Shown here: positions 1-64,000 of the stretch, one piece after another | How the letters are laid out: each line of letters begins with the position of its first letter | Position numbering within the stretch: position 1 is the first letter of the stretch | Origin: Methanolobus sp. | GTDB lineage: Archaea > Halobacteriota > Methanosarcinia > Methanosarcinales > Methanosarcinaceae | DNA length: 64,000 nt | Direction: 5' to 3' | Assembly (NCBI RefSeq): GCF_016278365.1 | Contig: NZ_JADQBZ010000005.1 | Location: 186,001-250,000 of the forward strand | The notes under the pieces: model-generated | Told to the model about the DNA's origin: nothing | Database searches by the model: none | Seen by the model: the letters and a program-made list of their open reading frames with translations, nothing else | Translations under genes and position numbers: made by a program

Positions 1-401
1 ACGCAAGTGATGAACTTTATGTGGCTACAGATGATGGCTCCAAAGGTCACCATGGCTTTGTGACCGAAGTTGCAAAGAAGATCCTTGACAGCGGTGAGAA
101 GATCGCAAGGATAGTTGTTATCGGTCCTCCTATCCTGATGAAGGTGGCAGCAGGCATGACCGCCCCATACGGTGTGGAAACCATTGTCAGCCTGAATCCC
201 ATAATGATAGACGGCACAGGCATGTGCGGTGGTTGCAGGGTCTCTGTCGGCGGCGAGACAAAGTTCGCCTGCGTGGACGGGCCTGAGTTCGATGCACATA
301 AAGTTGACTTCAATCTGCTTATGAGCCGCCTTGGCCTTTACAGGAGTGAAGAGGCGCAATGTCAGGAAGATCACAACTGCACCTGCAGGAGTGGTAACTG
401 A
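1..401 (+). CDS. Ferredoxin:NADP oxidoreductase alpha-type subunit (NfnA/SudB-like), 5'-truncated
   Basis: The reading frame is already open at base 3, so this is the C-terminal part of a gene that begins before the window. It shows the NAD(P)-binding end of a ferredoxin-reductase-like FAD/NAD protein (IARIVVIGPPILM). A cysteine cluster for a [2Fe-2S] centre follows (GTGMCGGCRVSVGG, then FACVDGP), as in PyrK and the alpha subunits of NfnAB and sulfide dehydrogenase. The family moves electrons between NAD(P)H and ferredoxin or polysulfide in the cytoplasm. Its stop overlaps the next start (TGATG), so the two subunits are translationally coupled. An extra Cys-rich tail (CQEDHNCTC) is unexplained. 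Confidence 0.85.
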   Translation, partial: ASDELYVATDDGSKGHHGFVTEVAKKILDSGEKIARIVVIGPPILMKVAAGMTAPYGVETIVSLNPIMIDGTGMCGGCRVSVGGETKFACVDGPEFDAHKVDFNLLMSRLGLYRSEEAQCQEDHNCTCRSGN

Positions 402-1774
402 TGGTAGCAAGACAGCTAATGCCTCATCAGGACGCCAAAGAGCGGGCCCGGAATTTCGATGAGGTTGCACTGGGGTATACCAAAGAGCAGGCAATCGCTG
501 AAGCTTCACGCTGCCTAGAGTGCAGGAATCCCAAATGTGTCCAGGGCTGCCCCGTGAACATTGATATTCCTGGTTTTATTGCACAGATAAAAACCGGGAA
601 CTTCGGTGATGCCATTGCCACCATCAAGCTGACCAATTCCCTTGCAGCGGTATGTGGCCGCGTCTGCCCTCAGGAAGTGCAGTGCGAGGAATTATGCGTG
701 CTTGCAAAGAAGGGTGAGCCGGTGGCTATCGGCAGGCTTGAGCGTTTCTGCGCCGATCATGAGAGGGAAAAAGGTGTAGTTACTCCGGTGCGCACCCAGC
801 CAAGCGGCAGGCGCGTGGCTGTAATAGGAGCGGGGCCTGCAGGGCTCACTGCGGCAGCAGACCTTGCAAAGGCAGGTCACGCAGTCACCATCTTTGAGGC
901 TCTTCACGATACGGGAGGAGTCCTGACCTACGGGATACCCGAGTTCAGGCTTCCCAAAGCCATAGTCCGGGAAGAGGTCGACTACATCAGGCAGTTGGGT
1001 GTTGATCTCAAGGTTGACTATGTCATAGGGAAAATAAAGACCCTTGAAGATTTGAGAGGTGATTTCGATGCGGTTTTCCTTGGCACGGGAGCGGGTCTCC
1101 CTAATTTCATGGGTATCGAGGGTGAGAACCTGAATGGTGTTTACTCTGCCAACGAGTTCCTCACAAGGGTCAACCTGATGAAAGCTTATCTCTTCCCTGA
1201 TCATGGCACTCCTATCAAGAGGGGCAAGCGAGTTATTGTGGTAGGTGGCGGCAATGTTGCGATGGATGCTGCACGCAGTGCGCTTCGCCTTGGAGCCGAG
1301 GAGGTAAGCATCGTCTATCGCCGCGGCGAGGATGAGCTTCCTGCCAGGAAAGAAGAGGTCGAGAACGCAAAGGAAGAAGGTATAGTTTTCAGGCTTCTGA
1401 CCAACCCTGTCCGTATCCTTGAAGGCGAGAACATGACCGTAAAAGGCGTCGAATGCATCAGTATGGAACTTGGCGAGCCGGATGAGTCCGGACGCAGGAG
1501 CCCTGTTCCAAAAGAGGGATCTGAACACATCATCGATGCAGATATTGTGATCATTGCCATAGGCACTTCCCCCAACCCTATGATACTCTCCGGCTCCGAT
1601 GGGTTGAAAGTAGGCTCTCGTGGCACGATAGTCGTAGATGGATCCGCAAGGACATCTCTTGAAAACGTCTGTGCGGGAGGGGATGCAGTTACAGGCGCGG
1701 CAACCGTCATCAGTGCGATGGGTGCCGGCAAGCTTGCAGCCCGGACTATTAATGACTACCTGATGAATAACTGA
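401..1774 (+). CDS. gltA: NADPH-dependent glutamate synthase-like / NfnB-SudA flavoprotein
   Basis: 457 residues, a full-length member of the GltD/NfnB/SudA family. The N-terminal 110 residues carry the Cys motifs for two [4Fe-4S] clusters (CLECRNPKCVQGCP and CGRVCPQEVQCEELC). An FAD-binding GAGPAG motif lies near residue 143, an NADPH-binding GGGNVAMD near residue 285, and a GGDAVTGAATV motif near the C terminus. Paired with the upstream FAD/[2Fe-2S] subunit, it most likely forms a heterodimeric ferredoxin-dependent NADPH oxidoreductase or sulfide dehydrogenase. Archaeal annotation often calls it glutamate synthase. The neighbouring subunit makes the Nfn/Sud reading more likely, but the substrate is inferred. 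Confidence 0.85.
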   Translation: MVARQLMPHQDAKERARNFDEVALGYTKEQAIAEASRCLECRNPKCVQGCPVNIDIPGFIAQIKTGNFGDAIATIKLTNSLAAVCGRVCPQEVQCEELCVLAKKGEPVAIGRLERFCADHEREKGVVTPVRTQPSGRRVAVIGAGPAGLTAAADLAKAGHAVTIFEALHDTGGVLTYGIPEFRLPKAIVREEVDYIRQLGVDLKVDYVIGKIKTLEDLRGDFDAVFLGTGAGLPNFMGIEGENLNGVYSANEFLTRVNLMKAYLFPDHGTPIKRGKRVIVVGGGNVAMDAARSALRLGAEEVSIVYRRGEDELPARKEEVENAKEEGIVFRLLTNPVRILEGENMTVKGVECISMELGEPDESGRRSPVPKEGSEHIIDADIVIIAIGTSPNPMILSGSDGLKVGSRGTIVVDGSARTSLENVCAGGDAVTGAATVISAMGAGKLAARTINDYLMNN

Positions 1775-1887
1775 ACCAGTGGAGTTAACCTGCCTTCATG
1801 GGCCCGACTGGCCTGAAGGGGTTAACTGCCTTCTATTTTACCGATGGGCTACGGCCTTACTTAGACAATAGTGAAATCCTGACTATA

Positions 1888-3882
1888 ATGAACAAAAATA
1901 AATATTCAGTACAACCTCCAAAGCGAAAGGAACATACTCCTGAAGGCGGTAAAGGTGCAGTGGAAAAGGGCAGGACCAGTCCAAGGTATGCAAGTTATGA
2001 GAAGGACTATATCTTCTGGTGCACAACATGTAATGTCCCACTCATCGATACCAGATGTTGCACCTGCGGGCATGAGGGACAAAAGATAGTTTTATCCCAG
2101 CCGGCGGATGTAAGGTTCTGTTCACCCTATGAAAGATCAGTCCTGCGCGAACATCTCCTTAGATCTTACGGATGCGACCCTATAGGGGATCGTCTTGTAC
2201 TGCTCAATAAGATACCCGGTGATGACAAGACTGATGAGGTAATCGTTGACGGCCTGTATTTTGGTGTGTTGAATTTTGACATGCACTTGATGGATTACCT
2301 GTTTGAGCCGATGGTTCAGGGTGCAAAAATACTGATAGAACATTCGCCCCAAAAGCTCGTGACATTAAAAAAGAGCAGCAGGCACCTGAACGGCAAGAAG
2401 GTCGATATCTCTGTGATCGAAAGCATGTCATCTGACATAAAAGAGGGTGACAGCGTTCTGATAATATCCGGTGCTCTTACTGGATTTGGAGTTTCGTACT
2501 GCAATGCGCAAGACCTTCAGGCTTGCGAGGGTCCCGCAGTCAGGGTACGCAAAATAGACTCTCAGTCTGTTTCTCTGCATCCGAAGATCTCCTCCATTGG
2601 TGATGCTGTGGCTGCGAACATCGAGCACCTGCGCAGCCTGGGAAAAGATGCTATCAACACAATCAAAGGAATAGCAAACCAGAAACAATACAAGGATATT
2701 CCGGTGCATGTTTCTTTCAGCGGAGGAAAAGATAGCCTCGTGATTCTGGACCTGGCCCGCAGTGCACTGAGGAACCGGGATTTAAAGGCATTCTTTCTCA
2801 ACACGGGTATCGAATTCCCGGAGACTGTTGAGTTTGTGCATGAATATTGTGACGATAATAGTATAGAGCTTATTGAAAAGAAGGCCGGGGACAGTTTCTG
2901 GGACAACGTGGGAGCATTTGGCCCTCCTGCAAAGGATTTCAGATGGTGCTGCAAGATCTGCAAACTTGCCCCGGCAAATGCAGCCATTGAACAATGTCTG
3001 GAAAATGCCCCGGTGTGCCTGACTATTGACGGAAAGAGAAAACATGAGTCTTTTGCCAGGGCAAAGATCGCTGCCAGTGAAAAGAATCCTTTTGTTCCGG
3101 GCCAGTTGAATATATTCCCGATAAGGGACTGGAGGGCTATTGAAGTCTGGCTGTACATATATTGGAGGGGTCTGAAGTACAATCCGCTTTACGACATGGG
3201 TTTTGAAAGAGTCGGGTGTTATCTTTGTCCTGCGGCACTATCTGCAGAATACCAGCGATTCCGGGAACTGCACCCGAAGCTATATGGCAGATGGGACAAT
3301 TTCCTCTCAGAATGGGCTAAAAAAGCAGGCCTCTCAGAGGAATTCATAACACACGGACTTTGGCGTTGGAAAGAACTCCCTCCCAAGATGATCAGACTTT
3401 GTGAAGAGATGGGCATATCCACATCGGGCCTGAACGAAATATCCCCTTTCAGTGTGGAGATGACTTCCGGAATATCTCCATGCAGGGCCGGCGGCTATTC
3501 TGTCGAAGGAGCCATACAGGGCCTTTCCATGAAGAAGGCCGGCAATATCTTAAACATTATAGGTGCCACAACTTTTTCAGAAGAACTGGGTCTCATACTT
3601 GTGAAGACCTCTTCATCCACAGTGAAGCTGTTCTCTTCAGGAAGCCTGGTGGTGAATGCAGAGAACCAGGGAGAGGCTGACAGGCTCTTTTTAGCGGTTT
3701 CCCGGCAGCTTCTGAGAAATCATAAGTGTACAGGCTGTGGGATATGCCTTAAGGCCTGTCCCGTAGGAGCAATAAGCCTTGATGGTGCAAACGGAGTGGT
3801 AATCGATGGAAGTTGCATTCAATGCGGTAAATGTACCGGTTCCTGTGTTATAATGAAGTATTCTGATAAAATGAAACTTTGA
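1888..3882 (+). CDS. PUA / phosphoadenosine-phosphosulfate-reductase-like / ferredoxin fusion protein
   Basis: An archaeal multidomain protein of 664 residues from the chosen ATG. An upstream in-frame ATG at 1798 would add 30 residues that look unlike coding sequence. Order: a zinc-ribbon region (CTTCNVPL...CCTCG), a PUA-like RNA-binding region, a PP-loop ATP pyrophosphatase/PAPS-reductase domain with SGGKDS, then a Cys-rich segment (FRWCCKICK, VGCYLCPAAL). It ends in two ferredoxin [4Fe-4S] motifs (CTGCGICLKACP and CIQCGKCTGSC). Known methanogen homologs share this architecture. PUA suggests action on RNA, such as tRNA thiolation, rather than sulfate assimilation, but the substrate is not established here. 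Confidence 0.8.
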   Translation: MNKNKYSVQPPKRKEHTPEGGKGAVEKGRTSPRYASYEKDYIFWCTTCNVPLIDTRCCTCGHEGQKIVLSQPADVRFCSPYERSVLREHLLRSYGCDPIGDRLVLLNKIPGDDKTDEVIVDGLYFGVLNFDMHLMDYLFEPMVQGAKILIEHSPQKLVTLKKSSRHLNGKKVDISVIESMSSDIKEGDSVLIISGALTGFGVSYCNAQDLQACEGPAVRVRKIDSQSVSLHPKISSIGDAVAANIEHLRSLGKDAINTIKGIANQKQYKDIPVHVSFSGGKDSLVILDLARSALRNRDLKAFFLNTGIEFPETVEFVHEYCDDNSIELIEKKAGDSFWDNVGAFGPPAKDFRWCCKICKLAPANAAIEQCLENAPVCLTIDGKRKHESFARAKIAASEKNPFVPGQLNIFPIRDWRAIEVWLYIYWRGLKYNPLYDMGFERVGCYLCPAALSAEYQRFRELHPKLYGRWDNFLSEWAKKAGLSEEFITHGLWRWKELPPKMIRLCEEMGISTSGLNEISPFSVEMTSGISPCRAGGYSVEGAIQGLSMKKAGNILNIIGATTFSEELGLILVKTSSSTVKLFSSGSLVVNAENQGEADRLFLAVSRQLLRNHKCTGCGICLKACPVGAISLDGANGVVIDGSCIQCGKCTGSCVIMKYSDKMKL

Positions 3883-3887
3883 GGATC

Positions 3888-3930
3888 ATGAGCGAAGTAT
3901 GCGGTGTAATAATCGTCATGTTACGCTCAT
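3888..3930. terminator. 7-bp inverted repeat just after the PAPS-reductase-like gene
   Basis: ATGAGCG at 3888-3894 pairs exactly with CGCTCAT at 3924-3930, starting six bases after the stop codon. The long loop and lack of an immediate T run make termination only one possible role. Confidence 0.3.
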
Positions 3931-4010
3931 AACTTCATCATCGTGAATTATTAATACTCTAAGTATTATATTACCCCTTGAATATTTACTTTTAATTCTG
4001 GCTGATAAAA

Positions 4011-5102
4011 ATGGTTCAAACTCAACAGGACGGGATATCCCGCATACTTGATTCAAAGTGGAGGATTGCAGCAGTAGCAGCAGTCCTGTTGCTTTTAATC
4101 CTTCAGGTCATTATATTCCTCCCTCTTGCCGATGGTATTATCCTTGGGCTTGTGTTTGCATACATATCAAGACCTATCTTCCTCAAAATGAACAGGTTTC
4201 CCAGAGTAGGTGCCTTTGTAGCAACAATGTCCATCATCGTGCCTGTGGTCTTTATTATAGGTTGGGGCCTTCTCGAGATTATTCGTAAGATTGCGTGGAT
4301 ATTTGAGAACCAGGCCTACGTGCTCAATATTGTGTTCGATTATTCAAGGACTATCAATATCCCGGCAGGTTATGGGGATGACCTGAACCAGTTAATCTGG
4401 AATATCTCCACTTCCCTCTTCTCTTTGCTCAGTAAGGCGGGTATATTTTCCTATGCTTTTGATATTATGATGTTTGGCCTAAATCTTGTGGTTGCAGTGT
4501 TCGTATGCTATTTCCTCCTTGCTGATGGGCACAGGCTCTATGTTGCGGTCGTGGATCTTTTCCCCGATGATAGCAAAGCTTCCGTGGTCAGGTATTTTCA
4601 GCATCTCGATGTTATTCTTCAGGGTGTTTTCATCGGCAACGCTGCAGCAGCACTGATCGTAAGTATTCTGGCAGTAATAGTATTCTACGCTTTCGGGCTC
4701 TCTAATATACTCGCATTATCGGCACTCATTTTCCTGGCATCCGTCATTCCCATGTTTGCTGGTTACACGGTGCTGCTGGCAATCTCTGCATATCGTTACT
4801 TTGAGTATGGCGCAGAAAGTGCTATCATTTTCTTTGTGGTATCATCTATAGTCATCTATGTGCCGCCTGAGCTTTTCCTACGTCCCTACCTTTCTGGTAT
4901 AAAATCTCAGGTACACCCTCTTTTGATTCTCCTTACGTTCCTTGGCGGAGCATTTGTGGGTGGGATTGGAGGATTCTTTGCGGCACCTATACTGCTTGGT
5001 GCACTAATAGCAGCTTACAGAGTATACAGGAATGATGTGTCATATGCATACCTGTCTCCTGGCAAGGAGCCTGTTGCAGTTGAAGAGAATGTGCCCGAAT
5101 AA
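4011..5102 (+). CDS. AI-2E family (PerM/DUF20) membrane transporter
   Basis: 363 residues with about eight predicted membrane segments. An N-terminal pair (AAVAAVLLLLILQVIIFLPL) is followed by a soluble stretch around residues 100-140. The conserved C-terminal half contains LASVIPMFAG and the GGIGGFFAAPILLG motif typical of the AI-2E/PerM family. Family members export small molecules or act as Na+/H+ antiporters; the substrate here cannot be inferred. No ribosome-binding site is evident before the ATG. A second frame overlapping residues 16-90 is a shadow. Confidence 0.85.
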   Translation: MVQTQQDGISRILDSKWRIAAVAAVLLLLILQVIIFLPLADGIILGLVFAYISRPIFLKMNRFPRVGAFVATMSIIVPVVFIIGWGLLEIIRKIAWIFENQAYVLNIVFDYSRTINIPAGYGDDLNQLIWNISTSLFSLLSKAGIFSYAFDIMMFGLNLVVAVFVCYFLLADGHRLYVAVVDLFPDDSKASVVRYFQHLDVILQGVFIGNAAAALIVSILAVIVFYAFGLSNILALSALIFLASVIPMFAGYTVLLAISAYRYFEYGAESAIIFFVVSSIVIYVPPELFLRPYLSGIKSQVHPLLILLTFLGGAFVGGIGGFFAAPILLGALIAAYRVYRNDVSYAYLSPGKEPVAVEENVPE

Positions 5103-5212
5103 AGGCAATTATCCTATGTAGGTTATATGGCAGGTTCCCTTTCCGGATAGAACTGAAAAAGATTAATAAGGACCTGCTGTAATTATGTTAGCATTATCTC
5201 AAAGGTGAACCA

Positions 5213-7123
5213 ATGCAATTGTTATTAATCCATTCTGATTACATCGAATACGAAGTTAAAAAAAGTACTCCTGTAGCTGAGAAAATAGAAGAGTCATTCA
5301 AGACCGGACGGCTTGAGGAGGCTCTGACAGCTTTCATGGCAGTAGAAAAAGCAGATGAGTCCGATATCGATGGAATTATAAACAAGGCAGTGGGCGAGAT
5401 CCGGAATGTGGCAGGCCAGGTAAAGGCTGCCAATATCATGCTTTATCCTTACGCGCATCTGAGTTCAGACCTCTCCTCACCCAAAGCTGCTGTAGCTGTC
5501 CTCAAGGGTGTAGAGGAAGCATTATCCGGTGACTATACTGTCAAAAGAGCACCATTTGGATGGTACAAGGCTTTCAGGATCAGCTGTAAAGGTCATCCCC
5601 TTTCAGAACTCTCCCGCTCTATAGTCCCTGAGGGCAAGCCCGCAGCTTGCGGAGAACCTGTTGTTTGCCAGGAAGAGAAAGAAGAGGTCGTATCCGAAGC
5701 ATTGAAAGCAGAGAGCACTGCCCGCTCATACTGGCATATACTCACACCAGATGGGGAACTGCACGACACCAAAGGTTTTGATTTCACAGGACATGAGAAT
5801 CTTCAGAAGTTCGTCAACTATGAGATATCAAAGCAGAGGGCAGTCGAGAGAGCCCCGCCTCACGTGGAACTGATGCGCAGGCTGGAGATCGCGGACTACG
5901 AGCCAGGCTCGGACTCGGGTAATATGCGCTATTATCCAAAGGGGCGGCTGATAAAATCCCTTCTTGAGGAATTCGTGCTGGAAGAGTCCTACAAGGTTGG
6001 CGCTATGGAGGTTGAGACTCCGCTGATGTACGACATGAATCATCCAACCTTGAAAAAATACCTTGACAGGTTCCCGGCAAGGCAGTATTCAATAGAGTCT
6101 GACAAAAGGCATATGTTCCTCAGGTTCGCTGCCTGCTTTGGTCAATTCCTTATGAACCATGACATGACCATTTCCTACAAAAGCCTGCCAATGAAGATGA
6201 TCGAGATGACCCGGTACAGTTTCCGCAAGGAACAGCGCGGGGAGCTAGTCGGGCTCAGACGGCTGCGTGCCTTTACCATGCCTGACATGCACAGTCTTTG
6301 TACTGACATGCAGCAGGCTGTGGAACAGTTCGATGCGCAGTATAATATGTGTATATCAGTCCTGGATAAAGTAGGTATCAAGGTCGATGACTTTGAGGTG
6401 GCTGTAAGATTCACCAGGGATTTCTATAATGATAACAGGGACTTTATAACAAATCTGGCCCGGACCGTTAAAAAGCCTGTTCTGGTGGAGATGTGGGATA
6501 CAAGGTTCTTCTATTTCGTGCTTAAGTTCGAGTTCAATTTCGTTGATGCTCTCGCAAAGGCAAGCGCGCTCTCGACTGTACAGATAGACGTGGAGAACGC
6601 CGAGAGGTATGACATCAACTATATCGATACCGATGGAGTGGCAAAGAAGCCGGTCATACTGCATTGCTCCCCAAGCGGGGCTATTGAGCGCTGTATATAT
6701 GGCCTTTTGGAAAAAGAGGCCATGAGGACTGAGAATGGCGGTGTGCCCATGCTTCCGGTATGGCTCTCGCCGACACAGGTAAGAGTTATACCCATATCGG
6801 ATAAACATATGGGATTTGCACAGCAGATCGCAGACCAGCTCCAATGCCGCGTTGATATTGATGACCGCGAGGACACCGTGGGTAAGAAGGTCCGTGAGGC
6901 GGCTCGTGAATGGATACCCTATATTGTCGTTATAGGTGACAAGGAGGCTGAAACCGGCAATATCAATGTGACCCTCAGAGCAGAGTCCCAGCCGGAGAAG
7001 CCAAAGAAGGTCGAAATGACGCCTGAACAGCTCAATGCCCGGATACTTTCCGAGACCTCCGGCATGCCTTACAAAGGGCTGCCTCTGGCAAAGATGCTGT
7101 CTGCAAGGCCAAAGTTCTTATAA
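5213..7123 (+). CDS. thrS: Threonyl-tRNA synthetase, archaeal type
   Basis: 636 residues with the archaeal arrangement: an N-terminal editing domain related to D-aminoacyl-tRNA deacylase (starts [16 protein letters not shown]), then the class II catalytic core and an anticodon-binding domain ([16 protein letters not shown]). Class II motif 2 appears as [21 protein letters not shown] and motif 3 in the [17 protein letters not shown] region. It charges tRNA-Thr in the cytoplasm and clears mischarged Ser. AAGGTGA lies six bases before the ATG and supports this start. It begins a co-directional run with the acylphosphatase and thiI. Confidence 0.95.
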
Positions 7124-7144
7124 TCCGCAAACAAATATGGCCGT

Positions 7145-7447
7145 ATGCATAATGAAAATACGGGTGCAGAGACACTTGCATCTGCTACTGTTATAGTTTC
7201 GGGTAAAGTTCAGGGAGTCTATTATCGGAAGTTTACACAGGAAAATGCGATCAGACTCGGGTTGGTGGGTTCTGCCAGGAACCTGCCTGACGGCCGGGTC
7301 GAGATAGTGACCGAAGGCCCACGGAATGCTATTGAGGAACTGATAGGTCTGCTTCAGCAAGGACCTGCTTTTGCCAATGTGGAAGGTCTGGATGTAAGCT
7401 GGTCCTCTCCTTCTGGTAAATTTCCAGATTTCAGAATAAAGAGATAG
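7145..7447 (+). CDS. acyP: Acylphosphatase
   Basis: 100 residues, the usual acylphosphatase size (about 90) plus a short N-terminal tail. The signature GKVQGVYYRKFTQENA holds the catalytic Arg of the phosphate-binding loop, and LVGSARNLPDGRVEIVTEGP includes the catalytic Asn (ARN). It hydrolyses acyl-phosphates such as carbamoyl- and acetyl-phosphate. It lies 21 bp after thrS. The family usually has V-x-Y-R in the loop, which is present as VYYR. Confidence is high for the family and modest for the physiological substrate. Confidence 0.9.
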   Translation: MHNENTGAETLASATVIVSGKVQGVYYRKFTQENAIRLGLVGSARNLPDGRVEIVTEGPRNAIEELIGLLQQGPAFANVEGLDVSWSSPSGKFPDFRIKR

Positions 7448-7494
7448 GCTTCAGGGCCTGGATTAAGTTTAATTAATATGCTTTGGATTGATGC

Positions 7495-8667
7495 ATGATG
7501 AACGATGTAGTCATTGTCAGGTATGGCGAACTTGCCCTTAAGAGCAGCAGTGTCAGGAACTGGTATGAAAAGACCTTGATGAGCAATATCGAGGCAATGC
7601 TCCGGCAGTATAGTGTATCGTATTCAGCTATAAGTCGTGAGTGGGGCCGGGTATTCATTCATGGTACAGATCCCAACACATCAAGGGTAGTGGCAGATGT
7701 CTTTGGCGTGGTTTCTACCTCTCCTGCCAGAACAACTGAAGCAAGCATGGAGGCAGCCGCTAAAATGTGCGCGGAAATTGCTGATGGCTTCATCCGGGAA
7801 GGGGAGTCATTCGCTATCAGGACAAGACGTACCGGGAATCACGATTTCTCTTCCCGGGACCTGGGGATAAAGTGCGGTGACGCTGTATGGACAATGCTTG
7901 AGTCTCAAGGTATGACTCCATCTGTGGACCTGAGTGAGCCGGACAAGGAGATATTTGTAGAGATGCGGCAGAAACATGCCTACGTATTCACCCAGCATGT
8001 AAACGGTGTGGGTGGACTGCCCCTTGGCACACAGGGTAAGATGGTGTCTCTTGTATCCGGAGGAATTGATTCCCCCGTGGCGACATGGATGCTGATGAAA
8101 AGGGGTGTTGAAGTGATTCCTATCTACTGTAACAATGAGCCATACAGTGATGAGCGTGCAAGGCAGCGCACTATGGATTGCATCAACCAGCTTCAGAAAT
8201 GGTGTCCTGGCCGGCCTTTCAAGGTCTATGAGGTCCCAAACGGCCAGAATCTCGGGGCATTCATAGATAATTGTAACCGTGCGAAGACCTGCGTGCTGTG
8301 TAAGCGCACCATGTACAGGATCGCACTTGAGATCATGAACATGGAACGTGCATCCGGTATCATTACCGGTTCTTCCCTAGGACAGGTTGCTTCCCAGACA
8401 GCAGCTAATATGCATGCTGAAGTCTTTGGCCTTTGTGCTCCCCTTTATCACCCACTGATAGGTCTTGATAAGGATGAGATCATTAACCTCGCAAAGAAGA
8501 TCGGAACTTATGATATTTCGATAAGACCGGCAGCAAGTTGTGGGGCGGTCCCTCAGCATCCGGAGGTCAAAGCCAGGTTTGCTTCCCTTCCTGTTGAAGA
8601 AGATAAAGTGGATATTGAAGATATGGTGCGATACTCTGTGGCAAATGCCAAGGTTTCTAAAGTATGA
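7495..8667 (+). CDS. thiI: tRNA 4-thiouridine / thiazole sulfurtransferase ThiI
   Basis: 390 residues, the short form lacking the C-terminal rhodanese domain found in enterobacteria. A ferredoxin-like plus THUMP region spans about residues 1-165, followed by a PP-loop adenylation motif (VSLVSGGIDSPVATWMLMKRG, near residue 185). A conserved SLGQVASQTAANM segment comes later, and a CxxC (TCVLCK) lies near residue 262. It adenylates U8 of tRNA for thiolation. Without rhodanese, sulfur must come from another donor. ATGATG gives two adjacent possible starts. Confidence 0.9.
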   Translation: MMNDVVIVRYGELALKSSSVRNWYEKTLMSNIEAMLRQYSVSYSAISREWGRVFIHGTDPNTSRVVADVFGVVSTSPARTTEASMEAAAKMCAEIADGFIREGESFAIRTRRTGNHDFSSRDLGIKCGDAVWTMLESQGMTPSVDLSEPDKEIFVEMRQKHAYVFTQHVNGVGGLPLGTQGKMVSLVSGGIDSPVATWMLMKRGVEVIPIYCNNEPYSDERARQRTMDCINQLQKWCPGRPFKVYEVPNGQNLGAFIDNCNRAKTCVLCKRTMYRIALEIMNMERASGIITGSSLGQVASQTAANMHAEVFGLCAPLYHPLIGLDKDEIINLAKKIGTYDISIRPAASCGAVPQHPEVKARFASLPVEEDKVDIEDMVRYSVANAKVSKV

Positions 8668-9071
8668 TCCCTGCACAATACGGTCTTCTAAAAGCCTCCC
8701 CTAATTTTCGAAAATGCCTGATGCGCACGCTTTTTGGCTCACGGATTCTCTTAAAGAAAGCCCGGATAGTACAAGGTAACTACCGGGTAAATGGGATACA
8801 CAGCGAGAGTTTCCTGTTATGTTTTCCGTCTCTATCCTAAATCTCTATTCTCCGCGCTCTTCCTGGATTATGTGGTTGATAGATGAAAGGTGGGTTTCCT
8901 GCAAAGCCCGGCCTTGACCACTTTGGTAATTAACATATATAATAATATATTATTGTGAGGTAGTAACAATTTATAAGCACTCTTAAAAACCTATCTCCTC
9001 ATAGCCTCATCATGTTTTTTGTTTTCTGGAGTGCCTGGAAAGGTTTATATATCTTTATTTCTAATGCACAG
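8668..9071. other. Intergenic region without a gene
   Basis: No convincing reading frame on either strand. AT-rich stretches near 8936-8955 include a near-palindromic run (ATATAATAATATATTA). A TATA box, TTTATATA at 9044-9051, sits about 25 bases before the structured element that follows and is best read as that element's promoter. Confidence 0.4.
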
Positions 9072-9160
9072 TTAGGCGCACAAACTCACAGCAATGAATT
9101 TTAGCACAAATTTCATCCCTTATCTCTCGTCCATTCCCTCAATTATTCCCGTGCGCCTAA
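9072..9160 (+). ncRNA. Candidate small structured RNA closed by a perfect 10-bp stem
   Basis: TTAGGCGCAC at 9072-9081 is the exact reverse complement of GTGCGCCTAA at 9151-9160, enclosing about 70 nt that contain a second imperfect hairpin (ATGAATTT/AAATTTCAT). A TATA box at 9044-9051 lies at the normal archaeal distance (about 25-28 bp) from the first stem base. A T-rich run (ACTCTTTTC) follows the closing stem. There is no ORF inside. I do not recognise an RNA family. A DNA-level inverted repeat with no transcript is the main alternative. Confidence 0.4.
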
Positions 9161-9363
9161 ACTCTTTTCAAAAAAGTATGTGCAGGCGTTCCAAACATTT
9201 TCTATATAATCATACTGTTCTCAGATGACTCTTTCTTCAGCACCTCGCTCCAGGACTAGTTTTGTTTTCATTGATGATGCCAAGAGCAAATCTTATATAA
9301 AAATGAAACATATAATATTTAATAATATATAATAATCTTCTTCCTCTTATATGGCTGGTTTCT

Positions 9364-12169
<2,806 letters not shown>

Positions 12170-12236
12170 GTCAAGAAAGTTTGTTTGCAGATGTGGAATC
12201 TGCAAACTATTTTAGATTAGTCTGCTTTTTGAGTTC

Positions 12237-12815
12237 TCATGCAACTGTAGTTGCAGAAGCATCTTCGATCAGGGCGGTCGTTCCTGACACTTCCATTGTT
12301 GCTTTTGCAAGGAATATCGTGGAGAGTGGTACTGTTACAAGCAGTCCTATGATAAGTGCTATTGCTCCGATCACGTTCAGGACAGCCATTATTATGTAAA
12401 GCACCAGGCTTTCCACCGGGTTTGCCTTTACAAGTTCAAAGGTCTCCTTTACAGCATCAACACCGCCGTATCCCTTGATCACAAGCAGGGGCATACCGAA
12501 GATGAAAATAATTCCCACGATAGTGCCCAGGATGGAAGCTATCTCGCTGGCTATGCCGACAACAATCAGGTATATCAGCATATATACCCAGCTTCTGACA
12601 AAATTGCCATTCTTAAATCCTTCGAAAACATCATTTATCTCTACAGGCTGGGATCTTGCACCCTTTACTGCCACATTCATAAGCCCATAATATAGCGGGG
12701 CTATGGTGACTATAAATATCGAACCAACAAACGCTATCAGCGTTGCAACTGCATAAACTACTATATTGTCCTTCTGGAAATTCCAGGAGCTTTTCAACAA
12801 ACCTTCATAATTCAC
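12237..12815 (-). CDS. DUF4013-like polytopic membrane protein
   Basis: 192 residues starting from a GTG. About five hydrophobic segments are visible: VVYAVATLIAFVGSIFIVTI, WVYMLIYLIVVGIASEIASI, LGTIVGIIFIFGMPLLVI, and two near the C terminus. The layout, with the soluble SQPVEINDVFEGFKNGNFVRSW segment, is that of archaeal DUF4013-type proteins of unknown function. TTTTATATA (12839-12847 on this strand) makes a plausible TATA box, and AGGATG lies about eight bases before the GTG. It converges on the FlaD/E-like gene. Confidence 0.65.
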   Translation of the reverse strand: MNYEGLLKSSWNFQKDNIVVYAVATLIAFVGSIFIVTIAPLYYGLMNVAVKGARSQPVEINDVFEGFKNGNFVRSWVYMLIYLIVVGIASEIASILGTIVGIIFIFGMPLLVIKGYGGVDAVKETFELVKANPVESLVLYIIMAVLNVIGAIALIIGLLVTVPLSTIFLAKATMEVSGTTALIEDASATTVA

Positions 12816-12989
12816 AAAACCACATCCTTTTGATTGGTTATATAAAAGGTGTTCTGTATAGTATATAATCTTTTTTAATATTTACTAATTAAAATAAAAA
12901 TAACTACAGCAACATTTTCCTATATTTTTTGCTCATTCCGGGTTGGAGTTTCCCGGCGAGCTGCTCCGGGGGAGTGATCTGACCGGATG

Positions 12990-13775
12990 TTAAATTTTAT
13001 CCACTGGGATGGATTGCTGCCTGTAATGCTCAAAAAGATCCTTGCCCCATTTGGTGGCACTCTGACTGGAAAATGTTATCTGTTTAAAATTGTATTCGTT
13101 TTCACATGAGAGCATCCTGAACTTGAGGCAGTGGCCATTTTGGGCGGATGACACAACTTCTATCTCATGAGGGTATCTGTAAAATTTCGACTGCAGGGAG
13201 CCTGCGAGTCTTTCAAGGTCCTGGGGTTTGTGTTGCAGGATGTGATCATATAGTTTAGCGGAAAAGATGACTGAAACATCCACTCCATTATCATTCAACT
13301 CTGCAAGCGTTTTCGCAGATTCCGGAAAGAGGGAAGAGGCGATGAGATGAAGAAATGCGGAATCCTTGGTCTGATCAATGAACTCTTTATTGGGTTCGTA
13401 TATTTCCACAGGAGGTGGATGGATGACTTTACCAGGTCCCAGTTCTTCCAGCCGGGACAATAAATGGCCGGGAATGAAATCCAGTTTATGGTTACTGAAG
13501 TAGCTCCCATTCTGAATGACTATCTCCAGCTTGTCAAGCAGGGGAACCATTTGCTCGACCACCAGCTTCCCTATTGCCGTTAACGCATATCCGCCATCAT
13601 AAGCACAAACCAGGTGCTTTCCCTCCAGCACCTGTAACTGTGGAAGCAAAGCCTGCGAGTCCGTAGCTAAACATTCTGACAAGGCATCCGCTTCCTTTGG
13701 ACTATGCCTTAAAAGTAGAAGTATGTCGGTTGCATCTTCCATCTCTGTTATGGTTTTTATCAATGATTGATCCAT
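12990..13775 (-). CDS. FilR1-family winged-helix transcriptional regulator
   Basis: 261 residues: an N-terminal winged helix (about 1-90) and the methanogen-specific middle domain once called DUF1724 and now FilR1_middle. The signature HKLDFIPGHLLSRLEEL recurs in three other proteins of this window (starting 53274, 54294 and 57966). Family members regulate methanogenesis-related and methyltransferase genes in Methanosarcinales. This copy is more diverged than the 53-58 kb trio and stands alone. It is transcribed away from the Fic region, and its target is unknown. Confidence 0.8.
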   Translation of the reverse strand: MDQSLIKTITEMEDATDILLLLRHSPKEADALSECLATDSQALLPQLQVLEGKHLVCAYDGGYALTAIGKLVVEQMVPLLDKLEIVIQNGSYFSNHKLDFIPGHLLSRLEELGPGKVIHPPPVEIYEPNKEFIDQTKDSAFLHLIASSLFPESAKTLAELNDNGVDVSVIFSAKLYDHILQHKPQDLERLAGSLQSKFYRYPHEIEVVSSAQNGHCLKFRMLSCENEYNFKQITFSSQSATKWGKDLFEHYRQQSIPVDKI

Positions 13776-14075
13776 GTGGGCACTTCCTTGATCGAAGTCA
13801 GTGCATTACCTGAATAAAATCAATATATGCTTTTGTAAAAGAAGCCAATTAAACCAAGTAGCGCAAATAATATTCCTATTATGTGCCTACTATGTGCTGT
13901 TATATATACATTTTCTTATTGATTTACTTTTAAGCCTTGCACAAATGTACGGACTTTTGAACATCTGGGACCTTTTAAGTCTCTGGAAAATTCAATGGTC
14001 CTGTTACTACAGTTCAACTAAGATTGTTGTGATAATTTAGAGGTGGTTAAAGAGCAAAATAGAGTTTATCTTTCC

Positions 14076-14120
14076 TAAAACATAGTGTTCATTAATGCTA
14101 TGCCACACGCAAAAGAAACC
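14076..14120. repeat. Left member of a 45-bp direct repeat flanking the Fic gene
   Basis: This stretch reappears in the same orientation at 15940-15984 with about six differences, the shared core being GCTATGCCACACGCAAAA. Within each copy CATAG and CTATG form a short inverted repeat. The pair brackets the Fic gene and its operators. It may mark an old insertion unit. Confidence 0.6.
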
Positions 14121-14234
14121 CTGGTTAGTGGACTTACTGGTCGACCACTGAAATGACATACCTACGGAGTTCCAGGACCGTCTGGGATTAAAGCCCGGGC
14201 TGGTGAGAGGCTGAAGCAGTATGTGCCCCGGCAG

Positions 14235-14322
14235 TACCAATATCTACCAATATATACCAAATTGGTAGTAACGCTTTTATTTCAATAACTACCAATATCT
14301 ACCTAAAAGTAACGGATTGGTA
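14235..14322. promoter_or_regulatory. TACCAAT operator cluster upstream of fic
   Basis: TACCAA begins at 14235, 14245 and 14255, an exact 10-bp period. The inverse ATTGGTA follows at 14261-14267, then TACCAAT at 14290 and ATTGGTA at 14316-14322, ending three bases before the Fic start codon. Helical phasing on one DNA face suggests cooperative binding by a regulator, possibly the Fic protein's own C-terminal winged helix. Confidence 0.55.
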
Positions 14323-14325
14323 GTT

Positions 14326-15621
14326 ATGAAGATACCACAGAAGGCGCCTGATATGTGGGAGATAGTCGGGAAGCATCCTGAGATGCTCCACATGTTTGTT
14401 GATCCGCAGATGCAGGAAATGGTTGCAAAGTACAACCGGGAATATATACACTGGGAAGAGCTCCGGCACCGCAAACTACCTGTGGAGGCCGAACAAATGT
14501 GGGCTCTGATCAAAAGCGCAAGGACACTGCAAGCCAGACGTGTCGAGTTTGGAGAGTGGACCTTCCGGTATGTCTTATCCGGTGATACGCTCAGGAGATT
14601 GCACCTGCTGGACACAAAAGGCGCCGGATATCTTGAAAGCGGGCCAGGAGGTGTGAGTGCTGCGGACAGGAAGCGGTACATTCTTAACTCGCTCATGGAA
14701 GAAGCCATCGCATCAAGCCAGCTGGAAGGAGCCGCAACCACACGGGAAGCAGCCAAGAAAATGCTGCGTCAGGAGCGAAAACCCAGGGACTACTCTGAAA
14801 AGATGATCCTCAATGGCTATCAGACAATGTGCAGGATAGCACAGATGAAAACAAAGTCCATTGATATGGAAACACTGCTTGAGATCCATAGGGAGATCAC
14901 ACACGACACGCTTGAAGATCCCGAACATGAAGGCAGGTTCAGGGATAACAACGAGATTGTCGTGGCTGATCCTCATGATGGCAGCAAGATCTATCATATC
15001 CCGCCTGACTACCGGAAAATCCCCTCGCTCATGGAAGAGTTCTGCATGTTCGCCAGCAACGATGAAGAGGATTTCATCCATCCCCTCATCAAAGGCATTA
15101 TACTCCACTTCCTGATAGGTTATATCCACCCCTTCACCGATGGTAATGGGCGGTCTGCAAGGTCGATCTTCTACTGGTACATGCTCAGCCGGGGTTACTG
15201 GCTCTTTGAGTACATGCCGATATCCAGGATACTGCTGCGCTCCAAAACAAGTTATTCACTGGCCTATCTGTATACGGAAACCGATGAGAATGACCTTACA
15301 TACTTCATAAACTACAACCTCTCAGCAATAGAAAAGGCATTGAATGATCTCGAGGAGTATATCGCTCTAAAAAAGCAGGAGAATTATGATACAATGCACA
15401 TCATCGAAGCCTCTGAGAACCTGAATCTCAGACAGGCCGGCATACTCAAGAACCTGCTCAAAGAACCTGACAGGTATTTCTCAATTGCTGAGATCAAAGG
15501 AAAGTACAATGTTGCCTATGACACTGCAAGGACCGATATGCAACATCTCGTCAAACTGGGATATGTCCAGAGAATAGAAAGAGGCAAGAGTTATATGTAC
15601 AGGTATAAAGGAGTGAAATGA
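14326..15621 (+). CDS. Fic family AMP-transferase with inhibitory motif and winged-helix tail
   Basis: 431 residues. An N-terminal Fic_N-like region precedes an inhibitory-helix motif S130-S-Q-L-E134-G135 that fits the class II pattern (S/T)xxxE(G/N). The catalytic loop is H268-PFTDGNGR, followed by SAR, the full Fic signature. About 350-431 looks like a winged helix (LKNLLKEPDRYFSIAEIKGKYN...). Such proteins transfer AMP or another nucleotide to target proteins and are restrained by the inhibitory Glu. The ATG at 14326 is used because the upstream TTG lies inside the operator repeats. No antitoxin gene is adjacent. Confidence 0.85.
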   Translation: MKIPQKAPDMWEIVGKHPEMLHMFVDPQMQEMVAKYNREYIHWEELRHRKLPVEAEQMWALIKSARTLQARRVEFGEWTFRYVLSGDTLRRLHLLDTKGAGYLESGPGGVSAADRKRYILNSLMEEAIASSQLEGAATTREAAKKMLRQERKPRDYSEKMILNGYQTMCRIAQMKTKSIDMETLLEIHREITHDTLEDPEHEGRFRDNNEIVVADPHDGSKIYHIPPDYRKIPSLMEEFCMFASNDEEDFIHPLIKGIILHFLIGYIHPFTDGNGRSARSIFYWYMLSRGYWLFEYMPISRILLRSKTSYSLAYLYTETDENDLTYFINYNLSAIEKALNDLEEYIALKKQENYDTMHIIEASENLNLRQAGILKNLLKEPDRYFSIAEIKGKYNVAYDTARTDMQHLVKLGYVQRIERGKSYMYRYKGVK

Positions 15622-15628
15622 GGAATTG

Positions 15629-15667
15629 AATACCAATAAATACCAATTTGTACTGGATTGGTAGTAA
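15629..15667. repeat. TACCAAT / ATTGGTA repeats downstream of fic
   Basis: Two TACCAAT copies and one inverted ATTGGTA follow the fic stop codon within 50 bases, matching the motif upstream of the gene. No promoter or gene begins here, so the site may help looping or be a remnant of duplication. Confidence 0.5.
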
Positions 15668-15756
15668 AAACCTCTATGAGGTTACCCAATTAGAATTATA
15701 ATTTAAAAGTCTATTTCCTTTTTCATTAAGACTACCTGTTTTTCAAACAACTGCCT

Positions 15757-15856
15757 AGACACGGATTTACAGGATTAACACGGATTTGCAAGGACAATAG
15801 ACTTTAAACCCCGCAAAAAATGAGATCCGTGTAAATCCCGTGTTAATCAGTGTCTG
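15757..15856. repeat. Imperfect long inverted repeat (ACACGGATTTAC type)
   Basis: The left arm 15757-15786 (contains ACACGGATTTACAGGATTAA) is nearly complementary to the right arm ending at 15856 (contains CCGTGTAAATCCCGTGTTAA), with one small indel and a spacer of about 35 bases. No ORF crosses it. The arms resemble dispersed repeats of the form GTGTTAATC/GATTAACAC that I associate with many microbial genomes; that link is from memory. Confidence 0.55.
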
Positions 15857-15939
15857 AAAATATCAATAAAAACGATCTAACAATTGCAAGTTAAGGATGA
15901 TAAGACCGTCTGAATATCTAAGGCACGCCATTGCTAGTC

Positions 15940-15984
15940 TAAAACATAGCGTCCATTGATGCTATGCCACACGCAAAATAAGCC
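15940..15984. repeat. Right member of the 45-bp direct repeat flanking the Fic gene
   Basis: Same orientation as the copy at 14076-14120, sharing TAAAACATAG at the left and GCTATGCCACACGCAAAA in the core. The two copies are 1,864 bases apart and enclose fic and its flanking TACCAAT motifs. Confidence 0.6.
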
Positions 15985-16089
15985 AAGTTTCATTATCTGG
16001 AATTCATTCTCCCATCAAGTTGCGGCACTCTCTGGAGTTATGTAAAAAAGATAAAAGAATGACGCACGAGGCGTCATAAGTATTTATAT

Positions 16090-16587
16090 TTAGAACCTGA
16101 CGTTCATGTCTGCAATCATCTGCTGGCTTGAAACATCGACAACTTTGACGTTGACTGTGTCACCGGTTGTGGCGATGTCGTCATCAACAGCAGTGGTGTT
16201 CTTGAATGTATCTACATAATATTTATCAGTGCTGTTGAACCAAGACACATACATTACGTTACCTGCATTAAATGTTGAGTTAGCTGGAGTAACTACGAGT
16301 TCAGCTACTGTTCCATCAACGACAACTCTGGTGTTAGCAGGTTGCAATACAAGTTCGCCGCCACCCTGATGTTCTATTTTAATCACGGAAAATGTGTATG
16401 AACCATCAGTAATTGTTGCAGAACTTGCTCTCAAGCTCGCCTGCGGTGCCTGCTCTGGTGGTCCCATGCCGAATACGAATGCAGCAATGACTGCTGCTAA
16501 GATGACAGTAATTGCGACCATCAGGATTACACCGATGACCGGGGATACTGCATCCTCTTCCTTAAGGAATTGGTTTGATTTGCTCAT
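16090..16587 (-). CDS. Type IV pilin-like secreted protein (archaeal pilin N-terminal domain)
   Basis: 165 residues from the ATG preceded by AGAGG. A further ATG 21 bases upstream is less likely. The N terminus is a class III prepilin signal: a charged leader, then EDAVSPVIGVILMVAITVIL, the hydrophobic helix shared by archaeal pilins (formerly DUF1628). The remaining 110 residues are beta-rich and extracellular, with several N-x-S/T sites. It would be processed by a PibD/EppA-type peptidase and assembled into an adhesion pilus or other surface filament. It follows a small charged protein by about 25 bp, probably in one transcript. Confidence 0.85.
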   Translation of the reverse strand: MSKSNQFLKEEDAVSPVIGVILMVAITVILAAVIAAFVFGMGPPEQAPQASLRASSATITDGSYTFSVIKIEHQGGGELVLQPANTRVVVDGTVAELVVTPANSTFNAGNVMYVSWFNSTDKYYVDTFKNTTAVDDDIATTGDTVNVKVVDVSSQQMIADMNVRF

Positions 16588-16612
16588 ATATGTTCCTCTC
16601 TCATTCAAAAGT

Positions 16613-16819
16613 CTACACTTTCTTTTGCTTCTTTTTCTGGACTACTTTTTCAAGCTTCTTAGCCCACATTTTATCGTCGAGGTTAGTATACTCACACTCG
16701 AGATAATGTTGCACTGCTATACTCAGCGCTTCTTTCGTTGAGGACTCATTGCACTTCTTTTTTAGAGCTGCAAGCTCATCCTCGGTGAGTACAGTTTGTG
16801 CATGTACAATTTTTACCAT
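16613..16819 (-). CDS. Small basic protein (DUF5371-like), upstream of the pilin gene
   Basis: 68 residues beginning MVKIVHAQTVLTEDELAALK and ending in a Lys-rich tail. The first 45 residues read like a beta strand plus two helices, compatible with a ribbon-helix-helix-type regulator. I connect it to a methanogen family of unknown function (DUF5371) only tentatively. It is the first gene of the pilin operon. TATATATAG at about 16899-16907 on this strand is the likely TATA box, giving a leader of roughly 60 bases. Confidence 0.6.
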   Translation of the reverse strand: MVKIVHAQTVLTEDELAALKKKCNESSTKEALSIAVQHYLECEYTNLDDKMWAKKLEKVVQKKKQKKV

Positions 16820-16991
16820 TGTATATCGCCTAGTGTTCGACTTTGACTCATCTGACGGGCATTTCTGCCAATCTCATCATTATTATAATAATATCTTTTC
16901 TATATATACTTTTTTAATATAAATTTGCTGTTGCAGCCTGATATGGCTACTGCAGCTTTATTTTATATTAGTCAGCATACATTTCGGGCAG

Positions 16992-17026
16992 GGATGGCGC
17001 ATCAGGATGTGCCAGATGCTTCATCC
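16992..17026. other. Nested 5+5 bp hairpin with 2x2 internal loop
   Basis: GGATG 16992-16996 and GCATC 16999-17003 pair with GATGC 17015-17019 and CATCC 17022-17026. This gives a 10-bp stem interrupted by a 2x2 loop and capped by 11 bases. It lies between the divergent pilin operon and the ACT-domain gene; its strand and role are unknown. Confidence 0.4.
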
Positions 17027-17056
17027 GACTAATCTCACATATATGAGCATTAAAAT

Positions 17057-17080
17057 TAGTATCATTAATACTATATATAG
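17057..17080. promoter_or_regulatory. Inverted repeat overlapping a TATA-like box
   Basis: TAGTAT (17057-17062) and ATACTA (17068-17073) form an exact 6-bp inverted repeat with a 5-base spacer, running into CTATATATAG. It could be an operator-promoter for the ACT-domain gene 190 bases downstream. Confidence 0.35.
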
Positions 17081-17266
17081 TGTGCTGAATTCCTTCTCGC
17101 TTTAAACCGTCCGGAGATATCATATTCATAGAAGTATCGCAATTATCATCGAAAGTTCAGGACCGTTGGGAATTTGTTGAAAAATAGCTCATTTATAGGC
17201 AAAATCAAAATATGACCTCCTATATTATACATGCAAACATCACTTACATTCTTAAAAGGTAAGATC

Positions 17267-17545
17267 ATGGTCCCAAGTCGTTTCGTAATAACAGTCATAG
17301 GTATCGACAAGGTCGGTATTGTAGCAGGCATCACACGGGTGATGGCGGATTTCAACGTCAATATCGTTGACATCAGCCAGACGATCATGCAGTCCCTGTT
17401 CACAATGATAATGCTCGCAGAGATAAAAGAAGATAACTTCGACCTCTCATCTTTCCAGAAAGCCATGGCAGCTAAAGGGCATGAGTTCGGGGTCGAGGTC
17501 AAAGTGCAACATGAGGACACTTTCCGCTTCATGCACAGGATATAA
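17267..17545 (+). CDS. ACT-domain regulatory protein (UPF0237 type)
   Basis: 92 residues, essentially one or two ACT-like units: FVITVIGIDKVGIVAGITRVMADFNVNIVDI is the classic beta-alpha-beta ligand-binding start. Start chosen at the ATG preceded by AAAGGTAAG; an upstream ATG would add 12 residues. Single ACT proteins of this family sit next to UPF0210 proteins in many bacteria and archaea, and the same pairing occurs here with a 16-bp gap. It probably binds an amino acid, but its partner enzyme is unknown. Confidence 0.85.
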   Translation: MVPSRFVITVIGIDKVGIVAGITRVMADFNVNIVDISQTIMQSLFTMIMLAEIKEDNFDLSSFQKAMAAKGHEFGVEVKVQHEDTFRFMHRI

Positions 17546-17561
17546 GCCCGGAGGCCTTTGA

Positions 17562-18923
17562 ATGCTGATCCATCCCGAAGAGATCCTTGAGACCATCAAA
17601 ATGGTGACCAATGAGAACCTTGACATCAGGACCGTCACCATGGGCATAAGCATGCGCGACTGCTGCCATCCCGATATCGACACTTTCAACGAGAACATCT
17701 ATGAAAAGATAACCACCTGCGCAAAAGACCTGGTAAAGACCACCGACGATGTGCAGAGCCTCTACGGTATTCCTATCATCAACAAAAGGATATCCGTAAC
17801 TCCCATCGCCATCGTTGCGGAAAGCTGCAAAGAGCCGGACCTCACCTCCGTTGCCCGGACACTGGACAGGGCTGCCCACGACGTAGGCATAGACTTCATA
17901 GGTGGGTTCAGTGCCCTTGTACAGAAAGGCATGACTCCGGGCGACCTGCGGCTCATTAACTCAGTCCCCCAGGCACTGGCAAGCACAAAGAAAGTCTGCT
18001 CGTCCATTAATGTCGCCACAACAAAGGCCGGCATAAACATGGACGCTGTGGCCCTCATGGGCAGGGTGATAAAGGAAACCGCCCACCTTACCCGCGACCA
18101 GGGGGGTATCGGTTGCGCTAAGTTCGTGGTCTTTGCAAACGCGCCCGACGACAATCCCTTCATGGCAGGAGCTTTCCACGGCATAGGTGAGCCCGAGTGC
18201 ACCATCAATGTCGGTGTCAGCGGCCCCGGAGTGGTCAACTCGGCCGTGCGCGCCCTGGAGAACCCTTCACTTGGCGACATCTCGGAGTGCATCAAGAAGA
18301 CCGCATTCAAGATAACCCGCGTAGGAGAGGTCATCGGCAAAGAGGTCGCCCGGCGCCTCAACGCAAAGTTTGGCGTTCTTGACCTGTCCCTGGCCCCGAC
18401 GCCAGCCATCGGTGACAGTGTCGCCGCAATACTTGAGGCCATGGGTCTGGAAAGTTGCGGCACCCACGGCACAACTGCCGCACTCGCACTCCTCAACGAT
18501 GCTGTCAAAAAAGGCGGCTCTATGGCCTCCTCCTCTGTCGGGGGCTTAAGCGGGGCCTTCATCCCGGTAAGCGAGGACGCAGGCATGATAGACGCAGTAT
18601 TACGTGGCTCCCTCAGCCTTGATAAGCTTGAGGCGATGACCAGCGTATGCTCGGTAGGGCTTGACATGATAGCTATCCCCGGTGACACTCCTGCATCCAC
18701 GATCTCTGCCATAATCGCAGATGAGATGGCCATTGGCATGATAAATAAGAAAACAACGGCTGTAAGGCTCATCCCCGTCCCGGGTAAGACCGTGGGTGAC
18801 ATGGTCGAGTTCGGTGGCCTGCTTGGCAGGGCCCCTGTCATGCCTGTGAACAGGTACAGTTCCGAGAAATTCATCGCAAGGGGCGGCAGGATCCCCGCAC
18901 CCATACAGGCGCTGACAAACTGA
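17562..18923 (+). CDS. UPF0210 / PFL-like (DUF711) protein
   Basis: 453 residues, the normal length for UPF0210. Conserved stretches include [14 protein letters not shown], the [18 protein letters not shown] segment and [13 protein letters not shown]. Family members fold like pyruvate formate-lyase/ribonucleotide-reductase barrels and are structurally known, but I know of no established reaction. GGAGG lies seven bases before the ATG. Coupled to the ACT protein upstream, it is likely amino-acid regulated. Codon use is more GC-rich than the surrounding intergenic DNA, which suggests a well-expressed core gene. Confidence 0.85.
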
Positions 18924-18996
18924 TGGCAATTCTTCCACAGTTTCAGATAGCCATCAGTCAGACCGGCGGCCGGGCAGGATATATTCAGGAGTTGCC

Positions 18997-19506
18997 ATGA
19001 TAATAACGCTGATAGGAATGCCGGGCGCCGGGAAAAGTTCTGTCGGGAAAAGGCTTGCACGCCTCACGGGGTATGCCTTTATCGACACTGACAATCTGAT
19101 CATCCACGCAGCAGGCTCCCTGCTCCAGAAAATTGTGGATGAGCAAGGTGACATGGCGCTCATAGGTGTTGAGGAGCAGAGTATTCTTGGCCTTCAGTTA
19201 AAGGGCAACAGTATCATTGCAACAGGTGGAAGTGTGGTCTACTCCGAAAAAGCAATGCAATTCCTCAAAGCAAACTCGGTCGTTGTTTACCTCGACGTAC
19301 CCTTCGAGACCATCGCCCGAAGGCTTTCCAATATTGATACAAGGGGCGTTGTAGGTCTCAAGGGCAAGGGCCTGCGGGAACTCTACCGGGAGCGTACAGG
19401 ACTTTACACATTTTATGCCGATATGACCGTCAAGGTCGGTGCCAGGGATAAAGTGCAGGATGTAGTAACCCGGATTTGGGAAAAGGTACAGGATAAGAAA
19501 CTCTGA
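18997..19506 (+). CDS. Shikimate-kinase-like P-loop kinase (AroK fold)
   Basis: 169 residues with Walker A GMPGAGKSS (residues 7-15), a DTD-type motif (FIDTDNLI), an ATGGS strand and a lid region (ELYRERTGLYTFYADM) arranged as in AroK. Archaea generally use a GHMP-type shikimate kinase, so the substrate may differ. The position where AroK has a shikimate-binding Arg (EGFRRLE-like) reads GDMALIGVEE here, without Arg. I therefore call it shikimate-kinase-like only. It follows the UPF0210 gene by 73 bp on the same strand. Confidence 0.65.
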   Translation: MIITLIGMPGAGKSSVGKRLARLTGYAFIDTDNLIIHAAGSLLQKIVDEQGDMALIGVEEQSILGLQLKGNSIIATGGSVVYSEKAMQFLKANSVVVYLDVPFETIARRLSNIDTRGVVGLKGKGLRELYRERTGLYTFYADMTVKVGARDKVQDVVTRIWEKVQDKKL

Positions 19507-19708
19507 ATCTCCTATGCTTGCACCTCACAATATTCCTCTACAAAGATATACTACCTGGGGATCGTTTCCCTACTCTCTGTGGCCTTGTTGATGTCTGGCA
19601 TCTTTGGGGAAAATGATTCGGACCCACGATATTAAAAAGAGTAGTAGGTCCTTTACACTCGACACAAACAAGTTGTCTCTGTCGACAAATGTGCAGCGAT
19701 TATCCCTT

Positions 19709-20116
19709 TTAGATATTTTCAGTACCTTCTTTGGATGACATGTCAAAAGCAGGCACATATGGCTTTATGTCGATTACCGGTGTTTCATCCAGTGCATCAA
19801 GACCTTTGACCACCAGCTCTCTTCCTCTTCTTTCGATTAATTCTGCAACGGTAACTCCGATAGGGCTTGGCCTTCCCGGGGTCCTTGAGGCAAAGACACC
19901 TTTCACCCCTCCCACTCTTCTCTCTGCTATTAGCTCATATCCTTCTGACCTGTCAAAATAGAAAATCACCTGGATGTGTTTGTTTTCTTCAATTCTATAC
20001 AGGCCGTCCTCATACTCCTCATTGACCACTATCACACTTATTGCCTTGCGCATCTCTTCCGGGTTTGCCGGTTCACTGAATGAGCTTTTTATCCTGCCTA
20101 TGCATTGTACTTCCAT
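19709..20116 (-). CDS. trmO: TrmO-type tRNA m6t6A37 methyltransferase
   Basis: 135 residues. Family motifs are visible: the N-terminal CIGRIKSSF, HIQVIFYFDRSEGYELIAERR, GVFASRTPGRPSPIGVTVAEL and the C-terminal VIDIKPYVPAFD. The TsaA/TrmO fold uses S-adenosylmethionine to methylate t6A37 of tRNA-Thr in bacteria, and archaeal members are taken to act similarly. The ATG at 20116 follows TAAAGGTGG; a GTG nine bases upstream lies inside that Shine-Dalgarno sequence and was rejected. Confidence 0.85.
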   Translation of the reverse strand: MEVQCIGRIKSSFSEPANPEEMRKAISVIVVNEEYEDGLYRIEENKHIQVIFYFDRSEGYELIAERRVGGVKGVFASRTPGRPSPIGVTVAELIERRGRELVVKGLDALDETPVIDIKPYVPAFDMSSKEGTENI

Positions 20117-20219
20117 TTTTACCACCTTTATTTATTACTTACACGTCACTCTTTTTTGGTACGGATGGAATATGAGGGGATACCTGGAAGAAAAATCGGA
20201 CTTGCCGCTATTAATTCTC

Positions 20220-21056
20220 CTATGTGCGCCACCACATCTTCACCCTGGTGGAGCTTGCATCGTAGATATAGCCCCCGTTCTCCCTTTTAAGATTCTCTTT
20301 CAGGTAGTGCTCAAGTATTGCTTTCTGCTTGTTGTCTGCAAGTGAGAAATGGTTTGATAGCTGCTCTACTGCTTCATCAAGGGAGGAGTATGTTTCTGTG
20401 CGCCCAAGTTTGAAAGTTTCCACATCGGGATAAATACTCATGTTGTACAGTACATTGTAAAGCACATCGCACTTCGGCGTTATATGGTATTCAGTTCCAT
20501 GAAGCTGTGGCCATATTTTCCTGGAATGTATATCCCATGATGTCTCACCGGCAAACCAGTAGAGATAGATGTATCCACAGGATACTGCCTGCATGTCCTC
20601 TATGGCCTTTCGGATGTTCGGCATCCCTAAGGAAAATGATGCGATTATCACGTCATAAGGTCCATCAAGGTCCTGCGAAATATCGATATCTTCCCATTTC
20701 TTCTTAACAACTGAGATATTGTCGCACCCATATTCGGCCATGTTCTCCTCAAGAACCTCTATCATGCCTTTTGAAGGCTCAACAGCAGTTACGGATCTTA
20801 CCTTCTCTGCAAGCGGGATTGCGAGTGTTCCGGGGCCAGCTCCAATATCCAGGACTCTGGAGTGTGGTGTGATGTGTAGGGATCTGATGGTTTCCCGGGA
20901 CCTTTTCTGGTTATCTCTTTGTGACATTTCCCAAAATCTTTTCGCACTCTCCTTTTCTTCCCATATGGATGCGCACTCTTTCCTGTTACTGCACTGCTGA
21001 TGCCTTTTCATCTGCTCTATCCAGACATCATTCCAATCAATATTCTGAGAATTCAT
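20220..21056 (-). CDS. Class I SAM-dependent methyltransferase linked to a metal-chelate ABC importer
   Basis: 278 residues. Rossmann-fold methyltransferase motifs: VLDIGAGPGTLAIPLAEKV (motif I, near residue 68), VEPSKGMIEVL (post-I Asp/Glu) and VIIASFSLGMPNI. The N terminus has a Cys-containing segment (QQCSNRKECASIWEEKESAKRFWE). It lies 47 bp downstream of the ABC ATPase gene and is probably the last gene of the operon SBP-permease-ATPase-methyltransferase. That position suggests it acts on the imported compound or a metallophore; the substrate is unknown. Confidence 0.75.
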   Translation of the reverse strand: MNSQNIDWNDVWIEQMKRHQQCSNRKECASIWEEKESAKRFWEMSQRDNQKRSRETIRSLHITPHSRVLDIGAGPGTLAIPLAEKVRSVTAVEPSKGMIEVLEENMAEYGCDNISVVKKKWEDIDISQDLDGPYDVIIASFSLGMPNIRKAIEDMQAVSCGYIYLYWFAGETSWDIHSRKIWPQLHGTEYHITPKCDVLYNVLYNMSIYPDVETFKLGRTETYSSLDEAVEQLSNHFSLADNKQKAILEHYLKENLKRENGGYIYDASSTRVKMWWRT

Positions 21057-21103
21057 GGTGTTCCTCCTGAATCTTTATTTGCATGGGGTCATGTGGCCGG
21101 ATC

Positions 21104-21856
21104 TCACACGGGTATTACTACTGATACATCCATGTAGTTCTGTATGGTGACAGGTACCCCGTAAACCTCTTCGATAGTCTGCGGCGTGATCTCACCCATA
21201 CTGCCTGCCGCAAAGATAGTGCCGTTCTTCAGGAACAGGAACTTGTCAGCATACCTGAAGGCAAGGTTGAGGTCATGCATTGTCATTACTGCCGAGACAT
21301 TCTCTTTCCTGACAACATCCCTTACGATGTTAAGTATCTCCAGCTGATTTCTAAGGTCAAGGCTGCTTGTTGGCTCGTCAAGCAGAAGCAGTTTTGGGTT
21401 CTGTGCAATGGCGCGTGCAATCCCCACTTTCTGGAGCTCGCCTCCGCTGAGCTCATCAATGTACCTCAGGGCAAGCTCCTCAAGATGCAGTTTCCTGATG
21501 GTTGCCTCAACCAGCATCACATCTTCAGTAGTGATGTTCCATTTTATATGTGGCATCCTGCCCAGCAGAATAGCATCAAAGGCTGTCAGCCTGGCACATT
21601 CACAGCGCTGGGGTACGTATCCCATGCGTCGTGCAATGTCTATCTGCTCAAGTTTGAGGACATCTTCCTTGTCCACGAGTATGGTGCCGCTCTTTGGCTT
21701 GAGGATGGCGTTCATACATTTGAGCAGTGTGGTCTTTCCCACTCCGTTCGGTCCCAATATGGCTAATATCTCGTTCTTCTTCAGGTGAAATCTTATGTCC
21801 GTGAGTACTTCTTTGCTACGGTACTGGAATTCCACTCCGTTGACTTCTAATATCAT
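21104..21856 (-). CDS. Iron/cobalamin-type ABC importer ATP-binding protein
   Basis: 250 residues of FecE/BtuD type. Walker A GPNGVGKTT near residue 36, the signature LSGGELQKVGIARAIAQNP, and Walker B LLLLDEPTSSLDL are all intact, so it should be active. Its start overlaps the permease stop by four bases (complement of 21853-21856), indicating translational coupling. It energises import of a metal-chelate or corrinoid with the following two genes. Confidence 0.9.
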   Translation of the reverse strand: MILEVNGVEFQYRSKEVLTDIRFHLKKNEILAILGPNGVGKTTLLKCMNAILKPKSGTILVDKEDVLKLEQIDIARRMGYVPQRCECARLTAFDAILLGRMPHIKWNITTEDVMLVEATIRKLHLEELALRYIDELSGGELQKVGIARAIAQNPKLLLLDEPTSSLDLRNQLEILNIVRDVVRKENVSAVMTMHDLNLAFRYADKFLFLKNGTIFAAGSMGEITPQTIEEVYGVPVTIQNYMDVSVVIPV

Positions 21857-22923
21857 ATTCTTCTCCCCTTGAGTATAAGATAAATGAAGGTAGGTGCTCC
21901 CAGGAATGATGTCAGTACGGCTACCGGAAGCTGGTATGGCTGCATCATGACCCTTGCCACGGTATCTGCACAGAGCAGCAGCAGGGATCCCATAACGATG
22001 CTTCCTGCTATCAGGAAGCGATGGTCATCCCCGATGATGCGGCGCGCCATGTGGGGACATATCAATCCGATAAAGCCTATAACTCCCAGGAATGCCACAA
22101 TGATGGCAGTTACAAGAGATGACCATATCATTCCCCAGAGCCGGACTCGTTCTACGTTGACACCAAGACCTTTGGCGGTCTCATCTCCTGCATCAATGGC
22201 ATTGTACTTCCAGCGGTTGAAGATGAAATAAACAATAGAAACCGCGACTATGGCAGTGATAAGCCCCAATTCCTCCCAGCTTGCCCTGGCCGTATCTCCA
22301 AAAGTCCAGAATACCATGGATGCCAGTTGCACATCGTCTGCAAAGTACTGGAGGAACATGGTCCCGGCTGTGAACAGTGAGCCCATCGCCACGCCCACAA
22401 GGATCATAACTTCAGGCGTTGTCCCCCGGATCCTGGCAAACATCAGTATGATTGCAGTCACAAGCATCGCGAACACGAATGCTGCCACGGTTGTCACATA
22501 GGGATTGTTGATGGTCACCGCGTCTCCGATCCGGCTGCTTGTGCTGCCTGCACCCAGGATTATGACAGAGAACGCTGCCCCGAAGGCCGCTGCATTGGAT
22601 ATTCCAAGTGTGAAAGGTGAACCCAAAGGATTGCGGAGTATGGACTGCATCACTACTCCCGATACTGCCAACCCGGCACCTGCAACAATGGCCGTCAGGA
22701 CCTGGGGGAGGCGGACATTCCATATTATGCTGTCCCACGTTGTAGAAACACTGTATCCTGCAAGTGTCCTTACAACATCCATGGGTGGGATATCCACCGA
22801 ACCTGTGGCTATTGATAGGATGGAAGCCACAAACAGGAGCACAAGTCCTGCAAGGATGTAGGTTCTTTTTCTGCCTGTGTGCTCCCTGTATCTTGCAGCT
22901 ATGTCTCCTTCTTTACTGTTCAT
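21853..22923 (-). CDS. Iron/cobalamin-type ABC importer permease (FecCD/BtuC family)
   Basis: 356 residues with about ten membrane helices and FecCD signatures: SGVVMQSILRNPLGSPFTLGIS and GFIGLICPHMARRIIGDDHR, the latter being the cytoplasmic helix that contacts the ATPase. It is full-length. It lies between the binding protein (22 bp upstream) and the ATPase (overlapping), the standard order for a siderophore, heme or cobamide importer. The ligand cannot be fixed from sequence; corrinoids and iron chelates are both plausible in a methanogen. Confidence 0.9.
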   Translation of the reverse strand: MNSKEGDIAARYREHTGRKRTYILAGLVLLFVASILSIATGSVDIPPMDVVRTLAGYSVSTTWDSIIWNVRLPQVLTAIVAGAGLAVSGVVMQSILRNPLGSPFTLGISNAAAFGAAFSVIILGAGSTSSRIGDAVTINNPYVTTVAAFVFAMLVTAIILMFARIRGTTPEVMILVGVAMGSLFTAGTMFLQYFADDVQLASMVFWTFGDTARASWEELGLITAIVAVSIVYFIFNRWKYNAIDAGDETAKGLGVNVERVRLWGMIWSSLVTAIIVAFLGVIGFIGLICPHMARRIIGDDHRFLIAGSIVMGSLLLLCADTVARVMMQPYQLPVAVLTSFLGAPTFIYLILKGRRI

Positions 22924-22945
22924 CCTTTCACCGTGTCCTTGTATC

Positions 22946-24115
22946 TCACACTTCCAGCTTCGTGAATGCAGGAATACTAAAGGCGTTCAGCATGTTGTCG
23001 TAGACATTCCTGCCTACATCCTCATCGCCCCTGCCAACAAGGAACGTGTATATCTCTGTTGCCTTATCCTCGAGTACCACATCCTCAAACCTGTCCGGGT
23101 ACAGGAGCTTTCCGGCGAAATAGGCATCTACAAGCACAGAGCCCTGGTTTTGCGTGTACCAGTTATAAGGCAGCACCCCATATACTTCCCCGCTCTTCAC
23201 CGCCCTGAGTTGCCTGTAGGAGTTGTCGTTCTGAAGCTGGTACAGGGCGCTGGACTTGTCTTCGGACTGGGTTGTCGAGAGGTCGACAAATATGACCTGC
23301 GGGTCCCAGCCAAGTATACTCTCTTTTGCAACCTCTGCTGTGCTGAGGTTCTTAGGATCGTATGCGACATTCTTTGCATTTACGAAATGGAACGGAGGAT
23401 ACGTGGGTTCTGTCGACTGGAATCCGTGCGGACCTGAGCGGGCTATGCCACCTACATAGCAGGTAATCTTCTCTTCCTCAGGCACATCTGCAGTACGCTC
23501 GTTCAGATCTGCGATGGTCGCCTCAAAGAAGGATACGAGCTCCTCTGCCCGGTTCTCTTTCCCCATTACCTCTCCCATAATGCGCAGAGACTGGTACATG
23601 TCTGCCTTGTTATTGACCATGTCTCCGTAGTTGAGGGCAATCACAGGTATCCCGGTTTTTTTCTGCAATTCTGCGGGATCATAGCCTGCCGTGGAATACA
23701 TTTTGAAGATAACCTGTGGCTGTGGGTCAAGCATCAGTATCTTCTCGGGGTCATCATTTCCCCTGAATTCTCCAAACACAGGATAATCCTTGAACTGTGG
23801 ATTTGCAAGTGCATATGGACGGGCATCGTATTTTGATTGCTGGGCTTCAATGCTGTCCACTGCAACAATCCTCTCCTGTGCCTCAAGATAAGTAAGGTAG
23901 CGTAAGGCACCGGAACCGGAGCATATGACGTGTTCCGGGGACTTGGGGACTTCCACGGTTCTGCCAAGGGCGTCTGTCACAGTTATTGTTTCTCCGGTAC
24001 CGGACTGTGCATTTATGGCGGTTGAAGGTCTCTCCATACACCCTGCAGAGAATGTGATAAAGATTAGCATTGTGATAATCGATATGGCTAAAATCATATG
24101 TCTGTTTTTTTGCAT
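22946..24115 (-). CDS. Lipoprotein substrate-binding protein of metal-chelate ABC importer
   Basis: 389 residues. The N terminus is a lipoprotein-type signal (MILAISIITMLIFITFSAGC), so the protein is probably membrane-anchored on the outside. The mature part is a FepB/BtuF-like binding fold: TVTDALGRTVEVPKSPEHVI opening, an IVAVDSIEA strand and VIALNYGDMVNNKADM. Ligand identity is unresolved. GGGG lies seven bases before the ATG. TATAATTTA at 24132-24140 on this strand may be the promoter, and a TTAAAATTTTA-type palindrome sits upstream. Confidence 0.85.
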   Translation of the reverse strand: MQKNRHMILAISIITMLIFITFSAGCMERPSTAINAQSGTGETITVTDALGRTVEVPKSPEHVICSGSGALRYLTYLEAQERIVAVDSIEAQQSKYDARPYALANPQFKDYPVFGEFRGNDDPEKILMLDPQPQVIFKMYSTAGYDPAELQKKTGIPVIALNYGDMVNNKADMYQSLRIMGEVMGKENRAEELVSFFEATIADLNERTADVPEEEKITCYVGGIARSGPHGFQSTEPTYPPFHFVNAKNVAYDPKNLSTAEVAKESILGWDPQVIFVDLSTTQSEDKSSALYQLQNDNSYRQLRAVKSGEVYGVLPYNWYTQNQGSVLVDAYFAGKLLYPDRFEDVVLEDKATEIYTFLVGRGDEDVGRNVYDNMLNAFSIPAFTKLEV

Positions 24116-24164
24116 TTCATATTCCCCTGTGCTAAATTATAATCTCAATTGCCACCTTTAGTAT

Positions 24165-24174
24165 TAAAATTTTA
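24165..24174. promoter_or_regulatory. TAAAATTTTA palindrome upstream of ABC importer operon
   Basis: A perfect 10-bp palindrome about 25 bp upstream of the presumed TATA box of the importer operon, flanked by TAGTA and CTA. It is a reasonable site for a metal-responsive repressor or activator, but AT-rich palindromes occur by chance. Confidence 0.3.
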
Positions 24175-24262
24175 CTATTTATTCATACTTAATGTAACAA
24201 TAAATCCTAAATATACTACTCTCGTGTTTGCATGATGCGTGATATGTGCAGGAAGCAGGGTC

Positions 24263-24660
24263 ATGAACACCGGCGACGATGCCCTTGTAATGGCCAGCAG
24301 CAAGAGCATTTCCCTTAAGTCAAAACAGGGTCTCGATCTTCATGGCGGTATCAGTATCAAGACCGAGGACACAACTGCATCTGACCTGAAGTTCACCTGA
24401 GACAGAAGGTTACCATCAAGGTGGACGATTGCCCGGAATGTCCGGAGTGCCCGCAGGAAAATACCGGCTCTGGAAACAATGAGGCATCAAACACTTCTGA
24501 TGCAGACATGCAGGCAATTCCTGATATAACTGGAACGGGATCCGCAGTAAAACAACCGGAAGCATACTCACAGGTTACAGGAGACTCTGTCGCAGCTCCG
24601 GGATTTGGGATATTATTCGCTTTGCGGGGAATAATTGTCGCAGCAAGGATAAAAAGATAA
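24263..24660 (+). pseudogene. S-layer protein C-terminal remnant with PGF-CTERM sorting signal
   Basis: From 24263 a 45-codon frame (NTGDDALVMASSKSISLKSK, then LHGGISIKTED and DLKFT) matches the end of a Methanosarcina-type S-layer domain. It hits TGA at 24398-24400. The sequence continues in another frame as RQKVTIKVDDCPECPECPQ, a Ser/Thr/Asn-rich linker, and AAPGFGILFALRGIIVAARIKR, a PGF-CTERM archaeosortase signal. The rest of the S-layer protein is absent, so this is a frameshifted tail. The PGF motif, hydrophobic helix and Arg/Lys end are intact. Confidence 0.7.
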
Positions 24661-24700
24661 GTGCAGGTTGAGGTCCGGCCTCAACCATATATTTTAAAGA

Positions 24701-25339
24701 TTACCAGCCTCTTGTGTACACTTCAAAACAAGGGATGCATACGAATTCCCCATTCTGCACCCTGGTGCGGGATTCAGCCATCATCTCTCCGCATTTTGCA
24801 CATTTCAGGGAATTGAATATCCGGGCCTTGTGAGGTATCTCTGCATCCACGAATCTGATATCGAACATTTCCTCAACAGAAGTGTGCCTCATGGTGTGGG
24901 ATATACCTTCCATGCGCTCTCTAAAGTCTTTTGCTTCTTCCTCGGTAGCCTTCCCTGACATTACCTTGGGGCGCAGCTTGTTCACTTCGGGATCGATGTT
25001 GTCTATGTTGAAACTTGCCTTCAGGGCAATCCTGACAGCCTTGCCGCTATCCCTGCATATGAATGTGAAAACTTGTTTTGCATGGTCCCGGTAGATGAGA
25101 TTGCCTTTGCCTATGGTGCAGCCTGTAAGCACCTGCACGGTGTCGACCCCGCATGCATCGTTCTCTGCAATGGTGACGAGCTCCTCATCGATATCCCTCT
25201 CGGTATGAAGTTTTTCCAGGGCTGCTTTTGCGGCGATGTAGCCAATTGTGAGCCCGGGGCAGACATGGCCATGGAACTTTGCTGCCTCTTCGAAGGAAGG
25301 TATCTGCAAGGTTGTGGTTTCGGTTGAACTTTCCTGCAT
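24701..25339 (-). CDS. FmdE family protein with C-terminal zinc ribbon
   Basis: 212 residues. The FmdE domain covers about 1-150, with FHGHVCPGLTIGYIAAKAAL near residue 18 and NDACGVDTVQVLTGCTIGKGN near residue 60; His and Cys in these motifs bind metal. About 175-205 is a zinc ribbon (CAKCGEMM...FVCIPCFE). FmdE co-purifies with molybdenum formylmethanofuran dehydrogenase, but many homologs, including zinc-ribbon forms, are stand-alone. Its place beside a metal-chelate importer hints at metal handling, not at methanofuran chemistry; that is an inference. Confidence 0.8.
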   Translation of the reverse strand: MQESSTETTTLQIPSFEEAAKFHGHVCPGLTIGYIAAKAALEKLHTERDIDEELVTIAENDACGVDTVQVLTGCTIGKGNLIYRDHAKQVFTFICRDSGKAVRIALKASFNIDNIDPEVNKLRPKVMSGKATEEEAKDFRERMEGISHTMRHTSVEEMFDIRFVDAEIPHKARIFNSLKCAKCGEMMAESRTRVQNGEFVCIPCFEVYTRGW

Positions 25340-25480
25340 ATTTATCAGGGATGATGGAGGGCAGTAATACTTTTAATACTTTTCGTAATATCAGATATTA
25401 CTCTCGGAATGCTTCCTCAAACATCTATCCTACCTTCCGGTTTCATTTAATAAGAATATGCATCGCTATTATATGCTATC

Positions 25481-26182
25481 TCACTCCAGCAAGATGATTG
25501 TGTACTGGGAGGGAACTGCATCATTTAAGGGGAATTTTTGAAGGGGTGTCCCTAATCTATCCAATGTTTTGTCCAGCCGTATCCCAAGGCCCATAAGGCA
25601 TGGTCTGCGAATTGTCGGGTGGTGGCATGGCCCTTTGGAGCCCGCACAGTTGACCTCGGAATAATCACTGGTGGCACACCATGTGCACATGCCCGGAAAA
25701 GTAGCAAGGGCAGTATTGTATCCCAGTTCCCAGGCAAGCTTCTCAAGCTCGATACTTCCTGGCTGTATCCTTTCCTTACGCTCTCGAATCACTGTTTTTA
25801 AGGTGTCCTGATGTTTCTCTTTTGTACCTTTATCTTCAGGTGGAATGATGCTGTATTTTACAAAATTCTCACTGATCTCTCTTGAAAAACAGTTATCGGA
25901 TTTCCAGTCTACAAGCAGCACCCATTCATAATCATTAAGCATTTTCCTGAACTCGTCCACCTGGGGTATGAACGGAGGGCAGACCTGGCTGCCATAACCA
26001 TTGCAACCAAACTCGCATTTCAGGATTGTTCTGTTCTCAACGATTAAATATTCAACAGGTATTAGTCTGATACTTTTTGCTCCCTGCTCTTTGGACTTCT
26101 CTTCCAGAAGTCTGTAATTCTCTTCGGTTATTCTCATCCTTATGTATACTTGCATGGGCGCAGATTTAGTTTCTGCTCTCAT
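25481..26182 (-). CDS. DUF2284 predicted metal-binding protein
   Basis: 233 residues (224 if the ATG at codon 10 is used). Ten or so Cys residues are grouped as CEFGCNGYGSQVCPPF near residue 58, MCTWCATSDY near 165 and CAGSKGPCHHP near 179, typical of DUF2284 proteins, which are thought to bind iron-sulfur clusters or other metals. The function is unknown. It ends about 140 bases upstream of the FmdE start and may share its transcript. Confidence 0.8.
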   Translation of the reverse strand: MRAETKSAPMQVYIRMRITEENYRLLEEKSKEQGAKSIRLIPVEYLIVENRTILKCEFGCNGYGSQVCPPFIPQVDEFRKMLNDYEWVLLVDWKSDNCFSREISENFVKYSIIPPEDKGTKEKHQDTLKTVIRERKERIQPGSIELEKLAWELGYNTALATFPGMCTWCATSDYSEVNCAGSKGPCHHPTIRRPCLMGLGIRLDKTLDRLGTPLQKFPLNDAVPSQYTIILLE

Positions 26183-26323
26183 ATTCTAAATCTCATACTC
26201 TAAAATTCTTTCATTAGAGCCGTTATAAATATCTGGAAAATCTGGAAGGGTACACTTATTTGTAGCCCTGACAAAGAATACTCTAAAAGGCTATTAAAGG
26301 CGACATAAAAAGAAGTAGTGAGG

Positions 26324-26398
26324 TGCTCCGATCGGGATTCGAACCCGAGTCGCAGGAGTGAGAGTCCTGCATGATTGGCCGTGCTACACTATCGGAGC
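26324..26398 (-). tRNA. tRNA-Glu (anticodon CTC)
   Basis: A complete cloverleaf of 75 bases on the minus strand. Acceptor stem GCTCCGA/TCGGAGC is perfect, with discriminator A. The anticodon stem CAGGA/TCCTG holds loop CTCTCAC with anticodon CTC at positions 34-36, reading GAG. The T-arm GGTTCGAATCC is standard. CCA is not encoded. No intron is present. Confidence 0.95.
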
Positions 26399-26491
26399 AA
26401 GTTGTTTCGATTTGCTTTGGCTTAACAGCATCTCTGAAAGTAGTTTATAGAATATTAACCTTTCGTTAAATAATGGAGGGGTATGTTTGTT

Positions 26492-27730
26492 TCAGGCAAA
26501 CATACCATGAGGGATATTGTTCTCTTCTTCCGAGACTACCTTATCGTAGGCGTCTGTCAGATCTTTCATGGTTATCTCTGTGCCACGCCTTCTCAGGACG
26601 AACATGCCGGCTTCCTTTGTGATTACCTTGATGTCTGCGCCGCTAAGGTTGACAGCCATTTTGGCGATACTCTCAATGTCTACGTCCGGGGCAAGTTTCA
26701 TCTTGCGGGTGTGTATCTTGAAGATCTCTGTGCGGCCCTGTTCATCTGGTAGCGGAACCTCAATCACACGGTCAAAGCGTCCGGGACGTAGCAATGCAGG
26801 ATCAAGCAGGTCTATCCGGTTAGTTGCGGCAATGATCTTTACGTTGTTTGTTGCATCAAATCCATCCATCTCGGCAAGCAACTGCAGCATAGTCCTGTTG
26901 ACCTCTGCAGATCCCGTCGTGCCGTCGTGTGTGCGCATGCCACCCACTGCATCGATCTCGTCAATGAAAAGGATGGTTGGTGCTTTGTCGCGAGCCATCT
27001 GGAAAACGTCCTTAACAAGTCGCGCACCTTCTCCTACAAATTTCTGGATGAGATCTGAACCTGACATTCGTATGAAAGTTGCCTGTGCGCGGGATGCAAC
27101 AGCCTTTGCGATAAGTGTTTTACCTGTACCCGGGGCGCCATAGAGCAATACTCCGGTGGGTGGCTCGATGCCTATGCGCTCAAAGAGTTCGGGCTCTGTC
27201 AGAGGCAGTTCAACGGATTCAATGACCTCCTTAAGCACATCATCAAGCCCGCCTATCATATCATAGTCTATACCGGGTGATGTGATGAGTTCCATGACCT
27301 GCGCACGAACATCGGCAGCCCTGCTTATTATAGATACTATGGAAAATGCGGCATTGACGCAGACTCTCATTCCTGCCTGTATCTCGCCTTGGAAATGAGT
27401 TGGGATCTTAGTCACAACTTCCTGGTTGTTCCCATGCTGCCTTATGAGTGCCATGTCCTTTTCGACTTCCATGACACTTGCGATGAACAGGGGCGGCCTT
27501 GTCAGTTGCTCGATCTGTTTTTTGAGTTTACTGGATTCATCGAGGTAAGTATTCGCCATCATGCTTGCTTCAAGGAGTTTTGCACGCATGTTCTCGTTAT
27601 TTACCTTAAGTATCTCGATCTCCTGCAGTAATGACTCTACATCCTTTTTATTAACCTCATCTGGCTCAGACTGAGCGGCCAGCTTTGGATTCTTAGTGTC
27701 AGCCGGTGATTCGGCACTACTGTTAGACAT
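26492..27730 (-). CDS. pan: Proteasome-activating nucleotidase PAN (AAA+ ATPase)
   Basis: 412 residues. An N-terminal coiled coil (about 30-75), an OB domain starting RPPLFIASVMEVEKDMA with the characteristic Pro, Walker A GAPGTGKT near 198-205, Walker B ILFIDEIDAVG, a sensor-1 Asn, and second-region-of-homology arginines (ALLRPGRFDRV). PAN unfolds proteins for the 20S proteasome. The C terminus ends GMFA, so the usual HbYX gate-opening tail (hydrophobic-Tyr-X) reads M-F-A, with Phe for Tyr. The gene is transcribed alone. Confidence 0.95.
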   Translation of the reverse strand: MSNSSAESPADTKNPKLAAQSEPDEVNKKDVESLLQEIEILKVNNENMRAKLLEASMMANTYLDESSKLKKQIEQLTRPPLFIASVMEVEKDMALIRQHGNNQEVVTKIPTHFQGEIQAGMRVCVNAAFSIVSIISRAADVRAQVMELITSPGIDYDMIGGLDDVLKEVIESVELPLTEPELFERIGIEPPTGVLLYGAPGTGKTLIAKAVASRAQATFIRMSGSDLIQKFVGEGARLVKDVFQMARDKAPTILFIDEIDAVGGMRTHDGTTGSAEVNRTMLQLLAEMDGFDATNNVKIIAATNRIDLLDPALLRPGRFDRVIEVPLPDEQGRTEIFKIHTRKMKLAPDVDIESIAKMAVNLSGADIKVITKEAGMFVLRRRGTEITMKDLTDAYDKVVSEEENNIPHGMFA

Positions 27731-28167
27731 AGGGGCATACTATACGCACCATCTAATATAAACTCAACTATAGGACAATCATAAATCAAGCCTCATGGGT
27801 TTGCACCACAAGGTCGGTGAAAAAAGTCTGCCAATATCCGGTCATCTTTGCTTATTTCTCTGTGGTCTGCCCTTTCACTTAAAACACTGTTTTTGACAGT
27901 ATTTTTTGTTGTACTGCATTTTAAGGTACAATATGACTTTATTCTCTAATTAAAGGTTTGAATGCTGTATTTGTTTGTTAAATCCCTCTCTTAATACCTC
28001 TATAGTACAAAAAAGAAATATTTATCTAGCATGAATTGCAGTTATTAAATTGTTCACTGGATAATTTGGCTGTATTAATCTCTTAAAAATATGAAAGAAG
28101 GAATAATATGCCTTTAATTGTCCTTAAAACAAATGAGCACTAAAATAAAAGAAAAGATTTATATATT
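27731..28167. other. Intergenic region upstream of the PAN and Q-rich genes
   Basis: No supported gene. A short hairpin ACTGT/ACAGT at 27886-27900 is followed by ATTTTTT, resembling a rightward terminator with no gene before it. AT-rich promoter-like stretches lie near 28020 and 28155. Confidence 0.4.
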
Positions 28168-28187
28168 ATTACTTCCATTTAAGTAAT
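28155..28187 (+). promoter_or_regulatory. TATA box followed by 7-bp inverted repeat at the expected transcription start
   Basis: TTTATATAT at about 28158-28166 is followed by ATTACTT (28168-28174) and AAGTAAT (28181-28187), an exact inverted repeat with a 6-base spacer. The repeat lies where a repressor would block RNA polymerase, about 90-110 bases before the first start codon of the winged-helix gene. Confidence 0.45.
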
Positions 28188-28257
28188 TGCAAGGCACAAC
28201 GCAACAAAGTGTTCCGGATGTGTTAACGCAACAACAGATCAAGATTAAACGAGCAAC

Positions 28258-28312
28258 CATTATCTGAGGGGATAAATGGTTTGTGAATCCATTATATCTG
28301 AGGGGATGAATG
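28258..28312 (+). promoter_or_regulatory. Duplicated ribosome-binding site and start codon
   Basis: CTGAGGGGATAAATGG at 28264-28279 recurs as CTGAGGGGATGAATGG at 28294-28309. Each carries a strong GAGGGGAT Shine-Dalgarno and an ATG, 30 bases (10 codons) apart and in frame. The downstream gene could thus be translated from two sites giving products that differ by ten residues. Confidence 0.7.
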
Positions 28313-29184
28313 GATCTGCAAAAAGAGGCAAAAAGATGAAGGTTCGGCTTGAGATCATCGATGAAGATGGCATTGAGAGCACAAATGTCGAGTTTGGCGG
28401 GAAGCACTGGAAACGGTGTCTTCTTGCATTCATTGACTCTATCGAGGACGAGAACCCAAAACACACCGAACCTTCGTCTGCTTACTCACACACTAATGTA
28501 CCTTCTAATTCTGTTAATTACAATGCTGTTCCAGGTCCGGTACCTGGTACTAGTAGTGTTTATGATCATGCTGCCCAGCCTGTAATGCCGCAGTCTTCCT
28601 TGCAACAGCAGCAAGCTATGCAGCAGCAGGCTTTCTTCCAGCAGCAAGCTCAGCAACAGGCCCAGTACCAACAACAGCAGTCGCCTTATCCGCAGCAGTC
28701 TCAGTATTATCTACCTCCTTCGGTGGCCCCGTATTATTACTTTGGACAGCCGGCTCAGAATGTATCATCTATTAACTCCCAACAACCACTCCACTATCCA
28801 CCAGTCCAGCCGGCTGCTCATGGGGTAATGCCCGTCAGGCAGCGTGTCACGGGACGCACCACCAGCTTACAGGAAAGGATGAATGATTCTTCTCTAACTA
28901 TCAATGAAAGGCTTGAGCTCTTCCTGAAGTATGAGTACCCGCGTGTCTGGTTTTCCTCGCAGGACATCCAGCAGCACTATGAGCGGATATACGGGGCAAT
29001 AAAACAGAGCACAGTCTCGACCTATCTTTCAAGAATGTTCCAGAAGGCCCTGCTGGAACGCCGTGGCAACAGGACACAGCGCGAGTATAGGTATATTGGT
29101 GACGAGGTTACCAGCCCGCGTCAGACGGTCCCGGGCCCGACAGGTATTCCACAGTTTCACAGGAACTCCATGGAATATGGTTAA
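28276..29184 (+). CDS. Q-rich protein with C-terminal winged-helix-like domain
   Basis: 302 residues from the first of two equivalent starts (the other gives 292). Residues 20-60 form a compact conserved-looking domain (MKVRLEIIDEDGIESTNVEF). About 70-200 is disordered and very Gln/Pro/Tyr-rich with QQQ runs. About 205-280 reads as a winged helix (NERLELFLKYEYPRVWFSSQ, then STVSTYLSRMFQKALLERRG). I do not recognise the family. The layout suggests a DNA-binding protein, perhaps autoregulated through the inverted repeat at its promoter. Confidence 0.7.
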   Translation: MVCESIISEGMNGSAKRGKKMKVRLEIIDEDGIESTNVEFGGKHWKRCLLAFIDSIEDENPKHTEPSSAYSHTNVPSNSVNYNAVPGPVPGTSSVYDHAAQPVMPQSSLQQQQAMQQQAFFQQQAQQQAQYQQQQSPYPQQSQYYLPPSVAPYYYFGQPAQNVSSINSQQPLHYPPVQPAAHGVMPVRQRVTGRTTSLQERMNDSSLTINERLELFLKYEYPRVWFSSQDIQQHYERIYGAIKQSTVSTYLSRMFQKALLERRGNRTQREYRYIGDEVTSPRQTVPGPTGIPQFHRNSMEYG

Positions 29185-29209
29185 GACAGAAGGTAACGTA
29201 TCCTGAAAT

Positions 29210-29449
29210 ATGAGTTTTTTTCAAAATGCCCTCAAAACCGGCATTATTTTCTTATTCCTCGGTTTTATACTTGTTTTCTTAGGCACACTATTCTCTTCAG
29301 GTGAAAGCAATAGTGATTTCGGAGGCCTTATTCTCATTGGTCCGATACCGATAGCCTTTGGCTCCTCTCCCGCAATAACTTCTACTATGCTATGGGTAGG
29401 TATTGTGCTAGCATTCGTTTATCTCTTCGTGTACAGGAGAGTTCGATAA
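29210..29449 (+). CDS. TIGR00304/DUF131 small membrane protein, copy 1
   Basis: 79 residues with two membrane helices (TGIIFLFLGFILVFLGTLF and AITSTMLWVGIVLAFVYLFV) separated by GGLILIGPIPIAFGSS, the signature of the archaeal DUF131/TIGR00304 family of unknown function. Its stop overlaps the start of the second copy (TAATG). Confidence 0.8.
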   Translation: MSFFQNALKTGIIFLFLGFILVFLGTLFSSGESNSDFGGLILIGPIPIAFGSSPAITSTMLWVGIVLAFVYLFVYRRVR

Positions 29450-29751
29450 TGTCTTTGATTATTTCTGCAGGTATGTCCCTTATATTCCTGGGCTTCATTC
29501 TTATCGTCATAGGATGTATCGGCTCCTTTCTGATGAATATTTTTGATAAAGGAGACCTTAAAACAGACGAATCTGGGAAGAGTGGATCTAAAACCCGTGT
29601 AAGGGGCGGTGGCATCATAATGATTGGCCCTGTCCCTATAATCGCAGGTTCTGACAGCGGAAGCGTAAAGACTCTCATAATGCTTGCCATAGTTCTGATA
29701 ACAATATATTTCGTGTTTTCCTTCCTGTTACCTTTCCTGTCAATCCGGTGA
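29449..29751 (+). CDS. TIGR00304/DUF131 small membrane protein, copy 2
   Basis: 100 residues, using the ATG overlapped by the previous stop; an upstream in-frame ATG lies inside copy 1. It has the same two-helix plan, with the motif GGGIIMIGPVPIIAGSDSG. A charged loop (DKGDLKTDESGKSGSKTRVR) distinguishes it from copy 1. Tandem pairs of this family are probably partners in one membrane complex, but no role is known to me. Confidence 0.8.
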   Translation: MSLIISAGMSLIFLGFILIVIGCIGSFLMNIFDKGDLKTDESGKSGSKTRVRGGGIIMIGPVPIIAGSDSGSVKTLIMLAIVLITIYFVFSFLLPFLSIR

Positions 29752-29868
29752 TATGTTGTAGTGAGCATGTGATCGTGTTGGCCTGTTATAAGTGTGACAG
29801 GGAGCTCGAATAAACATGCTCTTCCGTTGTGAACATGTTTATACAGGTTCAGTCCAATATTAGATTTA

Positions 29869-31851
29869 ATGCGCCAGTTCAAACTTGTGTCCGATTACGA
29901 ACCAAAGGGTGACCAACCCAAAGCTATAGCCCAGCTGACAGAGGGTATCCGGAAAAACATGAGGCAACAGACCTTGCTGGGTGTTACTGGTTCCGGCAAG
30001 ACATTTACAGTGGCAAATGTCATCCAGAATGTGCAGATGCCTACACTTGTGATAGCACATAACAAGACACTTGCAGCGCAACTTTACTCTGAATTCAAGG
30101 AGTTTTTTCCGGATAATGCAGTGGAGTATTTTGTGAGCTATTATGATTATTACCAGCCTGAGGCCTATATACCCACTACGGATACCTATATTGAAAAGGA
30201 TGCATCCATCAATGAGGAGATAGACAGGCTGCGCCTCTCGGCGACAAGGTCACTGCTTGAGCGCCGTGATGTGATCGTTGTATCCAGTGTGTCCTGTATC
30301 TACAACCTGGGTTCCCCCGAAGAATGGCGTAAGATGTCAATTTTGCTGACCGTGGGAGATGAACTTGACAGGGCATCCCTCTTTGAGGATCTTATCAACA
30401 TACAGTATGAACGCAACGACATTGAATTCACGCAGGGTAAGTTTCGCTCCAGGGGAGACACTATTGAAGTATATCCGGCTCAGGAGCGCCAGGGTGTCCG
30501 TATAGAGCTATTCGGGGACGAGATAGACCGCGTAGCTTACTTTGACCCAGTTAGCGGGAAAGTGCTCCATGAACTAAGGCCGGGCGAGAGCACCATGATT
30601 TATCCTGCCAAGCACTTCGTCATGTCCGAGGAGCACATGGCCGGTGCGCTGGAGTCAATCGAAGCTGAGCTTGAAGTTGAGTTGCCCAAGCTCAAGTCCC
30701 AGAACAAGCTGCTTGAAGCACAAAGGCTTGAGCAGCGCACCAGGTTTGACCTGGAAATGATAAGGGAACTCGGATACTGCAGCGGTATAGAGAACTACTC
30801 ACGTCACTTTGACGGAAGAAAACCCGGGGAGCCGCCTTCTTCCCTGTTGAATTTCTTCCCGGAAGATTACATGGTCGTCATTGATGAATCCCATGTCACC
30901 ATCCCGCAGGTAAGGGGTATGCACAACGGTGACCGCGCAAGGAAGCAATCTCTTATTTCCTACGGTTTCCGCCTGCCTTCTGCGTACGATAATCGTCCCC
31001 TGAGATATGATGAGTTCGAAAGGCAGCTTAACTATGTCCTTTACGTATCCGCCACGCCTGCCGAATATGAGCTTCAGAGAAGCAGCGCCGTGGTGGAGCA
31101 GATCATCCGCCCTACAGGTCTTGTGGATCCGGAAATCATTGTGCGGCCTGTGGATAACCAGGTGGATGACCTCATCGGGGAGGTACGCAAGGTGACTGCT
31201 GCAGGTTATCGCACACTTGTGACAACTCTTACAAAAAGGATGGCTGAAGACCTTACCGATTATCTTGTAGAACTGGGTATCAGGGTGCGGTACATGCATT
31301 CTGATATTGATACTCTTCAGCGGGTTGAGATAGTAAGGGACCTTAGAAAGGGGGAATTCGACGTGCTTGTAGGCATAAACCTCCTGCGTGAGGGACTGGA
31401 TATTCCTGAGGTGGCATTTGTTGCAATTCTCGATGCTGATAAAGAGGGCTTCCTGCGTTCGGAACGCTCTCTTATACAGACTATCGGGCGTGCATCCAGG
31501 AATGTGGACGGGCATGTGATACTGTATGCAGGAAACATTACCGGTTCAATGGAGCGTGCAATAAAGGAAACTAACAGGCGTCGCAAAATCCAGGTGGAAT
31601 TCAATGAAAAGCACGGTATCACACCTAGATCCATACAGAAAGCACTGCAGAAAGAGATGGTCGAGAGCAAGGAATATCCTGAAGCCTCTGATATGATGAT
31701 GATTGCGGAAGACCTGTCTGCAGTGGAGCTCTCGGACATTGTCATTGACCTTGAATCCGAAATGCACATGGCTGCCAAGAACCTTGAGTTTGAAAGGGCA
31801 GCTGAGCTTCGGGACAGGATAAAGGAGCTTCGTGAGAACTATGCGATCTGA
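29869..31851 (+). CDS. uvrB: Excinuclease ABC subunit B
   Basis: 660 residues, full-length UvrB. Walker [10 protein letters not shown] (near residue 40), the damage-verifying beta-hairpin region [20 protein letters not shown], helicase motifs DESHVT and IGRASRN, and a C-terminal UVR domain ([20 protein letters not shown]) that binds UvrC. It works in nucleotide excision repair with UvrA and UvrC, which lie outside the window. The bacterial-type system in mesophilic methanogens is generally attributed to transfer from bacteria. Confidence 0.95.
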
Positions 31852-31864
31852 TTTTCTTTCATGA

Positions 31865-32866
31865 TCATCTTCTGAGTATGCGCCGTACCCTACTCTTTGG
31901 TCTGCCGGGAATGCCTTCTCCCTCCCGGATACCCTTTCCTGTATAATGCAGGAACACATCATCGAGTGTGGGTTTGTGCAGGTTGACGGACTCTATGGTC
32001 AGCCCGAGTTGTGCGGTGGTTCCCAGAATATCCGGTATCTCACGCTCTCCGTTGGCGGCTGTGATGCGCACCACGTTTTCAGAGGTGGATATAGTATTCA
32101 CTCCCGGGCGAGTGCTGAACTGTCCCACGAGTGCTCTGGCATTTGCTTCTGAGGTGAGGCCGAGTGTAATGATATCTCCGCCCAGGGATGACTTTAACTC
32201 ATGCGGGGTGCCAATAGTTATTATCCTGCCGTGGTCGATGATTGCTATCCTGTTGCAGAGCTTGTCGGCCTCTTCCATATAGTGGGTGGTGAGCACCATG
32301 GTAATATTCTTATCCCGGTTCAGCTCCCGGATGTACTCCCATATATGGTTCCTTGTCTGGGGATCAAGCCCGATGGTCGGCTCGTCCAGGAAGAGCAGGT
32401 TTGGGTAATGCATGAGCCCCCGGGCTATCTCCAGGCGGCGCATCATCCCGCCTGAATACTTCTGGACTATCTCATTTTCCCACTTTGACAGCTCCACCAG
32501 TTCCAGGACCTCTTTCATCCTTTCAGAGCGTTGCTTCTTATTGAGGCCGTAGAGCCTGCCATGCAGATCCAGATTCTCCCTGCCCGTCAGTTTCTGGTCA
32601 AGGGTCGTTTCCTGGAATACCACGCCGATGGACTGACGGACCTTAGTGGGATTCCTGCTGATGTCATATCCCCACACAGTAGCTTTGCCTGATGTGGGCC
32701 TGAGCATTGTGGAGAGCATGGATATAAGAGTGGACTTGCCTGCCCCGTTGGGCCCAAGAAGCCCGAAAAGCTCCCCCTTCTCCACAGTGATGTCAATATT
32801 GTCCACTGCCATCAGGTTATCATACTGCTTGGTTATTCTCTCCGTGTGGATTGCGGCGTCGCTCAT
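31865..32866 (-). CDS. DrrA-type ABC exporter ATP-binding protein
   Basis: 333 residues. Walker A GPNGAGKST (near 37), signature KYSGGMMRRLEIARGLMHYP, Walker B LLFLDEPTIGLDP and a C-terminal DrrA-type extension. These ATPases drive export of drugs or lipids with an ABC2 membrane partner. No ABC2 permease is adjacent: downstream is uvrB, converging 14 bp away, and upstream is tRNA-Gly. The partner must be elsewhere, or the ATPase is orphaned. Confidence 0.85.
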   Translation of the reverse strand: MSDAAIHTERITKQYDNLMAVDNIDITVEKGELFGLLGPNGAGKSTLISMLSTMLRPTSGKATVWGYDISRNPTKVRQSIGVVFQETTLDQKLTGRENLDLHGRLYGLNKKQRSERMKEVLELVELSKWENEIVQKYSGGMMRRLEIARGLMHYPNLLFLDEPTIGLDPQTRNHIWEYIRELNRDKNITMVLTTHYMEEADKLCNRIAIIDHGRIITIGTPHELKSSLGGDIITLGLTSEANARALVGQFSTRPGVNTISTSENVVRITAANGEREIPDILGTTAQLGLTIESVNLHKPTLDDVFLHYTGKGIREGEGIPGRPKSRVRRILRR

Positions 32867-32966
32867 TCTTACCTCTGGAATAATGGCTTAACGTTCAAAT
32901 ATACTTATGTATTCAACGCCGGGCGAAAACGTTATATTCAAAAACCCCCTCTATGGGTTGCAATTT

Positions 32967-33038
32967 GCGCCGATGGTCTAGTGGCTATGACTGGGGCCTT
33001 CCAAGCCCTAAACCCGGGTTCGAATCCCGGTTGGCGCA
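32967..33038 (+). tRNA. tRNA-Gly (anticodon TCC)
   Basis: 72 bases. Acceptor GCGCCGA/TTGGCGC with one G-T pair, discriminator A, anticodon loop CTTCCAA with TCC at 34-36, and T-arm GGGTTCGAATCCC. CCA is not encoded. An integrase remnant begins about 140 bases downstream, so this gene is a likely past integration site. Confidence 0.95.
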
Positions 33039-33176
33039 CTTTCATAACTTTTCTTTCAATGTCCGTTTTTTCAGTTTACCGTTTTTATAATTTGGTCTAG
33101 TTAAAAATCTTCTATTGTTCTATGTAGATCTTATAGAAGTCTATTTTTATATGACAATTGTGTTAGGCTTACATAA

Positions 33177-33404
33177 CCACCATGGACCATTGCACACCCG
33201 CTTACATCCCACTGCCTGCGCGGATTCTTCACCACACAGATGCAGATAGCAGGGATGCAGGAGATATACATAAACTGGCTTAGGGGCGATTCTCTGAAAA
33301 AGAAGACATGGGCAAATAATTATCTGGAATTTGACCCGGAGTTAGTGAGGAAGGAGTATTTGTCATGTGTTCTGGAGTTGGTACAGCATATTAAGATAAA
33401 ATGA
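33177..33404 (+). pseudogene. Tyrosine recombinase (integrase) C-terminal remnant
   Basis: After an in-frame stop at 33174 the frame reads HCLRGFFTTQMQIAGM, a match to the H-x-x-R box of tyrosine recombinases, then YINWLRGDS. It ends NNYLEFDPELVRKEYLSCV, where the Tyr aligns with the catalytic residue region. Only about 75 residues remain; everything before the H-x-x-R box is missing. Position just after tRNA-Gly fits an integrative element that has largely decayed. Confidence 0.65.
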
Positions 33405-33439
33405 AATACTTTTTATCCATATATATCTAATTTTTAATT

Positions 33440-34063
33440 ATGTCCCTACCACCAGGCTTAGAAATACCAACTAACGCAGACATCATAAAAGCGTGTAATG
33501 AGTTTGAAACATATGAGACTAGAGACGTCATGTACAAAGTCGCCTTGTCACATATGCAAACCCACTGGAAGAAACCAGAAGATATGGCAGACGCAATAGG
33601 GGTTCTGTTATTAACGTGGAACCAATCATTTTATAGATATCACGGAAATTTTGACATAAAAAGATTAGAAGATTGTATCATCGATAACATGGACCTTCTG
33701 ACCGAATTCAAAGAGAGAACCATAAGTTCACTATGCGATGAAGATAATGAACAAATTAGAAAACTATTCAATGGATTCAATGAAGCTCTTCAAGGAGCTT
33801 CCAGCGTGAAAAGTGCCGTATCAACAGTTAAAACACTTCATCTGTTAGCTCCAGAGTTTTTTCCATTATGGGATAGAGAGATAGCAAAGAGATACAAGGT
33901 AAATTATGATCGAAATCCTGATGAGAGCTATATTCAATTCTGCAAATATTCTCAAACAATGCATGAACATATAAAACACTACAAATTACCACCACTCAAA
34001 AAATCGATACTAAAAATAATGGATGAGTACAATTATTGCAAATACACAAAAGGATGGATTTAA
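33440..34063 (+). CDS. Unknown protein in AT-rich island
   Basis: 207 residues, soluble and mostly helical, starting MSLPPGLEIPTNADIIKACN. A conserved-looking C-terminal half contains LHLLAPEFFPLWDREIAKRY. I do not recognise the family. TATATATC about 15-20 bases before the ATG suggests a leaderless transcript. Base composition is much richer in AT than the core genes, in line with a transferred segment next to the integrase remnant. Confidence 0.6.
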   Translation: MSLPPGLEIPTNADIIKACNEFETYETRDVMYKVALSHMQTHWKKPEDMADAIGVLLLTWNQSFYRYHGNFDIKRLEDCIIDNMDLLTEFKERTISSLCDEDNEQIRKLFNGFNEALQGASSVKSAVSTVKTLHLLAPEFFPLWDREIAKRYKVNYDRNPDESYIQFCKYSQTMHEHIKHYKLPPLKKSILKIMDEYNYCKYTKGWI

Positions 34064-34098
34064 CATAAATATTTAAAACAAAAATCAACGGCAAAATG

Positions 34099-34383
34099 TT
34101 ATTTGATAAGAACTGTTGCACTGATTTCTCTGAATCCTTTTATAGAACATGGCCTTCCACGGACGATTTCATTAAAAGAAGCAGGAGAAAAATCAATTCC
34201 ATTCTCAATTAGCATCGGGTACAACATTCGAATATGCAATTCATGCAATTTTTTGTTGCCAAAATCTATTTGTCGTTTGCCGCGTGCTTCTCCTCTGTTA
34301 CAAACTTCAATATTGTAACCTATTTTTTCTGCATTTTTGAAAAAGTTATTTACGAAATCGTCAACATTCATATTTTTCACCAT
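34099..34383 (-). CDS. Small unknown protein in AT-rich island
   Basis: 94 residues, starting MVKNMNVDDFVNNFFKNAEK and containing CNRGEARGKRQIDFGNKKLHE. It is soluble and mixed-charge, with no motif I know. It converges on the 207-residue gene with a 35-bp gap. Translation from the second Met (four codons later) is equally possible. Could be an antitoxin-sized partner, but nothing in the sequence proves it. Confidence 0.5.
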   Translation of the reverse strand: MVKNMNVDDFVNNFFKNAEKIGYNIEVCNRGEARGKRQIDFGNKKLHELHIRMLYPMLIENGIDFSPASFNEIVRGRPCSIKGFREISATVLIK

Positions 34384-34775
34384 CTACAATATTTTCAAAT
34401 TGACTTTTAAACCTCCGTGGTTATATCAATTTCCATTTTGTTCAAAACGACTTATGTTCAGCATAAATACAGAATTTGATAATCAAAGTCTAAATCAAGT
34501 TGCACCCATCTTTCATACGTCGCATTTTCCTTCGGTATAAGGAGCATAGGGGGCGCCCTACGACCGCAGGCCCAATGAATCTTAAAAGGCAATTCTTGTT
34601 TTCTGCAGATTTCGCTGCAGTTGTTCCATGCATCAGTTAAGAAACAAGGAAAAAAACATGCAATAGGCTATAGTACAAATAAAGTCATGTTTGGATATGA
34701 AATATATCTACTGTACAAAAAGGCAGATTATCCTCGTAATTATAGGATAAAACAAATTGAGTCATAAACGAAGAA
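34384..34775. other. Intergenic region without a gene
   Basis: No reading frame of merit. Contains a short palindrome TAGGGGGCGCCCTA near 34548 and a CTGCAG pair near 34600 but no recognisable promoter, RNA or mobile-element end. Confidence 0.4.
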
Positions 34776-35462
34776 TCAGTTTTTAACTAAAACACAAATA
34801 AAAGAATCATCTTCTAATTCAAAGAGCTTAGCACATCTTGAATAACTTTTATTTATCTTTTTTACAAATTCACTATCGCCTGTGTAAAAATGAATTGGTG
34901 CGATGTCAGGTAGATTTGTCATTAACTCATGAAAAATCCTTTCATCATTCATATCTTTAAAATAAGTGTCCAAGGTTACTTCTTTCACAGCTTTAAGGTG
35001 TTTATGATTTAAGACAACCAAACTGCCGCTATTTGGATAAATCTCGTCTATTCTTTTATACAAAGACTGAGAATGCTTAACTGAAAGCTCCGATAAAAAA
35101 GAAGGCAGCTTGAAACTATCGTTGTCTTTCAAGAAATCATTAACTTCATCGTACACTAAATCTAAAAAATTGGATATTCCCGGGTTTTCTGATTTAATTT
35201 GTCTGAATGATGTTATCAAATGCTCTTGATATTCCATTCGATTTAATCTTTTATTTTGAAAATTAGGTAAGAGCCGAATTATTTCAACGACTACCTGATT
35301 TATTCGATTTCGAAATAGATTCTGAGATTCAGTTAAAACAGTTGAAGACAAAAAAAACTTACCATCTTCACGTTCTTTGAAAATCATAATCGATTTATGG
35401 TGAAGCCTATCCTTAGAATTAACTGAAGCGACTAAAATATTAGAATCAATTGAAAAATTCAT
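34776..35462 (-). CDS. PIN-domain-like ribonuclease
   Basis: 228 residues. The opening FSIDSNILVASVNSKDRLHH matches the first acidic strand of PIN domains. A mid-region Glu (VLTESQNLF) and a C-terminal FYTGDSEFVKKI supply further acidic residues for metal binding. The length exceeds the usual 130-150 because of a helical insertion (about 60-160). It starts 3 bases after the stop of the 242-residue gene upstream, the spacing of a toxin-antitoxin pair, although PIN toxins are normally smaller. Confidence 0.6.
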   Translation of the reverse strand: MNFSIDSNILVASVNSKDRLHHKSIMIFKEREDGKFFLSSTVLTESQNLFRNRINQVVVEIIRLLPNFQNKRLNRMEYQEHLITSFRQIKSENPGISNFLDLVYDEVNDFLKDNDSFKLPSFLSELSVKHSQSLYKRIDEIYPNSGSLVVLNHKHLKAVKEVTLDTYFKDMNDERIFHELMTNLPDIAPIHFYTGDSEFVKKINKSYSRCAKLFELEDDSFICVLVKN

Positions 35463-35464
35463 TT

Positions 35465-36193
35465 TTAAACCACTAAAGTTTCGAAAATAGCATCGTTATC
35501 CTCTAAATTTTTATTTAGCATGTAATTGCATAAACTCAGGCGAGAAAGAAAACTTTGAAGATCATCATATGATACTTTGCTTCTGTGGAAAGCTTCGATA
35601 TAGAGCAAAGAATATGCTAACAGATGACTAAGGTCATTAATCTCTTTTTGTTTGTTAGGTGGAAGGTCCAAAGCTTCATTTATTATTTCCTGGATCAAAT
35701 AAAACAATTGATCTAATAACAATAACTGAGCAACATCCTCGCTGTCATCCCACATACTAGAATTTATTTCATCTCTTATAGAAACAATTCTTCCATTAAG
35801 TTTCCTCAAGGACAATTTAAAAACTCTATGCATCTGTTTTTGTTCTATGTTCAATTTTCTGTGACTGAGCTCTTTAAAAATCTCACTAATTTCATTGAAA
35901 TCAGCTATTTTTTGTTCTAGCTCATTGATGAATTCGTCATCATATAATCTATCCACGACAAGATCAGTCAGGATATCCATGAATTTTTCACGAGTTTCAA
36001 AATCAAAATTTGAAATTTTATCTATTTCTTTTTGGAATAAATACGATTGATGCATGGACCGTAAGTAGTCAATTGCACCTACAACAGGACGCACAATAAA
36101 AGTGACTCCATCAAACATGTCAGTAGAAAAACTGTTTAGAATAGAGTTTACTTGTCCAAATTCATCAATGCGGCAATTTTCCATAACAAACAT
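35465..36193 (-). CDS. Helical unknown protein paired with PIN-like gene
   Basis: 242 residues from the ATG at 36193; a TTG further upstream or the ATG nine bases downstream are alternatives. Almost wholly alpha-helical, with charged segments (MDILTDLVVDRLYDDEFINE, RLSLCNYMLNKNLEDNDAI). ATTTAAATA lies just before the ATG, and TTATAAATT is a few bases further upstream. I recognise no domain. Tight coupling to the PIN-like gene suggests joint function, possibly as a partner or inhibitor. Confidence 0.5.
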   Translation of the reverse strand: MFVMENCRIDEFGQVNSILNSFSTDMFDGVTFIVRPVVGAIDYLRSMHQSYLFQKEIDKISNFDFETREKFMDILTDLVVDRLYDDEFINELEQKIADFNEISEIFKELSHRKLNIEQKQMHRVFKLSLRKLNGRIVSIRDEINSSMWDDSEDVAQLLLLDQLFYLIQEIINEALDLPPNKQKEINDLSHLLAYSLLYIEAFHRSKVSYDDLQSFLSRLSLCNYMLNKNLEDNDAIFETLVV

Positions 36194-36295
36194 GTATTTA
36201 AATTTCACTAATTTATAAGTTTCGAACAATTAGTTTTATCGATAAATCTCAATTTTAGAGATTTAGCAAAAAATGAGGTTTTACTATTTATTCAG

Positions 36296-36493
36296 TCACT
36301 TTATAGAAAGATACATTTTAACAAATGGAATAATGGCCTCGTTCAAAAGAAGAGTTAAGCCCACACCAAAGATCATACCGGCCATGAAGTAGTACATGTA
36401 ATTGGTGACTATCTGGAACATCAAAGAGTCTGAAAGGTAATATTGATCATTGATGTAGATGAGATATGAAGAGGATATGTTAAAATCAGTCAC
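36296..36493 (-). CDS. Small single- or double-span membrane protein
   Basis: 65 residues from a GTG preceded at eight bases by CAGGAG. A hydrophobic stretch (MYYFMAGMIFGVGLTLLLNE) near residue 35 is a clear membrane segment. No family recognised. The good ribosome-binding site argues that it is translated. Confidence 0.4.
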   Translation of the reverse strand: MTDFNISSSYLIYINDQYYLSDSLMFQIVTNYMYYFMAGMIFGVGLTLLLNEAIIPFVKMYLSIK

Positions 36494-36720
36494 TATTTTG
36501 CTCCTGAGAGTTTAACAGGTTATCTTCCAAGTCTTCATATTGAACAGCCGGCCTTCTGCGAAGTCGAGAAGATACACGGGATACCAGGTGGTTATCCTAG
36601 ATGAGAAGGCAGCCAAGAACTCATGGACAGGACCCATACTATTTCTTATTGATAATTCTGAATAAGTATTTATCCTTTTGACAAAAACTAATCATGCTTG
36701 TTTTCATACGTCTGCAGTTT

Positions 36721-36916
36721 CCACAAATCCGCATACAGACATCCTTTAACAAAATGCTCGTTCCCTCTCACCTTACACATATTCCGGAAATTCTGGATTC
36801 ATAATATACACACCTCGTTGCTGCATACTGTCGCTGTTGCACTCTTTGAGTAGGACGCCTTTTTTCACAAGCCTTTGGCTGACCGGCCGGTTGGCCTGGC
36901 AGGACTCGATAGCATC
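36721..36916 (-). pseudogene. Decayed repeat-family fragment A
   Basis: Minus-strand frame DAIESCQANRPVSQRLVKKG and VYIMNPEFPEYV meets TAA; after a frameshift it resumes as VRGNEHFVKGCLYADLW. The same protein segment appears in fragments at 37334, 38219 and 39143. The parent family is unknown to me. It is a C-terminal region of about 75 residues with conserved CQANR and NEHFVKGG motifs. Confidence 0.5.
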
Positions 36917-37104
36917 CTAAAAAATGAAGGAATTTAATCTCTTCCTATTATACAAGCATGAAAATTTTATTTCCTTCTGTCTCACTAAACAGGGAAAAAA
37001 GTGATTTTTCAGAAATCCATTGGAATAATTTCTTTTATTTGTTGATTCAGATGACAAAATCATTATAACCGATCATTACTAATTAATAATGGGGAGTTAT
37101 TGTA
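36917..37104. other. Intergenic region without a gene
   Basis: AT-rich, no supported ORF. Ends with GGGGAG about ten bases before the start at 37105. Confidence 0.3.
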
Positions 37105-37308
37105 ATGTCTTTGCTGATCTACATTGTAATTTCATTAATAGGAATAGGTATAGTTGGTTTAGGACTGGTCATTCAAAAAGCTACTTTTAACATAGTGGGA
37201 TTACTGTCTTTATTATTAGGAACTTCTATTTCGATTTTATCTGTACTTCTGGCGGCTTTATTCCTTGAAACATACCCTGCATTTTTATTTATGCTTCCAG
37301 TAATATAA
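37105..37308 (+). CDS. Small hydrophobic protein, two membrane helices
   Basis: 67 residues, nearly all hydrophobic: LLIYIVISLIGIGIVGLGLV and GLLSLLLGTSISILSVLLAAL form two helices joined by a short polar turn. GGGGAG lies upstream of the ATG. No family recognised. Confidence 0.45.
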   Translation: MSLLIYIVISLIGIGIVGLGLVIQKATFNIVGLLSLLLGTSISILSVLLAALFLETYPAFLFMLPVI

Positions 37309-37333
37309 TTCCAGCGCCAGAGTATTTTTAAAT

Positions 37334-37378
37334 ACTTTCCATTATCTGACGGACTGAGCGGTTGGCATGGCATACTCC
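37334..37378 (-). pseudogene. Decayed repeat-family fragment B
   Basis: Short minus-strand segment reading GVCHANRSVRQIMES, matching the CQANR-SVSQ part of the family seen at 36721, 38219 and 39143. Only about 15 codons remain. Confidence 0.4.
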
Positions 37379-37494
37379 GAATATATTCACTCGCTTAGGG
37401 AGTAGCTCAGATTTTTGGATTTCTTGAAGGCCTCAGTACTATTACTCGGGGCCTGTTGTTTCAGCACACAGATTTGAGCCAACGATGGCTGTTT

Positions 37495-37950
37495 TCATGC
37501 ATTCTCAGCAAGTTGCTTGAGCTTTTGGAGTGCTTTAGGCCAGGTAGTTTGGAACATCTCTTCGTATTCTCCCTCCGCCGTGTCCACGTCTACCAGTACT
37601 TCTGTTCTGTCGCCCATTTCCTTAAACGTGTAGTTTTCAAATGCACCGGCCCATTCATTCACAGCTTCACTTGAAGTGTCTTCTTTTCCGTTTTGAACAA
37701 TGCCGATGTGCTCGATAGATATGTACTCGTATGGCCGGTTCTCTCTTATCAGGCTCACCATGCCGGACATAGCACCTGTCTCTTCGGGTCCGAGGAAAAG
37801 CATCTTGCTTCCTTTGCTCCAGTCACCTATATAGTGTGAACCGGGTGAAAATACCTCCGTCCACTGCCGATAAGAATCCTTGCCAAGCATAGTGTCCCAT
37901 ACCTTTTCTTTTGGTGCGTTGATAACGATTGAATAATGCAGTTTGCGCAT
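37495..37950 (-). CDS. SRPBCC (AHSA1/START-like) protein
   Basis: 151 residues using the ATG after GGAGGA; a longer frame upstream lacks a good start. MRKLHYSIVINAPKEKVWDT is the typical first strand and helix of the SRPBCC ligand-binding fold, and a C-terminal helix TTWPKALQKLKQLAENA closes it. Proteins of this fold bind hydrophobic ligands or act as Hsp90 co-chaperone-like modules. Ligand unknown. Confidence 0.8.
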   Translation of the reverse strand: MRKLHYSIVINAPKEKVWDTMLGKDSYRQWTEVFSPGSHYIGDWSKGSKMLFLGPEETGAMSGMVSLIRENRPYEYISIEHIGIVQNGKEDTSSEAVNEWAGAFENYTFKEMGDRTEVLVDVDTAEGEYEEMFQTTWPKALQKLKQLAENA

Positions 37951-38218
37951 TCTATCTCCTCCTTTCATTTTCACTTTCAAATTCCCGTTGACTCTCAATT
38001 CCACTTCTATTCCATTCCCTTCCGACCATTGCCGGCAACAACACACCTACAATAAAAAGGGTATTGTACAATTTTAATCAGGGATTATGAAATAAATATC
38101 TATTGAATTTTGGTTCTGTAGTAGGCAAAAAGTGACGCACTGCGCCACAAATCGTTTCTTCTCCTCTAGTCACATTTAAAGGCTTCTTTAAATCTTCCCC
38201 AACTACGCCTATTAATAG

Positions 38219-38472
38219 CTAACAAACCTGCATACATCCCATCTTCACGAAATGCTCATTCCCTCCGGCCTTGTACATGTTCAGGAAATCCCTGGTGACT
38301 GGGCTCACGATGTAGACGTCTCGCTGTTCCAAGTAATAGCTGTCGTATTTTTTGAGGAGGGCACGTTTTTGGCAAGGCGCTGACAGACTGAGCGGTTGGC
38401 TTGGCATGAATCAAAGGCGCCGTAATCCTTGAGAGTATAGATTCGATCTTCAGATTCCTTGTAGGCTATGAC
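38219..38472 (-). pseudogene. Decayed repeat-family fragment C (longest)
   Basis: The frame VIAYKESEDRIYTLKDYGAF continues DSCQANRSVCQRLAKN, then a frameshift leads to ALLKKYDSYYLEQRDVYIVS and FLNMYKAGGNEHFVKMGCM, ending at TAG. This is the most complete of the four fragments and joins what A and D each show in part. Confidence 0.5.
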
Positions 38473-38488
38473 TTGAAGCGGATTTCCT

Positions 38489-39016
38489 TCATCCTTCGTT
38501 ATATATCTCGTACATCACAGTATCATTGAGCGGCTTTCGTTCTGTGGTATGGCGGTCGGCGCTCAGAAAATCCTTATCAGGATAGCCTAAGAGAAGTAAT
38601 GCAGTGGGTTCAATGTATTCGGGTATGTTGAACTCTTTTCTGATGATCTTGGGGTCAAACAGTCCGACCATTACACTTCCGATGTTCAGTTCCCTTGCTG
38701 CAAGCATCATGTGATCGCAAACAATACCAATGTCCAGATCTCCTGAGCACTTTCCGTCAAATGGTCTTATCAGGGCATTTCTTTTATCCTGGCATACAAT
38801 GAGAACACACTGAGAGCCGAAAGTCTGGTATGCTTTTTGGATTTTGAGGATATTATCCGGTTGCCGGACAACGATGATCCGCTGAGGTTGCTGATTGCAG
38901 GCGCTTGGAGCTACACGTCCGGCAGACAAAATACGGTCAAGATGGCTTTTGTCTATTGTTCTTTCTGTAAATCCTCGTGTAGTGCAACGCTGTTTTGCCA
39001 ATTCTAAAAAGTCCAT
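38489..39016 (-). CDS. Nitroreductase family FMN oxidoreductase
   Basis: 175 residues. FLELAKQRCTTRGFTERTID and SAGRVAPSACNQQPQRIIVV contain the FMN-binding Arg and Ser/Asn residues of the family; LLLGYPDKDFLS is the usual C-terminal GYP motif. NAD(P)H-dependent reduction of an unknown substrate is expected; methanogens may use F420H2. It stands alone on the minus strand. Confidence 0.85.
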   Translation of the reverse strand: MDFLELAKQRCTTRGFTERTIDKSHLDRILSAGRVAPSACNQQPQRIIVVRQPDNILKIQKAYQTFGSQCVLIVCQDKRNALIRPFDGKCSGDLDIGIVCDHMMLAARELNIGSVMVGLFDPKIIRKEFNIPEYIEPTALLLLGYPDKDFLSADRHTTERKPLNDTVMYEIYNEG

Positions 39017-39142
39017 ACTACAGATCTCTCCGTTCGCACACTATAACATTCACTTGTCCTGAAAACAAGTAGCTGAATTGTTATTCTTTACTACCTGTCC
39101 ACAAACTTATACGTAATGTGGTACATAATTACTTACAGTTTA

Positions 39143-39238
39143 CTATACTAATTTACCCGGGTACAATCCTCCCTTCACAAACTGTTCGTGATCTCTGACT
39201 TTATACACATTCAGGAAATCCCGGATAATCGGGCCCAT
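39143..39238 (-). pseudogene. Decayed repeat-family fragment D
   Basis: 31 codons ending at TAG: MGPIIRDFLNVYKVRDHEQF then VKGGLYPG, matching the end of fragment C. It begins within a few bases of the stop of the PHP-domain gene at 39240. Confidence 0.45.
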
Positions 39239-39239
39239 T

Positions 39240-40238
39240 TCAGGCATTGATCAGCCGTGATATCCTTGAGACCTGGGGCTGCTTTGAGAGCATGTACATC
39301 AAAGCAGGCAGGCCGGAGCCTGATATGTGGTGGAGGAGGCTTCTTGTTCCATTATTTATCCGGGGATTCCTTTCCAATAAGTCGCTTCCCAGAAAGCGGA
39401 GGAGTCTGTCAAATGGTCTCATGCCTGTAGTAAAGCCGGCTTCTTCTCTGATATCTTTTCCCATGCTGAAGGCAAGTTCTATCCAGGAGTCCAGTTCTCC
39501 CGTGATATGCTTCAACACGGGCTGGTCTATAACCATACAGGAACGGCCTTTTGTGATGTTGGAAAAATAGTCGTGGAATGTATCGCCTTTGGCAAGGGTA
39601 TATGCCTTGCCTATGCTTCCTGTATGGCTGTCAGTTGTAACAGCAATTCCTTTTCCGTACTTTTGTGCAAGTTCCATCGTTAGCAGGTTCTTCTGATTCA
39701 GGTCCTGCATATTGTATTCGATGACCGGGAAATGCTTTACAAGTTCAGGGATCGCAGGGATATTGGGTATATCGCCTCTCAGAAACCAGAAAGGATGATT
39801 GTAAATATATGGCAGTTCATTGCTTTTGAAATAATCTATAAGGCTGTAAATATCATTTTCCTGATTCGCCATGGCCTGGAACTCTGCATACTGCTCCCTT
39901 TCGAACCCAAAGACGTTAATATGTACGGTGTGCCCCACGTTAAGCGGATCGGTGACGGACAGTTCCACTCCCGGTATGAGGTTCTCCTGCTTCCACCCCA
40001 TGATATCATGGGCTTTAACAGTGTCATGGTCCGTGAAGGTTATGAAATCAAGACCTCTGGCTCTTCCTTTTTGCAGGAGTTTTTCAGGATGCATAGATTC
40101 CGCAGACAGGACATCGTATGAACAGCATGTATGGACATGGAGGTCTGCTTTATGCCATCCTTTTTCCACAAGTTCAGCAGCCTTATCGGAAGAAATTATT
40201 TCTTGTTTACTGGAATCTTTTCCATGTGGCAAGATCAT
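39240..40238 (-). CDS. PHP-domain metal-dependent phosphoesterase, paralog 1
   Basis: 332 residues from the ATG at 40238; a TTG 36 bases upstream is possible. PHP motifs: KADLHVHTCCSYD, FITFTDHDTV, a middle IYNHPFW and late TTDSHTG supply the His/Asp metal ligands. These are putative phosphoesterases with bound Zn, Fe or Mn; stand-alone archaeal members are uncharacterised. The C-terminal 100 residues (LLRFLGSDLLE...) are outside the PHP core. A close paralog lies immediately upstream. Confidence 0.8.
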   Translation of the reverse strand: MILPHGKDSSKQEIISSDKAAELVEKGWHKADLHVHTCCSYDVLSAESMHPEKLLQKGRARGLDFITFTDHDTVKAHDIMGWKQENLIPGVELSVTDPLNVGHTVHINVFGFEREQYAEFQAMANQENDIYSLIDYFKSNELPYIYNHPFWFLRGDIPNIPAIPELVKHFPVIEYNMQDLNQKNLLTMELAQKYGKGIAVTTDSHTGSIGKAYTLAKGDTFHDYFSNITKGRSCMVIDQPVLKHITGELDSWIELAFSMGKDIREEAGFTTGMRPFDRLLRFLGSDLLERNPRINNGTRSLLHHISGSGLPALMYMLSKQPQVSRISRLINA

Positions 40239-40328
40239 CACACTTGTTAAGTTGTCACCGATATCACAGCACAATAATCAATTGTACACTTATCAATATA
40301 ACAAGGGCGAAGTAAATACTTTGTGTAC

Positions 40329-40451
40329 TTAACTTATAGTCCTCGCATAAAATATATAAAAATAGTATGTAGTAGAATCTGGAATCGGATTTAAACCTGC
40401 ACGTTTAAAGATTCTCATTATCTTCGGAGCACCCTCAGCAGATATCCTGTC
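40329..40451 (-). pseudogene. Possible DUF218/SanA-like C-terminal fragment
   Basis: An open stretch reading GAPKIMRIFKRAGLNPIPDS resembles the end of DUF218-domain proteins (an RAGLxPIP motif), followed by an aromatic tail to TAA. It sits between the two PHP genes on their strand. The resemblance is weak and from memory. Confidence 0.25.
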
Positions 40452-40466
40452 ATTTAAGGGATGATC

Positions 40467-41498
40467 TCAGGCGTTGACCATCCTTTCTATCCTGGTCACC
40501 TGTGACTTTTTGGAAAGCATGTGCAGGAATACCGGCAAACGGGAGCCTGCTACCTGTCTTGCCAGAGTTGCTGTTGCCTTATTTAATTTATTGCTCCCGT
40601 CCGGCATGTCTCTTGCCAGAGCGCTCATCACCCTGTCGACAGCATCAATTCCGGTGGAAAAACCAGTTTCTTCCCATATACCTTTATCGATGTTGAACAA
40701 TAGCTCGATAAGACCTCCTAATTCTGCAGCAAAGTGTTTCCAAGCGGGCTCCTCCATAACCAGGTAAGAACGCCCCTTGCTGATATTGGAAAAGTATTCG
40801 CGGAAAGTATCTCCCTGTGCGAGTGTATATACCTTTCCGATATTCCCGGTATGGCTGTCAGTGTTAATTGCCATTCCCTTGTTATATCGCTGTGCCAGGA
40901 CCATGGAGAAGAAATTCTTCTGCCGGAGATCCTGAGCATTATACTCCACCACAGGAAAATGCTTAACGAGCTCTGGCACTGCAAGTATATTTGGCTTTTC
41001 ACCGAACTTGAACCAGAAGGGGTGGTTGTAGATATAAGGCAGGTCATTACTTTTAAGATAGTCAATAATGCTGTAAATGTTCTTCTCATTCTTTGCCAGA
41101 AGCTCTATCTCCTGATATTGCTCCCTGTCAAATGCGAAGGCGTTCATATGCACTGTATGTCCTACATTTTCGATGTCCTTTACGGATATCTCTACGCCTG
41201 GGGTCAGGTCCTCCCTGTTCCATCCAAGCATATCGTAGGCCTTTATAGTATCATGGTCTGTGAACGTGACATAGTCAAGTCCCATACTTTTCGCTTTCTC
41301 AAAAAGGCGGGCGGGGTGGGTCTGCCAGGCAGGAGGGACATCGTGCGAGCAGCAGGTATGTACATGCATATCAGCTTTGCACCATCCGTCCTCCATAAGT
41401 TCGGCTGCCTTTTCTGAAGAAATGATCTTATCTTTTATCTCGGAGGTCTGAAACAATTTATCACAGCGCGGTTTGTGGGTGGTGGTTATAAAGTACAA
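40467..41498 (-). CDS. PHP-domain metal-dependent phosphoesterase, paralog 2
   Basis: 343 residues if the TTG at 41498 is the start; a TTG near 41456 would align better with paralog 1. Motifs KADMHVHTCCSHD, VTFTDHDTI, IYNHPFW and INTDSHTG match paralog 1 throughout, with roughly half or more of positions the same. The two probably arose by tandem duplication, with the intervening space carrying a gene fragment. Function unknown. Confidence 0.75.
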   Translation of the reverse strand: MYFITTTHKPRCDKLFQTSEIKDKIISSEKAAELMEDGWCKADMHVHTCCSHDVPPAWQTHPARLFEKAKSMGLDYVTFTDHDTIKAYDMLGWNREDLTPGVEISVKDIENVGHTVHMNAFAFDREQYQEIELLAKNEKNIYSIIDYLKSNDLPYIYNHPFWFKFGEKPNILAVPELVKHFPVVEYNAQDLRQKNFFSMVLAQRYNKGMAINTDSHTGNIGKVYTLAQGDTFREYFSNISKGRSYLVMEEPAWKHFAAELGGLIELLFNIDKGIWEETGFSTGIDAVDRVMSALARDMPDGSNKLNKATATLARQVAGSRLPVFLHMLSKKSQVTRIERMVNA

Positions 41499-41745
41499 TC
41501 TGTGAAACGGGATGGTATATAACTATATTCATTAATTACGTATTTTAAATACTAAATATATATCTGCACATACTGCTATGTATTATTTATTATTATGTTA
41601 TTAGTGAAATAATATATGATTGTCATCTATTCCTTTCTGTCCGATTCTCATAGTTTGATCTGCTGTAATTATTCCTGTACTTATTCCTTATTTTTCCAGG
41701 TCATTTTTTGCTAAAGCCTTTAAATTTGCAGGTCTATTATCTTTT

Positions 41746-41829
41746 ATGGTGAGATCAGGGATCGTTTCTGGGATGCTGGCTGCAGTCATCATGTTCGGGG
41801 TGTGTAAGAATGCAGAAGCAGGTAACTAA
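41746..41829 (+). CDS. Possible 27-residue hydrophobic leader-like peptide
   Basis: ATG at 41746 opens a 27-codon frame (VRSGIVSGMLAAVIMFGVCK...) ending at TAA ten bases before the photolyase ATG. It looks like a signal peptide or a translated leader. No strong ribosome-binding site; chance is a fair alternative. Confidence 0.25.
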   Translation: MVRSGIVSGMLAAVIMFGVCKNAEAGN

Positions 41830-41838
41830 TGAGGTTGG

Positions 41839-43218
41839 ATGATGGTGAATATCAACAGATCGATCTTCGTTTTCAGGAGGGACCTGCGCATTGACGACAA
41901 TCTGGGTCTCAGGGCAGCCGTGGAGTCTTCAGATGAGGTAATTACTTGCTTCATATTTGACCCGAGGCTCGCAAACTCCCATCGGCTTGGTTTCAATCCC
42001 AACGCCTTCCAGTTCCTGCTTGAGTCACTGGAAGATCTTCAGATGCAGTTCAAGGCAAGAGGCGGCAGACTGTATCTTTTCTCCGGGATAGCCGAGGATG
42101 TTATCGGCCAGCTTGCGGGCAAGCTAGGTGCGGATGCAGTCTTTGTCAATGAGGATTATACTCCTTTCAGCAGGCGAAGGGATGAAGCAATAAGGAATAC
42201 ATGTAAAGGTCTGGATGTTAAGTTCACACAAGTACATGACTGCCTGCTCAATGAACCGGGAACAGTTCTCACCCGGCAGGGACGGCCTTATGTTGTTTTC
42301 TCTCAGTTCTTTCGTGCAGGCTCAAAAAATAATATTGCTCTTCCTTCTATGATCACAGAAGGCAAGTTCTATTCCGGTGAACCGGGTATTGAAGAAACAC
42401 CGGCTCCTGAGAAGCTGCTCCCGCTGAAGAACGAAAAGCTGTTTTCCCGCGGTGGGAGAACACAGGCCCTCCTGGTACTGGAAGACCTGTCACGATTTGA
42501 GAACTATGTCGCTGAGCGTGACTATCCTTCACTTCAGGGTACAACGGGGCTTTCAGCGCATAACAAACTTGGGACCATATCCATAAGAGAGTTTTACCAT
42601 TATGTTCGAAATGAACTTGGGGAAGACCACCCGCTGATCAGGCAGTTATACTGGCGTGACTTCTTCACTCATATCGCACATCATTTTCCTTTTGTGTTCA
42701 GGCAATCTTTCAAGGAAAAATTCCGGAATATCCAGTGGGATTACAACAATTCCTTTTTCCACGCCTGGTGTTCGGGAAATACCGGCTTTCCCATAGTTGA
42801 CGCAGGCATGAGACAGTTGAACGCGACTGGATTCATGCACAACAGAGTGAGGATGATAGTGGCATCTTTCCTTGTAAAGGACCTGCATATCGACTGGTAT
42901 CCTGGGGAGAGATATTTCGCAAGCAAGCTCGTGGACTATGACCCGTGTGTAAATAACGGTAATTGGCAGTGGTCAGCTTCTACTGGTGCGGATTCGCAGC
43001 CATATTTCCGAATCTTCAATCCCTGGCTTCAGCAGAGAAAGTATGATCCTGAATGTGAGTATATCCGAAAGTGGGTGCCGGAGCTCAGGGAAATGGATGC
43101 TGCCGGGATACATGGTCTGGAAAGGAATAAGCCGCCGATTTCTACCGGATATCCGTCTGCAATAATTGACCATAAAGAAGAAAGGGACCGGACGTTGGCA
43201 GTGTTTGGCTCTCTGTAA
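41839..43218 (+). CDS. phr: Deoxyribodipyrimidine photolyase (class I CPD/cryptochrome family)
   Basis: 459 residues. An N-terminal antenna domain begins SIFVFRRDLRIDDNLGL; the FAD domain has TGFPIVDAGMRQLNATGFMHNRVRM and WYPGERYFASKLVDYDPCVNNGNWQWSASTGAD, conserved in photolyases with the active-site Trp/Asn. It repairs UV-induced pyrimidine dimers with blue light. Overlaps nothing; a short ORF precedes it. Confidence 0.9.
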   Translation: MMVNINRSIFVFRRDLRIDDNLGLRAAVESSDEVITCFIFDPRLANSHRLGFNPNAFQFLLESLEDLQMQFKARGGRLYLFSGIAEDVIGQLAGKLGADAVFVNEDYTPFSRRRDEAIRNTCKGLDVKFTQVHDCLLNEPGTVLTRQGRPYVVFSQFFRAGSKNNIALPSMITEGKFYSGEPGIEETPAPEKLLPLKNEKLFSRGGRTQALLVLEDLSRFENYVAERDYPSLQGTTGLSAHNKLGTISIREFYHYVRNELGEDHPLIRQLYWRDFFTHIAHHFPFVFRQSFKEKFRNIQWDYNNSFFHAWCSGNTGFPIVDAGMRQLNATGFMHNRVRMIVASFLVKDLHIDWYPGERYFASKLVDYDPCVNNGNWQWSASTGADSQPYFRIFNPWLQQRKYDPECEYIRKWVPELREMDAAGIHGLERNKPPISTGYPSAIIDHKEERDRTLAVFGSL

Positions 43219-43347
43219 ATTCCAAGACTGCATTTGGTTGAGAATATATGTTTATTGCCAGCTCTATTGGAGAGTTCAATTTGATTGGATCAGGCTTAAA
43301 TAGTCATCTTGACTAATCAGAGAGTTTCACTTAAGGTGCGGGGATAA

Positions 43348-44703
43348 ATGGTAAGCGATGAAGAAATGCTGTCGGATAGTGTGTGGAGTCTCTTTCGCAG
43401 GTTCACTTTTCCTGCCATGGCCGGTATATTAGTGGCCGGTATCCAGACCATTATTGACGGTGTTTTCATCGGTAACGGCGTGGGAAGCGATGGACTTGCC
43501 GGAGTGACACTTGCCTTCCCTTTTGTGATGTTTATTGTGGCTGCCGGTATTATGATCGGCATGGGGTCTGCCAGCCTTGTGGCTCTTGAACTGGGAAGGT
43601 CGCACCGGGACAGAGCCAGGGGAATAATGTCCAATATCTTTCCTCTTGTGTTTGCAGCAGGCCTGGTTATCACAGTGATGGGCCTGTTCCTAGGACCATC
43701 GCTAATCGGCATGTTCGATACCAGCGATATTGTAAGGTCAATGTCGGAAGACTACATGAACGTGATATTCATGGGATCGGTATTCATCCTTCTTGCCCTG
43801 ACCCTTGACCCGCTTGTGAGGAACGACGGCTATCCTTTGCTGGCAATGAGGGCCATGATCCTTGCTGTATTGGTCAACATAGTGCTGGACTACATTTTCG
43901 TCATAATGCTGGACATGCAGCTCTTCGGGGCGGCGCTTGCTACAGTTCTCGCCTTTGCTTTGAGCGCAAGCATCCTTTCAGTGCACTTTTTCAGCCAGAA
44001 GACCGGCCTTCGGGTGAGCTTTGGCACAATGAGGTTCCAGCCTCGTGAAGTGCTGAGAATAGTTGAGAGCGGCCTTCCTTCATTTGTGATGCAGCTCTCT
44101 GTGGCTGTGCTGTTCCTGGCTCACAATTTCGTGCTGCTGCAGTACGGAGACGAAGGGGTCATTTCTGCATACGGGATAATCGGTTATTCTTTTGCGATAT
44201 TCTACATGATGTTCGAGGGCGTTGCTGTAGGTGTGCAGCCGATAGTGGGCTTCAATTATGGTGCAGGCCGGTACGACCGTGTGCGTGAGACCCTGAAGCT
44301 TGCCATGGCTGCATGCGTGGCCATCGGAAGCATCGGTGTCATTATTGTCTATCTGGCACCGGAAATGGTGGTAGGTATATTTAATCCGGACACAGAGGAT
44401 ATCCTTGAAACGACTGTGGTCGGCATGAAGATTATAGTGGCATCGTTGCTCGTCCAGGGTATCGTGGTGGTGAATGCCACTTACTACCAGTCCATAAACC
44501 GTGTCGGATATGCTCTGTTCATTCATCTGGGCAAGATATTCGTGTTCATGCTTCCCCTGTTGCTGGCCCTGCCAATGTTCTTCGGCCTGCGTGGCGTGTG
44601 GTTTGCAACCCCTGTAGCTGATTACCTGATGTTTGCGGTAGTGATGGTCATGTTCTATGAGGAGTTGAAAGTGCTAAAAGGAGAAAAGAGCAGGAATCCC
44701 TGA
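43348..44703 (+). CDS. MATE family efflux transporter
   Basis: 451 residues with twelve hydrophobic segments in two related halves, as in MATE exporters: FTFPAMAGILVAGIQTIIDG opens the first and GLPSFVMQLSVAVLFLAHNF the second, with AVGVQPIVGFNYGAG after it. It would expel cationic compounds by Na+ or H+ antiport. GGGGA lies before the ATG. It ends about 100 bases before tRNA-Leu. Confidence 0.9.
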   Translation: MVSDEEMLSDSVWSLFRRFTFPAMAGILVAGIQTIIDGVFIGNGVGSDGLAGVTLAFPFVMFIVAAGIMIGMGSASLVALELGRSHRDRARGIMSNIFPLVFAAGLVITVMGLFLGPSLIGMFDTSDIVRSMSEDYMNVIFMGSVFILLALTLDPLVRNDGYPLLAMRAMILAVLVNIVLDYIFVIMLDMQLFGAALATVLAFALSASILSVHFFSQKTGLRVSFGTMRFQPREVLRIVESGLPSFVMQLSVAVLFLAHNFVLLQYGDEGVISAYGIIGYSFAIFYMMFEGVAVGVQPIVGFNYGAGRYDRVRETLKLAMAACVAIGSIGVIIVYLAPEMVVGIFNPDTEDILETTVVGMKIIVASLLVQGIVVVNATYYQSINRVGYALFIHLGKIFVFMLPLLLALPMFFGLRGVWFATPVADYLMFAVVMVMFYEELKVLKGEKSRNP

Positions 44704-44807
44704 TACCGCAGTCCGGCCTGCACCTGCAACTAAAAGCAGCTATCGATGTAAGCAAGCCTCCGCAATATTAATATGTAAAGCATCTGTTTACATCATGCTC
44801 CTTTTGT

Positions 44808-44892
44808 GCGGGGGTTGCCCAGCCAGGTCAAAGGCGATGGGCTTAGGACCCATTTTCGTAGGAATTCGTGCGTTCGAATCGCACCCCCCGCA
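44808..44892 (+). tRNA. tRNA-Leu (anticodon TAG), casposon target
   Basis: 85 bases with a long variable arm, as expected for Leu. Acceptor GCGGGGG/CCCCCGC is perfect and the discriminator is A. Anticodon loop CTTAGGA carries TAG at 34-36. T-arm GTGCG-TTCGAAT-CGCAC is perfect. The first four bases of the casposon's 14-bp target-site duplication are the last four of this gene; insertion downstream leaves the tRNA intact. Confidence 0.95.
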
Positions 44893-44902
44893 TCCGATTT
44901 TT
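44889..44902. repeat. Casposon target-site duplication, left copy
   Basis: CGCATCCGATTTTT, identical to 53148-53161, with the inverted-repeat termini directly adjacent in both cases. A 15-bp reading with an extra C is possible because of flanking C bases. Confidence 0.9.
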
Positions 44903-44936
44903 GGGTTATAGTTAACAAGAAAAAACGGAACTATTT
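44903..44936 (+). repeat. Casposon left terminal inverted repeat
   Basis: 34 bases, matching the reverse complement of 53114-53147 at 33 positions (the single difference is G/C at position 17). Weaker similarity extends about ten bases inward (TTTAATTA). Confidence 0.95.
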
Positions 44937-45175
44937 CGTTTAATTAGTACAGTTGTTTAATCAATATAATCAACAGTATTTGTATACGTCCACAATTTAC
45001 TTATTTTTAATGTTAGGTATTTGGGAAAATTAACTGAACTATCACTGAAGATATACGGCCCATCAATAACAAAAAACATAATATTAAAAAGTTGGAAAAA
45101 CAAAACCCTTCTTCTTTTCTACAAAAGTTTATATTCTGTGATTTTGTAGTACTTTATGTTTATTCTAGAGGTTGC

Positions 45176-45955
45176 ATGGGATCCCCAACAATTAATGAAC
45201 TTGAAGAGAATATCAATAAAAGAAGAATATTTATATCATTAATTCTAGTTTTATTTCTTGGATGGATTATAATTGCATTATACAATCCTGATTATCCTTA
45301 CCTGTTATTAATTACTATATTGTTACTGATTTCCATAGTTGTTATATCGAGATATACTCCCTATATCTCAAATGTCGATATTATACAGTATCACTTGATA
45401 AAACTAATCGAATCTTCAAAAAATAATGACGTTAAGAAATCTCAAGTGCACATTAATAAACTAGCAGAGGCCATTTATAACACTAACATTGAACTGGGAA
45501 ACAATGGATTAGATAGTTTATTTATACTAAATCCTGCTAGACAAATATTAGCCGACTTTTTAAAATACCTACGGCACATGTGTCAATATTCGACAGAATC
45601 CAATTTAAATAGTTGGTCTGCTAGTTTAGAAGATATTAGTTTTGCAATAGGTAATAAAAATATAGCACTTTTAACAGATACAATTGACAAATTTATAATA
45701 CAAGACAGAGATATCAAATCTGATGTTTTATTCTCCTATGAGAAACCATCCATTTTGGAACGTTTTATGAAAGAGATTATGCACCTAATTAAGAATAATA
45801 CGCGTGTCAATTACGTTGTGAAATTAACTTTTGTATTATTTTTGCTTGTAGGTATTGCATACTTCCTTTCAATAAAAGTATCGTTCATAACTTTAGATAA
45901 TTATGCGATGGGAGTCTGCTTATTAGCAGCTGTCGGGATCGCTCAAAAAATATAA
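45176..45955 (+). CDS. Casposon left-end polytopic membrane protein, unknown
   Basis: 259 residues from the ATG preceded by AGAGG; an ATG 84 bases upstream lacks a site and adds unconvincing sequence. Two membrane helices near residues 20-60 (RIFISLILVLFLGWIIIALY, YLLLITILLLISIVVI), a soluble helical domain of about 130 residues, and two at the C terminus (VKLTFVLFLLVGIAYFLSI...). I do not recognise it. It converges on cas1 with a 72-bp gap and is likely cargo. Confidence 0.65.
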   Translation: MGSPTINELEENINKRRIFISLILVLFLGWIIIALYNPDYPYLLLITILLLISIVVISRYTPYISNVDIIQYHLIKLIESSKNNDVKKSQVHINKLAEAIYNTNIELGNNGLDSLFILNPARQILADFLKYLRHMCQYSTESNLNSWSASLEDISFAIGNKNIALLTDTIDKFIIQDRDIKSDVLFSYEKPSILERFMKEIMHLIKNNTRVNYVVKLTFVLFLLVGIAYFLSIKVSFITLDNYAMGVCLLAAVGIAQKI

Positions 45956-46027
45956 TCATTTTAGTATAATATTGTCCTGCTCATATAGTATTTTAATACT
46001 GTTACTAAAGAGGGAATGATTTTTTTA

Positions 46028-47230
46028 TCAACCGTTTTCCCACATCTCTAACCTTTCCCGAACATGAGCATTAAGAGTAAAGGGTTTGTAAGCTTGAGCA
46101 TTTTTCTTCATGTAATGGAGAGCGCCTTTTGAGAAACCCATATTCTCCCAATCAGTATAAGATATGCTCAGTATTTTCTGCCTTATATCTTCTGAATCCT
46201 GCCTTTCAACTGTATATACAGGTTTGCTGAAATCAACAGTCTTTTTCTTTTCAACAATGAACTGCGCAAGCTCCCTAGTCTTTAACAATAAAGCATAACT
46301 CCACATTACAGATTGCTTCTGATATGGTACTTTCTTATTCATCCATTTGTTGAACTCTTCAGTAACTTTCTTAGCTCCTGAGGGCTTTAGCCTGAGAGAG
46401 TAACTTTCTGTCCTGATAAAGTCCTGATTATCCATTTTTCCCGATTCAATAAGGTTGATAACTGCAAGATCAACAAGAAACCTAAAGGGTTCTTGAAGGT
46501 CATAGGCTAGACTATCCTTGCTTGGATTCATCTCATGCAAGAAACCAACATGAGAATCCATACCTACTGTATTGATGGCTCTCAAGCATTCAGCTTCAAG
46601 GAGTGCATAGCCATAGTTGAGCATAACATTAACTTTGTCTCCTGCCCCTGTTGCTCTCCTGTATTGGTCACTTCTTGAACAGAAATCATATTCAACAAAA
46701 ACAACCTTTGCAAACTCATTCCAGTACTTCCATGCAACTCCACCTTCAACACCCATAATCTCCTTGACAGATTTAGCAGAATTCAGTTTTTCAATATCTT
46801 CTGAGAAATCATACTCTATTGCAGGATACCTTTGTTTAAGATAGTCCAATACTACTTTGGACTTATCGAACTTTGCTTCAATAAGGTTCCTTGCTATCTT
46901 TACTCTTGTATCTTCATCCTCGTAAGCGTGATATTGTGCAAACTTGATTTTTACATTGGTACTTTCAGGAGAGAGCATTGCAGTTAGTAATTGACCATCC
47001 CAGTTTAGAATAGATACCTGCACATTATGTTTTATCAACCATCTAACAGCATCAAGAGTAAGGTTTCCATTCCTGCCATAAACTATTATGTGGTCTATGT
47101 CCATCCTTTTTGGAGAGAAAACATACTCTTCAGGCTCTTCAGTTGATATGGTTCTTCCATTCTTGATATGTAGTTTTGCACTATTGACACGCATATCTAT
47201 TCCGTGGCCATCAAGTAGAAGCATTTTCAT
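46028..47230 (-). CDS. cas1: Cas1 endonuclease (casposase)
   Basis: 400 residues, longer than CRISPR-associated Cas1 proteins (about 300-340), as known casposases are. The N-terminal beta domain contains IIVYGRNGNLTLDAVRWLIK. Candidate catalytic residues are E162 (MGVEGGVAWKYW), H232 (VGFLHEM) and D244 in YDLQEPFRFLVD, in the usual Cas1 order. The C-terminal about 60 residues look like a helical DNA-binding extension (SYTDWENMGFSKGALHYMKK). It integrates the casposon's ends into the target. Its start overlaps the previous stop (TAATG). No cas2 or CRISPR repeats are present. Confidence 0.92.
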   Translation of the reverse strand: MKMLLLDGHGIDMRVNSAKLHIKNGRTISTEEPEEYVFSPKRMDIDHIIVYGRNGNLTLDAVRWLIKHNVQVSILNWDGQLLTAMLSPESTNVKIKFAQYHAYEDEDTRVKIARNLIEAKFDKSKVVLDYLKQRYPAIEYDFSEDIEKLNSAKSVKEIMGVEGGVAWKYWNEFAKVVFVEYDFCSRSDQYRRATGAGDKVNVMLNYGYALLEAECLRAINTVGMDSHVGFLHEMNPSKDSLAYDLQEPFRFLVDLAVINLIESGKMDNQDFIRTESYSLRLKPSGAKKVTEEFNKWMNKKVPYQKQSVMWSYALLLKTRELAQFIVEKKKTVDFSKPVYTVERQDSEDIRQKILSISYTDWENMGFSKGALHYMKKNAQAYKPFTLNAHVRERLEMWENG

Positions 47231-48126
47231 TAGAAATCAGCCTCCCTTTCTTTTATGTCACCTAATATCTTGGCAACTTCGTATTTTACATTATACACAA
47301 GCCTAGCTTCTTCATCTTTGCCTTCTTTCTTAAACTGATTTATCATGTTGAATAATTCGAGTTTGTGCCTAGCAATAACCCTAGCAGTGTAAATATTGCC
47401 ATAGTCATCTTTTATTTTATCAAAGTGTTTTTCAACTTCCAACTTTTCAAGGTCGTACTTCAACCAATCAATAACAGAATCATCATTATAGTAACCAAGG
47501 ATGAATATAAGTCCAGTTCTGTATAATTCATGATCTCTTGAAACCCCTGCAAACTGACTCAAAATGTCATTTAAATATTTGATTAACTTCTCTTTATTAA
47601 TAGGGGTAATATTTTTATCAGTTATATATTCCTTCAAAATTCGTATGATATGGAATTGCAGTTTTTCATCATCAGTAAATAGATTATCAACTAAAACATC
47701 CAGTTTTTCCCGAGTCAATGAATATGTTTCTTTGTGGAGGTCTATTTCATTTAGAATCGAGTTTTTATCATAGTCAGGATGATTTGATTCAAAATAAGAA
47801 AACAATGTATCGAGATATTCATAATCCTCTATAATTTCTTCTAGAGTTAGATATGAAGCGTTTCTATTCTTGTCATCAATTCCGTACTTCTCCAAATCAG
47901 GATATTTTACAATAATCAAAGATTTCCTTTTAGTTAATCTTGCAAGCTTACGCTCTACACTTGGCCTAGTATATCCCCGTTTTTCTTGATGTTTCTCTAT
48001 CATGTAATCTATGAGTTGCCGCCTTCTAACAAAGCGATTTTTGTACACAAAATCAAGCACCTCTACATCAAAGTCTACATCGTTTTTGATACTATTTACA
48101 TTATCAGATGGCAATTTTACTATCAT
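47230..48126 (-). CDS. Winged-helix protein coupled to casposase
   Basis: 298 residues from the ATG at 48126, probably leaderless because TATATAT lies about 25-30 bases upstream. Residues 15-100 read like a winged helix: LDFVYKNRFVRRRQLIDYMI, a recognition region with PSVERKLARLTKRKSL, then a wing. The rest is helical and charged. Tight coupling with cas1 (TAATG) suggests a regulator or an end-binding partner of the casposase. I do not know a named family. Confidence 0.7.
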   Translation of the reverse strand: MIVKLPSDNVNSIKNDVDFDVEVLDFVYKNRFVRRRQLIDYMIEKHQEKRGYTRPSVERKLARLTKRKSLIIVKYPDLEKYGIDDKNRNASYLTLEEIIEDYEYLDTLFSYFESNHPDYDKNSILNEIDLHKETYSLTREKLDVLVDNLFTDDEKLQFHIIRILKEYITDKNITPINKEKLIKYLNDILSQFAGVSRDHELYRTGLIFILGYYNDDSVIDWLKYDLEKLEVEKHFDKIKDDYGNIYTARVIARHKLELFNMINQFKKEGKDEEARLVYNVKYEVAKILGDIKEREADF

Positions 48127-48153
48127 ATTCTGTATCAAAGATTACATCAAATC

Positions 48154-48190
48154 CATATATATCTTTTCCCATGCTAGTGCTTTTTGGTGA
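48154..48190. promoter_or_regulatory. Divergent casposon promoter and Shine-Dalgarno
   Basis: CCATATATATC serves as a TATA box that reads on both strands: leftward to the leaderless winged-helix gene, rightward to the RHH-like gene. GGTGA at 48186-48190 lies seven bases before its ATG. Confidence 0.55.
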
Positions 48191-48197
48191 CAAACCA

Positions 48198-48335
48198 ATG
48201 AATAGCAATAGGATAATAACAACTCTTTCTCCTTTCCTCAAGGAGAAACTCGAACAGATGTCAGATAAGTTTGGATGTTCTCAGGCTGAAGTTGTCAGAA
48301 TTGCCTTACTGAAACTCTGGGAGGAAGAGAAATGA
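48198..48335 (+). CDS. Small ribbon-helix-helix-like protein of the casposon
   Basis: 45 residues: a short beta strand (NRIITTLSPFLKEKLEQMSDKF) then helices ending AEVVRIALLKLWEEEK, the CopG/Arc pattern. The ATG has GGTGA seven bases upstream; upstream in-frame starts lie across the divergent promoter. Probably a dimeric DNA-binding regulator of the element. It overlaps the next start (ATGA). Confidence 0.7.
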   Translation: MNSNRIITTLSPFLKEKLEQMSDKFGCSQAEVVRIALLKLWEEEK

Positions 48336-48970
48336 GCAGGCCAAGTTTCTCTAAAGACTACAGGACTTATGGAGAATGGCTCAAAGCTCAATCCAGAGAT
48401 TCCAGGTATGCAAAAGAGATCATCAGGAAGCATGAGAAATATCCAGATAAGAGCCTAAACCAACTGAGGAAGCTTAAGGTAAGTGATTATGACCTAAGCC
48501 AAACCGTTTGGCAAAATCTAACTTCTCAACAGAAGAGTGACAGAAACCTAGCTCTTAGTGTTCTGAGGGAAGTCAGGAAGGGAGAGTCATTAACTCAGGT
48601 ATTGGAGAAGAGGGGACTTAGAAGAGAGTTTGTACTAAAGAATCTTGGTAACCAGCTTCAGAAGTCAAACGGGAAATGGATTGCAAACAAGACTGACAGC
48701 TTAGAGGTTGAGATGTTGGTTTACTCTAAGGATGGAGTAAGAACCATAGTAACCACTTCCTCTAAAGACAGAAGCAGGATTGCAAAGTACTTCAATGATG
48801 TTCAGAAGGCTTTGAAAAACAATGATACTGCAATCCTTCAGAAGTACAAGGACATGAAAATTATTGATGCAGAAGGTAAAGTGCATCAGTTTGAGACAGA
48901 TATTGATAAGATACGTGATTTAGAAGCAGGAATTGAAGAGCCTGAATTTCTGGAAATTTATCAAATCTAA
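48332..48970 (+). CDS. Casposon protein of unknown function (212 residues)
   Basis: Lys/Arg-rich and mostly helical. The N-terminal 50 residues (SKDYRTYGEWLKAQSRDSRY) and a middle segment (VLREVRKGESLTQVLEKRGL) look like HTH-type DNA-binding helices. ATGA overlap with the RHH-like gene and 12-bp spacing to the HNH gene put it in the replication operon. Its position suggests a DNA-binding accessory to replication or integration. I recognise no family. Confidence 0.65.
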   Translation: MSRPSFSKDYRTYGEWLKAQSRDSRYAKEIIRKHEKYPDKSLNQLRKLKVSDYDLSQTVWQNLTSQQKSDRNLALSVLREVRKGESLTQVLEKRGLRREFVLKNLGNQLQKSNGKWIANKTDSLEVEMLVYSKDGVRTIVTTSSKDRSRIAKYFNDVQKALKNNDTAILQKYKDMKIIDAEGKVHQFETDIDKIRDLEAGIEEPEFLEIYQI

Positions 48971-48982
48971 GGAGTGGATACT

Positions 48983-49315
48983 ATGGAAAAAGAAGCGTAT
49001 GTGAATTACATCAAAAGAAACAAGAAAGGAAAGATACCACCTACCGCATGTGTGGTATGTGGGGAAGATGACCCCGAAGTAATTGAGATGCATCATGTTG
49101 AGGGTAGGAATAACTCTGACTGGATAGAACCCCTTTGTAAAAACTGTCATTCTAAAATTACAACAAAGCAGAATAGAGTTAGTCCTAAAGCAAGGTCAAG
49201 TAATGCTTCCTTGCAAAACCTGAGAGCTTTCAATATAATCTCTATTGGTGCCCTTGTTGTAGAGCTTGGAAATAGTTTGATTAATGTTGGATATGAGATG
49301 GTTGAAAATGTCTGA
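48983..49315 (+). CDS. HNH endonuclease of the casposon
   Basis: 110 residues from the ATG with GGAG eight bases upstream; the GTG at 48974 overlaps that site. HNH core: zinc Cys pair C23-x2-C26, the HH at 37-38 in EMHHVEGRNN, and C52-KNC55-H56. A C-terminal tail of about 45 residues includes a hydrophobic segment. HNH nucleases are common casposon components, with a role still unclear. The stop overlaps the PolB start by eight bases. Confidence 0.85.
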   Translation: MEKEAYVNYIKRNKKGKIPPTACVVCGEDDPEVIEMHHVEGRNNSDWIEPLCKNCHSKITTKQNRVSPKARSSNASLQNLRAFNIISIGALVVELGNSLINVGYEMVENV

Positions 49316-51980
49316 CATTGCATTAAGAGTTTATACTCAGAGGGCTAAGAGAACAGATAAGAAAAAGGCTAATTTAGCCTTTTTCATGGATAAAACACCC
49401 TTGCATCATAGAAGAGTTTTTGTTTTTGATACAGAAACTACAATAGACACGTATCAGAATCTTAAGATAGGCTATTTTCAGATATACCAGGATGGATATA
49501 TTCAGCATGAAGAGCTATTCTATAACCCTTATACTTTATCCGATAATGAAAAGAAGATACTATTTAACTATAAGGACATATATAATTTAGCTCTCTATAC
49601 CCTTGATGAGTTTATAGAAGACGTATTTTATCCTGAAATCTATAATCTAAAAACTCTATGTGTAGGCTTTAATTTACCTTTTGACATAAGCAGGATAGCT
49701 AAAAGGGTAGGAGATTCAAGGGATAAGAATAAGGGAGGATTTACCTTTACCTTATCCGAAAAGGAAGAGAATCCTCAGATAGTCATTAAAAAGCTTGGTT
49801 CAGCATACAGTTTGAAATTCAATGGAACAAAAGAAAATCAAGGCAAAGATAAACATTATGGCTATTTACTTGATGCTCAAACTCTTGCTGAAGTATTGCT
49901 TCGACAAGATCATATCTCTCTTAAGAAAGCCTGCGAGCTGCTCAATACTAAAACAAAGAAGATGGAAGACGTTGAACATGGAAAGGTAACAAAGAGATAT
50001 ATTGACTATCTGAGAACTGATGTAAGAGCTACTTTTGAAGTGTATGAGAAGCTTATTACTGAGCTTAATCTATATCAGATAGACATCCCACCTACAAAGA
50101 TATACAGTAATGCTTCACTTGGCAAATATGCACTAATGCAACTTGGAGTAAAGCCTTTTCATGAACTGAATCCTGATTTCTCTCCTGAGATGTTTGGAAA
50201 TATGATGACCTCTTACTATGGAGGAAGGTGTGAGTGCAAGATAAGGAAAGTGCCAACTAAGGTTACAGTTCTTGATTTTACAAGCATGTATCCAACCGTT
50301 ACAATGCTCCTTGATCTCTGGAAGTTCATTATTGCTGAGTCAGTTGAAATGAAAGTTGTTACTGATGAGATAAGAGAGATGCTCTCAGGAGTTAACCTTG
50401 ATTATCTGCAAAATAAGAATAACTGGAAGGACTTTGTTGTAATGGTCAAGTTACATCCTGATGAAGATATCCTACCTGTCAGGAAGAATTACAAAGGGGA
50501 AGGTAATGCTTATAATGTGGGTATCAATTACCTGAAGTCTGATTTTGATTTGTGGTATGCTTTACCTGATGTTATAGGCTCAGTTCTTCTTACTGGAAAA
50601 GTAGCAGAAATTGTGGAAGCTGTCAGATTCATTCCTAAAGGAATCCAAGAAGGTTTGAAGGAAACAAGGATACTAGGAATTGATGTCAATCCAACAAAAG
50701 AAAACTTAGTTCAAGTTCTTGTTGAGGAAAGACAAAAGATAAAGCAGGAGTTAGAGACTCTAAGCGAAAGCCATCTAGATTATCAGCCACTAAAAAGCAG
50801 AGCCCAGGCTATCAAGATTCTTGTTAATGCTATGAGCTATGGAATATTTATTGAGCTGAATCCTGAAGAGAAAAAAAGCGATATTGAGGTTTATGGGCTT
50901 GATAACTTCAATAGTTCAGAGAATATCTATGAGAAGGAAGGCAAATATTTCCATCCTCTTTTGGGTGCTATGATCACTTCAGGCTCACGGCTATTTCTTG
51001 CAATGGCTGAAGCTAAAGTAAAACAGCTTGGTTCAACCCATGCTTATATGGATACTGATAGTATTTTTGTTGCTCCTGAACATGCACAGGAAGTCATGGA
51101 CTACTTCCAGAAATTAAACCCATATAACCCAGAGCTTAATATTGATTTCCTGAAGGATGATAAGAAAATTGATGTATGGTTTTATGGTATCTCTTCTAAG
51201 CGTTATGTTCTCTATCGTATCGTAAAAGGCAAATTTGAATTGATAGATTTCAAGTTGCATGGACTTGGTCATCTAACAAACCCATTCTCGAATAAGGAAG
51301 GCTGGCAAGAAGAAATATGGCTTGACATTCTGAAAGTCCATTATGGAATGATAGAGCCTGAAGACATTGAAGAGAAGTATTCTAACCTCTATGCTATTTC
51401 ACAGCTTACTGTTAGTACTCCTAATGTGCTTCATAGATTTGATAAGTTGAATAAAGAGAAGTCTTGGGAAGAGCAGATTAAACCTTTTGGTTTTTTCCTT
51501 CTTGGTTTCCAGACAATCGAAGAGAATGGTAAAACTGTCAAGCCTTTAGCACCCTTTACAAAAGACTATCAAAGCATTGTACATAATCCATTCATTAATT
51601 ACGAAACAGGAGAGATTAAACACGGATTACACTACTTCAAGCCATTGAGTAAAACTATCATGCAATACTCAGAACACCCCGAACATAAGTTTGAGGGAGA
51701 TATTGGTATTCTGGAGAGAAAGCACATTCATGCTAAGGATACTATTGAAATTGGAAAGGAAGCCAATAGTATTGATGAGCAGTCTTTAGGGATTAAGAGA
51801 GCCCAGGAATTTGTTAATAAACAGAAAATCATGAAGAGGATTCTCAACATGTCACAAACAGAAGCTGAAGCAAGAGGAGTTTCTAGGAGCAGGTTTCAGG
51901 GGATTAAGCAAAGGATAAGAAAGAATGAGGATTTGAATTTGAATACTCCTGCAGTGAGTAGGTTGTGTTCTTATTTTTGA
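49308..51980 (+). CDS. polB: Family B DNA polymerase of the casposon
   Basis: 890 residues from the ATG at 49308. Exonuclease motif I has D41 and E43 (VFVFDTETT); motif II is CVGFNLPFDISRIA; motif III is YLRTDVRATFEVYEKL. Polymerase motif A has D323 (LDFTSMYPTV), motif B K503 in KILVNAMSYG, and motif C YMDTDS with D582 and D584. All catalytic residues are present, so proofreading and synthesis should both be active. It is expected to replicate the element. Protein-primed or RNA-primed type cannot be decided by eye. Confidence 0.92.
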   Translation: MSDIALRVYTQRAKRTDKKKANLAFFMDKTPLHHRRVFVFDTETTIDTYQNLKIGYFQIYQDGYIQHEELFYNPYTLSDNEKKILFNYKDIYNLALYTLDEFIEDVFYPEIYNLKTLCVGFNLPFDISRIAKRVGDSRDKNKGGFTFTLSEKEENPQIVIKKLGSAYSLKFNGTKENQGKDKHYGYLLDAQTLAEVLLRQDHISLKKACELLNTKTKKMEDVEHGKVTKRYIDYLRTDVRATFEVYEKLITELNLYQIDIPPTKIYSNASLGKYALMQLGVKPFHELNPDFSPEMFGNMMTSYYGGRCECKIRKVPTKVTVLDFTSMYPTVTMLLDLWKFIIAESVEMKVVTDEIREMLSGVNLDYLQNKNNWKDFVVMVKLHPDEDILPVRKNYKGEGNAYNVGINYLKSDFDLWYALPDVIGSVLLTGKVAEIVEAVRFIPKGIQEGLKETRILGIDVNPTKENLVQVLVEERQKIKQELETLSESHLDYQPLKSRAQAIKILVNAMSYGIFIELNPEEKKSDIEVYGLDNFNSSENIYEKEGKYFHPLLGAMITSGSRLFLAMAEAKVKQLGSTHAYMDTDSIFVAPEHAQEVMDYFQKLNPYNPELNIDFLKDDKKIDVWFYGISSKRYVLYRIVKGKFELIDFKLHGLGHLTNPFSNKEGWQEEIWLDILKVHYGMIEPEDIEEKYSNLYAISQLTVSTPNVLHRFDKLNKEKSWEEQIKPFGFFLLGFQTIEENGKTVKPLAPFTKDYQSIVHNPFINYETGEIKHGLHYFKPLSKTIMQYSEHPEHKFEGDIGILERKHIHAKDTIEIGKEANSIDEQSLGIKRAQEFVNKQKIMKRILNMSQTEAEARGVSRSRFQGIKQRIRKNEDLNLNTPAVSRLCSYF

Positions 51981-52064
51981 ATTGGAATAAACAACTTTAA
52001 ATTTGTTAGACACAATACTTAATATAATAATGTAATTCAATATTGAACGTAAGGACAACTACTG

Positions 52065-52988
52065 ATGCTTAATTTTAATGGCGATTTTAATGATATAAGT
52101 GTGCTAGACTATCTTGCTATATATTTCATTATAGCAATAATTGGTAACATTTTACAGCACTCATTAAGATACTTGTTTTTTGATAGAAAAGGTAAAAGAA
52201 AGCAAAATGAATTAATTGGGGCTTTCAGGGGTAGTAAGTCAATAAGTCCTTACATCAACAAGTTTGATAAGATTAAATATTTTAATAGAGCTGATAAATC
52301 GATAATTGCATTAAACATTGGATTCTTTTTAGGTTTTTTCTTACCATTCGGTTCTTTATACCTTATGCTTTGGTTTACTGAAAACGTCTCTAAAATAGAT
52401 TTAGATGAGTTACTAGCTTTGAAGATTTTTATATATACAATATTATTAACATTTCTCATCCCAACAAGTAGTCTTTTAATTATGCAAAAAAGGATTGAGA
52501 CTTCTATTAAAAAACAAACTATCTTGAACAAAGCAACTAGTTTTGCAGATGCTTTTACTTTTTTTGCGGTTTACATACTCACATCTTTTCCCATAAATTT
52601 ATTGTTTTTAATTCCCATCTTGTATAACTGGAATTCTATACCAAATAAGATTCATTTTTTACAAATGACATTTATGATTGCTATTACTTTAATGGTGACA
52701 ACACCAATATTATATATTGGTGCTTACCACTCATTCAAAAGAAAACTCAAGACTGTTATAAATAAAAACTATGGTGATAAATACCCATATCTAAAAATAA
52801 CGACTGATGAAAATAAAGAGATACAAGGATATATTTTAGATATTTTTAATGAAAAAGTCATTAAATTATTTTATGACGGTTCTGAAAAAATAGTTTTATG
52901 GGATTCAGTTCATTCAGTAGAGATTAATAATACTCATAACATTCGACAAAATGAAGAAATTCAAAGAAATTTGTATGATTACATTTAA
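52065..52988 (+). CDS. Casposon right-end polytopic membrane protein, unknown
   Basis: 307 residues with about five membrane helices: LDYLAIYFIIAIIGNILQHS, LNIGFFLGFFLPFGSLYLML, IFIYTILLTFLIPTSSLLIM, ILTSFPINLLFLIPILYNW, and MTFMIAITLMVTTPILYIGA. A C-terminal soluble part of about 65 residues (ITTDENKEIQGYILDIFNEK) is beta-like. No family recognised and no relation evident to the left-end membrane protein. It is the last gene before the right inverted repeat and is likely cargo. Confidence 0.65.
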   Translation: MLNFNGDFNDISVLDYLAIYFIIAIIGNILQHSLRYLFFDRKGKRKQNELIGAFRGSKSISPYINKFDKIKYFNRADKSIIALNIGFFLGFFLPFGSLYLMLWFTENVSKIDLDELLALKIFIYTILLTFLIPTSSLLIMQKRIETSIKKQTILNKATSFADAFTFFAVYILTSFPINLLFLIPILYNWNSIPNKIHFLQMTFMIAITLMVTTPILYIGAYHSFKRKLKTVINKNYGDKYPYLKITTDENKEIQGYILDIFNEKVIKLFYDGSEKIVLWDSVHSVEINNTHNIRQNEEIQRNLYDYI

Positions 52989-53113
52989 CATCAACTTGTT
53001 ATGCCCTTCTAATAGGCTTAGAAAATATAATGTCAATCAAAATAGATAATATATTTTGAGACTGAGCATCATTTGTGTATTTTTAACCGTTGTCAAACAT
53101 TTATAATTAATAA

Positions 53114-53147
53114 AAATAGTTCCGTTTTTTGTTGTTAACTATAACCC
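53114..53147 (-). repeat. Casposon right terminal inverted repeat
   Basis: Ends TTAACTATAACCC, the inverse of the left end; 33 of 34 positions match. Confidence 0.95.
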
Positions 53148-53161
53148 CGCATCCGATTTTT
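53148..53161. repeat. Casposon target-site duplication, right copy
   Basis: CGCATCCGATTTTT, an exact copy of the tRNA-Leu 3' end and ten following bases at 44889-44902. Confidence 0.9.
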
Positions 53162-53273
53162 AAACACTTGCACCTTAGGTTGTGGCAACATCTTGTAGAT
53201 CGCATGCACAATTGGTCTTATAACCGAATCTGCTTTCAGCAGCATATTGAGGCTTACTGAATTAATTAATTAA

Positions 53274-54047
53274 TCAAATTTCAGTTATCCGCGTAGAATC
53301 CTTCAGGTAATACTCAAAAAGATCATTTGCCCACTCAAGTGCTGTTGGATTGGAGCATAGGATATGGCTGCTATCAATCTCTCCATCATGTTTTAGTGGG
53401 CGAATAAGAAGGTGGTAATTATTAAATACAATCGCTAGAAGGTTCAGTTTTACAAAGCAGACATAAAAATGGAACCGTTTATTTTTGAAAAGTTTCTCAA
53501 ACTCTACTATACGCTCTGCCTTTAGTTTATCAAGCACTTCCGGAGTTGTAATAAAATAAACATCTGCATTATTCTGCATCAAACCGGAGAAAAATTCAGG
53601 GAAGTCGGGATGATAAAATGTGCAAATTGCACGCTGAAACTCAGACTTGAAGGATGTTTTCATAACGGTCTTATTAAGGTCGTGTATATCTGTATGAGAA
53701 GGTCTTATTATTTCACATTTTTGCAGTTCGTTCATTCTTTTGAGGAGATGGGATGGAATGAAACCAAACTGATGGCTTCCCCAATAATCAATGTCTATGT
53801 CCAGAACTTCAATAATATCAAGAAGCGGGACCATCTCATCGACGAGTAACTTCCCGATAGTTGTCAATTTATAAACATCATTCTGATGATTGACAAGATA
53901 GTGCTCTTCCAGTATCCTTATCTGTGGAAGAAGTGCTTGCCTGTTGGTATCAAGAGATCCAAGGATATCTTCCATTTCCTTTGCTCCATCCTGCAGCAGC
54001 AAGAGAGCTCCCTTTCTCTTTTCAGACTTGCATATCACATCAAGCAA
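53274..54047 (-). CDS. FilR1-family winged-helix regulator (cluster copy 1)
   Basis: 257 residues, TTG start by comparison with its paralogs (LLDVICKSEKRKGALLLL). N-terminal winged helix (about 1-75), FilR1_middle signature HQFGFIPSHLLKRMNELQKC, and the typical C-terminal NPTALEWANDLFEYYLKDST. It shares the ALLPQIRILEEHYLV block with the next two. Member of the methanogen regulators that control methyltransferase genes. Immediately right of the casposon. Confidence 0.8.
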   Translation of the reverse strand: MLDVICKSEKRKGALLLLQDGAKEMEDILGSLDTNRQALLPQIRILEEHYLVNHQNDVYKLTTIGKLLVDEMVPLLDIIEVLDIDIDYWGSHQFGFIPSHLLKRMNELQKCEIIRPSHTDIHDLNKTVMKTSFKSEFQRAICTFYHPDFPEFFSGLMQNNADVYFITTPEVLDKLKAERIVEFEKLFKNKRFHFYVCFVKLNLLAIVFNNYHLLIRPLKHDGEIDSSHILCSNPTALEWANDLFEYYLKDSTRITEI

Positions 54048-54293
54048 TGGTTTACTTATTTAAATCACGTCCACTCAAACAATTGCAATTTCAGATAGCA
54101 CCGCATTAACTTATGAGGCTGTTGCTATTTATAAGGAACTATATAAAAAATCGATAACTAATATGCGGCTTTTACAGTATTGTTTTCAAAACCCAATTGA
54201 CATTGTCTCCACAGTAAAAAAGCCCACGAAATCCTGTTGATAAGTTAAAGCAATCCAAGCTTTATTAACACTGTATGCCGATAAAGAACAAGT

Positions 54294-55076
54294 TTAAATC
54301 TGAGTTATTTGCACTGAATCATTCAGATAATAGTCAAACATTTCTTTTCCCCAGTTGAGTGCATCCTGCGTACTGCATAAAATGAACTTGCTATCAAAAT
54401 CCCCATCTTTCTTAAGCAAGCTTATAACAATATGGAAATCATCAAATGTAAAGAACAGGAAGTTCATTTTTTTATTGTAACTAAAAAAGTTAAATAACTT
54501 ACTTTTCATAAAACTCTGAAAATTATTACAATGTTCTATTTTTATTTTGTCAAATAGCTCCTTAGAAACAATGTAATTCACAGTGATGCCGTTATCTATC
54601 AGGTCAGTGAATATTGTGCAATAGTCTGGATAAAGAAAATTAGTGACCGTATAGGTAGATTCTGTTTTTTGATTCAGGTGGAAACTTTTATGCAGGGAAT
54701 ATAGATCTGTAAGTGGAGGGTTTATAATTTCGCAATTCTTTATCTCTTTAATTTCCTTCAAAAGATGAGGTGGGATGAAATCAATATTATGTGTTCCCCA
54801 GTAATCAATATTAGCGTCCAGGACTTCAATCGTCTCTAAAAAAGGAGTCATCTTATCGACTAGAAGCTTTCCGATAATGGTTAATTGATAAGCATCTTTA
54901 TGTTGATCAATAAGATAATGATCCTCCAGTGTTCTTATCTGGGGAAGCAAAGCCTGCCTTGTTGTATCAAGGGATTTAAGGAGATATTCCATTTCCTGAG
55001 GGCCATCCTTTAACAACTGTAGGACGCCTTTCCTCTTTCCGGATGCAAATATCACATCAAGCAATGCTTTTGTCAT
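54294..55076 (-). CDS. FilR1-family winged-helix regulator (cluster copy 2)
   Basis: 260 residues from the ATG; TTG and GTG codons upstream are alternatives. It has the shared blocks TRQALLPQIRTLEDHYLIDQ and HNIDFIPPHLLKEIKEIKNC, and ends LNWGKEMFDYYLNDSVQITQ. About 245 bases separate it from copy 1, so each may have its own promoter. Its target is unknown. Confidence 0.8.
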   Translation of the reverse strand: MTKALLDVIFASGKRKGVLQLLKDGPQEMEYLLKSLDTTRQALLPQIRTLEDHYLIDQHKDAYQLTIIGKLLVDKMTPFLETIEVLDANIDYWGTHNIDFIPPHLLKEIKEIKNCEIINPPLTDLYSLHKSFHLNQKTESTYTVTNFLYPDYCTIFTDLIDNGITVNYIVSKELFDKIKIEHCNNFQSFMKSKLFNFFSYNKKMNFLFFTFDDFHIVISLLKKDGDFDSKFILCSTQDALNWGKEMFDYYLNDSVQITQI

Positions 55077-55257
55077 CTGTGTCACACTCAATCAAAGTGA
55101 TTGTAATTTCAGAGAGTACTAATTTAAATGAAGAAACTATTGCTATTTATAGTAAATTAAATATACTTCATATAATTTATATAATGTTTTAACGGAGAGA
55201 ACTTCAAGAACTAATTGATTACTATATACTGTCTCCACCTTTGATGGGCAATAAAGC

Positions 55258-56091
55258 TCAGTACCTGAACAGTCTCAGTATCCGTTGTGAAATTTCAACT
55301 ATAGTTACTCCACTTAGTGCAGCCCATAACGGAAAAGTTGCAAGGGTATCAGTCTGTCCTTCAGACACCGCCAGCAGTCCTGCAATAAGTGCAACAATGC
55401 AGGTGGCAATGACTCTTTGGTCTGATAGTCGCTGACCTGATACATCAGATACGGAACCGATTCTTCCGGCTAATACTATCCTGAAAATGAAAAAAAGGAT
55501 CACGATAAACAGGACAACGATATAATATCCGGATGGAAACCCAATCTCAGTAATGTTCCTGTAGAAACCTGGGAGGCTGGCTATGAGTGAAATAAAGGCA
55601 AAGAGGAAATGTCGTTTGACCGGCTTATTTAATGCAGCATCCATAAAAAATGCAATAGACATCATTATCCCATAAATCCACTTTCCAGTGTAAACGAGAT
55701 ATATTCCTGTAACCACTATCAAGATACTGTCATACAAGGTCAAAGGCACTCCTACTGTCCTGTTAACCATCCTGAAAAGGAATAACAGAAACAAAGCAAT
55801 TAATAAACTTGGATAATTGAACAGGAAAAGGCCTGATATTCCTATGAAGGCAGCAATGATTGCAGATTCCGGGTGATCCGGGTCGATCTCCTTTGTGAGC
55901 GCCCATGCAAAAAACACTGACAGAGCAGCTCTCCCGCTCCAGATGATTCCCGGAAAAAAGTTATCTCCAGACAACATCCTAAATATCGTGGATGCAATAA
56001 ACACCATGGTGCAAAGAATAACTATTAACCGGTTATCCGGATAATCCATATCAAGAGGTCTTGAAAGCGATGATATCCTTTTTCTGTCCAT
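55258..56091 (-). CDS. Polytopic membrane protein, unknown
   Basis: 277 residues with about eight hydrophobic helices (NRLIVILCTMVFIASTIFRM, SLLIALFLLFLFRMVNRTVG, YYIVVLFIVILFFIFRIVLA and others). Charged loops lie between them; N-terminal residues are basic (DRKRISSLSRPLD). No family recognised. It lies between the FilR1 genes and the QueG-like gene on the opposite strand to the latter. Confidence 0.65.
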   Translation of the reverse strand: MDRKRISSLSRPLDMDYPDNRLIVILCTMVFIASTIFRMLSGDNFFPGIIWSGRAALSVFFAWALTKEIDPDHPESAIIAAFIGISGLFLFNYPSLLIALFLLFLFRMVNRTVGVPLTLYDSILIVVTGIYLVYTGKWIYGIMMSIAFFMDAALNKPVKRHFLFAFISLIASLPGFYRNITEIGFPSGYYIVVLFIVILFFIFRIVLAGRIGSVSDVSGQRLSDQRVIATCIVALIAGLLAVSEGQTDTLATFPLWAALSGVTIVEISQRILRLFRY

Positions 56092-56343
56092 GGTTACCCG
56101 TCAAAGTTCCTTCTCTGATTAGACTGAAGCTCTATGTTATACACATATACTTTGGTAATGAATCATCCACTACTGTCTTAACAAGCTCTTCACGGAGTTC
56201 CTCTTTTTATAACTGGATATCTAAGTATAATGTTTATGTGTATTGCTATCTGTATTTATACTCTTATCCTGGCCCTTTATTAACATCTTTAAAAAAGGCG
56301 TCCTCCATTGAATATAGCTCGTGTAAAGCCTGAAAAGAATCAT

Positions 56344-56390
56344 ATTATCATGCATTTTTCAGATTATCATGTCTATTGAAGATTATCATG
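56344..56390. promoter_or_regulatory. Three ATTATCATG repeats at exact 19-bp spacing
   Basis: ATTATCATG begins at 56344, 56363 and 56382. They lie upstream of TTTTATATA near 56414-56422, a likely TATA box for the QueG-like gene that starts at 56478. Tandem upstream sites of this sort usually bind an activator or repressor; none is identified. Confidence 0.55.
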
Positions 56391-56477
56391 GGTATTGATT
56401 ATTGCATTGGCTTTGTTTTATATACAGCAAGTTAACTCTGTTAATAAGCAGGTACAAATCTCTGCAGGAGACAAACG

Positions 56478-57260
56478 TTGGATCTAAAAGAGGAGATAAA
56501 AGCTAAAGCCATGGAAAAAGGATTCCAGCTTTTCGGCGTTTCTGATTTAAATAAGCTGGAGGATGTAGAGTTCCCGCCAGGTCGCGGACTTGTGAAGCCA
56601 TCTGAATTTATGGCTGATGCAAAATCCCTTGTAGTTATGGGGATGGTTATCTGGGACGAGGGAATGAACTCTGCGATAAGCACGCCAGGAACGGGTGATT
56701 TCAGCGGAGGGGAAGCTGAATACTATAACCTCTACTACGAAACTGTGGAAACCCGTGCATGGAGGCTGGCCCAATGGTTGTGGGAGGACAAGGATATCAA
56801 AGCGATCCCGACTCATTCAGTTCATGTAAAAGTGGCAGCACATCTTGCGGGGCTTGGATTCATAGGTCACAACACACAAGTGATCACGCCTGAATATGGT
56901 CCAAGGGTACGCTGGATAGCTTTGCTCACGACAGCTGAACTAACACCGGACGAGCCTTTTTCAAGAGACTTATGTGCGGAGCAACCTCTGTGCCAGAAAG
57001 AGTCCGTGTGCGTGAAATCATGTCCATACGGTGCGATTATTCCGGGTCCTTCACAGGGAGTGACTCCCGGTGAAAAATTAATCTACGATAAATGCGTGGT
57101 GGCCCATGAGCTTGAAACTGATATCGATGGTAAATGGGAGAAACACATTCGCAGAATAACCGAGCGTGGATTCATGGAATGTACCATCTGCAATCTTGCC
57201 TGTCCCTATGGCAAAGTCCTGGATGAAGAAATTATTCCCAGAAAACGGGGCCTTGCTTGA
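56478..57260 (+). CDS. Epoxyqueuosine-reductase-like [4Fe-4S] protein
   Basis: 260 residues from a TTG; CAGGAG lies eight bases upstream and no ATG fits. Two ferredoxin-type motifs near the C terminus: CQKESVCVKSCPYGAI and CTICNLACPYGKVL. The central HSVHVKVAAHLAGLGFIGHN is the QueG-like part. Many archaeal relatives act on other substrates, including reductive-dehalogenase-like proteins, so queuosine metabolism is not assumed. An operator cluster sits upstream. Confidence 0.7.
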   Translation: MDLKEEIKAKAMEKGFQLFGVSDLNKLEDVEFPPGRGLVKPSEFMADAKSLVVMGMVIWDEGMNSAISTPGTGDFSGGEAEYYNLYYETVETRAWRLAQWLWEDKDIKAIPTHSVHVKVAAHLAGLGFIGHNTQVITPEYGPRVRWIALLTTAELTPDEPFSRDLCAEQPLCQKESVCVKSCPYGAIIPGPSQGVTPGEKLIYDKCVVAHELETDIDGKWEKHIRRITERGFMECTICNLACPYGKVLDEEIIPRKRGLA

Positions 57261-57676
57261 AGCAGTAGCAATCTCGGACCTCAAATTGATAAAAGCTTGA
57301 TTTTACTGCTTGATCTAAGGTTCTGTAGAATTCTACCTTAAGTGATCATTATCCATATATTGGAAATCTCTGCAGGACCAAAATCGCTTTTATCATCAAA
57401 CGGAATCCCGATTCACGTCAGAAGTTGTGATATCACTGTAATATATGCTGCTTATATTTCTGCAATCGGCGTCGAAGACATCAGATAGTGCTTAACTAGG
57501 TCTTTCCTCATCTCAGCACGTCTAACTACTATCTTTCAGAATCCATCCTTTTCCGGAATATTTAGTGAATTGCATTTAAGGATTTATCCTTTTTAGGATA
57601 ATGGCATAAACAATTCGATTCATTTTTATATTAGTATCCACTTTGTGGGCTAAAAAAGTAATCTTCAAGGTAGGGT

Positions 57677-57747
57677 GAGGCGCCTGGAAACCACCACGCT
57701 TTAAGGCGCCTCTCTCTTTGAGAATCCGAGATGTTCCCCAACATCTC
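57677..57747. ncRNA. Two perfect 8-bp hairpins in a gene-free stretch
   Basis: GAGGCGCC (57677-57684) pairs with GGCGCCTC (57705-57712), and GAGATGTT (57728-57735) pairs with AACATCTC (57740-57747) across a CCCC loop. TTGAGA/TCTCAA bases around the second stem extend it on the minus strand. A 76-codon frame across it has unnatural composition. A minus-strand transcript from the TATA box near 57858 is possible. Confidence 0.35.
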
Positions 57748-57848
57748 TCAATTAATCCACTCCCGCATTTACGAGCACCCCACTGCCCGCAACACATAAT
57801 AGTCATCTTTTTTATTTAACCTAAACCTTCATTAATTTGGCACCGCGT

Positions 57849-57877
57849 ATGAAGATTATATAAAATATTATCTTCAT
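57849..57877. promoter_or_regulatory. ATGAAGAT/ATCTTCAT inverted repeat around TATATAAA
   Basis: An exact 8-bp inverted repeat encloses TATATAAAATATT. A factor bound here would cover a TATA box directly. No protein gene starts in range on either strand, so the driven transcript may be the structured element at 57677-57747. Confidence 0.4.
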
Positions 57878-57965
57878 GCCATAGTTGTTATTTTAACGCT
57901 GTCAATATTTAAGGTACAGGCATCATTTCCCTATCAGCTAAAAACTCTCGCATAAGTACAGTTAA

Positions 57966-58751
57966 TCATATCTCACTTACTGGCGTGGAATATTTCAAAT
58001 AATACTCAAACAGCTCTTTTCCCCAGTCAATTGCACTTGGATTGCAAGAGAGTATGTGCTTATTGTCAAATTCCATGTTATCTTTTAACGCATTAAGCAG
58101 GAGATTATTGTCATTGTATGCAAAGGTAAGGAAATCCATTTTGTCGGGGTAAACAAAAAGATGAAGCAGCCCACTTTGGGTCAACTGCTTAAAATCATTT
58201 TCCTCTTCAGTTCTTATCTTTTCAAGCAGGTCTTTGGAAACGATGAGATGTATATTAACATTGTTTGAGATCAATTCTGAGAAAAGCATGGAATAGTTCG
58301 GGTAGAGGAATGTAGTGACATAGAAAAGATAAGGCGACTTATTGGACATTTCATGAAAATTGCTGTCGATTTCAAAGGTATTTGTGATTGAAGGGGTTAT
58401 TACTTCACATTTTCCCAATTCATAGATCCTTTCTAAAAGACGAGGTGGGATGAAATCAAGTTTATGAGTCCCCCAGTATTCTATGTTCTTATCAAGCACC
58501 TCAATAGTAGCCAATAAAGGTTCAATTTCATTGACTATCAGTTCTCCGATCTTCGTAAGGCCATAGGTATCATCATAATGGATGACAAGATGATTTTCTT
58601 CAAGCACTTTCATTTGAGGAAGCAGGGCGGTCCTTGTTGTTTTGAGATGGTTTAGGATTACTTGTGCTTTCTTTGACTCATCCTTCAATAAAAGAAGGAC
58701 ATTCTTTCTTTTTTCTGACATAAATATAACATCAAGCAATTGTTTCCTCAT
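57966..58751 (-). CDS. FilR1-family winged-helix regulator (cluster copy 3)
   Basis: 261 residues, ATG with GGAGGGG six bases upstream. Shared blocks: LLDVIFMSEKRKNVLLLLKD, TRTALLPQMKVLEENHLVIH, HKLDFIPPRLLERIYELGKC and IDWGKELFEYYLKYST. It is closest in plan to the two copies at 53-55 kb. Together these three look like a local expansion of paralogs. Confidence 0.8.
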   Translation of the reverse strand: MRKQLLDVIFMSEKRKNVLLLLKDESKKAQVILNHLKTTRTALLPQMKVLEENHLVIHYDDTYGLTKIGELIVNEIEPLLATIEVLDKNIEYWGTHKLDFIPPRLLERIYELGKCEVITPSITNTFEIDSNFHEMSNKSPYLFYVTTFLYPNYSMLFSELISNNVNIHLIVSKDLLEKIRTEEENDFKQLTQSGLLHLFVYPDKMDFLTFAYNDNNLLLNALKDNMEFDNKHILSCNPSAIDWGKELFEYYLKYSTPVSEI

Positions 58752-59011
58752 CAGTGTCCCCTCCTTTCAAACTGGATTGATCTAATGACTTGTCGCTTCA
58801 ACGGTACAAAGAATATGTGTACTTATATTTATACTAAATTAAATAAGCAAGTTATTATTCATTTAAAGTTATTTGAGACTGGTGATTTACAATTATCCCG
58901 CTTCTACGGCAGCAAAAAGATTCCTCTCCTTACATGAATTAAAACTCGGTTAAAATGCTTAAGCAAAAATATACAACAAAGATGGGATTGTTATGAGTAA
59001 CTGTAGAAGCG

Positions 59012-59644
59012 TTACATTTCCCAGAATATCCTTGTGCCTTTGACCGTACCGATACTTTTAAAGAATCCTTTCAGTCGTTTGTCCTTTCTCTGTTCATAGA
59101 ACTCATACGCAGGTGTATCAGTATAATATATAGAGACCGAACCATATTCTTTATCAGGTGAAATGTATGCGATCTTATCGTTACTGTCCAGCTCTCCCAG
59201 TGGATTCTCCGCGCCCGTACAATCAACGAACACCAAGCCTTTATCTGCTGTCTCGAAAGCATTTATGGCATGCCCGTTCTGCCTGTCATGAAAACTTACA
59301 GAAACATAAGCTGCACGGATTCCCCTGCTCTCTGCGTTATTGTGTAACCTCTCTGCAAAGTCGATGCAATTGAAACTGTCTAGCTGATACAGTATCCGGT
59401 CGGTGTCATCCTCTTTAAGGAATTGCATAAGCTCCTCCCAGGTAGGATCACGGGCTGAAGGATTATCGATCAGGATTGCAGGCGAACCGGATATCTTGTA
59501 CACGTTGAATTTAGGTTTAATGTCTGCTGGATCATTTTCTCTGGACTCGGCAGAATATACGAGACTTACGCAAAGTACAACTAACGATAAAAATAAAAGG
59601 GTACAAAAAATCTTACTGCGTGTACTTTTACATCTTTTTATCAA
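59012..59644 (-). CDS. Secreted or membrane-anchored transglutaminase-like cysteine protein
   Basis: 210 residues from a TTG preceded by AGGTGAT; the frame continues upstream to an ATG but that start loses the ribosome-binding site. The N terminus is a signal-anchor (RSKIFCTLLFLSLVVLCVSL). A Cys-His-Asp set in order (FNCIDFAERLHNN, GHAINAF, FVDCTGAEN) suggests a transglutaminase-like or papain-like fold. No substrate is suggested by the sequence. Confidence 0.6.
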   Translation of the reverse strand: MIKRCKSTRSKIFCTLLFLSLVVLCVSLVYSAESRENDPADIKPKFNVYKISGSPAILIDNPSARDPTWEELMQFLKEDDTDRILYQLDSFNCIDFAERLHNNAESRGIRAAYVSVSFHDRQNGHAINAFETADKGLVFVDCTGAENPLGELDSNDKIAYISPDKEYGSVSIYYTDTPAYEFYEQRKDKRLKGFFKSIGTVKGTRIFWEM

Positions 59645-59925
59645 GCTATCACCTGTAGCTTCCACTGCAGTAATATAATATACTTCCCAATATATAATGC
59701 TTATTATTTTAAAAAATATTACTCCTGAAAGTAATACTAACTGCATCGTACTTGGGCAAGAATTCCTTTAATGCCTTTATCCTTGTTGTCGCATGGAATT
59801 CGGTTTGTGATAATCAAAAAATTTTTTGTCCCAAGTGAGCGCTTCAGGTTGCAGAAACCATTTCCATAAACTAAAAAATGTAAGCAAGAACTACTTGCTT
59901 ACCTGCCAGAATACCTGATACCTCT

Positions 59926-60351
59926 TTATCCACTTTGCTCCTGTTTGAACTCCATGTACTTGCTTCCAATTTCCTCTGCCTGAGAATCACTTAGCACACT
60001 GCGGGACTTCTCAAATATCTCTGACTCTTCTTCTTTAACATGGTGTTCAACTGTCTCTTTTAAGACTTTCATTTTAGCAATCCATCTTTTATCGTCTGTA
60101 GGAGTCTTCTCTAACTCGGACAGCAATAATTTGGCTACATGGTGTTCCTCATAACCTTCAAGAGCAACCTCTGTAGCCTCTTTTTTGTTCTCAAGTTGTG
60201 GATAATATAATTTCTCTTCCCCTTCCATATGTATGTCCAGTTCAGATTTAAGCTGCATGAAAACGTCCTTGGATTCCTTGCTGATCGCTTCATCAAATAA
60301 TTGCATGACTTTTACATGCTCTTGCTTCAATATGTCGTATATTTTGTCCAT
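59926..60351 (-). CDS. Hemerythrin-like HHE-domain protein
   Basis: 141 residues; ATG preceded by GGGGGA. His/Glu residues of the four-helix di-iron site are in place: KQEHVKVMQLFDEAI, LDIHMEGEEKLYYPQL, YEEHHVAKLLL and VEHHVKEEESEIF. Such proteins bind oxygen, nitric oxide or iron; protection against oxidative or nitrosative stress is plausible. It stands alone. Confidence 0.85.
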   Translation of the reverse strand: MDKIYDILKQEHVKVMQLFDEAISKESKDVFMQLKSELDIHMEGEEKLYYPQLENKKEATEVALEGYEEHHVAKLLLSELEKTPTDDKRWIAKMKVLKETVEHHVKEEESEIFEKSRSVLSDSQAEEIGSKYMEFKQEQSG

Positions 60352-60548
60352 CAAATTCCCCCTTCATTACTCAACAGAGTATGAACTGGACAGTTCCAAC
60401 TCTTATACGCACTTTTGGTTAACCGGGCAAATTGTGCCAATGTATGGCCTGCGCGTAGCCTGTCCCCTTCCCGGTACTAAGTTTATGTATATTCTTATTT
60501 ATCTCTATTCATTTGACCCAATTGTATATTTCCTTTGAATTAGAAAGG

Positions 60549-61610
60549 TCACATAAGCTGCCGTTGTAAATATACACGCCTGTACCTATCATACAGTGTT
60601 ACATTAAGTGTCAGTAACAGTATGAAAAAGAGCGTATTGGCAAGATTGATAGAACCTTCGTACCTGCTCAGCAGTAAGAAATATACAAAGACAGTTATCA
60701 GATTGGCAACTGACATAAAGGCAAATTCCCTGAAAAGAGAACTCCATTTTGTTCCATGCCTGGCGAGCCATTGGCTCAATGCGGTGTTCACAATGATGAT
60801 GAAGGCCGCAGCGATGGTTATCTGGAGACTGGTGGCGCGTACCCCGGGAAGCATACTTGCAAAAATAATACCAAGCAAGGACACGAATACGATCTTCTCT
60901 CGCAGAGCACTGTCAAAAAACCTCCTTTCTCTTATACCGGCTACTCTCTGATCAAGGTTCTCCAGGATGGGATCTGCAGCAAGGGCAAATCCATCTCTTG
61001 CAGGAGGCAGTCCTTTCAATATCCAAAATACTGCTACCGCAATAAGTGCAGCCCAGGCGACCAGCACCAGTGCAAATGGGGGGTATGCCCTTATCAGGTC
61101 GGTAGTGTCCAGCCGGGCTACGTGTATCCAGTATTCCTGAGGCAGTTTAACCAATATCCATATCACGGCTGTGGCAGTCAGCACCTGCTTATTTGTCAAT
61201 GATGCCGGATTCCACTTAAGACGCACCGCTTCGTAGAAGATAAAGAAATATTCAAACGTATTGGGGAAAATAAGCAACAATGTTCTAAGCTGTGTTAATT
61301 CGAACAACACCACGCCCGCAAGCCGATAATAGAAAAGGAACCGGCTTACTCCAAATGCATAGTCATTGGTCCAGTTGCGCATTGTCGAAAGGTATGTAAT
61401 AGTAAGGTAATATATGTCAAGAGCCTTGTCATAGCTCTGGTATCCTTCAAGTGGCAGTGAAGTGAATAGCTGGAATATTGTCTGGTCAACAGTGTCCAGT
61501 ATCAAGGAGCCCACTACTCCCGGAAGAGGGTATCGCGGAATAGCAAGTGGCAGGAAGAAACGGGCCATAACGACGGCCCAGAATATGACCATGTCATAAG
61601 TGTCAGGCAA
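60549..61610 (-). CDS. Polytopic membrane protein, unknown
   Basis: 353 residues with about eight hydrophobic helices (VIFWAVVMARFFLPLAIPRY, AGVVLFELTQLRTLLLIFPN, LVLVAWAALIAVAVFWILKG, IVFVSLLGIIFASMLPGV). A charged loop (ENLDQRVAGIRERRFFDSAL) divides it. I recognise no family. No neighbour suggests a role. Confidence 0.65.
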   Translation of the reverse strand: MPDTYDMVIFWAVVMARFFLPLAIPRYPLPGVVGSLILDTVDQTIFQLFTSLPLEGYQSYDKALDIYYLTITYLSTMRNWTNDYAFGVSRFLFYYRLAGVVLFELTQLRTLLLIFPNTFEYFFIFYEAVRLKWNPASLTNKQVLTATAVIWILVKLPQEYWIHVARLDTTDLIRAYPPFALVLVAWAALIAVAVFWILKGLPPARDGFALAADPILENLDQRVAGIRERRFFDSALREKIVFVSLLGIIFASMLPGVRATSLQITIAAAFIIIVNTALSQWLARHGTKWSSLFREFAFMSVANLITVFVYFLLLSRYEGSINLANTLFFILLLTLNVTLYDRYRRVYLQRQLM

Positions 61611-61748
61611 TTATGTCCCTTACCCAGATTCTAATCCATTTGAAAATGCAAATATCAGTAACACATCTTGTCTTCACTATATATTGTCTACAGTATACAG
61701 TCTTTCTTTTGTGAGGCCAGTACAGGACTGGCCGCATCTAGTTGATTG

Positions 61749-62309
61749 TTAACACTCTTCGTCAGGTACAGGTCCTTTCTTTCTGGAACGGGACGGTTCT
61801 GCTCCTGCCCTGCCTGCCGTGGCCTGGCTGCCTCCTCCTGCCCCTCCTTCCGGCATGGATCTGCTGCTGAATTCTCTGTGGCTTTCATCGGAAAACCTTT
61901 CCTTCTCCCCGGAGGTCCGGCCACTCATGCCGGAGCCTTCACTTTCCTCTTTTTCCCTCTCTAATACTTCACTGCCTTCTTTTACTCTGCTTATGACCTC
62001 TGGTACCATATCCACTATGCGGCTAAATGTGTGCCTTCCGCTCACCGTCAACAGGCGGACGTCGTCCTTGGATATGACAACAAATCCAATAGGCTCCATA
62101 TTTACCCCAGCATAGCCTCCGGCCGCAAATCCCATCTGGCCTGTATGCTTGTCACGTTCCCCTCCGGCACTTCCAAACCCGGCTGAAACTCTGATTATTG
62201 GCATCACGGTTTTCCCGGCTGAAGTTACAGGATCTCCCACAAGTGTTTTCGTGTCTACGATACTTTCAGTCTCTCTGGCAATTTCTTTCATGATGTCTTC
62301 TAATCCCAT
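61749..62309 (-). CDS. GerW/YtfJ family protein
   Basis: 186 residues. The conserved core, MKEIARETESIVDTKTLVGD and a Gly-rich VSAGFGSAGGERDKHTG, covers the first 100 residues, including VNMEPIGFVVIS. The C-terminal 80 residues are disordered and rich in Glu, Ser, Arg and Gly. The family is named for sporulation proteins of Bacillus, but methanogen members cannot serve that role and their function is unknown. Confidence 0.8.
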   Translation of the reverse strand: MGLEDIMKEIARETESIVDTKTLVGDPVTSAGKTVMPIIRVSAGFGSAGGERDKHTGQMGFAAGGYAGVNMEPIGFVVISKDDVRLLTVSGRHTFSRIVDMVPEVISRVKEGSEVLEREKEESEGSGMSGRTSGEKERFSDESHREFSSRSMPEGGAGGGSQATAGRAGAEPSRSRKKGPVPDEEC

Positions 62310-62507
62310 CTACTACTCCCCTTTACGTTACACTTTTTGTGTATACTTGATATATGTGGTTTCTACTTTAAAAGTGAATCTGAATTGTATAATTTTATTA
62401 ATAATGTTGGCCTTCCTTAAAGGCCGAGTTCACAGACTACGGCAGGTCACTGTCCGAAAAAAGGAAGCTTTTTGATGTGACCAGGATCCAAGAAGTATTA
62501 TAATTAT

Positions 62508-62567
62508 CAATTCTTAGCAATTCTTAGCAATTCCTAGCAATTCCTAGCAATTCTTAGCAATTTTTAT
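62508..62567. repeat. Six tandem copies of CAATTCTTAG
   Basis: A 10-bp unit, CAATTCTTAG or CAATTCCTAG, is repeated in a row with only C/T changes and a diverged last copy. It lies in non-coding DNA between GerW and the small ORF at 62658. Confidence 0.85.
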
Positions 62568-62657
62568 CAGTTCACAGTCAGAGAATACTTTATTACGGTG
62601 TTCATTTCGCTTCTGCTTATTTAAAGAAATGAATGGGGGACCAGAATATCTGTACCT

Positions 62658-62804
62658 TTAAGGTGATAGTAGCTCAAAACGGCTCACAGCTGGAAAATCA
62701 TGCTGAAATATATCCCTAGCCTCATTTTTTGTATCTGCATGCACAGGCACTTCTCTCAACACATTGTTATTTTCATCTTCCCAGAATCTAACCCAAAAAC
62801 ACAT
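62658..62804 (-). CDS. 48-residue conserved-looking small protein
   Basis: Frame MCFWVRFWEDENNNVLREVP, then VHADTKNEARDIFQHDFP and AVSRFELLSP, from an ATG with GAGGGGAT about six bases upstream to TAA. It is acidic and aromatic-rich with a good codon pattern. I recognise no family. It is the kind of gene that length cut-offs miss. Confidence 0.5.
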   Translation of the reverse strand: MCFWVRFWEDENNNVLREVPVHADTKNEARDIFQHDFPAVSRFELLSP

Positions 62805-63044
62805 AGTTAATCCCCTCTCTACCTTTGAGTAGCCAATTTACAGAAGAGCAATACTCGGATAGCCAGAATATGTGCTCTTAAAGTCTAATTGCCCCCTAAA
62901 GTCCGAATTAGATAATTAATATGGATTCGGCTCCCCCGCGCCTTGATCCACATGCAATACTATAAAACCATCTTATTTAATTATATCCTTGTTTAATTTC
63001 ATTGACCCTTTTAATTTATCACTTCTCTGAGCCATAGTGTGGCA
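62805..63044. other. Intergenic region with promoter-like elements
   Basis: CCAGAATATSTG-type pairs occur at 62641 and 62860 (CCAGAATATCTG and CCAGAATATGTG), flanking the small ORF. TTAATTATAT near 62977 is a possible TATA box for the flavoprotein transcript. Confidence 0.35.
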
Positions 63045-63145
63045 GCTACTTGGGGAAGCCTGACAAATCACTTAAGTAGCCTCCTCTCCAATATCTATAG
63101 GGGAACGGGACAATATGTGCTAGGTCGAGTTAACAGTGTCCCGTT
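63045..63145 (+). promoter_or_regulatory. Structured 5' leader of the flavodiiron gene
   Basis: Two stems: GCTACTT (63045-63051) with AAGTAGC (63074-63080), and AACGGGACA (63104-63112) with TGTCCCGTT (63137-63145), both exact. The second ends nine bases before the run GGGGGG that should be the Shine-Dalgarno. With a start of transcription near 63000, the leader would be about 160 bases, unusually long for this organism, so it could regulate translation. Confidence 0.45.
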
Positions 63146-63161
63146 TTACAGGGGGGATATA

Positions 63162-64000
63162 ATGAATTACTATACACCGGAAATCTCTGATAGTATTTTC
63201 TGGGTCGGTTCAAAAGACTGGAACAGGCGCATGTTCGATGCTTTAATACCACTTCCTGATGGTACGAGCTATAATTCATACCTGGTTAAGGGTAGCAGGG
63301 GAAGTGCGCTTATTGATAGTGTAAATCCTGGTTTTGAGGATGAGCTTATAGACAAGCTGGGTAGTCTCACTGATATAAAGGCACTGGATTTTGTGATAAT
63401 GAACCACGCAGAACCGGACCATGCCACTGCCATAAAGGCTGTAATGGATATTTCTACGGATGCAAAGCTTGTAACCACACAGAAGGGAGCGAAGATGGCG
63501 CAGGTATTCTATAAGATACCCGAGCAGAGGTTGGTAATCGTAAAGGATGGTGACACCCTGGAACTTGGAGACAGAACACTGCGTTTCATAGAAGCTCCAT
63601 GGCTCCACTGGCCGGAAACGATGTTCACTTATGTGCAGGAGAACCGGATACTGTTCTCATGTGATTACTTTGGTGCGCATACAGCAGCCGGATTCTATGA
63701 TGACGAGGTAGAAGACCTTATATCAGTGGCTAAAAGGTATTTTGGGGAAATAATGATGCCTTTTAAAGCAAAAGGTGCACAGGCTCTGGAAAAGATTAAG
63801 GACATGGATATTGCTATCATAGCTCCAAGCCATGGGCCTATCTACAGGAATCCGGAGAGGATACTTGGAATGTACTATATATGGACCGCAGGGAAAACTC
63901 AGGAGAAGGCTATTTTGGTGTATGCAAGCATGTGGGGTGCCACGGAGGCAATGGTCAAATCAATGGCTGAAACCCTGATGGCAGAAGGGATACAGATAAG
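63162..64000 (+). CDS. fprA: Flavodiiron protein (FprA/F420H2 oxidase type), 3'-truncated by window end
   Basis: 279 codons visible; the full protein is about 400. The N-terminal metallo-beta-lactamase-like domain holds the di-iron ligands NHAEPDHA (H-x-E-x-D), WLHWPE and CDYFGAH, with SHGPIYR later. The flavodoxin domain begins KAILVYASMWGATEAMVKSM. In methanogens such proteins reduce O2 (or NO) to water with F420H2 or rubredoxin. GGGGGGATAT lies before the ATG, behind a structured leader. Confidence 0.9.
   Translation, partial: MNYYTPEISDSIFWVGSKDWNRRMFDALIPLPDGTSYNSYLVKGSRGSALIDSVNPGFEDELIDKLGSLTDIKALDFVIMNHAEPDHATAIKAVMDISTDAKLVTTQKGAKMAQVFYKIPEQRLVIVKDGDTLELGDRTLRFIEAPWLHWPETMFTYVQENRILFSCDYFGAHTAAGFYDDEVEDLISVAKRYFGEIMMPFKAKGAQALEKIKDMDIAIIAPSHGPIYRNPERILGMYYIWTAGKTQEKAILVYASMWGATEAMVKSMAETLMAEGIQI

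Follow-up and report, generated by a model that had tools for sequence, protein, structure and literature searches.

RESULTS

A Family 2-type Casposon Next to tRNA-Leu(TAG)

The window, by which we mean the whole 64,000-nucleotide stretch of a Methanolobus genome that was analysed, contains an apparently intact casposon of the family 2 type at positions 44903-53147 (8,245 bp). Casposons are Cas1-driven elements that have been proposed as the source of CRISPR adaptation. The target gene of this one is a tRNA-Leu with the anticodon TAG (44807-44895, plus strand, located with ARAGORN). The element begins and ends with terminal inverted repeats (TIRs) of 34 bp, at 44903-44936 on the plus strand and 53114-53147 on the minus strand, which match at 33 of the 34 positions and carry an inner box at 44926-44932 (CGGAACT) and 53118-53124, respectively. 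Beyond these 34 bp the similarity is weaker, reaching 44 nt at 91% identity, and the number of such pairs expected by chance in 9 kb is about 1e-11. The TIRs are flanked by two copies of the target-site duplication (TSD) CGCATCCGATTTTT, at 44889-44902 and 53148-53161, which are identical at all 14 positions. The mature 3' end of the tRNA is probably position 44892, so that the CGCA of the TSD forms the end of the tRNA. The T-arm of the target tRNA-Leu places GTTCGAAT at -17 to -10 relative to the TSD, and the T-arm sequence upstream of CGCA reads GGTTCGAATC.

A preliminary description of this locus had claimed that tRNA-Leu is the site of a complete casposon whose exact ends are given by 34-bp inverted repeats with 33 matches and by a 14-bp target duplication, and all of its coordinates hold on recomputation. 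The check that it proposed, a search for the empty tRNA-Leu site in relatives, was run with both flanks joined at the TSD against 27 genomes of the genus and speaks for the claim, as two close relatives carry such a site. In one of these (G018) the sequence is collinear straight across the junction at 90% identity, and in the other (G006) the identity is 94% over 230 bp spanning the junction; each has a single TSD copy behind an intact tRNA-Leu(TAG). The empty-site copy in both genomes is CGCATGCGATTTTT, which differs by one base from the two copies in the window. Such a difference would be expected from the duplication of a host copy with the base seen in the window, or from a copy carried along by the element, as has been suggested for Methanosarcina mazei (PMC10359463). 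The host has the exact 14-mer a third time, at C11:281946 inside a coding gene, which looks like a coincidence.

The eight genes of the element are arranged in an order in which the core is enclosed by two cargo genes, and all core reading frames are open. From the left, a 287-residue putative membrane protein whose start codon is uncertain (45092-45955, plus strand) is followed on the minus strand by the Cas1 casposase of 400 residues, which ends in a helix-turn-helix (HTH) (46028-47230; Pfam Cas_Cas1, E 7e-66), and by a 302-residue core protein (47230-48138). The latter has no Pfam match, stands at the position of the HTH/HEAT protein of family 2 casposons and has homologues at the same place in all compared elements. 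The remaining genes are on the plus strand and encode a ribbon-helix-helix (RHH) protein of 45 residues (48198-48335), found in 31 of 31 compared elements; a 212-residue protein (48332-48970), again with no Pfam match, which like the 302-residue protein sits in the place of one of the two HTH proteins that accompany HNH in a family 2 core; an HNH endonuclease of 110 residues (48983-49315); a family B DNA polymerase (PolB) of 890 residues (49308-51980); and a second putative membrane protein of 307 residues (52065-52988). The Pfam score of the HNH protein is under the cut-off (E 0.0015), and the motif HH...N...H with its CxxC pairs is nevertheless legible in the sequence; for PolB the PF00136 cut-off is only narrowly exceeded, with the exonuclease and the polymerase A and C motifs in place. 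Residues 836-890 of PolB (51813-51977, plus strand) form a C-terminal HTH similar to that at the C terminus of Cas1, and this pairing is a feature of family 2. Also typical of family 2, within the Methanosarcinaceae, is a position like the present one at the 3' end of a tRNA, with a TSD that includes CGCA. Scans of the eight proteins against Pfam and NCBIfam found no Cas2, integrase or other transposase.

The Cas1 protein and the M. mazei casposase (6OPM) can be aligned from end to end with no gap (E 1.6e-185), and the M. mazei residue numbering can thus be transferred. It retains Glu-162, Arg-191, Arg-192, His-232 and Glu-247, which are all the residues shown to matter in the M. mazei enzyme, where Glu-162, His-232 and Glu-247 make up the active site and the two arginines contact CGCA (PMC6977970). 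The genes for Cas1, PolB and HNH named in the preliminary description are all present, and the Glu-His-Asp residues that it assigned to Cas1 belong to a fuller catalytic set of Glu-162, His-232, Asp-244 and Glu-247. This conservation supports, but does not prove, that the casposase is active.

Other Casposons in the Host and in the Family

Of the 112 genomes of the family, 51 contain relatives of the Cas1 protein (E < 1e-40). We delimited about 30 casposons by exact TSD and TIR and compared about fifty relatives overall. The core layout is constant in 31 elements, with Cas1 and the 302-residue protein gene on one strand and the RHH, 212-residue, HNH and PolB genes on the other. Among viral contigs no PolB was found, and the one contig with a C-terminal Cas1 fragment and a casposon end (L221) is not informative.

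The host itself has a second, larger casposon island (C11:175893-192222, corresponding to L027 1894-18223) between TSD copies at tRNA-Leu(TAA). Its ends are composite, its cargo comprises HsdR, HsdS and HsdM of a type I restriction-modification (R-M) system together with caspase-like and DpdB-like genes, and another casposon end or relic directly follows it across a shared TSD. Relics of PolB and Cas1 lie on contigs C4, C5 and C8 and lone ends on C7 and C18; the host relics and lone ends (L025, L026, L176, L177, L178 and L219, on C5, C4, C7, C18, C11 and C8, respectively) belong to several of the box classes defined below, and most of the lone ends follow a T-arm-like piece that is not part of a tRNA gene. 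The host assembly has no second identical copy of the window casposon, which is present as a single copy only.

Cargo at the Ends of the Elements

The genes between core and ends differ in each element compared and would constitute exchangeable cargo. The two membrane-protein genes of the window casposon are rare cargo. Neither protein has a match in Pfam, NCBIfam or PADLOC or a relative among the viral contigs, and the single-sequence structure model of the 307-residue protein is uninformative (pLDDT 47). In G033 a distant relative of the 287-residue protein adjoins a Cas1 relic. The 307-residue protein has a 63% relative in G021 (L186 4439-5365), which lies directly behind tRNA-Leu(CAG) with no casposon core, so that cargo apparently also moves or survives by itself.

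We surveyed the cargo of the other elements (119 open reading frames outside the element of the window, of which 118 proteins were scanned). Sets of HsdR, HsdM and HsdS are found in six elements (L027, L112, L113, L148, L149 and L162), that of L113 with only HsdR named individually and its neighbors assigned by length and order. The other cargo includes PifA/KAP-like, SIR2, caspase and Eco57I-like proteins and the PADLOC candidates PDC-S14, S31 and M36A, and defense cargo is seen at the ends of L101, L102, L108, L109, L111 and L158 as well as of the same six elements. Complete type I R-M systems and other defense genes are frequent cargo in this family of casposons. That the membrane proteins of the window might also be defense genes is only a guess, made from the company that they would keep with the cargo of sister casposons.

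The Inner Box of the TIR Follows the C-terminal HTH of PolB

Across the elements the TIRs share their outer part (GGGWWATA...) and vary in the inner box, from which we defined seven classes using the TIR sequence alone: CSGAACT (the class of the window), GTGTACG after A, TTTGTACG, GCAACG, CACTACG, GCMACY and GATACT. The C-terminal HTH of Cas1, like the tRNA target, is nearly invariant over all of these classes, whereas the C-terminal HTH of PolB varies with the box class across genera. The two HTHs are homologous (hhalign 96%, E 1.3e-9). The structure model of the C-terminal segment of PolB shows a helical HTH with high confidence (pLDDT 82-96), and a Foldseek search with this fold gave no match with E below 1 and hence no convincing structural relative.

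We quantified this relationship in the 26 elements whose two ends agree in class by asking whether the nearest neighbor of a protein, taken from another genus, has the same box. For the PolB HTH this was so in all 26, compared with an average of 3.2 after shuffling the labels within genera. The other proteins gave far fewer matches, with 8/26 for the rest of PolB, 2/26 for the catalytic part of Cas1, 3/26 for the Cas1 HTH, 9/25 for the 212-residue protein (ORF212), 8/26 for HNH, 3/24 for the HEAT protein and 2/26 for RHH. When 176 sliding windows of 40 residues over five proteins were compared, the best was PolB 851-890 (AUC 0.96; rank correlation with inner-box distance 0.64), and none outside the PolB C terminus exceeded an AUC of 0.78. 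Mapped on trees, the box class changes 6 times on that of the HTH, which is the minimum possible, and 13 times on those of the main part of PolB and of Cas1. An early idea, that the TIR follows HNH, ORF212 and PolB as a block, was replaced, since only the C terminus of PolB follows the inner box.

The box class was then predicted from the HTH for new loci. Among 38 new PolB C termini, 26 had a recognisable end downstream, and the prediction was correct for 25 of them (within-genus shuffles: mean 7.3, maximum 17, p 5e-5), a count that includes a few loci whose first end-like match had no known box and for which the next match was used, the end of L211 accepted with GTATACG for GTGTACG, and some loci that had been fetched earlier, though outside the training set, all of them from the same archaeal family. 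The single miss (L163, PolB end at 5186 on the minus strand) means that similarity of the whole domain is not sufficient for predicting the box; its recognition helix, KYRSTLKKIKDK, resembles that of the class observed, as was noticed afterwards.

The C terminus of PolB lies at a median of 1.8 kb from the near end of the element and 8.5 kb from the far end, which adjoins Cas1, and in 27 of 30 elements the two TIRs agree in class. In the three elements with unlike ends (L027, L112 and L159), which are explained as composites in arrays, PolB agrees with the near end and not with the far end. A different dependence is seen for the outer part of the TIR, in that distances over positions 1-14 (22 elements) follow HNH and PolB main-part distances (r about 0.6) in preference to those of Cas1, and a second reader for this outer part is possible.

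Target Recognition and Arrays

Of 29 casposon targets, 25 have the T-arm sequence GTTCRAAT at exactly -17 to -10 from the TSD, among them targets that lack a tRNA gene, and mutation of the T-arm region abolished integration in vitro (PMC6977970). Tandem casposons are already known (PMC10359463, PMC9939771); in our set, 25 of 30 elements abut another casposon end across a shared TSD (for example L100/L101, L104/L105 and L102/L103), and the window casposon is one of the few lone elements. Wherever the T-arm side could be recognised the neighboring casposon is on the side away from it, which implies that the arrays grow next to the T-arm. Casposon arrays would in this respect grow beside the tRNA T-arm where CRISPR arrays grow beside the leader. 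The idea that like casposons avoid each other in arrays was dropped, as 2 of 24 junctions join the same class against 3.7 expected, a difference that is not significant.

Several smaller arrangements were seen alongside the arrays. Modules of ∼85 bp in L148 (2310-2440), L158, L191, L194, L195 and L196 consist of a TIR (32 bp), ∼24 AT-rich bases and a target (T-arm plus CGCA) that has received the end of the next casposon; those of L195 start right behind a real tRNA-Leu, and such modules are possibly mobile landing pads. The complete casposons L149 and L110 each have, 55-65 bp in from the right end, a T-arm/CGCA landing pad in which a further casposon end is nested. In G043, probably Methanococcoides burtonii, which has three Cas1 copies, three adjacent casposons of three box classes form one array (L159 and L160). 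An earlier survey reportedly found no common TIRs for the three casposons of M. burtonii, and the three box classes in this array may explain why.

DISCUSSION

We conclude, with a probability of about 85%, that the window contains a complete casposon of the family 2 type whose insertion at the tRNA-Leu(TAG) 3' end came after the lineage had split from its sequenced relatives, whose ends have two readers, Cas1 and the PolB HTH, and whose cargo is exchangeable. That the insertion postdates the split we infer from the empty sites. Given that tRNA 3' ends are classic integrase sites, the locus could also have arisen as a genomic island delivered by a tyrosine integrase or by homologous recombination, with the casposon core as a passenger. 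This is very improbable, since the element genes include no integrase or transposase and the boundaries are exactly those of casposon TIR and 14-bp TSD, an end structure that already refutes an island. We give more room, though still as the doubtful alternative, to a casposon that is complete to the eye yet immobile, inherited vertically and decaying like many copies in the genus; the many casposon relics in the genus and in the host, the single copy and the fall-off of TIR similarity past 34 bp are what such an element would leave, but the empty site in two close relatives, the identical TSDs and the open core frames with their catalytic residues speak against it. Present-day mobility of the casposon is plausible, judged from its intact genes, identical TSDs and near-identical TIRs.

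For the ends, we think it likely from the covariation of sequences that they are read in two parts, Cas1 reading the extreme end and the tRNA target and the C-terminal HTH of PolB reading the element-specific inner box, so that the same fold would have stayed constant on Cas1 and given rise to at least seven specificities on PolB. The chemistry of the casposase, its 14-bp stagger and its recognition of T-arm and CGCA are established in relatives (PMC6614799, PMC6977970), and about 5-6 terminal nucleotides suffice in vitro (PMC6614799, PMC6977970). By analogy with the M. mazei enzyme, Cas1 of the window would join the CCC-3' ends of the element across the 14-bp stagger at CGCA, positioned by the upstream T-arm, so that the tRNA stays intact. 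Cas1 would need the extreme end only, its nearly invariant HTH serving the invariant target, and the PolB HTH would bind the inner box (CGGAACT in the window) and bring the polymerase to the ends of its own element for copying. Such reading of the own box would keep the replication of several casposons in one cell apart. The inner box could also be an origin or an excision signal that PolB meets only indirectly.

Two other accounts of the covariation have to be weighed against reading by PolB. If the PolB HTH and the inner box were merely linked neighbors that travel together by recombination, one would expect what is seen in the orientation of PolB towards one end at a median distance of 1.8 kb and in the three composites, where only the near end matches. 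We nevertheless consider linkage unlikely, as variable cargo separates PolB from the near TIR and the rest of PolB, which is nearer than the far TIR, hardly follows the box. Above all, 27 of 30 elements repeat the class at their far end, next to Cas1, and Cas1 does not follow the class, a pattern that simple hitch-hiking does not explain and recognition does. Slightly less probable still is that the box is read by another protein of the element, be it the casposase through its HTH, RHH, the 212-residue protein, HNH or the HEAT protein. The correlation of HNH and PolB main-part distances with the outer 14 nt of the TIR lends this some weight, but in the cross-genus comparison none of these candidates exceeded 9 matches in 25, against 26 in 26 for the PolB HTH.

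The window element is a new casposon of a known type, with an empty site, and what is new is the comparative statement on how the ends are read. We found no earlier statement of the link between PolB and TIR in the literature searched, which left out the key 2016 comparative paper (on the tandem casposons and solo TIRs of M. mazei). The Aciduliprofundum boonei study states outright that the way in which casposons are copied and the reason for ends of 30-40 bp are open, integration needing about five nucleotides (PMC6614799), and the covariation offers a candidate and testable answer for ends of ∼30 bp, namely that the polymerase reads the rest of the end. A PolB segment of 55 residues would then allow the ends of an element to be predicted, and reading in two parts would account for how several casposons can coexist in a single genome. 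The role suggested here for the Cas1 HTH, recognition of the invariant target, addresses a question that the casposase structure paper left open.

Among the closest known systems are the family 2 casposons of M. mazei (MetMaz-C1 and the copies at tRNA-Leu), which share with the window casposon a Cas1 that aligns without gaps, a 14-bp TSD starting with CGCA and the tRNA-Leu 3'-end target (PMC6977970, PMC10359463), as well as the Cas1, PolB and HNH genes and the design of the TIR, GGGATATAGGTAACTCAAAAAAACGCAACGC in M. mazei. The window element differs from them in belonging to another genus, in its box (CGGAACT versus CGCAACG in M. mazei) with a correspondingly different PolB HTH, and in its cargo. 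The family 2 casposon of A. boonei resembles it, by its published description, in TIR and TSD design and in a target made up of tRNA T-arm and 14-15 bp (PMC6614799), but targets tRNA-Pro instead of tRNA-Leu. Within our own set, L098 (from G006), L101 (from Methanolobus bombayensis), L105 and L102 have the core order of the window casposon, a Cas1 of 83-90% identity and the inner box class SGAACT, and yet occupy other sites, carry other cargo and have a mosaic core, as in L098, where the identity to the window casposon is 90% for Cas1, 70% for PolB and 45% for HNH.
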